Origin: Nitratireductor aquibiodomus NL21 = JCM 21793
GTDB taxonomy: Bacteria > Pseudomonadota > Alphaproteobacteria > Rhizobiales > Rhizobiaceae
DNA length: 64,000 bases
NCBI RefSeq assembly: GCF_000615975.1
Contig: NZ_BAMP01000004.1
Coordinates: 1-64,000, forward strand
Direction of reading: 5' to 3'
This document shows positions 1 through 64,000 of the stretch, in pieces (the first letter of the stretch is position 1; each line of letters begins with the position of its first letter). The notes under the pieces were generated by a model. That model worked only from the letters and a program-made list of their open reading frames with translations, was not told the DNA's origin and made no database searches. Both the position numbers and the translations under genes were made by a program.

Positions 1-1256
1 TCGGCGAGCGGCGTGCCGCCGGAATCATCCGCCTCGATCCCGAAGCGACGCAGCTCCACCGCGACACGCCGCGCCAGACCGCGATCGGGTGTGACGAGTG
101 CCACCGTGGCGTTCTCGTCGGTCAAGGCAAGGCGCAGCGCAACGGCTATCGACAGCGCTTCCTCACGCTCGTTTGCGGTCTCGACCAGGGTCACGCCGGA
201 AAGCGCGTCCCCTTCTGTCGCATCGGCTGCAAGCGCCTGATTTTCGAGCCAGGCATCCGTGGTTTCGGCAGGACGCAGGGTTTCGCTGACCAGTGCGCGG
301 CGCAGGGCAAGCGGCGGGGCAGGCTCGCCAAGCTCGACCACCTCTTCGCGCGTGATGCCGATGGCGGAAAGCAGTTTCTTCAGCCCTGCCTGCGGATGGC
401 CGAAGGCGGACGGCTCGTCCGCATCGCCGACCGCCTCCCAGGCACGTGCGTCGAGCCGCGTGTCGAGGCCCGGTAAAACCACGGCACCGTTTTCCAACCC
501 GGCGATTGTCGCCAGAAGCCGCGCTGTCGCCGGAATGGAGCCGGTGGAACCGGCGGCGATGACCGGGCCCTTGTGTGCATGGGCCTTGAGGCGTGCGGCC
601 TCTGCCGCCAGCATTGCATTGCGGTGTGCGGCGGGGTTGGAGCGGTCGAGCTCTTCGAGCAGTTTTGGCCAATGGGCAGTGACGATCTGCAGAAATTCGA
701 GCGTCACCTGCCACCAGTGCGCCAGCGCATCGGGCGCGAGGCTGGCGAGCTTTGTCCAGTCGGCTTCCTCGGTTTCGATCTCGTCCATCAAACCGGCGAG
801 ATCGCGCGCGAGCCAGATGGAATCCGACGCCGAAGCCGGCACCACGACACCTTCCTCAAACAATGCCGCCACATGGCCGGGCAGCCGCGCCTTCCACGCC
901 TGCACGAGCGGTGCCAGCAACAGGATGCGATCCAGCGCCTCTATCGGCGGGGCGAGATCGAGCGCGGTGGCACCCTCTGTATCGAACAGCGCGGCCTCCT
1001 CATCGAACTCGCCCAGCGGGCGAATGACGGGGAGGATGGCGGATTGACCATCGAGCTTTCGAAGCAGGACATCGCGCAGGGCGCGAGCGGCACGGCGAGT
1101 CGGCAGATAGATGGTGACATCGGCCAGCGTCAGCGGATCGCCCGTGTGCCGAAAACCCGACACGAGCCTGCCTTCAAACAGGGCTTCGACAAGCGTCTCC
1201 AGAAAGCCGACGCCGGGGGGAATGGAAAAGACGCACCGCTTCTCTTTAGCCGGCAT
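1..1256 (-). CDS. addB: AddB, double-strand break repair helicase-nuclease subunit (N-terminal part, cut by window edge)
   Basis: This is the N-terminal 418 or so residues of the alphaproteobacterial AddB subunit, which with AddA processes double-strand ends for RecA loading. The frame opens at an ATG that overlaps the end of the upstream nucleotidyltransferase gene. It reads MPAKEKRCVFSIPPGVGFLE and stays open to the window edge, ending in RRFGIEADDSGGTPLA, a stretch characteristic of AddB. The family is about 1000 residues long, so the C-terminal nuclease domain lies outside the window. The gene overlaps its upstream neighbour by 11 bases, so it is probably co-transcribed and translationally coupled with the murU-like and tsaE-amgK genes. 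AddA would normally follow just beyond the edge. Family assignment is from recalled sequence similarity. Confidence 0.85.
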   Translation of the reverse strand, partial: MPAKEKRCVFSIPPGVGFLETLVEALFEGRLVSGFRHTGDPLTLADVTIYLPTRRAARALRDVLLRKLDGQSAILPVIRPLGEFDEEAALFDTEGATALDLAPPIEALDRILLLAPLVQAWKARLPGHVAALFEEGVVVPASASDSIWLARDLAGLMDEIETEEADWTKLASLAPDALAHWWQVTLEFLQIVTAHWPKLLEELDRSNPAAHRNAMLAAEAARLKAHAHKGPVIAAGSTGSIPATARLLATIAGLENGAVVLPGLDTRLDARAWEAVGDADEPSAFGHPQAGLKKLLSAIGITREEVVELGEPAPPLALRRALVSETLRPAETTDAWLENQALAADATEGDALSGVTLVETANEREEALSIAVALRLALTDENATVALVTPDRGLARRVAVELRRFGIEADDSGGTPLA

Positions 1257-1983
1257 CGCTTTTCTCGGCGTGCTTTGCCACCACCGCTTCGGCGGGCGTG
1301 ATGGCATCCGGCGTGCCGACGGTGATCCACGCGCCATCCATTCTCATGCCGAAAAGCCGGCCTTTGGCTTCGGCAGCATCGAAATAGGCGTTGAGAGACT
1401 GCGGCTCGTTGCCGGCACCGGCAAAGATGCGCGGGTGGAGGACGATCGCGCCGGCATAGATGACGCCGCCCTCCACACCGCGATCACGGGTGAGGCGGCC
1501 TTGTGCATCCATGCTGTAATCGGTCGAGCCGGAATGGCCCGTGGCCTGTTCGGTGTCTGCAACCATGAGGAGAATATCCATGGTGTCGGCATCCCAGGCA
1601 AGGGCCATGCGCTCGAGATTGGACGTGCCAGCCTCGAGCCAGAACGTATCGGCATTGAGAATGAAGAAGGGCGCGTTTCCCAGATGCGGCAGGGCGCGAA
1701 TGATGCCACCGGCCGAATCCAGAAGCTGTGCGCGCTCATCGGAAATGACGATCTTCGGCGCGGTGCGACCCGCCAGATGCGCTTCCATCTGGTCAGCGAG
1801 GTAATGCACATTCACCACGGCCGTCTCGACCCCGACACGCTCCAGCATGTCGAGCGCCCGGTCGATCAGCGTGCGTCCGGCGATCTTCACCAGCGGTTTG
1901 GGCATGGTATCGGTGATGGGGCGCATGCGCTTGCCGAGCCCGGCGGCCAGAACCATCGCCTTTGTCGGGACCGTTCCGCTCAT
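1246..1983 (-). CDS. murU: MurU-like N-acetylmuramate-1-phosphate uridylyltransferase (nucleotidyltransferase family)
   Basis: A 245-residue sugar-1-phosphate nucleotidyltransferase. The N-terminus carries the family signature KAMVLAAGLGKRMRPIT followed by PKPLV; further motifs are ILNADTFW and, near the C-terminus, the VGTPDAI segment. Proteins of this type next to an AmgK-like kinase are MurU, which turns MurNAc-1-phosphate plus UTP into UDP-MurNAc in a peptidoglycan recycling route that bypasses MurA. The start overlaps the stop of the upstream tsaE-amgK fusion by four bases (ATGA), which fits a coupled kinase-uridylyltransferase pair. The substrate is inferred from this context; a general GlmU- or RfbA-like nucleotidyltransferase activity cannot be excluded from the sequence. 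Confidence 0.8.
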   Translation of the reverse strand: MSGTVPTKAMVLAAGLGKRMRPITDTMPKPLVKIAGRTLIDRALDMLERVGVETAVVNVHYLADQMEAHLAGRTAPKIVISDERAQLLDSAGGIIRALPHLGNAPFFILNADTFWLEAGTSNLERMALAWDADTMDILLMVADTEQATGHSGSTDYSMDAQGRLTRDRGVEGGVIYAGAIVLHPRIFAGAGNEPQSLNAYFDAAEAKGRLFGMRMDGAWITVGTPDAITPAEAVVAKHAEKSDAG

Positions 1984-3488
1984 GCCTCGTCTCCGCTCAG
2001 GAAACCGGCTTCTTCGTAGAACACGCGCAGCTCATCCAGCACGGGATGGCTCATTGCGCGGCGGAGATAGGCGCGGATGCGCGGCAGGTGCTTGATGTAG
2101 AAAGGCTTATGGTCGCGCTGCTCCAGCCGCACGAAGGTGCCAAGCAGCTTTGAATTGCGTTGCGTGGCGCAGATCGCATAGGCCTCGTCGAACGCTTCGC
2201 GGTCGAACGGCCCCTGCTCGGCGCGGGCAGCGCAATAGGCTTCCACGACGGCGCGTTCCAGCGCTTCGGGCATGGTCACGCGGGCATCGAGCGCAAGCGA
2301 GGCGACGTCATAGGCCGCTGGCCCGCACACCGCATCCTGCAAATCGATCAGCCCCAGCCGGTCGAACCCTTCGCGCTCCGCCCGCCAGATCAGGTTTGGC
2401 GAATGAAAATCGCGCAGGACGAGATTTTTTTCGAAATGCTCAAGGCGCGCGAAGAGCCGGTTCCAGTGCTCCATATAGCCCGCGCGCTCCGCATCGTTTG
2501 CGGGGCGCCCGGCCATGAAGGGCATGTACCAGTCGGTCAGGAGGCTCACCTCGATGCCGAGCGCCTCGCTATCATAAGGCGGCAGTTCGTGAATGAGCTG
2601 ATCGTTGACGGGCATCTCTTTTGGCCATGCGTCGCGGTGAAGGGCGGCGAGGAGACGCGCAGCCTCCACATAGCGCTCAGTGACCGGCTCGCCTTCGGGC
2701 GAAAGAAACGGTGTCTCGCCGAGATGTTCGGTCAGGAGAAGCCCGGTTTCCAGATCCTGCGCATAGACCTGATAGGCCGAGAAACCGCGCGCACGAATGG
2801 CATTTGCCGTGGCCACAGAAGCGGCGACCGACTGCGCCAGGTGCGCGACCTGGCTATAGGGCCGCCCGCAGGCAAGCAGCGGCTCGTCGCGCCGCTCGGG
2901 CGCGTTCATCAGGATGCGGCGGGCGCCAAGCCGCGTGGTTACCGTCTCATAGGCCCGCAGCGAGGCATCGCCCAGAAGGAAGGCGCGATGGGCGCGCAGT
3001 TCTCCAGCGTTGTTGAGAAAATCACGGATGGCGAAGCTGCGCTCCAGCCGAAGCATGGCTTCCTCCGGCCCGGAGATCACCGCAAGCCGGCCTTCACCGC
3101 TGTCGTGAAGCTCAAGGCGGATCGCACCGGCGAGCCGGTCGCCTGCGCGTTCCGGCCACTCCACGAGCGCAACACCCTCTTCGGTCGCCTCGAAAAGGCC
3201 AAGCTCTTCCAGCTCGTCGGGCTCACCCAGCCGGTAGAGATCGAAATGATGAACGGGAATACGCGCTTCGTAGCTCTGCACCAGCGTGAAGGTGGGGCTT
3301 GGAACATCGAGTTCCGCGTCGCCGGCGAGGGCGCGGATGATGGAGCGGGCAAGGGTCGTCTTGCCGGCACCGAGATCGCCCTTCAGGGCCAGAACATCGC
3401 CGGGCCGCAACGCCACGGCGATATCCTCGCCGAAAAGCGTGGTTGCGTCTTCATCCGGCAGGAAGCGTTCCAGAACGCGTGCTGTCAT
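1980..3488 (-). CDS. TsaE-AmgK fusion: t6A tRNA ATPase subunit joined to anomeric sugar kinase
   Basis: A 502-residue two-domain protein. Residues 1-150 are TsaE, the ATPase of the tRNA threonylcarbamoyladenosine (t6A37) complex: Walker A GDLGAGKTT near residue 40, then VPSPTFTL, HFDLYR and VEWPE. Residues 160-500 are an aminoglycoside-phosphotransferase-like kinase with catalytic loop LRDFHSPNLIW near residue 360 and metal loop LIDLQD near 380, as in AmgK, the MurNAc/GlcNAc anomeric kinase. The fusion is common in alphaproteobacteria. Downstream coupling to murU supports AmgK function for the C-terminal half. The start is the ATG ten bases after the histidine kinase stop. No break is seen. 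Confidence 0.88.
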   Translation of the reverse strand: MTARVLERFLPDEDATTLFGEDIAVALRPGDVLALKGDLGAGKTTLARSIIRALAGDAELDVPSPTFTLVQSYEARIPVHHFDLYRLGEPDELEELGLFEATEEGVALVEWPERAGDRLAGAIRLELHDSGEGRLAVISGPEEAMLRLERSFAIRDFLNNAGELRAHRAFLLGDASLRAYETVTTRLGARRILMNAPERRDEPLLACGRPYSQVAHLAQSVAASVATANAIRARGFSAYQVYAQDLETGLLLTEHLGETPFLSPEGEPVTERYVEAARLLAALHRDAWPKEMPVNDQLIHELPPYDSEALGIEVSLLTDWYMPFMAGRPANDAERAGYMEHWNRLFARLEHFEKNLVLRDFHSPNLIWRAEREGFDRLGLIDLQDAVCGPAAYDVASLALDARVTMPEALERAVVEAYCAARAEQGPFDREAFDEAYAICATQRNSKLLGTFVRLEQRDHKPFYIKHLPRIRAYLRRAMSHPVLDELRVFYEEAGFLSGDEA

Positions 3489-3497
3489 ACGGTTTGG

Positions 3498-6042
3498 CTA
3501 CTCTGCGGCGACCCGCGCCTGTGTCGGCGCGGAGGGGAAACGGCAGGTTACCGTGGTTCCGCGCCCTTCGCCCGTGTCGATGTGAACCGAGCCTCCATGC
3601 AGCTCGACGAAACTCTTGACGATGGAGAGGCCAAGCCCCGCACCACGCCTGCGCCCGCCATTAACATGCGGCTCGAAGCGTTTGAAGATCGTTTCGAGCA
3701 CATCAGGCGCCATGCCGGGTCCGTCATCGTGGACGCAGAATTCGACCGCATCGTCATATTGGCGCGCGGAGAGGCGGATCGTGCCGTTCTCGGGTGCGTA
3801 ATTGGCTGCGTTGGAGAGCAGGTTGAACAGAACCTGCCGCACACGGTTTTCGTCCGCATGGAAGACGAGCGTGGCATCATCCATCTGCACATCGAGGCGA
3901 ATCTGGTGCTCGCGCAGACGTTCCGAGATCAACCCGGCCGCGGTCTCGACCATGTCGCCGACCCGCACCTCACCGATCTCCAGTTCCATGATGCCGGCAT
4001 CGACCGTCGCCAGATCGAGAATGTCGTTCACCACGGTGAGAAGCACGGAAGAAGACGACCCGATGTGGTCCACATATTCGCGCTGCTTCTGATTCAGCGG
4101 TCCCGTCTCCGGCAGGTTCAGGAGTTCGGTAAAGCCGATGATGTTGGTCAGAGGCGAACGCAGCTCGTAGGAGACGTGCTGGACAAAATCGTTCTTCAGC
4201 TTGTCGGCCTTCTGCAGCGCGTCGTTCTTTTCCTTCAGGGCGCGTTCCACGTTCACGCTGTCGGTCATGTCGACAAAGGTGATCATCACCTGGCCGTTGG
4301 GCAGCGGGATTGTGGCGTGGCTCAATACCGAGCCATTCGAAAGCTCCACCTGGCCATGCTGCTGCGCCGCTCGTCATCGAAACCCGTGACGGAGGCAACG
4401 AAGCTGCGCCATGGGCTGTCCTTGGGGCTGTCCTTGGGGCTGTCCTTGGCGAGCGGATCGCACACCGCGCGGATATCGGCAATATGCGCTTCGGGCGTGA
4501 CGAGCTGATCCGGCAGGTTCCAGATGCGCTGGAACGCCGGATTGGACAGGCGCAGACGTCCATCCGGGCCGAACACCGCAACACCTTCGGTGAGGTTGTC
4601 GAGCGTTTCGCCCTGCACCCGCATCGCCGCATTGTAGCGACTTTCGAGATCGAATTTCTCCGTCAGGTTCTCGAAGACCCAGGTCACGCCGCCCTTGGGC
4701 TGCGGATTGGCGATCACGCGGATGGTGCGTCCGTCGGGCAGGTGCACCAGTGTTCCTGCGGCTTCATGCTGCGATAGGCGGACAGGAGCCCTTCCTTCCA
4801 GCGACGCCACTCGGGCTGTTCGGCCAACGTGCCTTCGCTGCGCAGCCGGTCGAGCAGCAGGGCATTGTCGGGTCTGCTTTCCAGGAACGGGGTGTCGAGA
4901 TCCCACAGCTTCTGGAACGACTGGTTGAAGAAGCGCAGCTTCTGGTTCTCGTCGAAGATCGCCACCGCCGTGGTGAGCTGGTCGAGCGTGTCGGAGTGGC
5001 TCTGAACCGTGCTCTCAAACTCCCGGCGGATCGTTTCCACTTCGCTGACATCCGCCGCGAGGCCCGCAGACCCATGCAGGCCTGCATAGTCCGTGACCGC
5101 AAAAACCCGCCGCTCGCCCTGAACGACCGCCGAAAGCGATTGCCGGAAAACCTCATTGGCTTCCCGATGCCGGTTTGTGATTTCCTCGCGCGCCGACATG
5201 GGCAGGAATTCGAGCTGTTCGCGCAGAACCGCATCGCCGGTGGGCGCATCCACTGCGCCCGTGAACGCACGGTTCACCCATGCGAGCTGGCCGGCCCTGT
5301 CGCGTAGCCAGAACGGCATGTCGAGCGCGTCGATCAACCCGAGGAGCGTCGCACGTTCCGACAGAAGATTGCCCTGCTCGAGCTGAAGCCGCGCATGCTC
5401 TTCACGCACGCCGGCGAGCGAAACGAAGCGCAGAACCGTATGCTGGGCGGATTTTCGTCCCTGTGCCTCAAGCATCGTGCCGGAACGGGTTTCGATGGTC
5501 AGATCGAAATTCTCGCCGGTTTCGCGCAGCGTGGCGAGTGCGCGGTCAAGCGCCGAAGCCGAGCGCGGCATCATCCAGCGACCGAAGGCGAGAAATGCCG
5601 AGCGTTCGTCCGGGGCGCCGCAGCCGGGTGGAAGGTCGCCGACAATCGCCGGCCTGTCCGATCCGCCATCCCAGACAACGGCCCGCTGATCCCTGAGGTT
5701 GAGAAGGGCCTCGGAGCGGCCAAGAGCGCCGCTCAGCTCGGCGATGCGCGCGCGCAGTTCGAGATTTTCAGAAGCGATCCGGGCGCGCTGCCGGATCAGC
5801 CAGATGGCGGAAAGAAAGGCGGCGCCCATGACACCTGCAAAGACCGCGAGCTGGATGACATCGACAGCCGTGACGGAAATGCCTGGTGCAAGCTGTGCAG
5901 TGGTCTGCGCGGCCGCCACGGATGGCACTGCCACGCTCGTCGTCAGCGTCAGAAACCGCACCAGTCCCCGCATGATGCCCGCTTTGCGCTGTCGGCCCCA
6001 AGGGCCCGAAGATCCGCCGCTCAGCGGGTCCAGCCCCGGCAT
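3498..6042 (-). CDS. PAS-domain sensor histidine kinase, two frameshifts in this sequence
   Basis: One histidine kinase of about 848 residues broken into three frames. The N-terminal part has a signal-like stretch (LVRFLTLTTSVAVPSVAAAQ), a membrane segment and PAS repeats. The middle frame gives HLPDGRTIRVI and LDNLTEGVAVFG. The last frame holds the H-box FVQHVSYELRSPLTNI, N-box NLLSNAANYAP, and G-boxes DDGPGMA and GAGLGLSI. The frame changes lie at about 4745 (tggtgcac where tggtggcac would restore EHWWHLPDG) and between 4352 and 4375; both behave as one-base deletions, and adding two bases makes the length divisible by three. I chose the ATG at 6042 because GGAGAAGGA precedes it; a TTG at 6075 is in frame. 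The gene sits between ahcY and tsaE-amgK as in Sinorhizobium and Brucella. Its signal and partner are unknown. Confidence 0.8.
4413..4448. repeat. Three perfect 12-bp tandem repeats inside the PAS kinase gene
   Basis: The unit GGGCTGTCCTTG is repeated three times head to tail. Read on the minus strand it gives KDSPKDSPKDSP in the kinase, where one copy (AKDSPWRSF) would be enough for a continuous protein. Being 12 bp, the expansion keeps the frame. Confidence 0.9.
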
Positions 6043-6177
6043 GTCCTGTTCCTTCTCCGCCGCATGATCTGGCAAGACCGCCCCTTCCTTTCGCCAGGCT
6101 CACAGCCCGGAAGGTCAGCCGCCTCGCGAATCACAGCACTGTACCGCGTGAGCGAATCGCCGTGAAGAAGGACGCGT

Positions 6178-6217
6178 GACAAAAATAATACCGGGCCAAA
6201 AGTCAATGGCCCGGTAT
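6178..6217 (-). terminator. Rho-independent terminator of ahcY
   Basis: A perfect 10-bp stem (ATACCGGGCC / GGCCCGGTAT) with a 10-base loop. On the minus strand it is followed by a U-rich run (TATTTTTGTC). It lies about 30 bases past the ahcY stop, separating ahcY from the histidine kinase. Confidence 0.8.
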
Positions 6218-6245
6218 CAATATCTTGTGTCTTGGTTAATTCTGC

Positions 6246-7646
6246 TTAATAGCGGTAGTGTTCCGGCTTGAACGGTCCCTGCGGCGTGACGCCGATATAA
6301 GATGCCTGTTCTTCCGACAGGGTGGTCAGTTGAGCGCCCAGCTTGTCGAGATGCAGGCGCGCGACCTTCTCGTCGAGATGCTTCGGCAGGACATAGACCT
6401 CGTTCTTGTACTCCTCACCACGCACGAAAAGCTCGATCTGCGCCAGAACCTGGTTGGTGAAGGAAGCAGACATCACGAAGCTCGGGTGGCCCGTAGCGTT
6501 GCCGAGATTGAGGAGACGGCCTTCGGACAGCAGGATCATCCGCTTGTTGTCCGGGAAGGTGATCATGTCCACCTGCGGCTTGATGTTCGTCCATTTGAGA
6601 TTGCGCAGCGCGGCGACCTGAATCTCATTGTCGAAATGGCCGATATTGCCGACGATCGCCATGTCTTTCATCTTGCGCATGTGATCGAGAGTGATGACGT
6701 CCTTGTTGCCGGTCGTGGTGATCACGATGTCGGCAGCCGGGGCGGCATCGTCCAGCGTAACGACCTCGAACCCGTCCATGGCAGCCTGCAGGGCGCAGAT
6801 CGGATCGACTTCGGTCACCTTAACGCGGGCACCGGCACCGGCGAGCGACTGGGCCGAGCCCTTGCCTACATCGCCATAGCCGCATACCACGGCCACCTTG
6901 CCGGCCATCATCACGTCGGTGGCGCGGCGGATGCCGTCGACCAGCGATTCCTTGCAGCCATATTTGTTGTCGAATTTCGACTTGGTGACGGAATCGTTGA
7001 CGTTGATTGCCGGGAAGGGAAGAAGACCCTTCTTCTGAAGCTGGTAAAGACGGTTCACACCGGTGGTGGTCTCTTCCGTCACGCCCTTGATGGCTGCCTT
7101 CTGGCGCGCGAAGAAGCCCGGCGTTGCCGCCATGCGCTTCTTGATCTGTGCAAACAGGACTTCCTCTTCCTCGCTGCCCGGATTTGACAGGACATCCTCG
7201 CCGGCCTCGGCGCGGGCACCGATGAGGATATACATGGTGGCGTCGCCGCCATCGTCGAGGATCATGTTGGAGGGTTCGCCATCCGTCCACTGGAAGATCT
7301 GGTCCGTGTAGGTCCAGTACTCTTCAAGCGTCTCACCCTTGACGGCGAAGACCGGCGTGCCGCTCTCGGCGATGGCCGCTGCAGCGTGATCCTGCGTGGA
7401 GAAGATGTTGCAGGAGGCCCAGCGCACATCCGCGCCGAGTGCCTTCAGCGTCTCGATAAGAACGGCGGTCTGGATCGTCATATGCAGCGAGCCGGAGATG
7501 CGCGCGCCCTTGAGCGGCTGCTCGCTGCCAAACTCCTCGCGGCAGGCCATCAGGCCCGGCATTTCCGTTTCGGCGATCTCGATTTCCTTGCGTCCCCAGT
7601 CGGCCAGGGAAATGTCGGCGACCACAAAATCCTTGTCAGCGCTCAT
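6246..7646 (-). CDS. ahcY: Adenosylhomocysteinase (SAH hydrolase)
   Basis: A 466-residue S-adenosyl-L-homocysteine hydrolase, the cytosolic NAD-dependent enzyme that splits SAH into homocysteine and adenosine and so drives methylation reactions. Diagnostic stretches are [13 protein letters not shown] near the N-terminus, the NAD-binding loop [12 protein letters not shown] near residue 255, and the C-terminal end [10 protein letters not shown]. Length matches bacterial family members, which carry the extra 40-residue insert. The start ATG ([18 protein letters not shown]) is the usual one. It follows the HPr gene by about 150 bases, has a possible operator in that gap, and ends at a strong terminator, so it probably has its own promoter. 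Confidence 0.97.
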
Positions 7647-7748
7647 TGGCGTACTCTCCGATTTTCATGAATTCGGGCGCCACAGGCAGCAGGCCGGGCG
7701 CGAAGGCTGGCATCTGACTACCAGATCATGGCGCAGCTCACAATGGAT

Positions 7749-7764
7749 ATAAAGAAATCTTTAT
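7749..7764. promoter_or_regulatory. Inverted repeat upstream of ahcY, candidate SahR/SamR-type operator
   Basis: ATAAAGA-AA-TCTTTAT is a perfect 7-bp inverted repeat about 100 bases upstream of the ahcY start, in an otherwise GC-rich gap. ArsR-family regulators of the methionine cycle (SahR, SamR) are known to control ahcY and related genes in proteobacteria through AT-rich palindromes. The assignment to that family is inferred from position and shape only. Confidence 0.5.
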
Positions 7765-7792
7765 TCGTGCATGTGAAGCGGCGGGGGTGGCC

Positions 7793-8113
7793 TCAGCACT
7801 CTTCACCGAAGCGATCGGCAATCAGGGTCTGCAACGCATCGAGAAGCGCTTCTGCTTCCGGCCCGCTGGCGCTCACGCGGATCTTGCAGCCGGGGCTGGC
7901 GGCAAGCATCATCAGACCCATGATGGAGGTTCCGCCGACGGTGATACCGTCCTTCTCGACCTCGACATCGGCGTCGTGATTTTCCACCGTCTGCACAAAC
8001 TTGGCAGAGGCGCGCGCATGCAGGCCGCGCTGGTTGACGATGCTGAACTCGCGCTTCAGCTCCTCGGGAGCGGGTGTGCTGGCTGAGACTTCGTTTGCCT
8101 GGGCCTCACTCAT
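7793..8113 (-). CDS. ptsH: HPr phosphocarrier protein (nitrogen-type PTS)
   Basis: A 106-residue HPr with an N-terminal extension of about 20 residues. The phosphorylated histidine lies in RGLHARAS (His32), and the serine kinase target region reads GTSIMGLMMLAAS. HPr takes phosphate from enzyme I (PtsP in rhizobia, not in this window) and passes it to EIIA proteins. The start overlaps the end of the EIIA gene by four bases, and an HPr kinase lies two genes upstream. With no sugar permease components nearby, the set is a regulatory PTS, as known for rhizobia and Brucella, where it acts with ChvG/ChvI and pckA expression. Confidence 0.95.
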   Translation of the reverse strand: MSEAQANEVSASTPAPEELKREFSIVNQRGLHARASAKFVQTVENHDADVEVEKDGITVGGTSIMGLMMLAASPGCKIRVSASGPEAEALLDALQTLIADRFGEEC

Positions 8114-8511
8114 TTTCCGCTCAGAACCTGACTTGCGACATTGATGTATTTGCGGCCGGCCGCCTGTGCCTCCTCCAGCGCCTGCGCCATGTCGTCATTG
8201 GCGCGTGCGGAAGACAGCTTGATCAGCATGGGCAGGTTGACTCCTGCGATGACCTCGACACGGCCCGCATCCATCACCGATATGGCGAGGTTCGACGGCG
8301 TGCCACCGAACATGTCGGTGAGAATGATCACGCCAGCGCCGGTGTCGGCCCGGGCCACTGCATCGACGATATCGCGGCGGCGCTGCTCCATATCGTCTTC
8401 GGCGCCGATGGAAACCGTTTCCAGGTTTTCCTGATGGCCCACCACATGTTCCACGGCATGGCGGAACTCTTCGGCCAGCTGGCCATGCGTCACCAAGACG
8501 AGCCCGATCAT
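8110..8511 (-). CDS. manX: PTS EIIA component, mannose family (regulatory)
   Basis: A 133-residue EIIA-Man-type protein, a soluble phosphocarrier. It starts MIGLVLVTHGQLAEE with the active-site His at residue 9, and has VIILTDMFGGTPSN and GVNLPMLIKL, all conserved in the family. I use the ATG at 8511; a GTG two codons upstream would add VP. There is no EIIB, EIIC or EIID domain, so it cannot transport sugar by itself and is likely a regulatory output of the PTS. It lies between hprK and ptsH, the order known in Sinorhizobium and Brucella. Confidence 0.93.
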   Translation of the reverse strand: MIGLVLVTHGQLAEEFRHAVEHVVGHQENLETVSIGAEDDMEQRRRDIVDAVARADTGAGVIILTDMFGGTPSNLAISVMDAGRVEVIAGVNLPMLIKLSSARANDDMAQALEEAQAAGRKYINVASQVLSGK

Positions 8512-8758
8512 CGGCACATCATCCGAAGGCTTGGTTTTTCGCTCGAGCCTGTCACGCTTTCACTCCATCCACTGGCTTCACGGGTCTGTCCGCTTATCCG
8601 GTTTTTCTTCAATTAGCGTTCGAACCCTTCTGGTCCACCCTTGCTTTGACGGTTCCGAAGACGCCCCAGTCCCGTCCCGCCCCGCGGCAAGAGCGCTATC
8701 TTGTCAAGGCACAGGCCGTTGACAAGCCCAAAACTGCGGCGATTCGCCTAAATAAAGT

Positions 8759-9217
8759 TCAAACGGGGGTGCGGGCGGGTCCAAAAGGCGGCAATTGAAG
8801 GGTTGCAGCGATGGCATGGACCGCCCTTCGTGCCTGTCGTTGCGGCAATACCACGCACGGAATCGCAATGCCCTCGTGTTCGATCTCCGTCCCTTCGGAG
8901 AAGCGCGGCGCCTCTTCTTCGTCGACCAGACGTATGGTGAGGTCGATGACGGCGGCGGGCACGTGTTCGAGCTTCGCTGGCCCGAGACCGCGCGCTTCTG
9001 CCAATCCCGCGATGGGATCGGGTGTGCGCACGATGAGACGCCCGCTGCGTGCGGAGAGGTATACCTGATCGTCTGACACGAAAGCGGTGAAGACGCCTGC
9101 CGCCCGGAAGAAGGCGAGCGCCTCAAACGCGAGCATCGTCTTGCCGGTGCCCGATTCGCCCTCGATCAGAATGCCGGTGCCCGCAACAACAATAGCAGTG
9201 GCATGGCGGTTATGCAT
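8759..9217 (-). CDS. hprK: HPr kinase/phosphorylase, short alphaproteobacterial form
   Basis: A 152-residue protein holding only the C-terminal catalytic domain of HprK, as is normal in alphaproteobacteria. The Walker A motif GESGTGKT is at residues 20-27, followed by the FVSDDQVYL segment. It phosphorylates or dephosphorylates HPr on serine, linking metabolic state to PTS phosphorylation. The ATG lies six bases after the chvG stop, so it is probably translated from the chvI-chvG transcript. A gap of about 240 bases without a recognisable gene separates it from EIIA. Confidence 0.93.
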   Translation of the reverse strand: MHNRHATAIVVAGTGILIEGESGTGKTMLAFEALAFFRAAGVFTAFVSDDQVYLSARSGRLIVRTPDPIAGLAEARGLGPAKLEHVPAAVIDLTIRLVDEEEAPRFSEGTEIEHEGIAIPCVVLPQRQARRAVHAIAATLQLPPFGPARTPV

Positions 9218-9222
9218 GGCGG

Positions 9223-10994
9223 TCAGGCCTCGGCCGGCAACGAGACGATGAAGCGGGCACCCTTGAGGTCACCGGGCTTCGCTCCGGCAATGTTCTCCGC
9301 TGTCAACGTGCCACCATGGGCCTCGATGATCTGACGGCTAATGGAGAGGCCAAGACCGGAATTCTGGCCAAACGCCTCGCCGGCCGGACGATCAGTGTAG
9401 AAGCGTTCGAAGATGCGATCGATGTTTTCCACGCGGATTCCGGGCCCATTGTCCTCAACCGTGAGGATGACGCGCTTGCCGGCGCGCGCGAGGCGCACAT
9501 CGATCCGTCCGGTCTTCTCCGGCACGAAGGAGCGGGCGTTCTCGATCAGATTGGTGATCACCTGCCCCAGCCGCAGGTCATGGCCCTGAATGAAGTAGGC
9601 CATGTCCGCTTCGTCTTTTCCGCCAGCTGTGAACGTGATCTCAACCGGTTTCTTGGACGAACCGGCCTCGCGGATCGCACCCACCAGATCGCCAACGAAC
9701 TGCTTCAGCTCCACGCGGCCCGCATCCTCGCGCGAAAGCTCCGCGTCGAGGCGCGATGCATCGGAAATGTCGGTGATCAGGCGGTCCAGGCGCCTGACAT
9801 CGTGCTGGATGATTTCCAGAAGCCGCTCGCGCGAGCGCTCATCTTTGGCGAGTGGCAGGGTTTCCACGGCGCTGCCGAGGGAGGTCAGAGGATTCTTCAG
9901 CTCATGCGCCACATCGGCAGCAAAGCTCTCGATGGCGTCGATGCGTGCATAAAGCGCCTTCGTCATGTCGCGCAGGGCAGCCGACAGATTGCCGATCTCG
10001 TCCTGTCGGTGGGAGAAGTCGGGAATCTCCTCACGCGAACGCGCGCCACGGCGCACACGCACCGCCGCTGCCGAGAGGCGCCGCAACGGATTGGCGATCG
10101 TCGAGGCAAGCAGCAGCGAAAGAATGGCCGTCACCAGCGCTGCAACGGCAAACACGCGCAGAATCGCCTTGCGCTCGGCTGCAACGATCTTGTCGATGTC
10201 ACCGCCCTGAGTCGAAAGGAGAAGCACGCCGAGCACCGCGCGGAAGCGCTGGACGGGCACGGCGACGGAAACGATCTGCTCGCCCTGCTCACTGATGCGC
10301 ACCACATAATTGGTCGTGCCGGTGAGCGCCTTCATCACTTCCGGATAGGCCACACCGCTGCCTCCCGGCTGCTCCCGGTAGACAGGCAGGTCCCGGCGAC
10401 GAAAAATTTCCCTCAACCGCCGCCAGACCTGATCGAAAAGGCTCGCATCTTCATCCTCGATGGAGGGCAGTTCATAGCGGAGCACCTGCCCCAGATACTG
10501 GGAATCAAGCAGAAGGTTGGCGTCTGGATCATAGATGCGGGCGCGTGTCCGGGTCTGCGGTATGAGCCTTCGCAGGAGGGGAGCCACGCGCTCGGGGTTG
10601 ATCGGAAAGTCGAGCTTTCCAGCTGGTCGCCCCGCGGCGGCAGGCTCTGCCCCGCCTGCAGCTCTAGCAGCTTGTCGGGATCCACAAGGATGGAGTCGGT
10701 CTCCACCTCGGCGGAGCTGGCAATGGCGCCGGCAATGATCTCGCCCTGTGTCATCAGGCTTTCCACGCGGGCGCTGATCAGCTCTTCGCGGAACTCATTC
10801 AGATAAAGAACGCCGACAACCAGAACGCCGAGACCGGCGAGGTTGAGAAAAAGGATACGCCGCGTCAGGCTGGAAAAGACATAATGGCCGAAAAGACGGC
10901 GCAGGGGCACGGCAAGCCGACCCAGAAAGGGCTGGCCCGCTGAACGCGCGGCCCTCGCGGACCGCCGCTCCGTCTTTTCCGTTTCTGCACTCAT
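9223..10994 (-). CDS. chvG: ChvG sensor histidine kinase, frameshifted in this sequence
   Basis: The membrane sensor kinase of the ChvG-ChvI (ExoS-ChvI) system, which in rhizobia and Agrobacterium responds to acid or envelope stress and controls exopolysaccharide and other envelope genes. The first 193-residue frame gives the N-terminal transmembrane segment (ILFLNLAGLGVLVVGVLYL). The second frame gives the periplasmic part, a second membrane segment, HAMP, H-box FAADVAHELKNPLTSL and the ATPase domain (NLIENARSF, DNGPGI, GLGLSI). The frames join at about 10614, where one missing C turns ESLDFPINPERV into ESSTFRS. Restoring it gives 590 residues, the normal size. Upstream is chvI and downstream hprK. 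Confidence 0.9.
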
Positions 10995-11156
10995 CGCTAC
11001 TGTCTTGCCGGCACACGCGCCGGGCTACTGCAATTCCGGGACGACCCCAGGGTCCTGACCCAAGAGCGGTTCACCGTTTCATGGAAACGCCGCTCCACTC
11101 TATCTGTCTTTCCGCATTTATGCGGACGTCAGGTGACTCCACCTGACTGCAAAATG

Positions 11157-11857
11157 CTAGATCTCTCGGAAGCGATAGCCGACGCCATACAGCGTTTCGA
11201 TCATGTCGAATTCGCCGTCAACCGCCTTGAACTTCTTGCGCAGGCGCTTGATGTGACTGTCGATCGTACGGTCGTCCACATAGACCTGCTCGTCATAGGC
11301 CGAATCCATCAGCGCATCGCGGCTTTTGACCACGCCCGGACGCTGCGCCAGCGAATGCAGGATCAGGAATTCCGTGACGGTGAGCGTCACCGGCTGTCCC
11401 TTCCAGGTGCAGGTGTGGCGCTCCTGATCCATCACAAGCTGCCCGCGCTCCAGCGACTGCGACTGCTTGCCCGGCGTCTTGGCAGCGATCTCGCGATTGC
11501 TCGCGCGGCGCAGAACCGCGCGGACACGCTCGACCAGAAGGCGCTGCGAGAAGGGTTTGCGCACAAAATCGTCAGCCCCCATCTTGAGGCCGAAGAGTTC
11601 GTCGATCTCATCGTCCTTGGAGGTCAGGAAGATCACCGGCACATCGCTCTTCTGGCGCAGCGGCGCAAGAGTTCCATGCCATCCATGCGCGGCATCTTGA
11701 TGTCCAGGATCGCCAGGTTCGGCGGCCGCGCACCCAACCCTTCGAGCGCCGAAACGCCGTCGGTGTAGGTCTCGACCCGATAGCCCTCCGACTCCAGTGC
11801 GATGGAAACGGAGGTGAGAATGTTGCGGTCGTCATCGACAAGCGCGATTGTTGCCAT
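11157..11857 (-). CDS. chvI: ChvI response regulator (OmpR family), frameshifted in this sequence
   Basis: A response regulator of 233 residues once a missing base is restored. The start [17 protein letters not shown] matches rhizobial ChvI. The phosphoacceptor is Asp52 in [13 protein letters not shown], and the conserved Lys lies in the FVRKPFS stretch. The C-terminal half is a winged helix ending [17 protein letters not shown]. The break is at about 11660: cgccgctgcgcc where cgccgcctgcgcc would give [13 protein letters not shown]. ChvI is normally essential or important in free-living growth and symbiosis, so the break is probably a sequencing error. It is transcribed away from pckA, and 162 bases separate it from chvG. 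Confidence 0.9.
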
Positions 11858-12029
11858 ATCCAGCGGCTCCCTCATGGGCATGTCGTCCCTATCTGCATCG
11901 ATCGGCTGCGCAGTTGCAGGACAAATTGGGTACAAAATGTGGCATATAAAGCAGCCTGTGTCACACAGGCGCAGTCTCGTGACACCTCCGGACGCAGCGA
12001 AGGTGTGCAAATCTGCGATTAATCCAGGT

Positions 12030-12069
12030 CGATTTAAACGATTTAAACGATTTTAAAAAATTTAAATCG
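12030..12069. promoter_or_regulatory. AT-rich array of 9-bp repeats in the chvI-pckA divergent promoter region
   Basis: CGATTTAAA occurs at 12030 and 12039, a version with one extra T at 12048, and the reverse complement TTTAAATCG at 12061. The 9-bp period and the inverted copy look like an operator or a bent upstream element about 90-130 bases before pckA. The LacI-family regulator PckR controls pckA in Sinorhizobium; assigning this array to PckR is inference. Confidence 0.5.
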
Positions 12070-12158
12070 ATTAATGGTTTGAAATCCCTCGCTTATCTGT
12101 GTTTTCAGCTGAGATCGCCTGCGGAGACAGGCATCTCAAGGGAAATCTGGTGGTTACG

Positions 12159-13770
<1,612 letters not shown>

Positions 13771-13809
13771 CATCAGGCTTGCATCCCTGCCGCTGAATGC
13801 GCATTTTCA

Positions 13810-13834
13810 GGCCCGGTTCACGACCGGGCCTTTT
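13810..13834 (+). terminator. Rho-independent terminator of pckA
   Basis: An 8-bp GC-rich stem (GGCCCGGT / ACCGGGCC) with a 5-base loop, followed by TTTTC, 40 bases after the pckA stop. Confidence 0.85.
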
Positions 13835-13854
13835 CATGTGAACGGACAGGAGCA

Positions 13855-14289
13855 ATGGCCGAGGGCGACCTCAACATCAGGAATGGCGTTACCGTCTTCG
13901 AGGACGAGTTGCAGGAACAGTTCATCCGTTCCTCCGGTCCCGGCGGGCAGAACGTCAACAAGGTGGCGACCGCCGTGCAACTGCGTTTCAATGCGCGGGG
14001 GGCACGCGGACTGCCCGAACGTGTGCGCGAAAGAGCGCTTGCCCTGGCAGGCAGCCGCGCCACCAAGGACGGCGATATCGTGATCGAGGCCGGGCGTTTC
14101 CGCACTCAGGAGATGAACCGCGCCGACGCCCGAGACCGGCTTGCCGAACTGCTTTCGCGCGCTGCCGAACCGCCACCCAAGCCACGCAGGAAGACAAAGC
14201 CGTCCCGCTCCGCCATTGAGCGGCGGCTGAAGGCGAAGGCCGGTCGCTCATCCGTCAAGAAGATGCGCGGCAAGGTCAGCTTCGACTGA
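13855..14289 (+). CDS. arfB: ArfB/YaeJ-type ribosome rescue hydrolase
   Basis: A 144-residue stalled-ribosome rescue factor. The catalytic GGQ motif lies in SSGPGGQNVNK at residues 27-37, shared with class I release factors. The C-terminal tail is very basic (KPSRSAIERRLKAKAGRSSVKK), as needed to enter the empty mRNA channel of the ribosome. It has no codon-recognition domain, which separates it from PrfA and PrfB. ACAGGAGCA just before the ATG is a good ribosome binding site. It begins 20 bases after the pckA terminator. Confidence 0.94.
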   Translation: MAEGDLNIRNGVTVFEDELQEQFIRSSGPGGQNVNKVATAVQLRFNARGARGLPERVRERALALAGSRATKDGDIVIEAGRFRTQEMNRADARDRLAELLSRAAEPPPKPRRKTKPSRSAIERRLKAKAGRSSVKKMRGKVSFD

Positions 14290-14406
14290 GGCGGGCATCG
14301 TCGGAGAAGCGCCCGCTACGGTAACTTATGCCCAGCAACTGTTTTGCGGTTGAAATCCTGAGGCGTTACACGTCAAATATCCCAATTCTAACTGGAGACC
14401 TTACCC

Positions 14407-14862
14407 ATGGGCATTTTCGATTTCGTCAAATCCGTCGGCAAGAAGCTCGGCGTGGTGGACGAGGAACCCCCGGCAGCGGGCGAACTGAAGAAGGAGCTCG
14501 ATTCCCACAAGCTCGGAACCGACAAGGTTGATGTGGTCGTGGAAGGTGACAAGGTCGTTCTCAGGGGCGAAGTCGCTGACCAGTCGGCTTTCGAAAAGGC
14601 CGTTGTTGCCGTCGGCAACACGCTCGGCATCTCCAAGGTGGAGGCCGGCGAGCTGAAGGTCGCTGCGGCGGCAGCGAAGGCGCCAGTTTTCTATACCGTG
14701 AAAAAGGGTGACAATCTCTGGAAGATCGCCGAGGCCAATTACGGCAAGGGCAAGGGTGCGAAATACACCGTGATCTTCGAAGCCAACAAGCCGATGCTCG
14801 ACGATCCGGACAAGATTTACCCCGGCCAGGTGCTGCGCATTCCCGATCTCGCCGAGGCGTGA
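14407..14862 (+). CDS. kbp: BON-LysM domain protein (Kbp/YgaU-like)
   Basis: A 151-residue protein with an N-terminal BON domain (about residues 25-85) and a C-terminal LysM domain starting FYTVKKGDNLWKIAEANYG and ending YPGQVLRIP. This is the architecture of E. coli YgaU/Kbp, a potassium-binding protein. No signal peptide is visible, so it may be cytoplasmic despite the LysM domain. The start ATG follows TGGAGACCTTACCC. It is a single-gene unit ending at a strong terminator. Confidence 0.88.
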   Translation: MGIFDFVKSVGKKLGVVDEEPPAAGELKKELDSHKLGTDKVDVVVEGDKVVLRGEVADQSAFEKAVVAVGNTLGISKVEAGELKVAAAAAKAPVFYTVKKGDNLWKIAEANYGKGKGAKYTVIFEANKPMLDDPDKIYPGQVLRIPDLAEA

Positions 14863-14888
14863 TCGCAATTGTCATGATCTGACAGGAG

Positions 14889-14920
14889 ACGGCGGCTTTC
14901 GGGTCGCCGTTTTCTTTTTT
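14889..14920 (+). terminator. Rho-independent terminator of the LysM gene
   Basis: Stem ACGGCG / CGCCGT with a 10-base loop, followed by TTTCTTTTTT, about 25 bases after the stop codon. Confidence 0.85.
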
Positions 14921-14956
14921 GCGGGTGTAAGCTTTCTGCGCGAGGCTGTCGGCGTG

Positions 14957-14985
14957 GTGCGTGGTTCGACAAGCTCACCATGAGG
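14957..14985. repeat. Left arm of a 29-bp perfect inverted repeat (TTCGACAAGCTCACCATGA type)
   Basis: This 29-base segment containing GGTTCGACAAGCTCACCATG is exactly complementary to 15047-15075. Related segments are scattered through many alphaproteobacterial genomes (recalled, not searched). The pair could form a long stem with a 61-base loop. Confidence 0.85.
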
Positions 14986-15046
14986 AAGGTGGTATCGGGC
15001 AAGCCTGTTCATGAACATGATGCAGGGGTTTGCAGCTAATCCCGCC

Positions 15047-15075
15047 CCTCATGGTGAGCTTGTCGAACCACGCAC
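15047..15075. repeat. Right arm of the 29-bp inverted repeat, just before alkB
   Basis: Exact reverse complement of 14957-14985. It lies inside an open frame that extends the alkB ORF upstream; translating it would add the residues HGELVEPRT, typical of mis-called starts over this repeat. It helps place the true alkB start downstream. Confidence 0.85.
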
Positions 15076-15127
15076 TCCATCAATGCAACGGCGCATCATG
15101 CGCCGTGTTCGACGCAAGGAGACCCTG

Positions 15128-15742
15128 TTGCCAACCCTGACCGAAGGCGTGCGCCATCTACCGGGTTATCTCGACCGCGCAGCCCAGGAAGCGCTGGTGG
15201 CGGACATTCGCGCCGTGGTGCGCGAGGCACCGCTGTTTGTGCCTGCAATGCCCCGCACCGGCAGGGAGATGAGCGTGCGCATGACCAATTGCGGCGCGCT
15301 CGGCTGGGTTACGGACAAGGAGCGCGGCTACCGCTATCAGGCGATGCATCCCGTGACCGGAAAACCCTGGCCGCCCATTCCGGCACGGCTGCTCGCGCTT
15401 TGGGACGAGGTGGCGGATTTTCCCGCTCCGCCCGAAGCCTGCCTTGTCAATCACTACACCGAAGCGGCCAAAATGGGCCTTCACCAGGACCGCGACGAAG
15501 AAGCCTTCGCAGCACCGGTGGTTTCCGTATCGCTTGGCGACACATGCCTCTTTCGCGTCGGCGGCACAACACGCGGCGACAGAACCGTTTCCGTCAAACT
15601 TCAGTCCGGCGATGTGGTGGTGCTCGGCGGGGCAGGGCGGCTGGCCTTTCACGGTGTTGACCGCATTTATCCGGGCACCTCGACACTGCTTTCAGCGCCC
15701 GGACGCATCAATCTCACGCTGCGCCGGGTTACAGCTTCCTGA
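15128..15742 (+). CDS. alkB: AlkB-type DNA/RNA oxidative demethylase
   Basis: A 204-residue 2-oxoglutarate/Fe(II) dioxygenase that removes alkyl groups from DNA bases. The iron ligands are in GLHQDRDE and AFHGVDRI, and the 2-oxoglutarate arginines in RINLTLRR near the C-terminus. I chose the TTG at 15128 because AAGGAG lies six bases before it and the repeat arm ends upstream; longer in-frame ATG starts at 15011, 15017 or 15098 would add residues unlike the family. The stop overlaps the end of the convergent coaA gene by 14 bases. Confidence 0.88.
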
Positions 15743-16741
15743 GCGCGACCTCTTCTGTCAGATGGTTGGCGCCCTTGCGCAGGATCAGATCGGCGCGCGG
15801 CCTGGTCGGCAGGATGTTTTCGCGCAGGTTCTTCAGATTGATGTTCTCCCAGAGCTGCTCGGCAATGGCGAGCGCGGCGTTGGCTTAAGCGCGGCATAGC
15901 GGTGGAAAAAGGATTCCGGATTCTGGAACGCCGTTTCGCGCAGCCGCATGAAACGGTCGACATACCATTGATGGATCAGATCTTCCGGTGCGTCGATATA
16001 GATGGAGAAATCGAAGAAATCCGACACCACGGGGACGGCTGCCCCATCCTGCGGAAGATCGCGTGTCTGCAGGACATTGATGCCCTCGAAGATCAGAATA
16101 TCGGGCCGGTCGATTGTGCGGAACTCGCCCGGCAGAACATCGTAGGTCAAGTGCGAGTAAAGCGGCGCCTGGACATTTGGCAGGCCGGCCTTGATGGCCG
16201 AAAGAAACCGCAGGACCGCCCCGACATCGTAGCTTTCGGGAAAGCCCTTCCGTTCCATCAGATTTTCGCGCCGCAGGATCTCGTTCGGATAGAGGAAACC
16301 ATCGGTCGTCACCAGATCGACCTTGGGGCTGGATGGCCAGCGGGTGAGAAGTTCCTGCAAAACGCGCGCCGTGGTCGATTTTCCGACGGCCACCGAACCG
16401 GCGATGCCGATGATGAAGGGGGATTTGACCACGTCTTCCGAATCGAAAAACACCTGCCTCTGCCGGAACAGGAGCTGTGTGGCTTCCACATGGGCCGAGA
16501 GCAGGCGCGACATGGAAAGATAGATCCGGCGCACCTCCTCCAGATCGACCGGGTCGTTCAGCGAACGCAGGCGCCGAACCTCGTCCTCGGTCAGCGTGAG
16601 CGGCGTATCGGCGCGAAACTTCGCCCATTTCTCGGCGCTGAAAATGCGATAGGGGGAGTACTTCTCCCCTGAGACAAGCTGGTCCATGAAGTTCGCGGCC
16701 CCCTTCCTTGCCGCCATGGCTGTCTTTGTGCTCTCGGTCAT
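15729..16741 (-). CDS. coaA: Type I pantothenate kinase, frameshifted near the C-terminus
   Basis: CoaA phosphorylates pantothenate in the first step of coenzyme A synthesis. The Walker A motif is [15 protein letters not shown] near residue 115, followed by TTDGFLYP and FEGINVLQ. The first frame runs to FFHRYAALK and then turns to nonsense; the family ending resumes in the next frame ([17 protein letters not shown] to [17 protein letters not shown]). The break is at about 15884, where aagccaac probably was aaggccaac. Repaired length is 337 residues. It is the last gene of the leftward his operon, 33 bases after hisE. Confidence 0.88.
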
Positions 16742-16774
16742 GCGTCGAATGATGCCATCCCGCGCAGAAACGAT

Positions 16775-17095
16775 CTATCCCTTTCGGGATGCCTTCTCCT
16801 CAACGCCCGAACGTGCGGTGCGGCGCTCAAGCTCTTCCATTACCTCATTGAGCGAAACGCCTTCCAGCGCCAGGACCACGAGCCAATGATAAAGAAGATC
16901 GGCACTTTCGAAAATCAGCTCCTGCCTGTCACGCGAGACGGCGGCGATCACCGTTTCAACGGCTTCTTCGCCCAGCTTCTGCGCTGCCTTGGGCGTGCCC
17001 TTTGCAAACAGTCTGGCGGTCCAGGAGTTTTCGTCGCCCGAGCGCGCGCGCTCGGCGATGATGGCTTCCAGACGGGTGAGGTCGAACTGGCTCAT
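16775..17095 (-). CDS. hisE: Phosphoribosyl-ATP pyrophosphatase
   Basis: A 106-residue HisE, which hydrolyses PR-ATP to PR-AMP in histidine synthesis. It starts [17 protein letters not shown] and contains the [10 protein letters not shown] helix with the metal-binding acidic residues and ESADLLYHW. It is separate from HisI, as in most alphaproteobacteria. The ATG overlaps the hisF stop by four bases. A longer open frame upstream lies entirely within hisF and is a shadow. Confidence 0.95.
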
Positions 17096-17892
17096 GCCTG
17101 CTCCGGGGTCTGTGCGGGATCGAGCCGCATAGGAATGCCCGCCGAGGCCATATATGCCTTGGCCTCGCCGATCGTGTAGGTGCCGAAATGAAAGATCGAA
17201 GCGGCCAGCACGGCACTGGCATGGCCCTCGCGCACGCCTTCGACAAGGTGATCGAGCGTACCGACACCGCCGGAAGCGATCACCGGCGCACGCACCGCAT
17301 CGGCTACAGCGCGGGTCAGCGGAATGTTGTATCCGGCCTTGGTGCCATCGCGGTCCATCGAGGTCAGCAGGATCTCGCCGGCACCGAGATCCACCACCTT
17401 TCGCGCGAACTCCACCGCATCGATGCCGGTCGGTGTGCGCCCGCCATGGGTGAATATCTCCCAGCGCAGCGGTTCGCCTTCGCCAGAGACCTGCTTGGCG
17501 TCTATCGCCACGACAATGCACTGATCGCCGAACTTGTCGGCAGCGCGGGCCACGAGTTCCGGGTCCTTCACGGCCGCCGTGTTGATCGAAACCTTGTCGG
17601 CCCCGGCGAGCAGAAGCCTGCGAATGTCCGCAACCTCGCGCACGCCACCGCCCACCGTCAGCGGCATGAAGCACTGCTCGGCGGTGCGCGCCACCACGTC
17701 GAAGATCGTTTCGCGGTTGTCGCTGGAGGCGGTGATGTCAAGGAAGCAGAGTTCGTCCGCGCCGGCGGCATCATAGGCCTTGGCCGCTTCCACCGGATCG
17801 CCGGCATCGATCAGATCGACGAAATTAACACCTTTGACGACGCGGCCGTCCTTCACATCGAGACAGGGAATGACGCGGGCTTTGAGGGTCAT
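17092..17892 (-). CDS. hisF: Imidazole glycerol phosphate synthase cyclase subunit
   Basis: A 266-residue TIM barrel, with HisH the enzyme that forms imidazole glycerol phosphate and AICAR. It starts [21 protein letters not shown], with the catalytic Asp in the CLDV stretch, and has [16 protein letters not shown] and [12 protein letters not shown] phosphate-binding loops. Length is normal. It overlaps both hisE and the upstream membrane protein gene by four bases each. Confidence 0.97.
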
Positions 17893-18215
17893 GCGAAATC
17901 TGCCTTCCTGCGGGCCCGGATTACGGCGATCATTGTCGCCACGGTCCAGACCATCAATGCTGCCATGCCGAAGGGCAGGCTGATCAGCATCAGCCAGCCC
18001 ATCACGAACATCGTATAAAGCATGTCGCCCCGATCCGCACCGGCGATCATGCAGGGATTGCTGTATCCCTCGTGAAGCATGCAGCCATGCCAGCTCGCCA
18101 GAATGCTGGAAACCGCGACCGAAATGACGGGCAGGGCGGTCAGAACGAGGATGACAACGAGAAGAACAGTGAAGATCATTTTTGTCTTCCGGCTCAGCTT
18201 CCCATCACCGCTCAC
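17889..18215 (-). CDS. Small membrane protein of unknown function inside the his operon
   Basis: A 108-residue protein that I do not recognise. It has two strong hydrophobic segments, [19 protein letters not shown] at residues 13-31 and one around [20 protein letters not shown] at 75-95, with a short loop holding two cysteines ([13 protein letters not shown]) between them and a basic C-terminus. The start is a GTG overlapping the hisA stop by four bases (GTGA), and its stop overlaps the hisF start the same way. Such double coupling argues for real translation. The paired cysteines would face the periplasm if the N-terminus is inside. No role in histidine synthesis can be proposed. Confidence 0.75.
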
Positions 18216-18946
18216 GCGGCTTCTCCCTTAAGCACTCTCAACGCCTCCGCCGGGTCAATCCGCCCGTCATAAAGCGCGCGGCCGGAGATTGCGCCTTCGA
18301 GCTTTGCCGCGTCGGGCATGGTCATGCGCACGATATCGGCTATGGAGGCGAGGCCGCCCGAGGCGATCACGGGGATGGAGACCGCATCGGCAAGCTCGAT
18401 GGTCGATTCCCAGTTGATGCCGGTCAGAACACCGTCCCGGTCGATATCCGTATAGATGATGGCGGCCACGCCCACGCCCTCGAACCGGCGGGCCAGTTCG
18501 ATGGCTGAAAGGTCGGAGGTTTCCGCCCAGCCTTCCACGGCCACCTTGCCACCGCGCGCATCGATGCCGACGGCGATCCTGCCCGGAAACGCCCTGCAGG
18601 CTTCCTTCACCAGATCGGGATCGCGCACCGCGACAGTGCCGAGGATCACGCGCGACAGGCCCTTATCGAGCCAGGCCTCGATATGGGCGAGCGTGCGGAT
18701 GCCGCCACCGAGCTGTACCGGGTTTTTCGTCGCTTTCAGGATCGCCTCAACCGCATCGCCATTGACGCTCGCGCCGGCAAAAGCGCCATTCAGGTCAACC
18801 ACATGCAGCCATTCGAAGCCCTGCTCTTCAAAGCTGCGGGCCTGCGCGGCGGGGTCGGTGTTGTAGACCGTCGCCTCGTCCATGTCGCCCAGTTTGAGCC
18901 GAACGCACTGGCCGTCTTTCAGGTCGATGGCGGGAAAAAGGATCAT
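18212..18946 (-). CDS. hisA: ProFAR isomerase
   Basis: A 244-residue phosphoribosylformimino-5-aminoimidazole carboxamide ribotide isomerase. It begins [17 protein letters not shown], with the catalytic Asp in AIDLKDG, and carries [16 protein letters not shown] and [10 protein letters not shown], the two phosphate-binding loops. The second catalytic Asp lies in [11 protein letters not shown]. Three bases separate it from the DUF1330 gene. Confidence 0.97.
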
Positions 18947-18949
18947 GTG

Positions 18950-19249
18950 TCAGACGCCTTCGATGATGCTGAGCCTGGCTTTTGAAACGGGTTGCCGGAA
19001 TGTGATCGCATGCTGGTATTCCGGCGAGTGGTAGCAGGCGAGCGCCTGCTCATAGGACGCGAACTCGATGACCACCTGACGGTCGCCCGTCGGTTCCTCC
19101 GGCGCGACCGACTGCCCGCCCCGCACCAGAAATTTTGCGCCGTACTTCTCGAAGGCGACAGCATTGGCTTCAATATATTTTCGGTAGCCATCGAAATCGG
19201 TGATCTCGACCTGCGCGATCCAGTAGCCTTTTTTGTCCGCTCCACTCAT
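18950..19249 (-). CDS. DUF1330 family protein
   Basis: A 99-residue protein of the DUF1330 ferredoxin-like fold: GYWIAQVEITDFDGYRKYIEAN at the start (here split in description), AKFLVRGG in the middle and QVVIEFASYEQALACYHSPEY near the end. Members occur in rhizobial his operons, but no function is established. The ATG at 19249 shares one base with the hisH stop (TGATG); a GTG one codon upstream is possible. Confidence 0.85.
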   Translation of the reverse strand: MSGADKKGYWIAQVEITDFDGYRKYIEANAVAFEKYGAKFLVRGGQSVAPEEPTGDRQVVIEFASYEQALACYHSPEYQHAITFRQPVSKARLSIIEGV

Positions 19250-19899
19250 CACGGCCTCCAGCGAAGGAAATTGGCGATCAGGGCCAGGCCAAGCGCCTGG
19301 CTCTTTTCCGGGTGGAACTGCGTGCCCACCAGATTGTCCCGCGCGACCGTTGCGGTGATCGGGCCGCCATAGTCAGCGGCGGCGAGAATCTCGGCCTCGT
19401 TGCGCGCGGCGAGGTGATAGGAATGCACGAAATAGGCGTGCAGGCCGTCGGCTCCGGTGGGGATGCCGTCAAAGATCGGGTGCGAATGTTTCACGTGAAT
19501 CGTGTTCCAGCCGATCTGCGGGATCTTCAGTTTCGGGTCGGACGGGGTCATCTCGACCACATCTCCGGCAATCCAGCCGAGCCCTTCCGTGACCGTCTTC
19601 TCCAGCCCGCGTTCGCTCATGAGCTGCATACCGACGCAGATGCCGAGAAAGGGCCGTGCCTGATGGATGGCGACATCCGTGATCGCCTCGACCATGCCCG
19701 GCACCGCATCGAGCCCCCGCCGGCAGTCGGCATAGGCACCCACGCCCGGTAGAACGACGCGGTCCGCAGTGCGGACGGCATCGGCATCCGCCGTCACGGC
19801 GATCTCGGCCGTGATGCCGTTTTCACGTGCAGCACGCTCGAAGGCCTTTGCGGCCGAGCGCAGATTGCCCGAACCGTAATCGATGATCGCAACCTTCAT
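19249..19899 (-). CDS. hisH: Imidazole glycerol phosphate synthase glutaminase subunit
   Basis: A 216-residue class I glutamine amidotransferase that supplies ammonia to HisF. The nucleophile Cys lies in [11 protein letters not shown], and the catalytic His-Glu pair in TQFHPEKSQ. It starts [15 protein letters not shown]; the longer upstream frame runs through the DUF2628 gene and is not used. A parS-like sequence lies within its coding region. Confidence 0.97.
19487..19502. other. parS-like 16-mer inside hisH
   Basis: TGTTTCACGTGAATCG matches 14 of 16 positions of the parS consensus TGTTTCACGTGAAACA. It is 13 kb from the probable origin and inside a coding sequence, so it may be chance. Confidence 0.3.
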
Positions 19900-19901
19900 G
19901 G

Positions 19902-20387
19902 TCAGCGCGCTCCAGGATATGTGAAGAGACCAAGCGCCGGCTCGCTGGCACGGCCGGGACCTCTCGCCGGTGCCAGCCTTTCGCTCAGGGCAGGGGGCGA
20001 CGGCTCGTTCCGGGCTTCCGCCTTGTCGGAGAGAAGGCCGGCCATGAACCGGGTTTCTGCCTCGTTGCTGCCTGCTGCATCGACAACACCCCATTCGCGC
20101 CAGCCGCGCCTCTCAAGCATGGCAACACGCAGATTGCGTGCCTCCAGTGCGAGGAAGAACGACAGACAGAGCGATGCCACCGTTGCCGTTACGGACCAGC
20201 CTTCCAGTGTCCCAAGCGCGCCGATGACGAGCGCAGCAGCAAGGGCAGCCAGCGCCTCCAGCCACATGCGATGCCAGAGAAACCACAGAAACGGCATGAT
20301 GAAAGCCAGAAAGGCAAAGCCGTCGCGTATGAGGACTGCCTGTTCCAGATCACCCTCGGGCGGCTCCATCACCACATAGCTTGCCAT
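19902..20387 (-). CDS. DUF2628 membrane protein
   Basis: A 161-residue protein of the DUF2628 family found in the his operon of many Hyphomicrobiales. Hydrophobic segments cover [15 protein letters not shown] (residues 24-38), [14 protein letters not shown] (45-60) and [16 protein letters not shown] (66-81), next to [19 protein letters not shown], a conserved stretch after the last helix. The C-terminal 50 residues are Pro/Ala/Glu-rich and probably disordered. The function is unknown. It sits two bases from hisH. Confidence 0.82.
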
Positions 20388-20391
20388 CGGC

Positions 20392-21000
20392 CTATCCCTT
20401 CAGGCTGCCCTTGGTGGAGGGCACCGCGTTGCCCTGGCGCGGGTCGGCCTCGCAGGCCGTGCGCAACACACGCGCCACCGCCTTGAAGCAGGTCTCGGCG
20501 ATGTGGTGGCTGTTGGCGCCGTAATGGTTGGTCACGTGCAGGGTGATGCCGGCATTCTGCGCCAGCGCCTGAAAGAATTCGCGCACCAGCTCGGTGTCGA
20601 ACGTGCCGATCTTCTGGGTCGGAAAATCCACGTCCCAGACGAGAAAGGGGCGGCCTGAAACATCAATTGCGGCGCGCGTCAGGCATTCGTCCATGGCAAG
20701 ATCGAGTGAGGCATAGCGCGTGATGCCGCGCCGCTCGCCCAGCGCCTCCGAAATGGCCTTGCCCAGAGCAATACCGCAATCCTCGACCGTGTGGTGATCG
20801 TCGATGTGCAGATCGCCATCGGCCTTTACCGTCATGTCGATCAGCGAATGGCGGGAAAGCTGCTCCAGCATATGGTCGAAAAAGCCCACGCCGGTGGCCA
20901 CCTCAAAGCGGCCTTCGCCGTCGATATCCACTTTGACGACAATGGCCGTCTCGTTGGTCTTGCGGCTGATTTCGGCGGTGCGCGTCTTGCTGGAAGCCAT
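20392..21000 (-). CDS. hisB: Imidazoleglycerol-phosphate dehydratase
   Basis: A 202-residue monofunctional HisB. The manganese-binding histidine clusters are [10 protein letters not shown] and [12 protein letters not shown], with [14 protein letters not shown] before them. I chose the ATG at 21000 ([14 protein letters not shown]), preceded by AAAGGGAAAG; an in-frame ATG at 21045 would add 15 residues. It is the first gene of the leftward operon hisB-DUF2628-hisH-DUF1330-hisA-membrane protein-hisF-hisE-coaA and is divergent from hslV, so the promoter should lie in 21001-21168. Confidence 0.96.
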
Positions 21001-21168
21001 GGTCTTTCCCTTTGCGCTGCGTGAAGGCCAGCCTTCTAGCAGCATGTTCGGGCAGCGCCAAGCACTCTCACCAATCTCGTCTCTCGCGTTTGCATTCCAC
21101 GTTGTTCAACTTACATATTCGCTCTGACGGTGCCGTGCCTTATCGGGCGGCGCGAAAAGGAGTGTGCG

Positions 21169-21717
21169 ATGAGCGACGAAAAATCCATGCACGCCACGAC
21201 AATCGTCACTGTGCGCAAAGGCGGCAGGGTGGTGATTGCCGGAGACGGGCAGGTCAGCCTGGGCAATACCGTGATGAAGGGCAATGCACGCAAGGTGCGG
21301 CGCATCGGCAAGGGCAATGTGATTGCCGGCTTTGCCGGGGCGACGGCCGATGCCTTCACCCTTCTGGAGCGGCTGGAGGCCAAGCTGGAACAGTATCCCG
21401 AGCAGCTGATGCGCGCCTGTGTCGAGCTGGCCAAGGACTGGCGCACCGACCGCTATCTGCGCCGGCTCGAGGCGATGATGCTGGTCGCCGACAAGAACAT
21501 CACCCTGGCGCTGACGGGCAATGGCGACGTACTGGAGCCAGAAGGGGGCATCATGGCCATCGGTTCCGGCGGCAATTTTGCACTCGCTGCGGCGCGTGCG
21601 CTCGCCGACACCGACAAGGACGCCGAAGAGATCGCCCGCAGGGCGATGGAGATCGCCGCATCCATCTGCATCTACACCAATGACAATGTCGTGGTGGAAA
21701 CGCTCGATGCCGAGTGA
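21169..21717 (+). CDS. hslV: HslV (ClpQ) protease subunit
   Basis: A 182-residue peptidase subunit of the HslVU heat-shock protease. The catalytic Thr is exposed after removal of a short leader ([13 protein letters not shown]), and the core reads [21 protein letters not shown] chose the ATG at 21169 because AAAAGGAG precedes it; an in-frame ATG at 21130 lacks such support. A GNAT gene is inserted between it and hslU, overlapping its stop. Confidence 0.95.
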
Positions 21718-22246
21718 ACCGGACCAGATAGATATTATCCCGGTCACGGCCGGGCACTATCCGCTCCTTCTCGACTGGCTCCACCAGCCGCATGTGCGCG
21801 AATGGTGGGGCGATCCCGACACGGAGCTGGCCCATATCCGCGACATGGTGGAAGGCCGGGACACGACACGGCCTTTCGTGATCCGTCTCGACGGAAAGCC
21901 CATCGGTTACATCCAGTACTGGTTCGTTGCCGACAACAGGAGCCCGGATATCCTTGAAAAGGACCCATGGGTGAGCGAACTGCCGGAAGATGCCGTGGGC
22001 GTGGATCTGACCATCGGCGAGGCGGAACTTCTTTCCAGGGGCGTTGGCAGCCGCGCCGTCAGGCTGATGGTCCGACGGCTGCTCGATGCAGGCCACGCCA
22101 GCATCATCATCGATCCGGATCGTGAAAACCGCCGCGCCGTGCGCGCCTATGAGAAGGCGGGCTTTCGCCCGATCCCTCATCTTGAAGGCCGCACCGGGAG
22201 CGTGCTCATCATGCAATACGACAAGAACAACGAGACGAACACATGA
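21707..22246 (+). CDS. GNAT acetyltransferase, AAC(6')-like
   Basis: A 179-residue GNAT protein. The N-terminal half [15 protein letters not shown] and [10 protein letters not shown] is like the aminoglycoside 6'-N-acetyltransferase and IucB/AlgX-type branch, and the acetyl-CoA site is [13 protein letters not shown], followed by [11 protein letters not shown]. The ATG at 21707 overlaps the hslV stop by 11 bases, and the gene overlaps hslU by four, so it is co-translated with the protease genes. This gene inside hslVU is common in Hyphomicrobiales. The natural substrate is unknown and resistance should not be assumed. Confidence 0.85.
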
Positions 22247-23553
22247 CCACATTTTCCCCGCGCGAGATCGTCTCCGAACTCGATCGCTACATCATCGGCC
22301 AGAAAGACGCCAAGCGCGCCGTGGCCATTGCGCTGCGTAACCGCTGGCGACGCCAGCAGCTCGAGCCGGAGCTGCGCGAAGAGGTGATGCCGAAAAACAT
22401 CCTCATGATCGGCCCCACCGGCGTCGGCAAGACCGAGATTTCCAGGCGTCTGGCCAAGCTCGCCGGCGCGCCCTTCGTCAAAGTCGAGGCTACGAAATTC
22501 ACCGAGGTCGGCTATGTGGGCCGCGATGTGGAGCAGATCATCCGTGATCTGGTCGAGGTGTCGATCGGTCTGACCCGCGAGAAGATGCGCGAGAATGTCA
22601 GGGCCCGCGCCCACATGAACGCCGAAGAGCGCGTGCTTGAGGCGCTGGTGGGCAAAACTGCCAGCCCTGCCACCAAAGACAGCTTTCGCCAGAAGCTGCG
22701 CAACGGGGAGCTGGACGACAAGGAAATCGAGGTGGAGGTCTCCGATTCAGGAGGCGGCATGCCCGGTTTCGAGCTTCCCGGCATGCCAGGCGCCAATATC
22801 GGCGTTCTGAACATCAATGACATGCTGCAGAAGGCCATGGGCGGCCAGCAGACCAAAAAACGCAAGACGACCGTCAAGGAATCCTACGAGTTGTTGATTG
22901 CCGACGAATCCGACAAGCTGCTCGACCAGGACGAAGTGACCCACCGGGCGCTGGAATCGGCGCAGAATGACGGCATCGTCTTCCTCGACGAGATCGACAA
23001 GATCGCCACCCGCGAGGGCGGCGTGGGGGCCGGCGTCTCGCGCGAAGGCGTGCAGCGCGACCTGCTTCCATTGGTGGAGGGTACCACCGTCGCCACGAAA
23101 TACGGGCCGGTGAAAACCGACCATATTCTCTTTATCGCCTCAGGTGCGTTCCACGTTTCCAAGCCGTCGGACCTTCTGCCCGAGCTTCAGGGCCGTCTGC
23201 CGATCCGCGTTGAACTGCGGGCACTGGAGAAAGACGATTTCCGCCGCATCCTGACGGAAACCGAGGCGAGCCTCATCAAACAGTATGTGGCCCTGATGGA
23301 AACGGAGGGCGTGATGCTCGAATTCACCGATGACGCCATCGACCGGCTGGCGGCCATTGCCGTCGATCTCAATGCGACGGTCGAGAACATCGGCGCACGC
23401 AGACTGCAGACGGTGATGGAGCGAGTTCTCGACGACATTTCGTTCGATGCGCCGGACCGCTCCGGCAGCGCCTTAAAAATCGATGCAGGCTATGTCGATG
23501 AAAATGTCGGCGACCTGGCCAGGAACACGGACCTTTCGCGCTTCATTCTTTAG
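22243..23553 (+). CDS. hslU: HslU (ClpY) ATPase subunit
   Basis: A 436-residue AAA+ unfoldase that feeds substrates to HslV. Walker A is GPTGVGKTE near residue 56, Walker [12 protein letters not shown] near 250, and sensor-2 is in the [16 protein letters not shown] region. The C-terminus LSRFIL carries the short tail that activates HslV. The ATG overlaps the GNAT stop by four bases. It ends the hslV-GNAT-hslU operon. Confidence 0.97.
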
Positions 23554-23565
23554 TCGCGGACTGAA

Positions 23566-23604
23566 TTCATTGCCCTGCCATCCCCGCACCGGCAGGGCAA
23601 TGAA
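23566..23604. terminator. Perfect 14-bp hairpin after hslU
   Basis: TTCATTGCCCTGCC and GGCAGGGCAATGAA are exact reverse complements around an 11-base loop, starting 13 bases after the hslU stop. There is no strong T-run on the plus strand, so it may protect the mRNA 3' end or terminate together with Rho. Confidence 0.55.
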
Positions 23605-23750
23605 GCCGGCTTTTCAAGTGTGACATCTCTGCCGCGGTCACGGCGTCATCGCGCTCTGGCCGCGAATGTCTCTCGACTTGGTGCCAGGCTTTGCCTAATT
23701 TGCCCGCAATCCAGAAAAAAAGAACGACTCGGGGGCGCAAGCAGCGCGAC

Positions 23751-24728
23751 ATGGCATCACGGGCTCGATTGGTTATCGGCATTTGTGTCGGCTTGGTCGG
23801 CGCGGGTTCCCTGCCCGTGGCGGCGGCAAAGCTCGTGCCCGAGGGCAACCGCAATGCCGAGCAGCCGCCCATACCCGGTGTTTCGGCCAAGCGCACCAGA
23901 TCCGCGCAGACCACCTATGACGCCAAATATGGCAAGGTCTATCAGCTTCTGAAAAACGACAGCGGGCTGGTTTCCAAGATCCGTTCCATTTCCGCCAGCT
24001 ATCAGATCGATCCCGTGCATATGGTGGGGGCCATCGTTGGCGAACATACTTACAATGTGGACGCCTATGACCGGCTGCAAACCTACTATGTGAAAGCGGT
24101 CTCCTACCTGAAGAGCGATTTTTCCTTCTCACATGCCGGTGAGACCGTCGGTCAGTTCATCGAACGGCCGGAATTCGCCGAGTGCGAAAAGGAGAAGGGC
24201 AGCTACGATCTGTGGTCCTGCCGTGAAGCGGTGTGGGACAAGGCGTTTCGCGGCAAGAGCGTGGACGGGACGAAATGGCCGAACGACCGCTTCGGTGCCG
24301 TGTTCTTCCAGCCCTTTTACGCCGGCCAGACCTTCGGCATCGGTCAGCTCAACCCGCTGACCGCGCTCAAGATGACCGACATGGTGCACAAGGTGTCCGG
24401 TTTCAGGCGGATCAGCCATGACAATCCGCAGGAAGTCTACCAGACGATCATGGACCCGGATAAGTCGCTCGCCTATGTCGCGGCGACGGTGAAAAAATCG
24501 ATCAGCGCCTATAAGCGCATTGCGGATTTCGACATTTCCGGAAACCCCGGCATCACCGCAACGCTATACAATCTCGGTAATCCCGAAGCGCGTGCTGCAC
24601 GGCTTGCAGCCGAAAACCGCATTCTTCGGGCAAAGGGGCAGCGGGTAAAGCTTCCCGAAGAGAACTATTACGGCTGGCTGGTGAACGACAAACTGGATGA
24701 GCTGAAGGCGCTGTTCCAGGACTCCTGA
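23751..24728 (+). CDS. DUF1402 family secreted protein
   Basis: A 325-residue protein of the DUF1402 family, mainly found in Hyphomicrobiales. The signal peptide is ARLVIGICVGLVGAGSL followed by AAA at residues 5-25, so the mature form is periplasmic. The region ISASYQIDPVHMVGAIVGEHTYNVD (described here in part) and GQLNPLTALKMT resembles the lytic-transglycosylase lysozyme fold, with a Glu in the GEHTYN stretch as a candidate catalytic residue. I chose the ATG at 23751 at the signal peptide; an in-frame start at 23691 would place 20 basic residues before it. The function is not established. Confidence 0.8.
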   Translation: MASRARLVIGICVGLVGAGSLPVAAAKLVPEGNRNAEQPPIPGVSAKRTRSAQTTYDAKYGKVYQLLKNDSGLVSKIRSISASYQIDPVHMVGAIVGEHTYNVDAYDRLQTYYVKAVSYLKSDFSFSHAGETVGQFIERPEFAECEKEKGSYDLWSCREAVWDKAFRGKSVDGTKWPNDRFGAVFFQPFYAGQTFGIGQLNPLTALKMTDMVHKVSGFRRISHDNPQEVYQTIMDPDKSLAYVAATVKKSISAYKRIADFDISGNPGITATLYNLGNPEARAARLAAENRILRAKGQRVKLPEENYYGWLVNDKLDELKALFQDS

Positions 24729-24748
24729 GCTCACACCGGCAGGATTTT

Positions 24749-25129
24749 CTACTTTTTTCCGGTCGCACGGTCGCCGGTAATGGCGCGGAGCTGCTTCAGA
24801 AGCAGGGTGACCTCGGCGTTCTTCATAGAAGCGATATGCGCCGCCAGAAGATTGGCGAGTTCGGTTGCCTCGGGTGCGAGCCTGGCCGTGTCCACGACAA
24901 CGCGCGGATGGGAAAGCTCGGCAATGCGCTGCATCTCATCCGCCTCGTCCCAGATCACATTGAAGTAACCGATGATCTTCTGGATCATCGCCCAGTTGGG
25001 CGGGCTCGCACGACCATGTTCCAGCGAAGAAAGATAGGCTGCGCTCACACCGATGGACGCCGCCATCTCCTTCTGGCTGACACCGCGCTCCCTGCGGAGC
25101 TGGCGGATTTTCTCACCGAGCGGCGTCAC
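24749..25129 (-). CDS. XRE-family transcriptional regulator
   Basis: A 126-residue regulator with an HTH_3 domain at residues 5-60 (LRRERGVSQKEMAASIGVS and AAYLSSLEHGRASPP). The C-terminal helical part ends LLLKQLRAITGDRATGKK. The start is a GTG that overlaps the Smr gene stop (GTGA); longer frames upstream lie inside the Smr gene. The regulator appears as the last gene of a leftward run Tim44-mltA-smr-xre, conserved in rhizobia. Its targets are unknown. Confidence 0.85.
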   Translation of the reverse strand: MTPLGEKIRQLRRERGVSQKEMAASIGVSAAYLSSLEHGRASPPNWAMIQKIIGYFNVIWDEADEMQRIAELSHPRVVVDTARLAPEATELANLLAAHIASMKNAEVTLLLKQLRAITGDRATGKK

Positions 25130-25692
25130 ATCCCGCTCCCGTGCCTGCGCTTCAGGCGAATATAGAATGCACCGCCGCCGCCATGCCGGCGGCTGGCCTG
25201 ATCGATCCCGCTGACAAGCGGCGAAAACGGCGGCGTCGCAAGCCATTGCGGAAGGGCGCGCCGCAACACGCCATCGCTGCCGAAGGAAGCTCCCTTGCCG
25301 GTGATCACGAGCACATGACGCACGCCATCGGCATGGGCGCGGCTCAGGAATGAGAGGAGGAGACTGTGCGCCTCGGACTGGGTTAGCCCGTGCAGGTCCA
25401 CGCGCCCCTCCAGAGCGAGCCGGCCGCGCGCGAGCTTGGTGTGCGTGGGTTTATCTATCCGCCGCGTCGGATGCGCTTTCGCCGGGGGCGCGTTGTTCTG
25501 CTGCGAAGCGCCTGCCGGAGCCTTGCTGCCGGTGTCCTGCGCAACGAGGCGGGTCAACTCGGCCATGGTGTCATCGGTCGGTTCCGGCGGGTCTTCGAGC
25601 ACCTTGCCCTTCAGCGGCTCGGTTGTGCACGCCACTCGGTTCCACAGGATGCGGTCTTCCATGCTCAGGCGTTTCGGTGTGTGGCTGGTCAT
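25126..25692 (-). CDS. Smr/MutS2 domain protein
   Basis: A 188-residue protein with a disordered, charged N-terminal half and a C-terminal Smr domain (LALEGRVDLHGLTQSEAHS and VITGKGASFGSDGVLRRALPQ). The DLHG motif and the GKG loop are hallmarks of the Smr endonuclease-like fold, which acts on branched or damaged DNA or on RNA. It lies three bases after mltA and overlaps the XRE regulator, so it belongs to the same transcript. Confidence 0.9.
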   Translation of the reverse strand: MTSHTPKRLSMEDRILWNRVACTTEPLKGKVLEDPPEPTDDTMAELTRLVAQDTGSKAPAGASQQNNAPPAKAHPTRRIDKPTHTKLARGRLALEGRVDLHGLTQSEAHSLLLSFLSRAHADGVRHVLVITGKGASFGSDGVLRRALPQWLATPPFSPLVSGIDQASRRHGGGGAFYIRLKRRHGSGM

Positions 25693-25695
25693 CGA

Positions 25696-26829
25696 TCAGC
25701 CTCCCAGAAGCCCGCGCGGAACCAGCGCATAGAAATCCGCTTTGTGGCGGATCACGCCGGCGATCTCGCCTGCTGCTGCGCCACTGCCAATGAAGAGATC
25801 GGCCCGCGCAGGCCCGGTGATCGCCGAGCCCGTATCCTGTGCGATCATCAGGCGCCGGAAGGGCTGACCATCGACCGCATCGAGTTCGGGCGCGTCGATG
25901 AAGAACGGAGTCCCGAATGTGTGCAAAAGCCGGTCGACCGCTATGGAGCGTCCCGGTGCAAGCTGCACCTTGGCGGCGGCTACGGGTCCGAGTTCGGGGG
26001 CCCCGGCATCGCTCTCACGAAAAAAGATAAATGAGCGATTTTGCCACAGAATCTCGTCAATCCGGTCCGGATTTTCCGAAAACCAGGCGCGAATGCTCTG
26101 CATTGTGACCGTTTCAGGCGCAAGCTCGCCACGGTCGATGAGAACCCTGCCAGCGCCGGTGAAAGGGTGGCCCGATTTGGCGGCATAGGTCACACGCATG
26201 GTCGAGCCGTCTTCAAGCCGCAGCCGCGCCGCGCCCTGGACGTGGATGAAATAGGCATCCACCCTGTTGTCGAGCCAGACAAGCTCCAGCCCCTGGCCCG
26301 CCAGTGCTCCGCGGTCGATAGCGCCGCGGTCGTGATACGCCACGAGGCCGGCATCCGTCTTTCTGGCGAAGGCGAAATAAGGGTCAAGACCGGGAGGTCG
26401 ATTGTCTTCATCGACATCAACCAGATCGTCGGGGCGCTTATAAAGCGGAACGCAGAATCGCTCCGTCCTGATGCGCGAGGCTTCCACTTCCGGTTCATAA
26501 TACCCGGTCACGAAGCCGGGCCCGCCATCCTCCGCCCGTATGCGGCAGGGGATGAAATGATTTTCGAAGAAGGCGCGGGCCGCCCGCTCATCGGCATCCG
26601 GCATGGCGCGGGCTGCCCTGTGCGCCGGGGCAAATGCGGAAAGGGCGATGCCAAGAGCGCCCGAGCGATAGGGCTTTATCTCAACTCGTTCGGCCGAGCG
26701 GGCAAAGGCATGAAAGGCGGACAGGACCGAATCCTGCCGCCAGCCCGGAATTTTATCGAACGAAACCCGCTCGAGGGTTGGCGAAAGCGCCGCAGGCGGC
26801 GCGGCCGTGCACGACGCTCCGCCAGACAA
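25696..26829 (-). CDS. mltA: MltA-type lytic murein transglycosylase
   Basis: A 377-residue MltA family enzyme that cleaves peptidoglycan to 1,6-anhydromuropeptides. Typical segments are FVTGYYEPEVEAS, FIHVQGAARLRLEDG and the C-terminal 3D domain IAQDTGSAITGPARADLFIG, whose aspartates are catalytic. The start is a TTG three bases past the Tim44-like stop, with GAGG upstream. No signal peptide or lipobox is obvious at the N-terminus, unlike E. coli MltA; either the true start is elsewhere or export differs. Confidence 0.9.
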   Translation of the reverse strand: MSGGASCTAAPPAALSPTLERVSFDKIPGWRQDSVLSAFHAFARSAERVEIKPYRSGALGIALSAFAPAHRAARAMPDADERAARAFFENHFIPCRIRAEDGGPGFVTGYYEPEVEASRIRTERFCVPLYKRPDDLVDVDEDNRPPGLDPYFAFARKTDAGLVAYHDRGAIDRGALAGQGLELVWLDNRVDAYFIHVQGAARLRLEDGSTMRVTYAAKSGHPFTGAGRVLIDRGELAPETVTMQSIRAWFSENPDRIDEILWQNRSFIFFRESDAGAPELGPVAAAKVQLAPGRSIAVDRLLHTFGTPFFIDAPELDAVDGQPFRRLMIAQDTGSAITGPARADLFIGSGAAAGEIAGVIRHKADFYALVPRGLLGG

Positions 26830-26832
26830 GGA

Positions 26833-27540
26833 TCAATCCTCGGCTTCCGTGGCGACGAGCTTCCAGTTGGGATCGCGGGAGCGCGTATCGCGCGCGAAAG
26901 TCCAGACATCCTTGACTTCAGCGACGGTTTCCGGATCGCCATCGATCACCTCGCCGGCGCTGTCGCGCGTGGCGGAAATGAGCTCACTGACGATGCGCAG
27001 TGTGACATGTGCCTCAGAGCCCTTCATCTCGGCTGCAATGATCGTCATGTCGTCAATGCCGACAAAGGAGGATTCAATCTTTTCGCTGCGTTTCTCACGC
27101 TCGTCGATGGCAGCGACGAAACCCTCATAGACCTCGCGGGAGAGCAGGTTCTTCAGCGTGCGGCGGTCGCCATCGGCATAGGCCATCACGATCATCTCGT
27201 AGGCCATCTTCGCGCCCTCGACAAAACTCTTGGGAGCGAAGGATGCGTCGGCATCCCGGATGGCGCGCATGCCCTTGTTCAGATCGGTGCCAGGCTTCGC
27301 CGCCTTGTCGATGTCGGCATAGGTCTGATCCGGTTCCGCTGCGCCCTTGCGGCGCGGGAGGGACACCACGTTTTCGCCATTTGAGGACTGTTCCTTACGG
27401 GACGCATTGCGCCCGGCCGTATAGGGGTCGAACGGCGGACGCTCATTGCCCGTGCGCCGGCCCAGCACGTTGCGCAACTGGAAAAAGATCACCACAGCGG
27501 CAATCAGAAAGAAAATTGTGCCGAAATCGAAGAATTCCAT
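26833..27540 (-). CDS. Tim44/TimA-like membrane-anchored protein
   Basis: A 235-residue protein with an N-terminal membrane anchor (FGTIFFLIAAVVIFFQL, residues 6-22) and a C-terminal Tim44-like domain (FVEGAKMAYEMIVMAYADGD to VKDVWTFARD; both quoted in part). Bacterial Tim44 homologues were described in Caulobacter (TimA) as inner-membrane proteins. A charged linker joins anchor and domain. It is the first gene of the leftward Tim44-mltA-smr-xre run and is divergent from fxsA, with about 207 bases between them. Confidence 0.88.
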   Translation of the reverse strand: MEFFDFGTIFFLIAAVVIFFQLRNVLGRRTGNERPPFDPYTAGRNASRKEQSSNGENVVSLPRRKGAAEPDQTYADIDKAAKPGTDLNKGMRAIRDADASFAPKSFVEGAKMAYEMIVMAYADGDRRTLKNLLSREVYEGFVAAIDEREKRSEKIESSFVGIDDMTIIAAEMKGSEAHVTLRIVSELISATRDSAGEVIDGDPETVAEVKDVWTFARDTRSRDPNWKLVATEAED

Positions 27541-27747
27541 AACGTCCAGCCAAACGAGCCACTGTGTTCCACAGCGCCTGCCGGCTCAGGGCAGGCGCAG
27601 AGGCGACGGCATCCCGTCCCTACCGGAAATCATATAGAACGCAGGGAGCCATCATTCAAATTATCGGTCAGAATACCTATGTTTTCCCAACTGGCCAGCA
27701 TGGAACGGCCAGAAACAGCTTAAACACGCAACAAGGCTAACAGGTTC

Positions 27748-28247
27748 GTGCGCTTTTCCATTGTTCCCTTCCTGCTCCTCGCCATTCCGCTTGCCGAGAT
27801 CGCCATGTTTGTGGTGGTCGGCAGCCAGATCGGCGTGTTTCCCACACTGGGCCTCGTGCTGGTAACAGCCATCGCCGGCTCCATACTCCTGAGAGTCCAG
27901 GGGTTCGGGGTTGTACGCCGCATTCAGGAAACCATGAATGAGGCGGTGTGCCCGGCCGTGACCTGGTGCATGGCATGATGATCATGGTGGCCGGCGTGCT
28001 GCTTCTCACGCCCGGTTTCATCACCGATACACTCGGTTTTCTCCTCTTCGTGCCAGCCATCCGCGATGCAGGCTGGAAATTTCTTCGCAGCCGGATCGTC
28101 ATCCTCGGCGGCCCGGCACCAGCCGGAGGCCGGCACGCAAACCCTCATGGGCGCGATACCGGGCCGCAGACCATCGATCTTTCTGCAGACGATTACAGCG
28201 AATCCGGCGACGAGAATTCGCCCTGGCGCAAACCGGACCGCGAATAG
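27748..28247 (+). CDS. fxsA: FxsA family membrane protein, frameshifted in this sequence
   Basis: An FxsA-like inner-membrane protein of about 166 residues. The first frame gives VPFLLLAIPLAEIAMFVVVG and LGLVLVTAIAGSILLRVQG; the second gives MMIMVAGVLLLTPGFITD and LGFLLFVPAIR, the conserved second half. The frames join at about 27944, where one G appears to be missing before GTGCCCGG (PGRDLVHG). Restoring it makes the length divisible by three. FxsA in E. coli relieves phage T7 exclusion by F; its normal role is unknown. It is divergent from the Tim44-like gene and upstream of secB, as in other rhizobia. Confidence 0.85.
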
Positions 28248-28296
28248 AGCATCGGACCGAAAAGTGGAATCCGGTTTTCGGTTTATTCCGATGCTC
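28247..28296. repeat. RIME-like palindromic intergenic element
   Basis: A nested inverted repeat. The outer arms are GAGCATCGGA / TCCGATGCTC, and the inner arms ACCGAAAA / TTTTCGGT around GTGGAATCCGG. This matches the recalled form of a repeat very common between genes of Rhizobium and Mesorhizobium. It overlaps the last base of fxsA and may end its transcript. Confidence 0.75.
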
Positions 28297-28455
28297 CACT
28301 TATAATTTAGATCGTCCTTTGTGCGTCCGGATGGACGCACGGCGATCCAGGGGCTACCCCGCCGCGCCTTGTCATGCGCCGAAGCCCATGCTAGCGAGCA
28401 GGCAAATCTTAAAGGGGAGCCGCGCGGCTGCCAAACCACGCTCGAGGAAAAACGC

Positions 28456-28953
28456 ATGGCCAAGAAACCAGAAGAAAAGACCGAAGCTGCAAAGGCCGGC
28501 AACGGCGCCCAGCCCTCTCTGAACGTGCTGACCCAGTATGTGAAGGATCTTTCCTTTGAAAGCCCGGGTGCACCGCAGTCGCTGCGCGGCCGTTCTGAAG
28601 CACCGGCGATCAACATCAATGTCAACGTCAACGCCAATCCGCTCGGCGATACGGACTACGACGTCGTTTTGACGCTCAATGCCAAGGCTGAGGCCGAGGG
28701 CAAGGTTCTTTTCAACGTCGAGCTGGTCTATGGCGGCGTTTTCCGCGTTGCCGGTTTCCCGCAGGAGCACATGCTGCCGGTTCTCTTCATCGAGTGCCCG
28801 CGTCTGCTCTTCCCGTTTGCCCGCCAGGTCATTGCCGATACGACGCGTGCCGGCGGCTTCCCTCCGCTGATGATCGACCCGATCGATTTTGCCCGCATGT
28901 TCCAGCAGCGCGTTGCCGAGGAACAGGCAAAAGGTCAGGTTCAGGTTTCCTGA
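28456..28953 (+). CDS. secB: SecB protein-export chaperone
   Basis: A 165-residue tetrameric chaperone that keeps preproteins unfolded and hands them to SecA. Core segments are [31 protein letters not shown] and [19 protein letters not shown]. The start [14 protein letters not shown] is the usual alphaproteobacterial one; GAGGAAAAACGC precedes it. The open frame extends upstream only through the intergenic repeat region. It is a monocistronic gene with its own terminator. Confidence 0.96.
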
Positions 28954-28981
28954 ACCAACCGGTTCCCGGAATTTTTCAGGC

Positions 28982-29010
28982 AGGGCGGTGCTTTCGGGCG
29001 CCGCCCTCTT
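28982..29010 (+). terminator. Rho-independent terminator of secB
   Basis: Stem AGGGCGG / CCGCCCT with a 12-base loop rich in TTTCGGG, followed by CTTTC, 28 bases after the secB stop. dnaQ converges from the other side. Confidence 0.75.
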
Positions 29011-29047
29011 TCATTTGAGCCGAATCTCCCCTGCCGCGCCCATACTT

Positions 29048-29749
29048 TCAGGCGCGAAAAGTATGCCAGAGTGCCTTTTCGCCAAGCTTCTCCACCAGCG
29101 CTTCATGCGCTACGCGCTCGGCTTCGCTGATCCGTGGTGGCAGGGGGGCCGGCCTTGCTGAAACGGTCATCGAAGCCCGGTCCGTGTTGCCCCCCGCATC
29201 GTCACCGCCGGTGGAAATTTCAAGACCGAGAGCCGCCTGTTTTCCGCCGATCAGCTCAATATAGACTTCGGCAAGAAGTTCGGCATCGAGCAGGGCGCCG
29301 TGCTTGGTGCGGTGGCTGTTGTCGATCCCGTAGCGGCGGCAGAGCGCATCGAGCGAATTCGGGCCCATCGGGTGTTTGCGCCGGGCGATCGCCAGTGTGT
29401 CGACGACCAGACCCGGGTCCACCGGCGGCACGCCGAGCCGGTCGAATTCTGCGTTGATGAAGCCAATGTCGAAATTGGCGTTGTGCGCAACGAGCTTTGC
29501 GCCATCGATGAATTCGAGGAATTCTTCGAGAATTGCTCCAAACACCGGTTTGTCTGCCAGATCGGCATCGGAAATGCCGTGAACCGCCTGGGCTTCAGGG
29601 TGAACGGAGCGCCCCTGCGCATTGATGAAATGGTGCAGCGTGCGGCCGGTGGGAAAGCGGTTGTCCAGCTCGACACAGCCAAGCTCGATCACCCGGTCTT
29701 CGTTGGAATCGAGGCCTGTGGTTTCCGTATCAAAAACGATTTCGCGCAT
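29048..29749 (-). CDS. dnaQ: DNA polymerase III epsilon subunit (proofreading exonuclease)
   Basis: A 233-residue DnaQ. The three exonuclease motifs are visible: IVFDTETTGL at the N-terminus, VAHNANFDIGF near residue 95, and HGALLDAELLAEVYIEL near 150. The last 50 residues form the linker and tail that bind the alpha subunit. Length fits the family. It is the last gene of the leftward run that begins beside the probable origin, ppsR-maf-aroE-coaE-dnaQ, with 66 bases between coaE and dnaQ. Confidence 0.96.
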   Translation of the reverse strand: MREIVFDTETTGLDSNEDRVIELGCVELDNRFPTGRTLHHFINAQGRSVHPEAQAVHGISDADLADKPVFGAILEEFLEFIDGAKLVAHNANFDIGFINAEFDRLGVPPVDPGLVVDTLAIARRKHPMGPNSLDALCRRYGIDNSHRTKHGALLDAELLAEVYIELIGGKQAALGLEISTGGDDAGGNTDRASMTVSARPAPLPPRISEAERVAHEALVEKLGEKALWHTFRA

Positions 29750-29815
29750 TCTTCCGCTCCGAAGGTCGGGTCAAATCCAACATGCGCGCCCGGGATCGGC
29801 GACGCAAGGATACCG

Positions 29816-30418
29816 TCAGGGGGTGTCCGTTTCGGCTGGGGAAAGTTCGTCGATCACGGCTCTCACCGCCTTTCGCGCAGCCTCCATGCCTTTGCCGGTG
29901 TCGATGATGAAGTCCGCGCGCCGGCGTTTTTCGGCATCGGGCACCTGACGCGCGAGAATCCCGGCAAACTTCTCCTCCGTCATGCCGGGACGCGACAGGA
30001 CCCGTTTGCGCTGCTCTTCCGCCGGCGCGGTCACGACGACAATGCGATCGACGCGATCTTCCCCGCCGGTCTCAAAAAGAAGCGGGATGTCGAGCACGAC
30101 AATCGGCGTGCCTTTTTCCCGGTGTTCGGCGACGAACGCGTCGGCATCCTGCCGCACCAGCGGATGGACGATTTCCTCCAGCGCACTGAAAGCTTCGCGT
30201 TTCCCCAGCACCGCCTCGGCGAGGCGCGCCCTGTCCACCGTGCCGTCCGTCACCGTTCCGGGAAAGCGCGCCGCAATCAAGGGGGCGGCTGCACCCGAAT
30301 AGAGGCGATGGACCGCAGCATCGGAATCGTGAACCGGCACACCTGCATCCATGAACATTCTGCCGGTGGTGGACTTTCCCATGCCGATGGAGCCGGTCAG
30401 GCCAAGAACAATGGTCAT
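29816..30418 (-). CDS. coaE: Dephospho-CoA kinase
   Basis: A 200-residue CoaE that catalyses the last step of coenzyme A synthesis. The P-loop is [13 protein letters not shown] at residues 6-18, and [11 protein letters not shown] lies near residue 105. Its start overlaps the aroE stop by four bases. Together with coaA, this window holds two CoA enzymes far apart, as usual in the order. Confidence 0.96.
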
Positions 30419-31247
30419 GACGCGTCCCCACCCGCGAGCACATGATCCCGCAGTGCGCCCGTTACCACCGGCCGGACACCGAACCAGCGCTCGAAGCCGG
30501 GCACGGCCTGATGCAGCAACATGCCGAGGCCATCAACCGGTGTGAGCCCCCGGGCCTCGGCGGCGGCGAGAAGATCCGTCTTGAGCGGGGCATAGACAAT
30601 GTCGCTGACAATTGCGTGCCCGGGCAGGGGATCGAGCGAGATTTCCAGCGGCGGCTGGCCGGTCATGCCGAGCGCGCTCGTGTTGACCAGAAGATCGGCA
30701 TTGCCGAGGAGCGCGGCAGATCCTCCCAGCCATGAGCGCTGACGCCAGTGCCGAAACGCACCGCCAATTCCTGCGCGCGCGCAAGCGTGCGGTTGACCAC
30801 GCGTATATTTTTATAGCCGGCTTTTTGAATGGCATGGATGATGGCCCGCGCCGCGCCGCCGGCGCCGAGGACAACCGCCGTTTCACCACTGGTCCAGTCT
30901 GGAGCACCGGCGCTCAAATGTGCGGCAAAACCGTAGGCATCCGTGTTTCCGCCAATCAGTTTGCCGGATTCAAACCACAGCGTGTTGACTGCGCCGATCA
31001 TCTCCGCCGCTTCATCACGCCGGTGAACCGCGGCAAAGGCCGCTTCCTTGTGGGGCAGCGTGACATTGCCGCCAGCGTATCCGGTAGCTGGCAAATCACC
31101 AAGAAAGGCGTCGAAATCGAGTGGGGCGACGTCCAGCTTTTCATAGCTGCCGTCGATGCCATGCTCGGCAAGCCAGAACCCGTGAATGAGCGGCGAACGG
31201 GAATGGGCGATCGGGTGCCCGCAGACGAAAGCGCGAATCTCAGCCAT
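30415..31247 (-). CDS. aroE: Shikimate dehydrogenase, frameshifted in this sequence
   Basis: AroE reduces 3-dehydroshikimate with NADPH in the aromatic amino acid pathway. It starts [20 protein letters not shown], carries [11 protein letters not shown] with the catalytic Lys, and the NADP loop [12 protein letters not shown] near residue 125. At about 30714 the frame breaks: ctgccgcgctc where ctgccggcgctc would give [19 protein letters not shown]. The second frame then continues [10 protein letters not shown] to the end. Repaired length is 277 residues. The start overlaps the maf stop. Confidence 0.92.
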
Positions 31248-31845
31248 CGATGGCCCCCAGCCTGCGGAGCTCGGCAAGGAGCGGCAGAAGAGGCAGGCCG
31301 ACAATGGTGAATGTATCACCTTCGATCTTCTCAAAGAGCTGAATGCCTTCGCCCTCGATCTGGTAAGCGCCGACGCTCGCAAGTGCCTTTTCGCCCACAT
31401 TGGAGAGGTGCCGCCCGATGAAGGCGGGATCGAGATCGCGCATAGAGAGGCGGGCAACGCCCACATGGCGCCAGACCACCTCACCATCACGGGCGATGAC
31501 CACAGCGCTGTTGAGCTGATGCGTGCGACCGGAAAGTTTCAGGAGGTGGCGGCGCGCACCTTCCATATCGGCCGGCTTGTGGAACACCTCGTCATCCAGC
31601 GAAAGCGTCTGGTCGGCACCGATGACGAGCGCACCCTGCTCTCGTTCAGAAACGTCAACGGCCTTGGCTTCCGCCAGAACCTGGGCGAGTGTTTCGGGAT
31701 CGGCGCCGCTGCCCTCAAGTGTTTTTTCCACGGCGCGCTCATCAATCTCGGAGCGTTCTACGCGGAAGACAACACCGGCATCGCGCAGCATTTTCTGGCG
31801 AAAGGCGCTGCCGGAGGCCAGGACGATGGCGGGCCTGCTGGTCAT
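31240..31845 (-). CDS. maf: Maf-like nucleoside triphosphate pyrophosphatase
   Basis: A 201-residue Maf family house-cleaning pyrophosphatase that hydrolyses modified or non-canonical nucleotides. It starts [20 protein letters not shown] with the substrate-binding LASGS motif, then has [13 protein letters not shown] use the ATG at 31845, five bases after the ppsR stop; a longer in-frame start at 31878 would overlap ppsR. It lies second from the origin in the leftward run. Confidence 0.92.
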
Positions 31846-31849
31846 GTCG

Positions 31850-32700
31850 TCACCCTCTGTTTTCTCGTGCCTTCGCATACAATGCGAGAATGGCCGCTGC
31901 GGTTTCCTCGATGGAGCGGCGGGTTACGTCGATTACCGGCCAGCCATGGCGTGTGCAGAGCTGGCGCGCATAAGCGATCTCGCGGGAGATCGTCACACGG
32001 TCGGTATAGGGGTTGAAGGCGTTTTCATCCACCGATCCCAGAATCCGGTTCTGGCGAATCTGCGAAATGCGTTCGGCGGAGGCGACCAGTCCGACAATCA
32101 GGGGCCTTTTCGCCAGGGCGAGCGCTTCCGGCAGTTTCATGTCCAGCACGATAGGCACGTTTGCGGTCTTCACACCACGATTGGCCAGATAGATGCTAGT
32201 CGGCGTCTTGGACGTGCGGGATATGCCGACGAGGATGACATCCGCTTCCTCGACATCGAGCGGAAGCTGACCGTCGTCATGCTCCATGGTGAAATTGAGC
32301 GCTCGATGCGGTGAAAATACTGCGCATCCAGCACATGCTGCGCGCCGACCCGACGGCCGGCGGGCGTGCCCAGATAAGACTGGAAGACCATCAGAACGGG
32401 TTCGAGCACCGACACGCAGGGCAGGCCGAGCGCGGCGCAGCTTTCATCCACCTGACGGGCAAGCTTTTGGTCCACCACCGTATAAAGCACGATGCCGGGT
32501 TCGCGCTCCACCTCATCAAGCACACGAGCGAGCTGCTTCTCATTTCGAATCAGCGGGTAGATGTGCTCGATCGCCCGCGCGTCCTTGTATTGCGCGGCTG
32601 CGGCGCGTCCTGCGGCCAGGAGAGTCTCGCCGGTCGCATCAGAAATCATGTGAAGATGGAAGAAGCGCTGCGGCTGTTGCACGGATTTTTGCCCCGCCAT
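31850..32700 (-). CDS. ppsR: PPDK/PEP synthase regulatory kinase-phosphorylase (DUF299, RP001 homologue), frameshifted
   Basis: A bifunctional serine/threonine kinase-pyrophosphorylase family protein that switches pyruvate phosphate dikinase or PEP synthase on and off using ADP and phosphate. [14 protein letters not shown] lies near the N-terminus and the P-loop-like [15 protein letters not shown] near residue 155. At about 32302 one G is missing (gagcgctc for gaggcgctc), breaking [15 protein letters not shown]; repair gives 283 residues. It is the homologue of RP001, the gene that flanks the Caulobacter origin opposite hemE. The start ATG at 32700 adjoins the origin region. Confidence 0.9.
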
Positions 32701-33081
32701 GTGGATGCCTGTTGATAACGCGGGCCCGAAAAAATGGCGAGGCCGCACCCTTTGATAACTCCACCCGTTCTTCCACAGACAGGCCTCGTGTGAATTCCAA
32801 TCCTCCCATGTGGAGAACAATCGACAATCCCCGAACCTTCCTTCACTGTCCACTGGGCGAGGTCAACCGAAATCACTACAGCCTATTGAATCTGCGCGCT
32901 GAATCCGCATTATCCCCGTTCTTCTGAAGGTGTGCATTTCTGCGAGGCGCGGCAATAAGACCGGGCTCGCGATGCGCAAAACCGTGGACAGATTTGAATC
33001 CACATTACAAACAGAGTCTAAGAATCAGAAGAATCTTCAGATCTGTAATTATCTTTTGAATCCTGACTGTGGAGCAGCCTG
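32701..33081. other. Probable chromosomal replication origin (oriC) between ppsR and hemE
   Basis: This 381-base gap has no convincing ORF and separates leftward (ppsR, maf, aroE, coaE, dnaQ) from rightward genes (hemE, hemJ, rho), the same order that flanks oriC in Caulobacter and rhizobia. DnaA-box-like 9-mers (consensus TGTGGATAA) include TGTTGATAA at 32710 and TGTGGAGAA at 32809, both 8 of 9, and weaker 7-of-9 matches at 32700, 32769, 32910, 32996 and 33068. GANTC sites start at 32888, 32901, 32996, 33014, 33022, 33031 and 33058. The last 80 bases are AT-rich, a candidate unwinding element that overlaps the hemE promoter region. Confidence 0.8.
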
Positions 33082-34107
33082 ATGGGGCAGCGAAAAATCC
33101 TTGATGTGCTTAGAGGCGAGACGGTGTTTCCGCCTCCCGTCTGGATGATGCGCCAGGCCGGACGATATCTGCCGGAATACCGGGAGGTCCGGAAACAGGC
33201 AGGGAGTTTTCTAGATCTCTGCTACAACCCGGATCTGGCAGTGGAAGTGACATTGCAGCCGATCCGTCGTTTCGGATTTGATGCATCGATCCTCTTTTCC
33301 GACATTCTCGTCGTGCCGCATGCGCTCGGCCGCGATCTGCGCTTTGAGGAGGGCAGAGGTCCGCTTCTGACGCCAATCGATGCGAGCGGTATCGCAAAAC
33401 TTGAGACATCCGGTTTTCACGATCATCTGGCGCCGGTCTACGAAACGGTGCGGCGGCTTCGCAGGGAGCTTCCCGATGAAACGACACTGCTCGGGTTCTG
33501 CGGAGCGCCCTGGACGGTAGCGACCTACATGATTGCAGGGCATGGCACGCCGGACCAGGTACCGGCCCGCATGTTTGCGCTTGAGCAGCCGGAGGCCTTT
33601 TCCGCGCTGATCGACTGCCTTGCAGACTGTTCCGCCGATTATCTGATCCGCCAGATCGACGCCGGCGCTGATGCGGTGCAGATTTTCGATTCCTGGGCGG
33701 GCGTTCTCGACGAGCTGTCTTTCGAGCGGTGGTGCGTGAAGCCGGTGGCGCGGATGGTGGCGAAGGTGCGGGAAAAGCACCCCGACACACCGATAATCGG
33801 CTTTCCGAAGGGTGCAGGCGCGCTTTACGCGGGCTATCGTCGGGAGACGGGCGTGACGGCACTCGGGCTCGACTGGACGGTTCCTCTGGGCACAGCGCGC
33901 CGCCTGCAGGCCGAGGGAGCGGTTCAGGGCAATCTGGACCCTCTGAGGCTGATTGCCGGCGGAGAGGCGCTCCACGAGGGCGTGGACGCGATTGTGGAGG
34001 CACTGCGGCATGGGCCGTTCATCTTCAACCTTGGCCACGGCATTACGCCGAAGACGCCGGTTGAGCATGTGGAAGCGATGCTGAAACGGATTCGGGAGGC
34101 CGGCTGA
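33082..34107 (+). CDS. hemE: Uroporphyrinogen decarboxylase
   Basis: A 341-residue HemE that converts uroporphyrinogen III to coproporphyrinogen III in heme synthesis. The signatures [17 protein letters not shown] (residues 18-34) and [13 protein letters not shown] (near 135) are clear, as is FNLGHGITP near the C-terminus. The start is [12 protein letters not shown] with TGTGGAGCAG upstream, which is both a ribosome binding site and part of a DnaA-box-like sequence. It is the first rightward gene from the probable origin and overlaps hemJ by one base (TGATG). Confidence 0.97.
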
Positions 34108-34637
34108 TGGCTGCGAGCGATACGGGCGGCAAGAAAGCTGCAGGCAGGGCTTTCGCGGCGCTGGCGATCTTTATCGCCCTGACAGCGCTTCTGTTTTTTT
34201 ACAATCCGTCCGGTTTTTATCTCTGGGCCAAGGCCATTCATGTGATCGCGGTGATCGCCTGGATGGCGGGCATGCTCTACCTGCCGCGTCTCTTCGTCTA
34301 TCACGCGGATGCCGCGCCGGGATCGGAGAAATCCGAGACCTTCAAGATCATGGAGGGGCGCCTCTTACGGCTGATCATCAACCCGGCAATGATGGTCACC
34401 TGGGTGCTTGGCCTGTGGCTTGCCTGGAGCGGCTTCGGCTTCTCCGGCGGATGGCTGCATGCCAAGATTGCGCTGGTGGTGGCCATGTCGGGCGTGCACG
34501 GCTATTTCTCCGCCGCCGTGCGCCGGTTTGCCGCCGACCAGAACACGAAGCCGGCGCGTCATTGGCGTATAATGAACGAAGTGCCGACGCTTCTGATGAT
34601 CGTCATCGTCATCCTTGTTATCGTCAAACCCTTCTGA
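34107..34637 (+). CDS. hemJ: HemJ protoporphyrinogen oxidase
   Basis: A 176-residue polytopic membrane protein of the HemJ family, which oxidises protoporphyrinogen IX to protoporphyrin IX. It has about four membrane segments: [16 protein letters not shown], the [19 protein letters not shown] helix with a heme-binding His, [13 protein letters not shown] and [13 protein letters not shown]. The pair [10 protein letters not shown] and the HWRIMNEVP loop are conserved. It is coupled to hemE, which fits heme synthesis. Confidence 0.93.
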
Positions 34638-34824
34638 TACGGGTTTCGAAGACCGCCCACGACATGGAACCGGGAAAGCCGTCTTGCCCTTTGGCAGAGA
34701 CGGCGGTAAGAGATGGTTCCTTCCTTTTAGTCCGGTTCCACGAATATCTTCCGTTTCGAGTGAAACCGGCCGGCTTCAAATACGCCTACCTCCACCTTTT
34801 CTGTTGCCTTTCCAGAGTCCGCAC
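34638..34824 (+). promoter_or_regulatory. Structured leader of rho
   Basis: The 187-base gap before rho can fold. GCCGTC-T-TGCC / GGCA-GA-GACGGC pair around CTTT at 34678-34704, GGAACC (34666) and GGTTCC (34715) can enclose this stem, and a smaller stem lies near 34758-34775. A pyrimidine-rich run follows. rho leaders carry attenuation signals in E. coli and a structured motif in pseudomonads; a similar role here is inference. Confidence 0.35.
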
Positions 34825-36090
34825 ATGCAGGAAATGAAACTCCAAGAGCTGAAAAGCAAATCGCCAACCGATCTCATTGCGTTCGCAGAATCGCTTGAGG
34901 TCGAGAACGCCAGCATCATGCGCAAGCAGGAGCTGATGTTCGCGATCTTAAAGAAGCTCTCCACCCAGGATATCGAGATTATCGGTGAGGGTGTCGTCGA
35001 AGTGCTGCAGGATGGCTTCGGCTTTCTCCGCTCGGCAACAGCCAATTATCTGCCGGGCCCCGACGATATCTACATCTCCCCCTCGCAGATCCGCCGTTTC
35101 TCGCTGAAAACCGGCGATACGGTGGAGGGGCCGATCCGCAGCCCCAAGGAAGGCGAGCGCTACTTCGCCCTTCTCAAGGTCAACACGATCAATTTCGAGG
35201 ATCCGGAGAAGATCCGTCACAAGATCCATTTCGATAACCTGACCCCGCTCTATCCCGATGAGCGGCTGAACATGGAAATCGAAGATCCGACGAAGAAAGA
35301 CCTGTCGGCGCGCGTGATCGATCTGGTCGCGCCGCTCGGCAAGGGCCAGCGTGGCCTGATCGTCGCGCCGCCGCGCACGGGTAAGACGGTTCTTCTGCAG
35401 AACATCGCCCACTCGATCACGTCGAATCACCCGGAATGCTTCCTGATCGTGCTTCTGATCGACGAGCGTCCGGAAGAAGTGACCGACATGCAGCGCTCGG
35501 TGAATGGCGAGGTGATTTCCTCCACCTTCGACGAGCCGGCCTCGCGCCACGTTCAGGTTGCCGAGATGGTGATCGAGAAGGCGAAGCGTCTGGTCGAGCA
35601 TGGCCGCGACGTGGTTATCCTGCTCGATTCGATCACGCGTCTGGGCCGCGCCTACAACACGGTGGTGCCATCCTCAGGCAAGGTGCTGACGGGTGGTGTC
35701 GATGCCAACGCGCTACAACGCCCGAAGCGCTTCTTCGGTGCAGCGCGCAACATCGAAGAGGGCGGTTCTCTGACGATCATCGCGACGGCGCTCATCGATA
35801 CGGGCAGCCGCATGGACGAAGTGATCTTCGAAGAGTTTAAGGGAACGGGCAATTCCGAGATCGTGCTCGACCGCAAGGTCGCCGACAAGCGCATCTTCCC
35901 GGCGATCGACATTCTCAAGTCCGGTACCCGAAAGGAAGACCTGCTCATTCCGCGGCAGGATCTGCAGAAGATTTTCGTTCTGCGCCGCATTCTGGCGCCG
36001 ATGGGCACCACAGATGCCATCGAGTTCCTGAACGACAAGCTGAAGCAGACCAAAACCAATTCGGAATTCTTCGATTCGATGAACACCTGA
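34825..36090 (+). CDS. rho: Transcription termination factor Rho
   Basis: A 421-residue hexameric RNA helicase. The N-terminal helix bundle [19 protein letters not shown] is followed by the RNA-binding cold-shock-like domain ([20 protein letters not shown]). Walker A is [13 protein letters not shown] near residue 185, Walker [16 protein letters not shown] near 265, and the Q/R loops follow. I chose the ATG at 34825 ([10 protein letters not shown]), the usual alphaproteobacterial start; the upstream open frame overlaps hemJ. It ends at a strong terminator. Confidence 0.97.
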
Positions 36091-36129
36091 TTGTGGCTTC
36101 GACAATCTGTCGGCGACATCTAAGTTTTC

Positions 36130-36160
36130 AAGGCGGCATCCCGGTGCCGCCTTTATCTTT
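36130..36160 (+). terminator. Rho-independent terminator of rho
   Basis: A perfect 9-bp stem AAGGCGGCA / TGCCGCCTT with a 6-base loop, followed by TATCTTT. The thioredoxin-domain gene converges and stops just after it. Confidence 0.88.
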
Positions 36161-36163
36161 TGT

Positions 36164-38191
36164 TTACCATGATTTCCGTGTGGTGCCGTCGCGCAGGGCG
36201 GCTTCGAGCTCTTCCGGCTTCAGGAACGGTGGCAGGCATGTCTGCCCAATACAGAGATACGCAGCCTGCCGCTGAGGATCGATCGTTACACCGTCCGGTA
36301 GGTTCTGTGTGCTGCCATTGACCATGACAACATCAAACCGACTGGGATCCAGGTTTCGATTCGCTACCGGAACAAAAACAGGCTCCTTCGTCGGCTCGAC
36401 CATGAGCAGTTTGGCAGCGTTCTGAGCCAGTGCCGCCGCATAGACAATGCCGGCTTGGCCATAAGTCTGTGTGGTTGCGCGGCCGAGCGCTGCCTGCGCG
36501 ACTTCCGCTACCCGATTGTCCGGATCGTCCCCGGAGAGCACTGAAAGCGTCAACAGAGCTTCGATGACCTGGCTCGTGGCAGACGGTATGGCCTCGTCCA
36601 CGTCGCCGCGTATGCGCATGGGGACATCGGACGCGTCGCTCGCGGTCAGGTAATGTCCGGTTTCGCTTTTGTCCGAGTACCAGGTATGGAGTTCGCGCGC
36701 CCAGGCATGTGCCTGATCGATTAGGGAAGGCTCGGCAGTTGCCTGATAAAGCGCGCCGGCGGCGGAAATCATGCACGCATAGTCGCTCGAAAGACCGGGG
36801 AACACCGCTTTGCCGTTGCGAGAACTGTGTGGAAGGCGGCCCTCCTTCATCGATTCGCATACGAAACGAAAAGCCCCGCGCGCTGCCTCCAGCCAGTCGG
36901 GCCGATTGAGCAATCGCGCTGCATCGGCGAGAGCTGCAATCGTGAGCCCATTCCAGTCCGTCAAAACCTTGTCGTCGCGTCCGGGCTGATCCCGCTCGTT
37001 TCTTATCGAGAGAAGCGTGTCCAGCAGGGCGCGCAGCTCTGCTTCCTTCAGATCGCCGAGATAGCGCGCGTGGCCGCGGCGGTGAAGTATCGGTTTTCCT
37101 TCCCAGTTCTCAGGCTGTGCCAGCGAGAAGATTTCGAGAAAGCCATCCGCTCCGCTATCGAGCGCGCTGCGTATCTGCGCTTCCGTCCAGAGATAGGTCT
37201 GTCCTTCAACCCCGGCGGTGTCGGCATCGAGGCTGGATGCAAAGGCACCACCTGCAACCCTCATTTCGCGGAGAAGCCAACTCACCGTCTCTTCGATTCG
37301 TACCCGAAACAATGCATCGCGTGTGTCACTGTAGATCCAACACAACATGCGCAGAAGCTGGGCGTTGTCATACAGCATCTTTTCAAAATGCGGGACGAGC
37401 CAGTTGTCGTCAGTGGAGTAGCGTGCAAGGCCGCCACCCACATGATCGTAGATGCCGCCGGCCAGCATTGAAGTCATACTTTGCACTACGGCGGTCCTGT
37501 GCGCCGGGTCATCGCTTAACCAGAGGACACGCATGAAGGGGACATTTGGAAATTTTGGCGCTCCGCGAAGACCGCCAGCCTTGTGATCGATCATACCATG
37601 GATGTTGCCGGCCAGAGTCTGGAGAACCTCCTGCGGCGACCCAGCATCACCCGGTGCCGGAGCGAGACGGGTTTCCACGTGGGCGCCAAGTGCACCTGCG
37701 CTCCTGACAAGTTCGGCGCGTTTGCCCTGCCAGGCCGCATTCACGGCCTCGAGCACCTGAAGAAATCCTGGACGCCCGTATCGCTGCTCTGGCGGAAAGT
37801 AGGTCCCACCCCAGAAGGGCTGCCCGTCGAAGTCCAGAAACATGGTTAGAGGCCAGCCGCCCTGTTCGCCCATGGCGGAGAGCGCGGCCATGTAGATCTG
37901 ATCGATCTCCGGCCGCTCCTCCCGATCGACCTTTATGTTGACGAAATAGCGGTTCATCGCTGCGGCGATTTCCGGGTTCTCGAAAGACTCGTGCGCCATC
38001 ACGTGACACCAGTGGCAGGCGGCGTAGCCGACCGAGAGGAGGATGGGCCTTTCGCTCTCTCTCGCCTCGCTCAGGGCCTCTGCCGACCACGGCCTCCAGT
38101 GAACCGGGTTGTTCCGGTGCTGAAGCAGATAGGGGCTTGTCTCGGAAGCCAGAAGATTTTTTGCAGGCAGCGGCATTGGGGCTCCTTGCAC
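36164..38191 (-). CDS. Thioredoxin-domain protein, YyaL/DUF255 family
   Basis: A 675-residue protein of the YyaL/Spermatogenesis-associated 20 family. The N-terminal DUF255 thioredoxin-like domain (residues 1-165) starts NLLASETSPYLLQHRNNPVHW and contains CHWC in GYAACHWCHVMAHESF. The rest is an (alpha/alpha)6 barrel-like glycoside-hydrolase-type fold (GGIYDHVGGGLARYSTD and DGLTIAALADAARLL-like segments). The biochemical function is not settled. The first Met is at 38191, and MPLPAKNLLAS five codons later is equally possible. It is transcribed toward rho and away from mnmE. Confidence 0.88.
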   Translation of the reverse strand: MQGAPMPLPAKNLLASETSPYLLQHRNNPVHWRPWSAEALSEARESERPILLSVGYAACHWCHVMAHESFENPEIAAAMNRYFVNIKVDREERPEIDQIYMAALSAMGEQGGWPLTMFLDFDGQPFWGGTYFPPEQRYGRPGFLQVLEAVNAAWQGKRAELVRSAGALGAHVETRLAPAPGDAGSPQEVLQTLAGNIHGMIDHKAGGLRGAPKFPNVPFMRVLWLSDDPAHRTAVVQSMTSMLAGGIYDHVGGGLARYSTDDNWLVPHFEKMLYDNAQLLRMLCWIYSDTRDALFRVRIEETVSWLLREMRVAGGAFASSLDADTAGVEGQTYLWTEAQIRSALDSGADGFLEIFSLAQPENWEGKPILHRRGHARYLGDLKEAELRALLDTLLSIRNERDQPGRDDKVLTDWNGLTIAALADAARLLNRPDWLEAARGAFRFVCESMKEGRLPHSSRNGKAVFPGLSSDYACMISAAGALYQATAEPSLIDQAHAWARELHTWYSDKSETGHYLTASDASDVPMRIRGDVDEAIPSATSQVIEALLTLSVLSGDDPDNRVAEVAQAALGRATTQTYGQAGIVYAAALAQNAAKLLMVEPTKEPVFVPVANRNLDPSRFDVVMVNGSTQNLPDGVTIDPQRQAAYLCIGQTCLPPFLKPEELEAALRDGTTRKSW

Positions 38192-38273
38192 ATCGAACAG
38201 TTATGGAAAATATCTGGGGTCAGGGACTGACTCTGGCCCACGGTAGGGCGCTTTGGACGTGAGAGCAAATGAG

Positions 38274-39587
38274 ATGAGAGAAACCATATTCGCACTTTCC
38301 AGCGGCGCTTTGCCGTCGGGCGTCGCTGTTGTGCGATTGTCGGGTCCCGGTACCTGCTCCGCGCTCGAAGCTCTGGCAGGAAAACTGCCGGAACCGCGCC
38401 ATGCGACGCTGCGAACATTGCGGGACAGCCGGGGCGCTATTCTCGATCGATCTCTTGTCCTCTTCTTTCCAGGCCCACAGAGCTTTACGGGGGAAGACTG
38501 TGGCGAACTCCATCTCCATGGCGGGCGGGCTGTTGTGCAGGCCGTTCTAGAGACGCTTTCAGGCTATCCCGATTTTCGCCTTGCCGAGGCGGGCGAGTTC
38601 ACGCGACGTGCCTTTCTGAATGGAAAGTTGGATCTCACGGAGGCCGAAGCGCTCTCCGACCTCATTTCTGCGGAAACCGAGGCGCAACGCCGTTTTGCTC
38701 TCGCAAATGCGGAAAGCCGGCACAGGGCCCTTTATGATGGATGGCGAAAGACACTCATCCACGCGCGGGCAATGATCGAGGCGGAACTCGATTTCTCGGA
38801 TGAAGAAGACGTTCCAGGCTCTGTTGCCGAACGCGTCTGGGAGGAGATTGCCGAGCTACGGAGCTCGCTTGAATGTCACGCGGCCGGGTACCGCACTGCC
38901 GAGATCATCCGCGAAGGGTTTCGCGTGGTGATCCTTGGGGCGCCGAATGCCGGGAAGTCGAGCCTTTTGAACATGCTGGCCCGCCGGGACATCGCCATCG
39001 TGACTGAAGAGCCCGGGACGACACGCGATGTTCTCGAGGCTGTGCTGGATGTAGGCGGGGTCAAGGTAATCGTGACGGACACAGCGGGCATTCGTGAGAA
39101 CCCCGGGAGGGTCGAGGCGCTGGGGATTGACCGTGCGATTGATCGCGCCCGGGAGGCTGACATCATTCTTCTCCTTGAAGACTGCAATGCGCCTGTCAGG
39201 GTTCGGCTACCGGAAGGCATTCCGCATCGACGGATAGGCAACAAGCTCGACCTTGCAGAAAGGTCACTCCATCAGGGGCAATACGACTTTCTAATCTCAG
39301 CCCATACGGGTGAGGGCATCGACGATCTTCTAAGCGAGGTGCGCGAACTCGCCGTGCAGGCAACGTCCAATGCCGGTGAAGCACTTCCTTTCCGTGAGCG
39401 GCATGTGCAGCTCATCCTGGATGCGGCGAGACACGTGGATACCGCGGCGGCACAAACCAGCCTCCCGCTAGAAGTCCGGGCGGAGGAGTTGCGGCTTGCA
39501 GGCGAAGCGCTTGGGCGAATAAGCGGAACGATCGACGTCGAAGATCTTCTGGACACCATTTTTTCGCAGTTCTGCATTGGAAAATGA
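38274..39587 (+). CDS. mnmE: tRNA modification GTPase MnmE (TrmE)
   Basis: A 437-residue GTPase that with MnmG installs the cmnm5 group on wobble uridine of tRNAs. The N-terminal folate-binding part starts MRETIFALSSGALPSGVAVV, the GTPase domain has G1 GAPNAGKSS near residue 220, G3 DTAGIRE and G4 NKLD, and the protein ends with the catalytic FCIGK. I chose the ATG at 38274; an in-frame TTG at 38253 would add seven residues. The stop codon overlaps the first parS-like site. Confidence 0.96.
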   Translation: MRETIFALSSGALPSGVAVVRLSGPGTCSALEALAGKLPEPRHATLRTLRDSRGAILDRSLVLFFPGPQSFTGEDCGELHLHGGRAVVQAVLETLSGYPDFRLAEAGEFTRRAFLNGKLDLTEAEALSDLISAETEAQRRFALANAESRHRALYDGWRKTLIHARAMIEAELDFSDEEDVPGSVAERVWEEIAELRSSLECHAAGYRTAEIIREGFRVVILGAPNAGKSSLLNMLARRDIAIVTEEPGTTRDVLEAVLDVGGVKVIVTDTAGIRENPGRVEALGIDRAIDRAREADIILLLEDCNAPVRVRLPEGIPHRRIGNKLDLAERSLHQGQYDFLISAHTGEGIDDLLSEVRELAVQATSNAGEALPFRERHVQLILDAARHVDTAAAQTSLPLEVRAEELRLAGEALGRISGTIDVEDLLDTIFSQFCIGK

Positions 39588-39600
39588 CTCACGTGAAACA
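39585..39600. other. parS-like site 1
   Basis: TGACTCACGTGAAACA matches 14 of 16 positions of the parS consensus TGTTTCACGTGAAACA. It starts at the mnmE stop codon. Confidence 0.75.
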
Positions 39601-39620
39601 CTGTCTACTTGATTGATGCG

Positions 39621-39636
39621 TGACTCACGTGAAACA
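39621..39636. other. parS-like site 2
   Basis: TGACTCACGTGAAACA, an exact repeat of site 1 placed 36 bases downstream in the mnmE-mnmG gap. Confidence 0.75.
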
Positions 39637-39667
39637 CAGACTTCGGATCCGGATGCGTACGCAACAA

Positions 39668-39683
39668 TGTTTCACGTGAAACC
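39668..39683. other. parS site 3
   Basis: TGTTTCACGTGAAACC matches 15 of 16 positions of the parS consensus. It lies 47 bases from site 2 in the same intergenic gap. Confidence 0.88.
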
Positions 39684-39811
39684 GACAGAGCCTCGCAAAT
39701 CCCTTGACTGCTTCTTCAGAAAAAGACATGTCTGACGCTCTCCAATCCCCGCGAAGTATCGGGCTTCCATAGCATCTCTCCACGCTGTGAAGGCATCGAT
39801 GGAATCGGATC

Positions 39812-41683
39812 ATGAAGAACAGTAGCTACGATGTAATTGTTATCGGCGGTGGCCACGCCGGCGTTGAAGCCGCTTCCGCTTCCGCGCGATCCGGTGCCAG
39901 AACGGCGCTGGTCACGCTTCGTTTCGATACCGTTGGTGTGATGTCCTGCAATCCAGCAATCGGGGGCCTGGGCAAGGGACATCTGGTACGGGAGGTGGAT
40001 GCGCTGGATGGTGTTATGGGTCGTGCTGCGGATGCGGCGGGTATCCAGTTTCGGCTCCTCAATCGGCGCAAGGGTCCAGCAGTGCGGGGACCGCGCACGC
40101 AGGCCGACCGCAAGCTCTACCGGAATGCGGTGCAAAGTGCGATCAGGGCCGTGCCTAACCTCGAAGTGATTGAAGGGGAGGCGCTGGAGCTGCGCATCAG
40201 TGAGGGCCGCATCGCTGGAGTTGTGGTCTCCGGGGAGCGCCATCTGTCCTGCGGCTCCGTTGTGCTGACAACCGGGACCTTTTTGCGCGGCCTCATTCAT
40301 ATTGGGGAGAAGACGATCCCGGCGGGCCGTATGAACGAACAGGCGGCCGAGCGGCTTTCGATTTCAATGGAAGCGGCGGGCTTTCGCCTGGGGCGACTGA
40401 AGACGGGGACGCCGCCACGTCTCGACGGCCGTACGATTGACTGGGCTTCGCTGGACATGCAGCCAGCGGACGACGACCCGACACCCTTTTCCCTACTGAC
40501 GGATCAGATTACCAACCGCCAGATCGAATGCGGCATCACACGCACCACCAGCGAAACGCATGCTGTGATCCGCCAGCATCTGCATCGCTCCGCCATGTAT
40601 TCCGGCGCGATAGATGGAATCGGGCCACGCTATTGCCCTTCGATTGAAGACAAAATCGTCAAGTTCGGAGATCGCGAGGGCCATCAGATTTTTCTCGAGC
40701 CGGAAGGTCTCGACGATCATACGGTCTATCCGAACGGTATCTCCACTTCGCTTCCTGAAGATGCGCAACTCGGGCTTCTGAAGACCATCCCCGGGCTTGA
40801 GCGGGCAGTGATGCTGCAGCCAGGCTATGCGATCGAATATGACCATGTCGATCCGCGTGATCTTGAGCCGACGCTCGAGACGCGCAAGGTTCGCGGTCTT
40901 TTTCTCGCTGGGCAGATTAACGGAACGACTGGATATGAAGAAGCAGCGGCGCAGGGCATTCTGGCTGGAATCAACGCGGCTCGCGCGGCTTCGGGTAGCG
41001 AGATGGTGATACTGGGCCGTGCTGACGCCTATATCGGCGTTCTGATTGACGATCTGGTTACGCGGGGTGTGAGCGAGCCGTACCGCATGTTCACATCGCG
41101 GGCGGAATATCGGCTTTCGCTGCGTGCCGATAATGCCGATATGAGGCTGACACCGCTTGCCGTTCGGCTGGGCATCGCATCGGCGGAACGGGAGAAGCGG
41201 TTTAGCGCGATGGAGCGTTCGCTTGAGGCTGCGCGCTCGCTGCTCAAAGACAGGGCTCTGAGCCCGAATGAAGCGGCCCGGCATAATATCAATCTCAACA
41301 GGGATGGGGTTCGCCGTTCTGCTTATGAGCTCTTATCCTATCCTGATATGGACATAAGCCGGCTTATTAACATCTGGCCGGAGCTGTCCGAGATTCCGTC
41401 CGGTCTGGTTGAAAAGATTGAAACGGAAGCACGCTATGCCGTTTATCTGGAGCGTCAGGGCAATGACGCTGCCATGCTGCGGCGCGAGGAAGCGCGCCTT
41501 ATTCCTGCTGAGCTGGCGTTTGACGGGATTGCAGGACTCTCAAACGAATTGAAGCAGAAGCTGAAGGACCGGCGACCGCGAAGCATCGCCGATGCCCAAA
41601 GGATTGATGGAATGACGCCCGCCGCTTTGGCTTTGATTATCGCAAGTCTGCGCCAGTTCGAGACACAGAAGGGCGCTGCCTGA
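39812..41683 (+). CDS. mnmG: tRNA uridine-5-carboxymethylaminomethyl modification enzyme MnmG (GidA)
   Basis: A 623-residue FAD enzyme, partner of MnmE. The dinucleotide-binding motif is [17 protein letters not shown] near the start, followed by [22 protein letters not shown] (partly quoted) and [16 protein letters not shown] near residue 370. The C-terminal helical domain binds MnmE and tRNA. The ATG at 39812 lies after the parS sites. It overlaps rsmG by one base (TGATG). Confidence 0.97.
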
Positions 41684-42315
41684 TGGATTCAGCGCGGTTT
41701 TCTCGGCTTTTGGAGATTTCAGGGCCGGTTTCACGTGAAACATTTGATCGTCTGGCTGCATTTGAGGGGATTTTTCGGCGCTGGTCACGACGAATCAATT
41801 TGGCCGCCCCATCGACGCTGAACGATCTCTGGGAGCGTCATATTCTTGACAGCGCCCAATTGCTGCGTCTCGCACCCGATGCGCTAAAGTGGCTCGACGT
41901 GGGATCTGGTGGGGGATTTCCCGGTGCCGTTATGGCCATTCTTCTGGCTGAGAAGTCGGGCGCCGAGGTGCATCTCGTTGAGAGCAATCGGAAAAAGGCG
42001 GCGTTTCTGGTGTCTGCTCTGAATGAAGTGGGTGTTGCGCCCCGGATCCATGCAAGGCGGATCGAAGACACATATGATGCGATTGGTACGCCAGACATCG
42101 TTACAGCGCGTGCGCTCGCGCCTTTGCCGCTTCTTATCGAACTTACGGAGCCCTGGCTGACGCAGGGCGCACGGGCGCTCTTTCACAAAGGACGGGATTA
42201 CCGCAGGGAAGTGGAAGAAAGCGGTAACACGTGGCGATTCGATCTGGTAGAACATGAAGATAAGGTTGATGCGGCAGCCATCATTCTTGAAGTGAGCAAT
42301 CCGCTCCGGCGATAG
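41683..42315 (+). CDS. rsmG: 16S rRNA (guanine-527-N7) methyltransferase RsmG (GidB)
   Basis: A 210-residue SAM-dependent methyltransferase of 16S rRNA G527. The SAM site is [17 protein letters not shown] near residue 70. Its N-terminal coding part carries a parS-like site whose reading (VSRETFD) is a conserved feature of alphaproteobacterial GidB proteins, so both the protein and the site may constrain the same bases. It lies between mnmG and parA in the classic gid-par order. Confidence 0.96.
41727..41742. other. parS site 4, inside rsmG
   Basis: GGTTTCACGTGAAACA matches 15 of 16 positions of the parS consensus. It lies 45 bases into rsmG and encodes part of VSRET. Confidence 0.85.
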
Positions 42316-42366
42316 CCGGCTTGCCGCAGAGCCTTCCAGTAGGGTCAGATCGGGGTAGCAGCAGCG

Positions 42367-43155
42367 ATGAACAGCGGCACGCGAATCATCACAGTCGCAA
42401 ACCAGAAGGGCGGGGTCGGCAAAACGACAACGGCCATCAATCTCGCTACGGCGCTCGCTGCCATTGGCGAGAATGTTCTCGTGGTCGATCTGGATCCGCA
42501 GGGTAATGCCAGTACCGGGCTTGGCATCGACCGTCAGCAACGACTTGTTTCGTCCTATGATGTTCTGACGGGCAATGCGGGTGTTCTGGAAGCGGCCATG
42601 GCAACGGCGGTTCCCGGGCTTTCCATCGTGGCATCTACGCTCGATCTTCTCGGCATCGAAATGGAAATTTCGAGTGCACCGGATCGCGTTCTAAAGTTGC
42701 GTAACGCCTTGAATGAAGACGGTATTCCGTATTCATACGTGCTGGTGGACTGCCCACCTTCACTGAACCTTCTGACCTTGAACGCAATGGCAGCGGCGGA
42801 TTCGATCCTTGTGCCGCTGCAATGCGAATTCTTCGCCCTTGAAGGTCTCAGCCAGCTTCTGGAAACGGTGGAGCAGGTGCGCGGCTCGATCAATCCGCAT
42901 CTGGGTATTCAGGGCATCGTGCTGACCATGTTCGACCGGCGCAACAATCTGGCCAATCAGGTGGTTGAGGATGTCCGCGCGCATATGGGCGACACGGTCT
43001 ATGAGACGATTATCCCGCGCAATGTGCGCGTTTCGGAAGCGCCATCCTACGGAAAGCCGGCGATTCTCTACGATCTGAAATGCTCCGGCAGCCAGGCCTA
43101 TTTGCAGCTTGCGTCGGAGGTGATTCGCCGCGAGCGCCGACTGCGGGCGGCATGA
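42367..43155 (+). CDS. parA: ParA chromosome partitioning ATPase
   Basis: A 262-residue Walker-type ATPase that drives origin segregation with ParB. The deviant Walker A is VANQKGGVGKTTTAINLA near the N-terminus, followed by VVDLDPQGNASTGLGI, and the DNA-binding part ends at RERRLRAA. It lacks the long N-terminal extension of plasmid ParA/RepA proteins, which fits the chromosomal type. It lies 58 bases before parB. Confidence 0.97.
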   Translation: MNSGTRIITVANQKGGVGKTTTAINLATALAAIGENVLVVDLDPQGNASTGLGIDRQQRLVSSYDVLTGNAGVLEAAMATAVPGLSIVASTLDLLGIEMEISSAPDRVLKLRNALNEDGIPYSYVLVDCPPSLNLLTLNAMAAADSILVPLQCEFFALEGLSQLLETVEQVRGSINPHLGIQGIVLTMFDRRNNLANQVVEDVRAHMGDTVYETIIPRNVRVSEAPSYGKPAILYDLKCSGSQAYLQLASEVIRRERRLRAA

Positions 43156-43212
43156 GATGGATGCGAAGATGTTCGCAGGAAGACTGAGTTTTGTGGTTGA
43201 TGGTGTTGTGAC

Positions 43213-44082
43213 ATGAACGAAGATCCCTCACGCAAGCGCCTGGGGCGCGGTCTCGCCGCGTTGATCGGTGAGATGGACAAGCCGGAAACCGAGCAGAAAG
43301 AGGCGGTGCGTGCCGATCGTTCTGTTCCAATCGAGTTTATTTCTCCCAATCCGCGCAATCCGCGTCGGCAGTTCGTCGAGAGCGATCTGAGCGATCTGGC
43401 GCAGTCCATTCGCGAGCATGGAATCGTGCAGCCCGTGGTCGTGCGCTCGGGCGACGCGCCGGGCCGCTTTGAAATCATCGCCGGTGAACGGCGGTGGCGT
43501 GCGGCACAGCGGGCCGGTTTGACGGAAGTGCCGGTGATCCTGCGGGAAGTGGATGACAAGGCCGCGCTGGAACTCGCCATCATCGAGAACGTCCAGCGTG
43601 CCGATCTCAACCCGCTTGAAGAAGCGCGGGGCTATCAGCAGCTTATCGATGAGCACAATTACACGCAGGCCGATCTGGGGCAGGTCATCGGCAAGAGCCG
43701 AAGCCATGTAGCCAATACATTGCGGCTTCTGAAGCTGCCGGACGCGATTGGCGATCTGATCATTGACGGTTCCCTGTCGGCGGGTCATGCGCGCACACTG
43801 GTTACGGCGGAAGATCCCGTTGGTCTCGCGCAGCGTATCGTCGAGGATGGTCTTTCGGTGCGCCAGGCAGAAGCTCTGGCCGCTGCGCCACGCGGTGAGG
43901 AAAAAGCGCCGCGGCCGCCCAAGAAGGAAAAAGACGCCGATACGCTGGCGCTGCAGAAGCTTCTCAGCGATCGCACTGGCCTCAACGTCGTGATCAATCA
44001 CAAGGAGCGTGGCGGCGAATTGAAGATCGCCTATCGCTCTCTTGAGCAGCTCGACGAACTGTGCCGGCTTTTGCAGCAGTAG
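43213..44082 (+). CDS. parB: ParB chromosome partitioning CTPase
   Basis: A 289-residue ParB that binds parS and spreads as a CTP-dependent clamp. The N-terminus RKRLGRGLAALIGEMD binds ParA, the CTP motif is GERRWRAAQRAGL near residue 92, then ENVQRADLNPLEEARGYQQL, and the HTH region is TQADLGQVIGKSRSHVANTLRLL (quoted in part). The C-terminal end ELCRLLQQ is the dimerisation part. The parS sites in mnmE-mnmG and rsmG are its likely targets. Confidence 0.97.
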   Translation: MNEDPSRKRLGRGLAALIGEMDKPETEQKEAVRADRSVPIEFISPNPRNPRRQFVESDLSDLAQSIREHGIVQPVVVRSGDAPGRFEIIAGERRWRAAQRAGLTEVPVILREVDDKAALELAIIENVQRADLNPLEEARGYQQLIDEHNYTQADLGQVIGKSRSHVANTLRLLKLPDAIGDLIIDGSLSAGHARTLVTAEDPVGLAQRIVEDGLSVRQAEALAAAPRGEEKAPRPPKKEKDADTLALQKLLSDRTGLNVVINHKERGGELKIAYRSLEQLDELCRLLQQ

Positions 44083-44089
44083 TTCCCGG

Positions 44090-44120
44090 GATCGGCCTGG
44101 CTGCTTTTGCCTGGCCGATC
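44090..44120. terminator. Hairpin between convergent parB and holA
   Basis: GATCGGCC and GGCCGATC pair around a 15-base loop that includes a TTTT run, eight bases after the parB stop. It may serve parB; holA ends about 95 bases further on. Confidence 0.45.
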
Positions 44121-44215
44121 ATCCTCGACCCTGTTCCCGGCATTCTTTGAATGGCAGGTATGCCTCGCAGGCCTGATGCGTAGGCAATTCAACATCTTAC
44201 GTGATTTCCGACAGC

Positions 44216-45256
44216 TTAGCGGCGTCCGCGCGCACCCTCGACCGTCAGGGCGAGCAATGCCTGGCGGGCGATCGAGCCGGCCAGTGCCGGCTTCTGGCGG
44301 GTGCGCAGGATCGTCGCCTGCAGGCGCTCTGCGGCATTCTGCAGTGCCGTGCTGCTCCAGCGGCCCAGTGCGTTTTCAACGGTTTTGCGGCGCGAGAAGA
44401 AGACCGGCGGCCTGGCGCCGGCAACGGCTGCGCTGGCTGACACGCCCTTGTTGTCCATCGCAGTGCGCATGACCTGCAGCGCATGGATCTGACGGAGCGT
44501 TGCGGAGAGCACGAGAAAAGGCGGGTTTCCAGCGGCAAGAAAGCGCTGAAATGCGCTGTCGAATGCCTGAAAACGGCCGGAAATAATCGCGTCCACCGCC
44601 TCGTCGCTGCTCAGGCCCGCGACGTCTCCAATGAGCAGGCGGATGTCCTCCGGTGTTACCTCGCTGGCACCGGCGCAGTAGAGGGCCAGTTTCTCCAGCT
44701 CGCCGCGTGTCGCCAGCCGGTCGCCGCCAAGGTTGGCTTTGAGAAGCTGGCGTGCCTCCAGTGAGATTTTCAGGCCTGCGCCGCCGAGCGTTTCGTCGAT
44801 AACCGCATCAATGCCGCGCCCGTCATCCGCGTAGCAGGGCAGGGCCATGGCGCCTGCGCCACGCTCGACCGCCGAACGCAGGGAGGAGCCTTTGCGAAGG
44901 TCGCCGCCTTCGATGAGAATTGCGCAGTCCGCAGGGGGCGCTGCGATGAGCGCGGTGACGTCGCTGACCAGCGCCTTCTGGTTGCCTGCGCCCTTCACCC
45001 AGATGAGGCGCTGATCGGAAAACATCGGCACGGTTTGCGCCTCGTCGGCAAGACGCCCCGGCTGCTGCTCCACTTCATTGGCCTCAATGCGCACAACGGT
45101 GAAGGGGTCGTCCAGCGGCAGGCCTGTGCCGGCAGCAAAGCGCCTGGCGCGCTCGCTGACAAGTCCGCGATCAGGCCCGTATATCAGAATGATCCGATAG
45201 GCCTGCTCCGGCTTTGCAAGCCAACGGTCGACTTCGTGCGCTTTCTTCTGTGCCAT
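44216..45256 (-). CDS. holA: DNA polymerase III delta subunit
   Basis: A 346-residue clamp-loader subunit. It starts MAQKKAHEVDRWLAKPEQAY, has LIYGPDRGLVSERARRFA, VPMFSDQRLIWVKG, and ends in the C-terminal helical collar. I use the ATG at 45256; the frame extends upstream without family similarity. In related genomes holA follows leuS and lptE, but here the upstream region leads to an unrelated divergent cluster. Confidence 0.93.
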   Translation of the reverse strand: MAQKKAHEVDRWLAKPEQAYRIILIYGPDRGLVSERARRFAAGTGLPLDDPFTVVRIEANEVEQQPGRLADEAQTVPMFSDQRLIWVKGAGNQKALVSDVTALIAAPPADCAILIEGGDLRKGSSLRSAVERGAGAMALPCYADDGRGIDAVIDETLGGAGLKISLEARQLLKANLGGDRLATRGELEKLALYCAGASEVTPEDIRLLIGDVAGLSSDEAVDAIISGRFQAFDSAFQRFLAAGNPPFLVLSATLRQIHALQVMRTAMDNKGVSASAAVAGARPPVFFSRRKTVENALGRWSSTALQNAAERLQATILRTRQKPALAGSIARQALLALTVEGARGRR

Positions 45257-45433
45257 GTCGGCTGGATACCACAGCGAACGGCCAAGGGCACGCGTGAAAA
45301 AGGGCGGGTGATGATCAGATAGTCGGTCGCGCGCTGCACTATTTGCCGGGGTTCTTTCATGCAAGGGTGCAGCGGCGTTGCGCGGGGCCGCTGGCTGAAG
45401 AAGAGCAGCGTCGATATAACCGGCCGTGTTCAA

Positions 45434-45449
45434 TTCATATGCATATGAA
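45434..45449. promoter_or_regulatory. Perfect 16-bp palindrome upstream of the cyclase gene
   Basis: TTCATATGCATATGAA is fully self-complementary and lies about 220 bases before the cyclase start. It is a plausible operator for the MarR regulator encoded downstream, but the link is inferred from position. Confidence 0.45.
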
Positions 45450-45584
45450 ACTGTTTACATGTGATGTGATCGTAGGGTTCCAGATGTGCTGTGGGCGCGG
45501 CTTAGCCGGGCAATCAAGACAGGAATGCGAAACGGGAGCGTTATCCAAGATCGCGTGGCCGCGCTACTCATGTGCGATGATATT

Positions 45585-45594
45585 TGCATATGCA
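45585..45594. promoter_or_regulatory. TGCATATGCA palindrome, possible second operator
   Basis: A 10-bp palindrome sharing the GCATATG core with the 16-bp palindrome 140 bases upstream, and 75 bases before the cyclase start. Confidence 0.35.
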
Positions 45595-45669
45595 TCCTTT
45601 TTCCGTTAGACCGTTTCAAGCTGCCTGTGGTGTTTCACCACGGCCTCAAATGTTTCTGGGAGGAGACTT

Positions 45670-46458
45670 ATGAGCCAGTCCATTATCGGTGAATTTGCCA
45701 ACCAGTTGCTGTCAGGCAGGGTCGAGGTCGTCGATCTGTCTGCGGTGCTGGGTCCCGACACCCCGCTTCTCAAGCTGCCGCCTGAGCTTGCCGTGGATAC
45801 CCCGAAAATCGAGATTCACAAGATCTCCGCTTATGATGACAACGGGCCCTGGTGGGCCTGGAACTGGCTCAAGCTTGGCGAACATTCCGGCACCCATTTC
45901 GATGCGCCGATCCACTGGATCACCGGACGCGACCATCCCGATGGTTCTACCGACACAATCGACCCTGCGAATTTTGTTGCTCCAGTCAATGTGATCGACT
46001 GTTCCAGGGAAACGGCAGAGAATCCCGATTTTCTGCTGACGGTCGACCATATCAAGGCCTGGGAGGCCGAGCATGGCGAGATACAAACAGGCGAATGGGT
46101 CGTTCTGCGCAGCGACTGGTACAAGCGAAACGGTTCTGAAGAGAGCTTTCTGAACGCCGACGAAACCGGCCCGCATTCGCCGGGGCCAACGCCTGAAGCG
46201 ATCACCTATCTGCTGGACAAGGGGATCATCGGCTGGGGCAGCGAGACGATCGGCACCGATGCCGGCCAGGCCGGTGGAATGGAGCCGCCATTCCCTGCGC
46301 ACAACCTTCTGCACAAGGCCAATCGTTACGGTCTCGCCAGTCTCGCCAATCTCGACAAATTGCCGCCGAAGGGAGCAATCCTGATCGCGGCACCGCTGAA
46401 AATCGAGCATGGCACGGGCAGCCCCTGCCGCGTTCTGGCGCTTGTGGCCCGGGATTAA
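45670..46458 (+). CDS. Cyclase family metal-dependent hydrolase (kynurenine formamidase-like)
   Basis: A 262-residue protein of the PF04199 cyclase/KynB family. The metal-binding signature is GEHSGTHFDAPIHW near residue 75, and EVVDLSAVLGPDTPL at the start matches the family entry strand. Members hydrolyse formylkynurenine, isatin or other cyclic amides; the substrate here is not known. AGGAGA lies five bases before the ATG. It is followed by a MarR regulator and the iorAB genes in the same direction, suggesting degradation of an aromatic or indolic compound (inference). Confidence 0.85.
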   Translation: MSQSIIGEFANQLLSGRVEVVDLSAVLGPDTPLLKLPPELAVDTPKIEIHKISAYDDNGPWWAWNWLKLGEHSGTHFDAPIHWITGRDHPDGSTDTIDPANFVAPVNVIDCSRETAENPDFLLTVDHIKAWEAEHGEIQTGEWVVLRSDWYKRNGSEESFLNADETGPHSPGPTPEAITYLLDKGIIGWGSETIGTDAGQAGGMEPPFPAHNLLHKANRYGLASLANLDKLPPKGAILIAAPLKIEHGTGSPCRVLALVARD

Positions 46459-46619
46459 GCCGCCAGCACAATGGCGAACCCTCACAGAAGAATCACGGGC
46501 AGCGGCTTAAACGCGCTGCCCGCCGCTGAGAAGAGGGTTTTCATCCGCAATTGCCTGACATTTCGTGTGTCATGGAAGGTAGGGTAGCGGTTCAGACAGT
46601 CTGCTGGTGAGAGGCTTTG

Positions 46620-47102
46620 ATGGACGAACGCTTGGATAGCAGGAACTCGAGAATTGAGACGCTGGGCCAGATGGGGCTTCAGCAATTCGCGCCTTATCTG
46701 ATGAACCGCATCATGGGGCGTTACAATGCGACCCTGCGGCAGGATCTGCGCCGGCAGGGGCTGACGGTGCCGCAGGTGCGTGCGCTTGCCGTCCTGGCGG
46801 TCGGGGATGGCATGTCGATCAATGAGTTATCCGTCTACACGGTGATTGAGCAGTCGACCATGAGCCGCACGCTTGATGCACTGGAAGCTCAAGGCCTTGT
46901 TCGGCGCGAAGCCTGCCAGGACGACAGCCGCACCCGAAACATCTTCCTGACCGACAAGGGACGGGAAGAGTTCAACCGTGCATGGCCAGCCATGCACGAA
47001 GCCTTTGCCGAAATGTTCAGGGATATTGACGAAGCGGAATACTCGGCCTTCGTCGCCACGCTTCAGAAGATTCTCGGCAACATCAGAAAGCACGATTTTT
47101 AG
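46620..47102 (+). CDS. MarR-family transcriptional regulator
   Basis: A 160-residue MarR protein. The winged helix covers about residues 50-110 (LTVPQVRALAVLAVGDGMSI, VIEQSTMSRTLDALEAQGLV, DDSRTRNIFLTDKGRE). The flanking helices form the dimer interface. I chose the ATG at 46620 over a TTG one codon upstream. TGACA-N7-TGTCA at 46556 may be an autoregulatory site. It lies directly before iorA, which such regulators often control. Confidence 0.88.
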   Translation: MDERLDSRNSRIETLGQMGLQQFAPYLMNRIMGRYNATLRQDLRRQGLTVPQVRALAVLAVGDGMSINELSVYTVIEQSTMSRTLDALEAQGLVRREACQDDSRTRNIFLTDKGREEFNRAWPAMHEAFAEMFRDIDEAEYSAFVATLQKILGNIRKHDF

Positions 47103-47153
47103 CGAGCCCGCCCGCAGTGTGGAACTGCGGTGCCAGCGACGGGAGACTGCATC

Positions 47154-49306
47154 ATGGCTGAACGTTCGTTTGTGAAGGAGGTCCAGAAGCTTCGGCTCGG
47201 GACCGGCGAGACCTTCCACGGCGAAGGGATTCTCGCCATCACCAAGGCGCTTCTGCAATGCGGCGTGGGGTATGTGGGCGGCTATCAGGGCGCCCCTATC
47301 AGCCATCTTATGGACGTTCTGGCTGACGCACAGGACATTCTGGGCGAGCTCGGCGTGCATTTTGAAGCCAGCGCTTCCGAAGCGACGGCGACGGCCATGC
47401 TCGCGGCCTCCGTGCACTATCCCATTCGTGGCGCCTGCACGTTCAAATCGGCTGTTGGTCTCAACGTAGCATCCGACGCCCTTGCCAATCTCGCCTCTGG
47501 CGGTGTGACCGGGGGTGCGCTCATCATCGTTGGCGAGGATTATGGCGAAGGCTCTTCCATCATGCAGGAGCGCAGCCACCCCTTTGCCATGAAGAGCCAG
47601 GTCTGGCTGCTCGATCCGCGTCCCAATCTGCCCTCCATCGTCAAGGCCGTGGAAGATGGGTTCGAGCTTTCGGAAGTTTCCAACACCCCGGTCATGCTGA
47701 TGGTGCGCATTCGCAGCTGCCATGTGACCGGCAGTTTCGAGACAAAGGACAACAAGCGCCCGGAAATGACCGTTGCGGACGCGCTGGAAAATCCGCGGCG
47801 CGACACCAACCGCATCGTTCTGCCGCCCGCCTCCTTCCTGCATGAGAAGGAGAAGGTGGAGAAGCGCATGCCGGCCGCGGTGGATTTTATCCGCTCGCGC
47901 AGGATCAACGAGTTCTTCGGGCCCGAGCGGGGCAAGGCCGGCATCATTCTGCAGGGTGGCATGTACAACAGTGTCATCCGGGCGCTGCAGCGCATCGGCC
48001 TTGCCGATGTCTATGGCGAGACGGACGTGCCGCTCTATGTGCTCAACGCCGTCTATCCGCTCATCGATGACGAGGTGATCGACTTCTGCGCGGACAAGGA
48101 TTCCGTTCTGATCGTGGAGGAGGGGCAGCCCAACTATCTTGAGCAGGCCATCGCTCGATGATGCACAAGAAGGGCATCGACACACGCATTCTTGGCAAGG
48201 ATGTCCTACCCATGGCGGGTGAATATACCGGCCAGGTCATGCTCGATGGCATCAGCGCCTATCTGCGTGCCAATGCGCCGGAGCTTCTGGCGGCGCAGGT
48301 GCTGGCCCCCAATGCGCCGGGCGAAAACACGCTGGCAGCGGATCTCGCCAAGGTGGTTCCGGGCCGGCCGCCGGGGTTTTGCACGGGCTGTCCCGAGCGG
48401 CCGATCTTCGCTGCCACCAAGCTGATCGAACAGGAAATGGGACCGCACCACATCTCGTCGGATATCGGCTGTCATCTGTTCTCGATCATGCCGCCCTTCG
48501 AGCTTGGGGCGACAACGATGGGCTATGGGCTTGGGCCGGCATCTGCATCTGCATTCAATTCACCGGATGCGAAGCGGCGCTCGATCTCCTTCGTCGGCGA
48601 TGGCGGCTTCTGGCACAACGGCCTGACCTCCTCGATCGGCAATGCGGTGTTCAACGAGAATGACGGCGTCATTGTCGTGGTCGACAACTTCTATTCGGCG
48701 GCGACCGGCGGGCAGGACATTCTTTCTTCCCGTGCCGACAATCCCACAAAGTCGACGAAACATCCGATCACCGATGCGGTGAAGGGGATGGGCGTGAAAT
48801 GGGTTCGGCATATCGACCGCACCTATGACGTGACCAAGGTACGCGCCGCACTGCGCGAGGCGCTGACGACAAAGGAGAAAGGGCCGAAGGTGATCGTGGC
48901 CTCCTCCGAATGCATGCTCAACCGCCAGCGCCGGGAAAAGCCCCTTATGGCAAAAGCGATCTCGGGTGGCGAGCGGGTGGTGAAGCCGCGTTTCGGCGTA
49001 GACGAGGATGTCTGCACCGGTGATCACGCCTGTATGCGGCTTTCAGGCTGTCCGTCGCTTTCGGTCAAGAAACTGGATGATCCGTTGCGGGACGACCCGG
49101 TGGCCTCGATCGACCACACCTGCGTGGGCTGTGGGAATTGCGGCGAGGTGGCCGATGCGGCGGTTCTGTGCCCGTCCTTCTACCGCGCGGATGTGGTGCA
49201 CAATCCTGGCCGGTGGGACCGTTTCGCAAACAGGGTGCGCAACACGGTGACCGGCTTTCTGCAGACACGTCGTGAAAAACGGCGCCTGACATTCGCAGAC
49301 GCTTGA
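47154..49306 (+). CDS. iorA: Indolepyruvate ferredoxin oxidoreductase alpha subunit, split by a probable frameshift
   Basis: IorA oxidises aryl-pyruvates to aryl-acetyl-CoA with thiamine pyrophosphate and passes electrons to ferredoxin. The first frame (GGYQGAPISHLMDVL, ASASEATATAMLAASVHYP) ends at LEQAIAR. The second begins MMHKKGIDTRILGKDVLPMAGEY and holds GFCTGCPERP, the TPP loop FVGDGGFWHNGLTSSIGNA and a C-terminal iron-sulfur region (CTGDHAC, CVGCGNCGEV). The split lies within a domain. Adding one base near 48155 gives 717 residues, the usual size; a coupled pair (ATGA overlap) is the alternative. GGGAGA precedes the ATG. Confidence 0.85.
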
Positions 49307-49316
49307 GGGAACGACC

Positions 49317-50857
49317 ATGGCCAAGCGCATGAACGAAAAAGAAGAGCAGAAGATCATCAAGCTCGCCATTCTTGCCGTGGGCGGGCAGGGCGGCGGTGTT
49401 CTCACCAACTGGATCACCGATGTGGCCGAGCGCAACGGCTACCTTGCACAGGCAACATCCGTTGCGGGCGTGGCACAGCGTACCGGGGCGACGATCTACT
49501 ATGTGGAGATGTGTCAGGATACCGGTCGCCGGCCGGTTTTCTCGCTGGCGCCGGCGCAGGGCGACATCGACATTCTGATTGCCGCCGAGCTCATGGAGGC
49601 GGGGCGTGCGGTGATGCGCGGCTTCGTGACACCCGACCGCACGACGCTGATTGCCTCGGCGCACCGCATCGCGGCCGTTTCGGAGAAGATCGAGCCCGGT
49701 GACGGGCGCGCGGATTCGCCCACCGTTCACCGGAATGCGCGCGAAGCGGCGAACCGCTATATCTGTTTCGACATGGAAAAGGTGGCTGTCGAAGCCGGCT
49801 CTGTGATCTCATCGAGCCTGTTTGGCGCACTCGCGGGCTCGGGCGCGCTGCCATTTCCGCGTGAAAGCTACGAGGAAACCATCGAGGCTTCCGGGCGCGG
49901 GGTGAAGGCGAGCCTCGCGGCATTCGGCAGGGCGTTCGAGCTCACGGTTTCCGGTGAGCGCGTGGAAGAGGTGCGTGCCAATGCAGCGCCGGCTTCAAGG
50001 CAGATCGCGGTGGAGGGGCCGGAACGACTTGTGGCGCGGTGGAACGCATTGGCCGCCCGCGCGGAGGCCTATCCCGAACCGGTGAGAGCCATGGCGCTCG
50101 CGGGGCTGCGCAAGGTGGTCGACTATCAGGACCTCGCCTATGGCGCGGAATATCTCGACCGGCTCGAGAGTGCGCTGGCGCTGGACAGCGCAGAAAAGGG
50201 CCATGCCCTGGGAGAGGCAGCGGCCAAGCATGTGGCCAACGCCATGTGCTATGACGACATTCTGCGCGTTGCCGATCTGAAAACGCGAACTGCACGCGCT
50301 GAGCGCATCCGCAAGGAGATGAAGGTCGGCGGGGCCAATGTCCTGCAGGTGACGGAGTTCTTTCACCCGCGCGTGGAAGAATTCTGTGGCACGCTGCCGG
50401 TGGGGCTTGGCCGTTTCATCGAGAACAGGCCGGGGCTTGCGCGCTGGGTCGACCGGCGCATCAATCGCGGCCGGCGTATCCGCACCGACAGCCTGCTCGG
50501 CTTTGGCGCGTTGTGGTTGATCGGCACGCTGCGGCCATGGCGCCGATCGCTGCTGCGTCATCAGGTGGAAGAGGCGCATCTGGAGCGCTGGTATGCGCTG
50601 GCGCTCGACACGGCGCAGCGCGACTATGCGCTGGCAGTGGAAATTCTCAATTGCCGACGGCTCATCAAGGGTTACAGCGACACGCATGTGCGCGCGCACT
50701 CCAAGTTCGACCGGGTGCTATCCGGCCTGACCCTGCTGGAGGGCCGCGATGATGCAGCAGACTGGCTTCGACGGCTGCGTGACGCCGCGCTCAAGGACGA
50801 GAAGGGCGAAATGCTCGATGGGGCGCTCAAGACGGTGGCGACGCTGGAAGCAGCTGA
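49317..50857 (+). CDS. iorB: Indolepyruvate oxidoreductase beta subunit family protein (with DUF6537), 3' end uncertain
   Basis: The partner of IorA. Residues 15-200 are the gamma-type domain (LAILAVGGQGGGVLTNWI, TSVAGVAQRTGATIYYVEM), and the C-terminal part (VADLKTRTARAERIRKEM, EFFHPRVEEFCGTLP) is the DUF6537 extension. Family proteins end near LDGALKTVATL, at about residue 510. Here the literal frame stays open to 51320, 263 bases into argG, which is not plausible. A TGA at 50855-50857 in the adjacent frame would end the protein at normal length if one base is missing just upstream, so I place the end there. It starts 10 bases after iorA. Confidence 0.75.
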
Positions 50858-50909
50858 GCACATTTGCGTGGGGGGCGGGGCCATGCCGGAAACGGCGTGG
50901 CCTCTTTCG

Positions 50910-50957
50910 TTTGCAGGCACTGGAATTTGCAGGCACGGGCATTTGCGGGGACTGGTC
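50910..50957. repeat. Three imperfect 16-bp tandem repeats upstream of argG
   Basis: TTTGCAGGCACTGGAA, TTTGCAGGCACGGGCA and TTTGCGGGGACTGGTC follow one another exactly. They lie between the presumed iorB end and the argG start and could belong to the argG leader. Confidence 0.7.
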
Positions 50958-51057
50958 TTGCCCGCGCCGCCATTCCTGATATTAGTCGCCTCGACTTCCA
51001 AGGCTCCGGCGTGCGGAGCCGGCCGGCCATGCCGTACCTCTCATACCGGGAAAGACC

Positions 51058-52280
51058 ATGACGAAACTCAAAGACGTGAAAAAGGTCGTGCTTGCCTATT
51101 CGGGCGGCCTCGATACCTCGATCATCCTCAAATGGCTGCAGACGGAGCTCAATGCCGAGGTGGTGACCTTCACTGCCGATCTCGGCCAGGGCGACGAGCT
51201 GGAGCCGGCGCGCAAAAAAGCCGAGATGATGGGCATCAAGGAAATCTACATCGAGGATGTGCGCGAGGAATTCGTGCGCGATTTCGTCTTCCCGATGTTC
51301 CGCGCGAACGCCGTTTATGAGGGCGTCTATCTGCTGGGCACGTCGATTGCCCGACCGCTGATCTCCAAGCGTCTGGTGGAAATCGCTGCCGAGACCGGGG
51401 CTGACGCCATCGCCCACGGCGCGACCGGCAAGGGCAACGACCAGGTGCGTTTCGAGCTTTCGGCCTATGCGCTTAATCCCGACATCAAGGTGATCGCACC
51501 CTGGCGTGACTGGGAGTTCAAATCCCGCACCGACCTGATCAATTTTGCCGAGGCACACCAGATCCCGGTGCCCAAGGACAAGCAGGGCGAGGCGCCTTTC
51601 TCCGTCGATGCGAACCTGTTGCACTCCTCTTCCGAAGGCAAGGTGCTGGAGGACCCGTGGGTGGAGCCGCCGGAATATGTGCATCAACGCAGCGTTTCGC
51701 CAATGGATGCGCCCGACGAGCCGACCGAGATCACCATCTCCTTCAAGGCGGGCGACGCCGTTGCCATCAATGGTGAGGCGCTTTCGCCGGCAACGCTGCT
51801 CAAGGCGCTGAACGATCTTGGCCGCGACAATGGCATTGGCCGCCTCGACCTCGTGGAAAACCGCTTCGTGGGCATGAAGTCGCGCGGTGTCTATGAGACG
51901 CCCGGCGGTACCATTCTGCTTGCGGCGCACCGGGCGATGGAGTCCGTCACGCTCGATCGCGGTGCTGCTCATCTCAAGGATGAGCTGATGCCGCGCTATG
52001 CGGAGCTGATATACAATGGCTTCTGGTTCTCGCCGGAACGCGAGATGCTGCAGGCCGCCATCGACAAGAGCAGGAAGACGTGGAAGGCGAAGTGCGCCTG
52101 AAACTCTACAAGGGCAATGTGATCGTGACCGGCCGCAAGTCCGACAAGTCGCTTTATTCTGATGCACTGGTTACCTTCGAGGACGATCAGGGTGCCTATG
52201 ATCAGAAGGATGCAGCCGGCTTCATCAAACTGAATGCCTTGCGCCTGCGTACGCTGGCGGCGCGCCGGCGGGGCCGCTGA
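51058..52280 (+). CDS. argG: Argininosuccinate synthase, frameshifted near the C-terminus
   Basis: ArgG joins citrulline and aspartate using ATP. The P-loop [18 protein letters not shown] is near the N-terminus, followed by [13 protein letters not shown]. The first frame turns to TWKAKCA and stops; the correct end ([18 protein letters not shown] to [15 protein letters not shown]) is in the next frame. The break is at about 52071, where agcaggaa should be agccaggaa ([11 protein letters not shown]). Repaired length is 407 residues, as expected. It ends at a strong terminator. Confidence 0.94.
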
Positions 52281-52304
52281 TCGATACAGCATTCTGATAG
52301 TGAG

Positions 52305-52330
52305 AAAGCCGGCTGTGATGCCGGCTTTTT
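52305..52330 (+). terminator. Rho-independent terminator of argG
   Basis: Perfect 9-bp stem AAAGCCGGC / GCCGGCTTT with a 6-base loop and a following T run, 25 bases after the argG stop. Confidence 0.9.
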
Positions 52331-52401
52331 TGTGTGTTGAGCTGCAGGCGCAGGGTTTGGCGTCTGCCGGCCCTTCGCTATGGCTCCGGGCGTTCGTCGC
52401 T

Positions 52402-52427
52402 CAAAAAGCCAAATCGTTGGCTTTTTG
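52402..52427. terminator. Second, bidirectional hairpin between argG and mltB
   Basis: CAAAAAGCCAA and TTGGCTTTTTG pair perfectly around ATCG. The A and T runs make it suitable as a terminator on either strand; it lies 21 bases past the mltB stop. Confidence 0.75.
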
Positions 52428-52447
52428 CCCGCTACGCGGGACGCTCC

Positions 52448-53263
52448 TCACCCATCGATTTCCCTGGCCATGATAGCGATGGCCTGCTGGTAGACGCTCG
52501 CCGCGTTCCAGCCCTGAATGGCGCGGAAGTTCGGCTGCCCCGGCTGATAGCCGGCACCGCGCTGCCAGCCATGGGCGCGCAGGAAGTTTGCGGTTGAGGC
52601 AAGCGCATCGGCCTGCGAACGGATCATGTCGACCCGGCCGTTGCCGTCGCCATCGACGCCATATTTCAGAGCGTTGCCCGGCAGGAACTGGGTCTGGCCG
52701 ATCTCGCCATGGGCTGCGCCCCTGGCATTGGGATCAAGCATGCCGCGATCCACCATTGTCAGCGCGCCGTAGAGGTGGCCGGTGAAGAACTCCGAGCGAC
52801 GACAGTCATAGGCGAGTGTGGCAACAGCCGAGACGATGTTCTGATTGCCGAGGAAGCCGCCAAAGCCCGTCTCCATGCCCCAGATGGCGATCAGCGGACC
52901 GGCAGGTACACCGTAGCGCTTCTCGATGTTTGCGAAGAGACGCGCATACTTCTTCTTCATTCCCTTGCCGCGCGAAATGATCGCGTTCGAGCCCCGCTTC
53001 TGCATGAACGAATTCAGCGACAGCTTGAAGCTCTTCTGGCCACGGTCGGCGGCAATCGTCTTGCTGGCATAGCTGGTTCTGGCCAGCGCGTTCAATCCGC
53101 GCTTACCAATGCCGCGTGATGCCGCTTCCTGGCTGAACTGTGCCTTCCAGGCTTCAAATCCCCCGGCGTTGTTTCCACACTGCGCGGCGGAGGCCTGCCC
53201 CGCCATGAGAAGTGAGGCACAAACCGAAGCGGTCAGGACCACCGCTCTTCCCCCGAAAGCCAT
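52448..53263 (-). CDS. mltB: Lytic murein transglycosylase, MltB family
   Basis: A 271-residue secreted lytic transglycosylase. The signal peptide is AVVLTASVCASLLMAG with cleavage after ASA (residues 1-26), so it acts in the periplasm. The catalytic Glu is in IWGMETGFGGFLGN near residue 150, followed by the conserved GEIGQTQFLPGNALKYGVDG. The short form lacks the C-terminal peptidoglycan-binding domain found in some homologues. It converges with argG. Confidence 0.93.
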   Translation of the reverse strand: MAFGGRAVVLTASVCASLLMAGQASAAQCGNNAGGFEAWKAQFSQEAASRGIGKRGLNALARTSYASKTIAADRGQKSFKLSLNSFMQKRGSNAIISRGKGMKKKYARLFANIEKRYGVPAGPLIAIWGMETGFGGFLGNQNIVSAVATLAYDCRRSEFFTGHLYGALTMVDRGMLDPNARGAAHGEIGQTQFLPGNALKYGVDGDGNGRVDMIRSQADALASTANFLRAHGWQRGAGYQPGQPNFRAIQGWNAASVYQQAIAIMAREIDG

Positions 53264-53476
53264 GTTGCTCTCCTTAAGATAAATGATGGCTAGATAATGT
53301 GATGCTGGCAGCGATTACACAACATTTCGGTGGCCGCAAGCGTTGAGTTTCCTAGCATAGCGGTCATTACCGAACCGTTTCGCGGGCCGGATTGCTCCAT
53401 TTCCGCTTATTTGTCGCGGAACCGATCGCGGTCCGCTCCGTTTGATGCCCCAGTTGAAACCGACTGGAGATGAGTC

Positions 53477-54100
53477 ATGAACAAGGTGTTTCTCAAGGGC
53501 GCTGCCGCCGGTGTGGCGTTGCTGGCTTTCGCTGGTGTGGCAGGTGCAGAAGTGCTTGCACGGGCGACCGCAGATCTGAACATTCGCTCGGGCCCGGGGC
53601 CGCAATATCCGGTTGTCGGGGTGATCAGGGTCGATGAAGAGGCCGCCATTGAAGGTTGCCGGGAAGGCAGCAAATGGTGTGCCGTCAATCATGCCGGCGT
53701 GAATGGCTGGGCTTATTCGGACTATCTGACGGCACCTTTCGATGGCGCCGGGGAGTATGTGGTGGTGACCGACCGCCCGGCTGAGGCGCTGCCTCCGGTT
53801 TCCTATGAAGCCACGTCGAGTGTCGAAATCGAGCCGGTTCATGGTGAGCTGATCGGCCGCAAGACCGCTCTCGGCACGGTGGAACCCATCGCTCCTCCGC
53901 CCGCGGAGGTCACAACCTATATCCAGACCAACCGGGTGGAACCCGTTTATCTGGAGGGTGAAGCCGTCGTTGGCGCCGTTGTTCCCGAAACTGTCGAGGT
54001 CCGCGAGATTCCCGACTACGACTACCGCTATGTCTATGTGAACCAACAGCCGGTTCTGATCGAACCCGAGACACGGCGCATCGTTTATGTTCTGCGATGA
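53477..54100 (+). CDS. Secreted SH3 domain / DUF1236 protein
   Basis: A 207-residue protein with a signal peptide (GAAAGVALLAFAGVAGAE, residues 8-25), a bacterial SH3 domain at about residues 28-85 (ARATADLNIRSGPGPQYPVV, NGWAYSDYL), a Pro/Glu-rich linker and a C-terminal DUF1236 segment (VYVNQQPVLIEPETRRIVYVL). The domain pair is common in rhizobia; such proteins are thought to bind cell-wall material, but no function is established. GGAGATGAG lies just before the ATG. Confidence 0.88.
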   Translation: MNKVFLKGAAAGVALLAFAGVAGAEVLARATADLNIRSGPGPQYPVVGVIRVDEEAAIEGCREGSKWCAVNHAGVNGWAYSDYLTAPFDGAGEYVVVTDRPAEALPPVSYEATSSVEIEPVHGELIGRKTALGTVEPIAPPPAEVTTYIQTNRVEPVYLEGEAVVGAVVPETVEVREIPDYDYRYVYVNQQPVLIEPETRRIVYVLR

Positions 54101-54365
54101 CACTTTAACGCCGGGCTTGAGCTGACGGTACAATGTTCAGCACCGATGATCGAACGCTGTGGCGATGGTCTCGCCGCAGCGTTTTTTGATGATCTCTTCG
54201 CAACGGCTTGACAGCAGCGAACAACGAAGGCACTTTTCCTCATATTATTAGCTGGCTAATTATGAAGTTGGAAACGGACTACCGGAAATTTTTCAGACAA
54301 AGATACTCGCCTGCGCGAGAGCGCTTGCAGGCCCATGCGCAATATCGCAACAACAGGACTCTACC

Positions 54366-54758
54366 GTGATAACACCACAGTCCGGACGAGCGCGCGCTCA
54401 TCCATTCGCGGCGGTCGCGACTGCCTTCGTCATTTCATCATTTCCCTATACCGCGGATGCGCGGCATTTCAATGATCAGCCTGTCGGCCCTGAAACGGCT
54501 GCGATGCAGCAATCGCCGTCGGCCCGGATGCCGCTTCCGCCGGAAGACATTGTGCCGCGCCATCATGCTTACCGACAGTCTGAACCTGGCATGGCAGCCG
54601 GGCAGCAGGTCGCATCCAGTTGGGTGATAATCTGGCTCGCGGCGCGATACTATCCCGGTTTTTGCGAGGATCTGCCAACGCATCTTCTGGAGATGTGCGG
54701 CGAGGAAAAGCGAAAGGCGGAGCTGGAGAAACGCCGGCAGCCGACAGACGGAAACTGA
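54366..54758 (+). CDS. Hypothetical protein, possibly secreted
   Basis: A possible 130-residue protein that I do not recognise. It starts with a GTG, has a short hydrophobic stretch (FAAVATAFVISSFPYTADA, residues 14-32) that could be a signal peptide, and a second one (SWVIIWLAARYYPGF) near residue 85, with two cysteines (FCEDLPTHLLEMC) close behind. The end is charged. There is no clear ribosome binding site (AACAGGACTC upstream). It may be a real lineage-specific gene or a chance ORF. Confidence 0.4.
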   Translation: MITPQSGRARAHPFAAVATAFVISSFPYTADARHFNDQPVGPETAAMQQSPSARMPLPPEDIVPRHHAYRQSEPGMAAGQQVASSWVIIWLAARYYPGFCEDLPTHLLEMCGEEKRKAELEKRRQPTDGN

Positions 54759-55076
54759 GCCACTTTGTGCCGCGCAGGCGCGTTCTTTTGACTGGGCTCA
54801 ATCTCACGATCTGACGCGCTTTGCGTAGCCGAAGCCATGCTCTCCTTGACTCTAGAGACGATTTCCTGTCTACAGGCGCAGAATTTCCGCGACGAGTGAC
54901 AACTCCGAGCAGCCGACCAGGGCGCCTTTCAGCGGAAAGTGACGATCCTGGAGGTCAACACCCGGCAGCGCGATGCGCCCCCGGGTGCTTTTCGGCTTTG
55001 CGCGATGTTTGAAGCTCAGGCGCGGATGCATTACCTCTCGCATGAACACGAATGATGCGAGACATGAGGAACGCGG
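54759..55076. other. 318-base region upstream of ffh without a recognised gene
   Basis: No coding signal I can support. The region must contain the ffh promoter. A minus-strand open frame passes through but is the tail of a long antisense shadow of ffh. Confidence 0.5.
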
Positions 55077-56645
55077 ATGTTTGAATCGCTTCAGGAACGC
55101 CTTGGTTCCATCCTGAATGGCCTGACGGGCCGCGGTGCGCTGTCGGAGGCGGATGTCTCTGCGGCCCTGCGCGAGGTGCGCCGTGCGCTGATCGAGGCGG
55201 ATGTGGCGCTCGATGTGGTGCGTTCCTTCACGGACCGTGTGCGCGAAAAGGCCGTCGGTGCCGAGGTTCTGAAATCCATTAAGCCCGGCCAGATGGTCGT
55301 CAAGATCGTCCACGACGAGCTTGTCGAGATGCTGGGCACCGAGGGCGAGACCATCGACCTCAACGCGCCGGCCCCCGTCGTCATCATGATGGTGGGTCTG
55401 CAGGGCTCTGGTAAGACCACCACGACCGGCAAGATCGCCAAGCGCCTGACCGAGAAGCAGGGCAAGAAGGTTCTGATGGCGTCGCTCGATACGCGCCGCC
55501 CCGCCGCCCAGGAACAGCTCAAGCAGATCGGTGAGCAGACCGGTGTCGCCACGCTGCCGATCATTGCCGGCCAGACGCCGGTTGAGATCGCCAAGCGCGC
55601 CACGCAGGCGGCCCGCCTCGGCGGCCATGATGTGGTGATCCTCGATACGGCAGGCCGTACGCATATCGACGAGCCGCTGATGGTCGAGATGTCGGACATC
55701 AAGAGCGCGTCGAACCCGCACGAGATTCTGCTCGTGGCCGACTCGCTCACCGGTCAGGACGCCGTCAATCTCGCCAACAACTTCAACGACCGCGTCGGTA
55801 TTACCGGCCTCGTTCTGACCCGTATGGATGGTGACGGGCGCGGCGGTGCGGCGCTTTCCATGCGTGCCGTTACCGGCAAGCCGATCAAGCTGATCGGTGT
55901 TGGCGAAAAGATGGACGCGCTCGAGGAGTTTTATCCCAAGCGCATTGCCGACCGTATTCTGGGCATGGGCGATATCGTTTCGCTGGTCGAGAAGGCCTCC
56001 GAGACCATCGACGCGGAAAAGGCCGCGGCGATGGCCAAGAAGATGCAGGCCGGCAAGTTCGACCTGAACGATCTCGCCGAGCAGCTGCGCCAGATGCAGA
56101 ACATGGGTGGCATGGGCGGTATCATGGGCATGATGCCGGGCATGGGCAAGATGAAGGACCAGATGGCTGCCGCCGGTCTCGACGACAAGATGTTCGGTCG
56201 CCAGATCGCCATCATCCAGTCGATGACGCCGAAGGAGCGCGCCAACCCGGAGCTGCTCAAGCACAGCCGCAAGAAGCGCATTGCCGCTGGCTCCGGCACG
56301 GACTCGGCGCAGATCAACAAGCTCCTGAAGATGCACCGCCAGATGGCCGACATGATGAAGGCCATGGGCGGTAAGGGCCGCAAGGGCGGCATGATGCGCG
56401 GCCTCATGGGCGGCATGGCGCAGAAGATGGGCCTCGGTGGCATGCCGGGTGGCCTTGGGGGCGGCATGCCTGATCTGTCCAAGATGGACCCGAAGCAGCT
56501 CGAGGCTCTGCAGAAGCAGGCAGAAGCCGCTGGCCTGGGCGGCGGTCTGCCCAAGGGCGGTTTGCCGAAGAGCCTTCCGGGAATGCCTGGTGGCGGCTTG
56601 CCGGGGCTTCCTGGCGGTCTGCCCGGCCTGCCGAAGAAGAAGTAA
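55077..56645 (+). CDS. ffh: Signal recognition particle protein Ffh
   Basis: A 522-residue SRP54 GTPase that targets inner-membrane proteins co-translationally. The N domain is followed by G1 GLQGSGKTTTTGKIAKRL near residue 108, DTRRPAAQEQLK and DTAGRTHID, and the M domain has MQNMGGMGGIMGMMPGMG. The C-terminal 80 residues are an unusual Gly/Pro/Met-rich tail (GLPGLPGGLPGLPKKK). AGGAACGCGG precedes the ATG. It heads the run ffh, chorismate mutase, GNAT, rpsP. Confidence 0.97.
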   Translation: MFESLQERLGSILNGLTGRGALSEADVSAALREVRRALIEADVALDVVRSFTDRVREKAVGAEVLKSIKPGQMVVKIVHDELVEMLGTEGETIDLNAPAPVVIMMVGLQGSGKTTTTGKIAKRLTEKQGKKVLMASLDTRRPAAQEQLKQIGEQTGVATLPIIAGQTPVEIAKRATQAARLGGHDVVILDTAGRTHIDEPLMVEMSDIKSASNPHEILLVADSLTGQDAVNLANNFNDRVGITGLVLTRMDGDGRGGAALSMRAVTGKPIKLIGVGEKMDALEEFYPKRIADRILGMGDIVSLVEKASETIDAEKAAAMAKKMQAGKFDLNDLAEQLRQMQNMGGMGGIMGMMPGMGKMKDQMAAAGLDDKMFGRQIAIIQSMTPKERANPELLKHSRKKRIAAGSGTDSAQINKLLKMHRQMADMMKAMGGKGRKGGMMRGLMGGMAQKMGLGGMPGGLGGGMPDLSKMDPKQLEALQKQAEAAGLGGGLPKGGLPKSLPGMPGGGLPGLPGGLPGLPKKK

Positions 56646-56654
56646 GGGAAGCCG

Positions 56655-56987
56655 ATGAGCGACAACACGGATCAGGCCAGGGCAAAGCTTCTCGAGCTGC
56701 GCGCCTCCATCGACAATATCGATGCTGCACTCGTGCACATGCTGGCGGAGCGTTTCCGCTGCACCAAGGCGGTCGGTCATCTCAAGGCCGTTCATGATCT
56801 GCCTCCGGCCGATCCTGCGCGCGAGGAGCGCCAGATTGCGCGCCTGCGCCGTCTCGCCGACGATGCAAATCTCGACCCGGATTTCGCCGAGAAGTTTCTC
56901 AATTTCATTATCCGCGAAGTGATCCGTCATCACGAGGCGATTGCCGAGGAGCACGGCAACGGCTCCAAGACCGGCGAGAAGGCCTGA
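56655..56987 (+). CDS. Chorismate mutase, AroQ type
   Basis: A 110-residue all-helical chorismate mutase that converts chorismate to prephenate for Phe/Tyr synthesis. The core reads LRASIDNIDAALVHMLAERF, with the catalytic Arg in the first helix, then KAVGHLKAVHDLPPADPARE. It is a monofunctional enzyme without a signal peptide. It lies nine bases after ffh, a common position in rhizobia. Confidence 0.92.
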   Translation: MSDNTDQARAKLLELRASIDNIDAALVHMLAERFRCTKAVGHLKAVHDLPPADPAREERQIARLRRLADDANLDPDFAEKFLNFIIREVIRHHEAIAEEHGNGSKTGEKA

Positions 56988-56989
56988 GC

Positions 56990-57493
56990 ATGACACCGGT
57001 CCTCGAAAGCGAGCGCCTCATTCTGCGCGGCTGGCAGCGGGAAGACTTTCCCGCCTATGCAGCCTTTTGCGCGGATGCGAAACGCACGCTTCATACCGGC
57101 GGACAGAAGGACGCCTTCCAGGCATGGACCGCTTTCTCGTCCATGGTTGGCGCATGGGCGCTCAATGGCTACGGCATGTTCGCCGTCGAGCCGAAAGACG
57201 CTGATGCAGTGGCCGGTTTCGTTGGTCTCTGGCATCCGCCGGCGATTGATGAGCCGGAGCTTGCCTGGAGCCTCTATGAGGGGTTTGAGGGTAGGGGCTA
57301 CGCGGTGGAGGCAGCACGCCGCGTGCAGGTCTGGGCAGCCGAAGACCTGAAACTGCCGCCGCTTATGAGCTTCGTCCACCCGGACAATCTGGCCTCACAG
57401 GCCGTTGCAAAGAGGCTGGGTGCCGAGCCCATGTCTCCCACTGAACTGCGCGGCGAGCCGCGCCTGAGATTCCGGCACGTGTTGCCGGCTTGA
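56990..57493 (+). CDS. GNAT acetyltransferase, RimJ/RimL-like
   Basis: A 167-residue GNAT protein of the RimJ/RimL branch. It starts with [16 protein letters not shown], the typical first strand, has [20 protein letters not shown] as the acetyl-CoA-binding motif region, and [17 protein letters not shown] near the end. It lies between the chorismate mutase and rpsP genes, two bases after the former. The substrate is unknown; a ribosomal protein is possible given the neighbourhood (inference). Confidence 0.88.
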
Positions 57494-57518
57494 AAGCCAT
57501 TATCGAAAGGAAGAAACC

Positions 57519-57929
57519 ATGGCACTGAAAATTCGTCTGGCCCGTGCGGGCTCCAAGAAGCGTCCTTACTACCACGTCGTCATCGCCGACGTGCGCAGCC
57601 CGCGTGACGGCCGTTTCATCGAGAAGGTCGGCTCCTGGAACCCGATGCTGCCCAAGGATGGCGAGCGCATCGTTCTGAACGAGGAGCGCATCAAGCATTG
57701 GCTTTCCAACGGCGCTCTGCCGACCGACCGCGTTCTGCGCTTCCTCGATGAGGCCGGCATTGCCAAGCGCGATGCGCGGAGCAACCCGAACAAGGCGAAG
57801 CCCGGCAAGAAGGCTCAGGAGCGCCTCGACGCTGCCAAGCAGGCCGAGGAAGATGCAAAGGCTGCTGCCGCCGAAGCTGAAGCCGCTGCCGCCGAGGCAC
57901 CGGCCGAAGAGGCTGCTGCAAGCGAATAA
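57519..57929 (+). CDS. rpsP: 30S ribosomal protein S16
   Basis: A 136-residue S16. The conserved core is [21 protein letters not shown], then [17 protein letters not shown], within the first 80 residues. The rest is an Ala/Glu/Lys-rich tail, as in other rhizobia. GAAAGGAAGAA is a strong ribosome binding site. rimM, trmD and rplS, which usually follow, are not here; a strong terminator and an unrelated gene follow instead. Confidence 0.97.
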
Positions 57930-57952
57930 GCTCTGCAGGCATGTCTATTGAG

Positions 57953-57985
57953 AATGGCGGGCCGAAAGGCCCGCCATTTTTGTTT
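57953..57985 (+). terminator. Strong Rho-independent terminator of rpsP
   Basis: Perfect 11-bp stem AATGGCGGGCC / GGCCCGCCATT with a GAAA loop and a T-rich tail, 24 bases after rpsP. Confidence 0.93.
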
Positions 57986-58080
57986 GGGTTGGCCCTACCC
58001 GGAATAATTGTAATAAAATAAAAAACTCCTTCATACGTGTGCAAGCAGTTGCGAATCATCATCAGCAGGGGTTTTCAGAA

Positions 58081-58509
58081 ATGGGGATTCGAGAACACCC
58101 GCCACCGGGCTGCATCGTCATGGTTGACTACTCTGCAGGTGGCTTCAAGGAACCAGAAATGACGAAGCGGCGACTTGCAGTGATCCTTACTCCCAAGATC
58201 AAGGCTCGCCCTCACCTTTGCACAGTCGTTCCGCTGAGCTTGACGGAGCCGGAAAAGATTATGCCTTATCATCAGCAGATCGACATACCCTTCGAACTGC
58301 CGAAAAGATGGGGAGCTGCTGAGCGTTGGGTTAAGGGCGATATGGTCAATGCCGTTGGCTTTCACCGAGTGGATTTACTCCGTTTAGGCAAGGATGGTGC
58401 CGGAAAGCGCATCTACCAGATGAAATGTCTTCCGGATGATATGTTCAAAACTGTTCGCGCCTGCGCACTGCATGGAATGGGGCTCTCACACTTGACAAAA
58501 TACCTTTAG
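58081..58509 (+). CDS. PemK/MazF-family toxin-like protein without adjacent antitoxin
   Basis: A 142-residue protein of the PemK/MazF family of mRNA interferases. It starts MGIREHPPPGCIVMVDYSAG, followed by KRRLAVILTPKIKARPHL and VVPLSLTEPEKIMPYH, the family core; VKGDMVNAVGFHRVDLLRLG follows. The usual toxin is about 110 residues, so this is the longer PemK-like type often found alone in Hyphomicrobiales. I chose the ATG at 58081; a GTG at 58039 would add 14 residues. No antitoxin ORF is visible upstream. The region before it is AT-rich (taataaaataaaaaac), unlike its neighbours, which suggests acquisition by transfer. Confidence 0.8.
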   Translation: MGIREHPPPGCIVMVDYSAGGFKEPEMTKRRLAVILTPKIKARPHLCTVVPLSLTEPEKIMPYHQQIDIPFELPKRWGAAERWVKGDMVNAVGFHRVDLLRLGKDGAGKRIYQMKCLPDDMFKTVRACALHGMGLSHLTKYL

Positions 58510-58623
58510 AAACCCATCTTCTGGTAGATAGCGGCTCTGCACATGCCATCCGCGTCTAAGACCCTTCCAAGGGCCACTGGTCGAAGCGAGCGAAGGCAAG
58601 CTCCTGATCAGTGTCGATTTTCC

Positions 58624-58647
58624 AAAACTCCGCTTCGGCGGAGTTTT
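58624..58647 (+). terminator. Terminator downstream of the PemK-like gene
   Basis: Perfect 10-bp stem AAAACTCCGC / GCGGAGTTTT with a TTCG loop, 115 bases after the toxin stop. The distance leaves room for a small RNA, but none is recognised. Confidence 0.8.
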
Positions 58648-58787
58648 GTGTTTCTAGGGGCCTTCACCCGGAAAGCACTGGCTCGCCCTCGTTCTTATAT
58701 GCAAGGTCGAAACCACTCTCTGAATGAGACCACTTGCCCCCAAGGCGCTGCGTCAGATCCAAACCGGGAACACCCATACTGGGCAAA

Positions 58788-58815
58788 AGAAAAGCGGACC
58801 CGAAAGCCCGCCTCT
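58788..58815 (-). terminator. Terminator of asd
   Basis: On the minus strand GCGGGC and GTCCGC pair around TTTCGG and are followed by TTTTCTTTTG, about 30 bases after the asd stop. Confidence 0.7.
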
Positions 58816-58845
58816 CTCATTCTCAATCGAAGAACCCGCCTGAGA

Positions 58846-59880
58846 TCAGGCAGCTTCCTTCTTAGGCTGGATCAGGCCGCGCGCCACGAGAAGCTCGGCG
58901 ATCTGCACCGTGTTGAGTGCAGCGCCCTTGCGCAGATTGTCGGCCACGACCCACAGAGCCAGCCCGTTGTCGACCGTCGGGTCTTCACGCAGGCGGCTGA
59001 TATAGGTGGCGTCTTCGCCGGCGCTCTCGTAAGGCGTCACGTAACCGCCGTCCTCGCGCTTGTCGATGACCTGGCAACCCGGTGCCTCGCGCAGGATCTC
59101 GCGTGCCTCGTCAGCCGTGATCGGCTTCTCGAATTCAAGGTTCACCGCTTCCGCATGGCCGATGAACACCGGCACGCGCACACAGGTGGCCGTGAGCTTG
59201 ATCTTCGGGTCGAGCATCTTCTTGGTCTCGGCGACCATCTTCCACTCTTCCTTCGTAAAGCCGTCTTCCATGAAGACGTCGATATGGGGAATGCAGTTGA
59301 AGGCGATGCGCTTGGTGAACTTGTTGGCCGAGATCGGATCGGCGACGAAAACGGCGCGCGTCTGCTCGAACAGCTCGTCCATGCCTTCCTTGCCCGCGCC
59401 GGAAACCGACTGGTAGGTGGACACGACCACGCGCTTGATGGTCGCTGCCTCATGCAGCGGCTTCAGCGCGACCACGAGCTGCGCCGTGGAGCAGTTCGGA
59501 TTGGCGATGATGTTCTTCTTGGTGAAGCCGTCGATCGCGTCAGGGTTCACTTCAGGAACGATCAGCGGCACGTCCTGGTCGTAGCGCCAGGCTGACGAAT
59601 TGTCGATCACGACGCAGCCCTGCTTTCCGATCTTCGGAGAATACTCCTTGGAGATCGAACCGCCGGCCGACATCAGGCAGATGTCGGTGTCGGAAAAGTC
59701 GTAGGACTCGAGTGCCTTAACCTTCAGCGTCTTGTCGCCGTAGGAAACCTCGGTGCCGACAGAACGGCGTGAAGCAAGCGGGACGATCTCGTCTGCCGGG
59801 AAGCCGCGCTCTTCGAGGATATTGAGCATTTCGCGGCCGACATTCCCCGTGGCGCCGGCGACAGCTATCTTGAAACCCAT
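58846..59880 (-). CDS. asd: Aspartate-semialdehyde dehydrogenase
   Basis: A 344-residue NADPH enzyme that makes aspartate semialdehyde for Lys, Met, Thr and diaminopimelate. It starts MGFKIAVAGATGNVGREML with the nucleotide loop GATGNVG, has the catalytic Cys in PNCSTAQLVVALKPL near residue 130, and VRVPVFIGHAEAVNLEF with the conserved His. It ends IQPKKEAA. It is monocistronic with its own terminator; 324 bases separate it from leuB. Confidence 0.97.
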   Translation of the reverse strand: MGFKIAVAGATGNVGREMLNILEERGFPADEIVPLASRRSVGTEVSYGDKTLKVKALESYDFSDTDICLMSAGGSISKEYSPKIGKQGCVVIDNSSAWRYDQDVPLIVPEVNPDAIDGFTKKNIIANPNCSTAQLVVALKPLHEAATIKRVVVSTYQSVSGAGKEGMDELFEQTRAVFVADPISANKFTKRIAFNCIPHIDVFMEDGFTKEEWKMVAETKKMLDPKIKLTATCVRVPVFIGHAEAVNLEFEKPITADEAREILREAPGCQVIDKREDGGYVTPYESAGEDATYISRLREDPTVDNGLALWVVADNLRKGAALNTVQIAELLVARGLIQPKKEAA

Positions 59881-60204
59881 GTGGTTTTTAACTCCTGTCT
59901 CTCTCCGCTTGGCTTAGATTTGAAGGCCTGCAGCCAGCAGGCATCTTCTCCCCGGCTGGGCCCGGGGAGAGAACGAGCAGCCGAGGTGTCAGACCGTTTT
60001 GGTCGTCGTTTTGGCTGTCGTTTTGGTAAAGCAGAGACCGACGCTGCCGTTCCCGGCTGCGTTCAAAAAACTTTGTGCAAATGGCGCTTCGTGATGCGCG
60101 CGCATGGCAAAGGGGTCTCCGTTTCCGCGCGTTGTTTTACGCTGAATCAGGCGCAAGTCAACGAAATAGCGTGCGCGGCCGGCCATGCCGGCCGCAAACA
60201 GGGG
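59881..60204. other. 324-base region between leuB and asd
   Basis: No gene that I can support. It holds a palindromic hairpin GCGGCCGGC-CAT-GCCGGCCGC at 60174-60194, ten bases past the leuB stop, and three copies of CGTTTTGG around 59994-60024. A 65-residue minus-strand ORF here ends TKTTAKTTTKTV, made by that repeat, and resembles nothing I know. Confidence 0.55.
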
Positions 60205-61313
60205 TCAGGCGAGCGCCTTGTATTTGGCCACGATGGCATCGCCCATGGCGGTGGTGCCGACCTCGGTCATGCCCTCGGACATCAGGTCTTTCGTGCGAAG
60301 GCCGTCGTCCAGAACCGAAGCGATGGCCTTCTCGAGGCGGTCTGCCTCTTCAACCATGTTGAAGGAATAGCGCAGGCACATGGCAAAGGAAGCGATCATG
60401 GCGATCGGGTTTGCGATGCCCTGGCCGGCGATGTCCGGTGCGGAACCGTGCACCGGCTCGTAGAGCGCCTTGCGCGAGCCGGTTTTCTCGTCCGGTGCGC
60501 CGAGCGAAGCCGAAGGCAGCATGCCGAGCGAGCCGGTGAGCATGGCGGCAACGTCAGACAGCATGTCGCCGAACAGATTGTCGGTGACGATGACGTCGAA
60601 CTGCTTGGGCCAGCGCACGAGCTGCATGCCGCCGGCGTCGGCCAGCATGTGGGTCAGCTCGACGTCGGAATACTTTGCCTTGTGCGTGTTGGCGACAACC
60701 TCTTTCCAGAGCACACCCGACTTCATGACGTTGTGCTTTTCCATGGAGCAGACCCTGTTGCTCCGCGTGCGCGCCAGCTCGAAGGCGACGCCGGAAATGC
60801 GCTCGATCTCGTAGGTGTCGTAAACCTGGGTGTCGATGCCGCGCTTCTGGCCATTGCCAAGGTCGATGATCTCCTTGGGCTCGCCGAAATACACGCCGCC
60901 GGTCAGCTCGCGCAGGATGAGAATGTCGAGGCCTTCGACGACTTCCGGCTTGAGGGAGGACGTGGCGGCCAGCGCCGGGTAGCAGATGGCCGGACGCAGA
61001 TTGGCGAACAGCTCCATCTCCTTGCGCAGGCGCAGAAGACCGGCTTCCGGGCGAACCTCGTAGGGAACGCCGTCCCATTTGGGGCCGCCGACTGCGCCGA
61101 ACAGCACGGCATCCGCCGCCATGGCCTTGTCCATGTCGCATCGGAGATCGACTGGCCGTGCGCGTCATAGGCGCATCCGCCGACGAGGCCTTCCTCTGTC
61201 TCGAACCCGGCATTGAAGTCGGCGTTCATCATGTCGATGAGTTTCTTGACCTCGGCCATTGCCTCGGGGCCGATGCCGTCGCCGGGGAGAAGAAGGAGTT
61301 TGCGCGTTGCCAT
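60205..61313 (-). CDS. leuB: 3-isopropylmalate dehydrogenase, frameshifted in this sequence
   Basis: LeuB oxidises and decarboxylates 3-isopropylmalate in leucine synthesis. The first frame gives [20 protein letters not shown] to GQSISDA; the second continues [20 protein letters not shown] and holds the metal/substrate site [19 protein letters not shown] and [15 protein letters not shown]. The break is at about 61137: gatgcgacatg for gatgcggacatg (SDADMDK). Repaired length is 369 residues, the family norm. It is downstream of leuD and the RidA-like gene on the same strand. Confidence 0.93.
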
Positions 61314-61384
61314 GGAATGCCTCTCGAACTGGTAATTCGAGGGACTTGCTAATCCGCCGCGCCGGATTGCGCAAGGCTGGCAGG

Positions 61385-61806
61385 TCAGGAAGCGGTACGC
61401 TTGCGCCTGAGCGCGGTCACCTCGATCTCGATCTTCATCTCCGGCTCATTGAGCTCGCAGACGATCATCGTCGCTGCTGGCCGGATATCGCCGAAGCTTC
61501 GCCCAGGATCGGGAAGACCCGGGACACATAAGAGCGGCTGGTTACGTAGTAATGCGCGCGCACTACGTCGGCGAGCTCGAAGCCGCCCTCGTTCAACGCT
61601 GCGCGAATGGTGGAAAGGCAGTTGCGTGTCTGCTCTTCCACGCTGTCGGGCATGGCCATGGTTGCATAGTCATAGCCCGTGGTGCCGGAAACGAAGCACC
61701 AGTCTCCATCAACCACCGCGCGGCTGTAGCCCGCGGTCTTCTCGAAGGGAGACCCGGTGGAGATGAGGCGGCGCTGGCCGCCTCTGTCATCCCGGCTTAC
61801 GCCCAC
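61385..61806 (-). CDS. RidA/YjgF-family protein, frameshifted in this sequence
   Basis: A RidA superfamily protein of about 140 residues. The first frame reads [37 protein letters not shown] and [12 protein letters not shown]; the second completes it with [20 protein letters not shown] and EVTALRRK. At about 61496 one T of a TTT run is missing (gaagcttcggc for gaagctttcggc), which restores EAFGDIRP. The start is a GTG overlapping the end of leuD. RidA proteins hydrolyse reactive enamines/imines; this subgroup lies in leu gene clusters of rhizobia, but its substrate is unknown. Confidence 0.85.
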
Positions 61807-62402
61807 GGATGGCTTTCCGTGTACTTGTTCTCGAAGGTTTCGATGGCCGGAGCTTTCTCCATGGTCAGGCCGATGTCGTCGAGGCCATTCAGCAGGCAGT
61901 GCCGCTTGAAGGCGTCGATCTCGAACTTAACCACGCCGCCGTCCGGACCGCGGATTTCCTGCTCTTCCAGATCGACGGTCAGCGTCGCGTTGGCGCCGCG
62001 CTGCGCGTCGTCCATCAGCATGTCCAGTTCTTCCTGGCTGACCTTGATGGGCAGGATGCCGTTCTTGAAGCAGTTGTTGTAGAAAATGTCGGCAAAGCTG
62101 GTGGAGATGACGCAGCGAATGCCGAAGTCGAGCAGTGCCCAGGGCGCGTGCTCACGGCTCGAGCCGCAGCCGAAATTGTCGCCGGCAACGAGAATGCTGG
62201 CATTGCGGTAGGCCGGCTTGTTGAGCACGAAGTCCGGGTTCTCGGAACCGTCTTCGTTGAACCGCATTTCGGCGAAAAGCCCGGCGCCGAGGCCGGTGCG
62301 CTTGATCGTCTTGAGATAATCCTTCGGGATGATCATGTCGGTGTCGACATTGACGATCGGCATGGGCGCGGCGACGCCCGTCAGCTTGGTAAACTTGTCC
62401 AT
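61797..62402 (-). CDS. leuD: 3-isopropylmalate dehydratase small subunit
   Basis: A 201-residue LeuD, which with LeuC isomerises isopropylmalate. It starts [20 protein letters not shown], has the signature [20 protein letters not shown] near residue 75, and ends SHPWA. LeuC is not in this window. It is the first gene of leuD-ridA-leuB and is divergent from the citE-like gene with 278 bases between them. Confidence 0.96.
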
Positions 62403-62680
62403 GAATCCTGGTCCGTTGTCTGCGCGGCCATTTTATCTGCCGCATCTCCATACACAAGCCAACCCCGCAAAGCAAAGCTCTCTTGTTTTTGTCCCTCAAG
62501 CGCCGGGCGGGCGCATCCGCGCCCTTGGCTTTCGGCGCACAGGCGCCGGCGGCCGGTCGGCCTTGCCATCTTGCTGCGCAGAATGGAAATCGCCGTCCAA
62601 TCCGGATCGTGCGAGGAGCTTTTTCCTTCGACTGATCGTACTGTCTTGCGCCGAAAGCGCGGCTGGGCCATGAAACGGAC

Positions 62681-63586
62681 ATGCAGCATCATCCAGCACA
62701 GCTTCGCCGTTCGGTTCTTTACGTGCCCGCCAGCAATGAAAAGGCGCTGGTCAAAAGCGCAACGCTTGCCTGTGACGCGGTGATCTACGATCTGGAAGAT
62801 GCCGTCGGACCGGAAGAAAAACTGGATGCGCGCGAGAGGCTGCGCGACTTTCTGAATGGCGGGGATCGTCCGCGCTGCGAGGTCGTCGTGCGCATCAATG
62901 CGCTCTCCAGCATCTGGGGAACGGAAGATTTTCTGGCTGCGCGCGCGGTGAAGCCCGATGCCATTCTCCTGCCCAAGGTGAATGGCCCCCGTGACATTCT
63001 CGACGCGGATGCGGCGCTTGATGAAACCGATGCGCCGCGCAGTCTGAAGCTCTGGGCGATGATCGAGACACCGCGCGCCGTGCTCAATCTGGGGCCAATC
63101 GCGGAGCTCGGGCGCGACCCGGCTGCCCGCCTCGCCTGTCTCGTTGCCGGCACGAACGACCTTGCCAAGGAAACCGGCGTCGAACTGACGGAAGATCGCC
63201 GCTACCTGGCGCCGTTCCTGTTCCAGCTTGTCATGGCGGCGCGGGCCGGCGGCATTTCGGTGCTTGATGGCGTCTCCAATGATTTCCGCGACCTCGACGC
63301 ATTCGGGAAAGGCTGTCGGGAGGCGCGGTCGATGGGTTTCGACGGCAAAACGCTCATCCACCCGGCGCAGATCGCGCCGGCCAATGCGGTTTTTGCACCG
63401 TCCTCCGAAGCCATTGCCGAGGCCGAGGCCATCGTTGCCGCTTTCGCAGATCCCGAAAACGCCGGGCGCGGCGTGATTTCGCTCAACGGGCGCATGGTGG
63501 AGCGCCTGCACCTGGAGATGGCGCAGACACTGCTCGAGCGCGCCAGCGCAATCAGACTGAAAGAGAGTGGGGAGACGGTCCGATGA
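62681..63586 (+). CDS. HpcH/HpaI aldolase/citrate lyase family protein (CitE-like)
   Basis: A 301-residue CitE-like protein of the CoA-ester lyase family. It starts LRRSVLYVPASNEKALVKSA with VIYDLEDAVGPEEK, then ILLPKVNGPRDI and WAMIETPRAVLNLG, where the Glu and Asp residues bind magnesium. It lacks CitD/CitF partners, so it is more like malyl-CoA/beta-methylmalyl-CoA or citramalyl-CoA lyase than true citrate lyase (inference). It overlaps the DUF1737 gene by four bases. Confidence 0.88.
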   Translation: MQHHPAQLRRSVLYVPASNEKALVKSATLACDAVIYDLEDAVGPEEKLDARERLRDFLNGGDRPRCEVVVRINALSSIWGTEDFLAARAVKPDAILLPKVNGPRDILDADAALDETDAPRSLKLWAMIETPRAVLNLGPIAELGRDPAARLACLVAGTNDLAKETGVELTEDRRYLAPFLFQLVMAARAGGISVLDGVSNDFRDLDAFGKGCREARSMGFDGKTLIHPAQIAPANAVFAPSSEAIAEAEAIVAAFADPENAGRGVISLNGRMVERLHLEMAQTLLERASAIRLKESGETVR

Positions 63587-63789
63587 GGCTCTATCGTTTT
63601 TTGACCGGCCCGGACGATGCAAGCTTCTGTCACAAGGTGACGTTGGCTTTGAACAGGGGCTGGCTGCTCCACGGTTCCCCCAGCTATGCCTATGATGCCG
63701 AGGCCAAATCGATGCGATGCGGCCAGGCCGTCTACAAGGAAATCGACGGGCTGGAATACACGCCGGAGATGAAGCTCGGCGAATACTAG
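63583..63789 (+). CDS. DUF1737 family protein
   Basis: A 68-residue protein of the DUF1737 family: LYRFLTGPDDASFCHKVTLAL, GWLLHGSPSYAYD and MRCGQAVYKEIDG. These short proteins are found next to CitE-like lyases in alphaproteobacteria; the function is unknown. Its ATG overlaps the lyase stop (ATGA), so the two are translationally coupled. Confidence 0.88.
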   Translation: MRLYRFLTGPDDASFCHKVTLALNRGWLLHGSPSYAYDAEAKSMRCGQAVYKEIDGLEYTPEMKLGEY

Positions 63790-63855
63790 TGTAATTAAAG
63801 TTGCGCCGCGGTTCGTTTCTTGCTTTCCTCACTCCGGGCAAGGGAGGGGGACGAA

Positions 63856-64000
63856 ATGAACACGATCAATATCGTCAATGCAGGAAATCACTCACCGGAA
63901 GAGAGTGGCTCCGTTCGGTTGCGTTGCAACTACTCAATCATGGAGGCGACCGGCTATATAATCATCTGGGCGGTTGTCTCTATTGTCACGCTCGGGATCG
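63856..64000 (+). CDS. Small membrane protein, DUF6693-like (N-terminal part, cut by window edge)
   Basis: The first 48 residues of a protein starting MNTINIVNAGNHSPEE, then VRLRCNYSIMEATGYIIIWA and VVSIVTLGI, a hydrophobic segment that runs into the window edge. AGGGAGGGGGACGAA is a strong ribosome binding site, and the N-terminal polar part plus membrane segment resembles short DUF6693 proteins of rhizobia. The family call is tentative. Confidence 0.6.
   Translation, partial: MNTINIVNAGNHSPEESGSVRLRCNYSIMEATGYIIIWAVVSIVTLGI

Follow-up and report, generated by a model that had tools for sequence, protein, structure and literature searches.

The window analysed comprises bases 1–64,000 of a 107,366-bp contig from the draft genome of Nitratireductor aquibiodomus NL21 (4.51 Mb, 207 contigs, 86.6% complete). 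Around the middle of this window, two genes point away from each other across an intergenic gap of 380 bp (32702–33081). The left-hand neighbour, ppsR (COG1806/DUF299, Kinase-PPPase by Pfam), lies on the reverse strand with its start codon at 32699–32701; only its N-terminal part was recognised (32290–32701), and its frame is broken near 32300–32390. The right-hand neighbour, hemE (33082–34107, forward strand), encodes uroporphyrinogen decarboxylase (URO-D by Pfam), and its product is 93% identical to the HemE of a MAG titled uncultured Nitratireductor (L118), the closest titled record. Further Pfam domains comprise RNase_T (dnaQ), CoaE and Maf on the reverse strand and UPF0093 (hemJ) and Rho on the forward strand; MnmE and MnmG were also identified in the region. 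The gene order dnaQ–coaE–maf–aroE–ppsR–gap–hemE, as given in the original prediction, is borne out by Pfam, with aroE, which fell outside the Pfam scan, named from open reading frames alone. The accompanying claim that the flanking genes diverge from the gap is correct for the nearest genes but not further out, where the outward orientation is broken by a secB-like ORF at 28321 (+) and a thioredoxin-like ORF at 36164–38191 (−), both named by eye. No RNA family reached its gathering score between 26000 and 40000.

Both aroE (near 30717) and ppsR change frame in this assembly, and 14 of the 85 genes mapped from the congeneric genome G002 are split into two or more pieces on the contig; sequencing indel errors seem likelier than true gene loss.

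A putative partitioning locus lies 6.5–11 kb from the gap. It consists of four parS-like centromere sites (39585–41742, by motif scan), three of them at the mnmE end and in the gap after mnmE and one inside the start of an rsmG-like ORF, together with a parA-like ORF (42367–43155) and a parB-like ORF (43213–44082), both named from the ORF by eye. A fifth parS-like site occurs at 19487; five sites were reached in 0 of 100 shuffles.

The gap contains seven sites that match the DnaA box in at least seven of nine positions. At the ppsR end, a DnaA-like box at 32700–32708 (−, 7/9), which shares bases with the ppsR start codon, is followed by TTATCAACA at 32710–32718 (−, 8/9), by the main box, TCTTCCACA, at 32769–32777 (+, 7/9), and by TTCTCCACA at 32809–32817 (−, 8/9). 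Three weak DnaA-like sites, each 7/9, extend towards hemE: TTATCCCCG at 32910–32918 (+); GAATCCACA at 32996–33004 (+), which overlaps a GANTC site; and TGCTCCACA at 33068–33076 (−), immediately 5′ of hemE. The two 8/9 boxes that had been predicted are those at 32710 and 32809, and the 'several' 7/9 boxes amount to five; the perfect box, TTATCCACA, is absent from the gap.

To score this clustering, boxes were weighted 4, 2 or 1 for zero, one or two mismatches in 380-bp windows. The gap scores 8, against a mean of 0.60 for 5350 windows of the 107-kb contig. Only four windows of the contig reach 8, every one of them overlapping the gap, and none of 2000 dinucleotide-shuffled versions of the gap does so; by both comparisons, the cluster is not a product of chance. 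The original prediction had raised the possibility of a second locus with more complete boxes. No such locus turned up in this contig, nor in the DNA sampled from the congeners G008 (19,620 windows) and G004 (22,894 windows), where no window reaches the score of the genome's own origin; among 31,392 windows sampled from G002, one does, sharing about 120 bp with the origin gap. The region directly upstream of dnaA, which holds the best 380-bp window in 20 kb around this gene in the N. aquibiodomus genome, scores 7 as against 8. Perfect boxes proved useless as a guide to the origin, because they are rare genome-wide and none lies in the gap: the N. aquibiodomus genome has 3 copies of TTATCCACA versus 25 of the reversed control pattern, and the box is likewise scarce in five of six relatives, though little so in G035 (29 versus 36).

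The half of the gap next to hemE has a different character. A probable DNA unwinding element occupies 33003–33062: only one 60-bp locus of the contig is less stable, and with windows of 50 and 100 bp this stretch ranks third and second, respectively. The predicted AT-rich stretch adjoining hemE is thereby confirmed. Within this unstable stretch, at 33011–33024 (+), lies a conserved element with the consensus ACMGASTCWWAGAA and the local form ACAGAGTCTAAGAA, including a GANTC at 33014. This is one of five GANTC (CcrM) sites (32996, 33014, 33022, 33031 and 33058) that form a cluster at 32996–33062, where GANTC density over 100 bp is the highest in the contig. With two others, at 32888 and 32901, the gap has seven in all, a number reached in 11 of 2000 shuffles.

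Several other origin motifs were sought. The gap has no CtrA site of the form TTAA-N7-TTAA and wholly lacks TTAA; with two mismatches allowed, the CtrA pattern gives four entries at two places, a result equalled in 119 of 300 shuffles. The Caulobacter W-box TCCCCA does not occur in the gap, and the Caulobacter G-box has one 8/9 match, a level reached by 19 of 300 shuffles. No match to the IHF consensus WATCAANNNNTTR with up to one mismatch is present in the gap; the site printed for Cori in the excerpt of PMC4285127 itself differs from this consensus. The DnaA-trio/BUS type of origin, taken as a box with at most two mismatches, a spacer of 0–16 and at least three trios on the proper strand (rule from an excerpt of PMC8287927, strand by our own reading), has no match in 32681–33081. 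A dif site, sought by pattern at up to three mismatches, was found in none of six genomes. Nor is the gap extremely conserved at close range: 32854–33081 is 86% identical to G002, which ranks only 12th of 34 intergenic stretches.

The divergent ppsR–hemE arrangement is kept in 24 of 30 loci from the genus and family (own locus included; the best 30 of 59 matching genomes), in 74 of the 81 loci of a second set (80 fetched plus the own locus), in 15 of 19 loci from other families of the order (19 of 23 with a match), and in 25 of 29 loci from the class (the 29 best-matching of 55 further genomes). All 80 fetched loci of the second set presumably belong to one family, the Rhizobiaceae in the GTDB sense; the family records include Notoacmeibacter, Flavimaribacter, Limoniibacter and Aminobacter. 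The first and second sets have at least four loci in common and several rows are near-duplicates, so that rows are not independent. Gap length over the 74 loci has a median of 389 bp and falls within 366–408 bp in 68. In Caulobacter (404 bp) and Rickettsia (383–396 bp), the origin also lies between hemE and COG1806, according to the excerpt of PMC1914354; with the gene order kept in relatives and the Caulobacter precedent, the predicted equivalence to the Caulobacter and rhizobial oriC neighbourhood holds.

Two peculiarities of the records were encountered. The LacPavin MAG (L136 and L262) has two hemE genes, one at the origin and one elsewhere, which may reflect either a duplication or a mixed bin. 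Record L154, titled Bacillus subtilis SK6B4, contains a Rhizobiaceae-like ppsR–gap–hemE locus; its label is therefore doubtful, and the record is probably mislabelled or contaminated.

Conservation of the individual boxes in the 74 rows is uneven. The main box (32769) is the best kept of all, with at most two mismatches in 71 rows and at most one in 66; elsewhere, it mostly takes the forms TTGTCCACA, TTTTCCACA, TCATCCACA and TTATCCACA. Up to two mismatches were also found for the boxes at 32700 (46 rows) and 32710 (47 rows), although, with only 10 bp between the two places and a permitted shift of 4, one box may have been counted twice in some rows, for the box at 32809 (49 rows) and for the site at 32910 (27 rows). 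The site at 32996 is kept in the ten same-genus rows and in 5 of the 74 rows of the wider set, and the site at 33068 is conserved within the genus but not beyond (8 of 74). For comparison, 127 control positions gave a mean of 3.8 rows and a maximum of 46, the latter at a position that may touch boxes absent from the gap studied here.

As the genome is a 207-contig draft, whole-replicon GC skew was sampled in relatives, namely in 20 stretches of 20 kb in each of G002, G008 and G004, which belong to the same genus and have chromosome-size contigs. Replichores were delimited by the orthologous gap and by the far sign change, the latter placed by the data. The expected sign was found in 58 of 60 stretches (G002 19/20, G008 19/20, G004 20/20), the exceptions being −0.0061 and −0.0012 (G008); one G004 stretch near the far border has a skew of +0.0001, and the ppsR side of G004 shows weak skew. 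The far changes sit where a balanced circle predicts them: beyond 3.44 Mb but short of the contig start in G002 (computed opposite point 3.62 Mb), at 2.425–2.590 Mb in G008 (2.50 Mb) and at about 2.28–2.47 Mb in G004 (2.30 Mb). The octamers GGGNAGGG, which we take to be KOPS, switch strand at the same places as the skew in all three genomes, with forward/reverse counts on the two sides of 4/27 and 23/5 (G002), 1/23 and 32/5 (G008), and 9/17 and 33/12 (G004); two stretches on the ppsR side of G004 carry them on the wrong strand.

At higher resolution, the cumulative skew minimum of a 280-kb contiguous piece of G002 falls at 1,720,016; the gap (1,720,281–1,720,660) is 265 bp away. The minimum of G004 is at 376,759, 147 bp from the gap, and that of G035 at 3,104,322, within the gap beside the hemE start; in G031, about 1.4 kb separate it from the start of hemE. 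For the contig studied here, a minimum at 32.7–33.1 kb had been anticipated; it was found at 31,021, 1.7 kb from the gap. Minima in contiguous DNA thus lie no more than 1.8 kb from the gap or the hemE start in five of seven genomes, but the profiles of the other two deviate: in G024, the minimum is 17 kb from the gap, and in 80 kb of Pseudaminobacter G257 none coincides with the gap.

The position of the gap, its box cluster, the unstable stretch, the skew change and the conserved layout are all directly visible in these data. Synteny, box cluster, unstable stretch and skew together uphold the central claim of the original prediction, a chromosomal origin between ppsR and hemE: with very little doubt, 32702–33081 is a DnaA-dependent origin of the main chromosome, of the hemE/COG1806 type. 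The strand switch of the octamers, the parS-like sites and parAB-like ORFs nearby and the narrow range of gap lengths also count in its favour. From this layout we infer DnaA binding, a place of opening and origin activity at the gap. DnaA would bind to the TTATCCACA-like boxes in the half of the gap next to ppsR, then extend across the weak sites toward hemE and open the A+T-rich 60 bp adjoining this gene, and two forks would depart in opposite directions, matching the GC skew. The conserved element would perhaps be a protein-contact or strand-opening site, with its GANTC methylated by CcrM.

In principle, the gap could instead merely contain the divergent promoters of ppsR and hemE, its DnaA sites being transcriptional and the true origin lying elsewhere, for example at dnaA. 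The gap must indeed contain the promoters of two genes; one perfect TTATCCACA, of which the gap has none, precedes the DnaA AAA+ domain at the near-equal distance of about 1150–1157 bp in N. aquibiodomus, G002, G004 and G008, and the box score before dnaA comes close to that of the gap. Against this stands the skew. In the three chromosome-size contigs, dnaA is 325–376 kb from the gap (328 kb in G002, 325 kb in G008, 376 kb in G004), and the sampled stretches between gap and dnaA carry the skew sign of a replichore started at the gap, save for the value of −0.0012 in G008; the skew minima, in turn, sit at or near the gap in five of the seven genomes. An origin at dnaA is rejected on the skew, and a promoter-only role for the gap is extremely improbable.

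The longest highly conserved run of the 74-locus alignment falls in the hemE-side part of the gap. The 14-base element ACMGASTCWWAGAA, whose consensus holds GASTC, i.e. a GANTC (CcrM) site, is exact in 69 of the 74 gaps from which that consensus was itself derived, and present with at most two mismatches in 73, L177 having four. Among 695 control windows from the same loci, there were no exact matches, none at one mismatch and four at two. Of 151 family genomes, 97 have a 20-base form of the element with up to one mismatch (99 matches in all, versus 3 for the reversed control); it stands directly before hemE in 16 of the 17 matching genomes in which the place of hemE is known, the match in G010 being on another contig. 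A 17-base form with one mismatch is nonspecific when used alone (9 matches versus 10 for the control in six genomes). Outside the family, none of the 29 class loci (Caulobacter not necessarily among them) contains ACMGASTCWWAGAA at up to two mismatches; among the 19 order loci, L248 (one mismatch) and L245 and L249 (three each) have it at an approximately homologous place, and four further three-mismatch matches lie elsewhere. Six sequence forms of the element had no match in the literature searched, and no paper describing such an element surfaced there; as that literature covers few subscription papers on rhizobial origins, the element may already be in print.

The relation of this element to the origin is complicated by its proximity to hemE. 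It could be a promoter or leader element of the hemE–hemJ–rho unit, perhaps controlled by CcrM and GcrA, and lie outside the origin. In most loci it is found 65–81 bp 5′ of the hemE start, and over all rows its spacing scatters no more with respect to hemE (median absolute deviation 5.5 bp) than to the main box (11.0 bp); seven rows with a deviant element–box distance are taken as cases in which another box was picked. In every case seen, it lies upstream of hemE or hemJ, never standing without hemE, hemJ or rho, and genes for GcrA and for a CcrM-type protein with a RAMA domain are present. Three natural experiments lean the other way. In Pseudaminobacter soli (L144, L265), hemE has relocated and now neighbours a 5-aminolevulinate synthase-like gene (named from the ORF), and the 500 bp upstream of its new place (mostly coding) contain no GANTC and a single 7/9 box. 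The old place retains ppsR, a perfect DnaA box, an 8/9 box, four GANTC and the element (one mismatch), 244 bp from the DnaA box; it now faces hemJ, so that even here the element is still ahead of hemJ and rho. Four drafts without a ppsR match (G259–G262, corresponding to L165, L188, L168 and L173: Aurantimonas, Aureimonas and two draft bins; whole drafts searched with the N-terminal 137 residues at E 0.001) keep the element before hemE, exact or with one mismatch in its 17-base form. Finally, extra DNA in 6 of 72 measurable rows places the element 105–433 bp from hemE while its distance to the main box stays at 242 or 256–258 bp, although three of these six are Brucella/Ochrobactrum and their independence is not assured.

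Other observations also count against a promoter element. The forward strand between 32600 and 33200 has no sigma-70-like promoter (E. coli-type consensus only), while the reverse strand has one, with a chance mean of 0.4; the GcrA motif YGAKTCK, described for Caulobacter in the excerpt of PMC8725594 and possibly variable between species, does not occur in the gap; and no stretch of the gap is less stable than the one that holds the element. Judged by sequence comparison, the element is probably part of the origin. Since the spacing statistics as a whole favour neither side, the promoter reading keeps the weight of a serious, if less than even, possibility.

GANTC sites are enriched well beyond the element itself. 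Over the 74 loci, they number 10.9 per kb in the gap and 2.4 per kb in the flanks (4.5-fold), whereas control motifs of equal composition give ratios of 0.8- to 3.6-fold. Between −120 and −30 of hemE, the 74 loci contain 188 GANTC versus 22.3 expected from shuffles, with at least one in 72 loci; as the rows are related, this count does not represent 74 independent cases. The number differs between lineages, with a mean of 3.12 in 34 Phyllobacteriaceae-type loci (own locus included) and of 1.47 in 19 loci of the Rhizobium/Agrobacterium/Ensifer type, in a grouping of our own by record titles that leaves out 21 of the 74 rows. GANTC is also denser within about 10 kb of the origin in G002, G004 and the contig studied here; among seven controls, CANTG is slightly up. 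All six genomes searched encode a RAMA-domain protein, which we infer to be CcrM, and GcrA, the latter in two pieces on two contigs in N. aquibiodomus. The features of a CcrM-methylated origin, seven GANTC in the gap and a RAMA-domain gene, are therefore present.

This abundance could be a by-product of a general rise of GANTC in intergenic DNA or around ori, with no role in the origin, and the odds of this are only a little short of even. According to the excerpts consulted, GANTC is over-represented in intergenic regions (PMC3973325) and rises around ori in four alphaproteobacterial orders (PMC9836097). Two control motifs, CTNAG (3.6-fold) and AGNCT (2.7-fold), are also raised in the gap, and gaps of the Rhizobium/Agrobacterium type carry just one to three GANTC. 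What such a general rise accommodates less easily is the excess over shuffles in a 90-bp stretch of the related loci and the fixed place at which the element's own GANTC is kept. A more ambitious reading, which we consider unlikely, is that the unwinding element, with its fixed ACMGASTCWWAGAA and GANTC array, acts in this family as a CcrM-methylation-sensitive timer resembling Dam/SeqA. Methylation by CcrM would change how the unwinding element melts or how DnaA, or an unknown protein, binds, and a half-methylated new origin would fire less readily before CcrM acts on it as the cycle ends. The case for such a timer would be strongest for Mesorhizobium/Brucella/Nitratireductor-like lineages, where the GANTC array is spaced 8–10 bp. 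An older view held that methylation is needed and lowers duplex stability (PMC2865523, excerpt). Results from Caulobacter and Agrobacterium argue against a strong effect: as far as the excerpts of these papers go, initiation control in Caulobacter is normal without CcrM (PMC3973325), and depletion or excess of CcrM in Agrobacterium changed ori2 but not visibly ori1 (PMC11514494). A methylation switch at the present origin is thus possible only as a lineage-specific effect. These negative results do not come from dense-array lineages; the two Agrobacterium gaps examined contain one or two GANTC in the counted stretch.

For this 207-contig draft, the origin call fixes base zero and the fork directions. 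The hemE–ppsR synteny of origins was already known and is ordinary for the group; it is now confirmed with skew data. The comparison adds something beyond this: the unwinding region has a 14-base element that 69 of 74 loci, spread over many genera, carry without mismatch and whose consensus includes a CcrM site. This element offers a precise target for the old question of whether CcrM methylation affects initiation at the main origin of Rhizobiaceae.

Caulobacter Cori resembles the present locus in its flanking genes, similar length, imperfect DnaA sites, A+T-rich stretch and GANTC sites (excerpts of PMC1914354 and PMC3973325). It differs in having five CtrA sites (PMC4468827, excerpt), whereas the gap described here has none and is devoid of TTAA, and in its W-boxes and G-boxes, of which only the single 8/9 G-box match has a counterpart here. 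Origins of Mesorhizobium, Brucella/Ochrobactrum, Phyllobacterium, Rhizobium and Agrobacterium share gene order, gap length, main box and element; these close relatives differ among themselves in GANTC number, as the Phyllobacteriaceae-type and Rhizobium/Agrobacterium/Ensifer-type means show. In the oriC of E. coli, GATC sites overlap the unwinding 13-mers. The clustering of methylation sites (Dam GATC) in that origin, as described in the excerpt of PMC4285127, is a further likeness, but E. coli uses Dam and GATC together with SeqA, whereas the enzyme and motif here are CcrM and GANTC.
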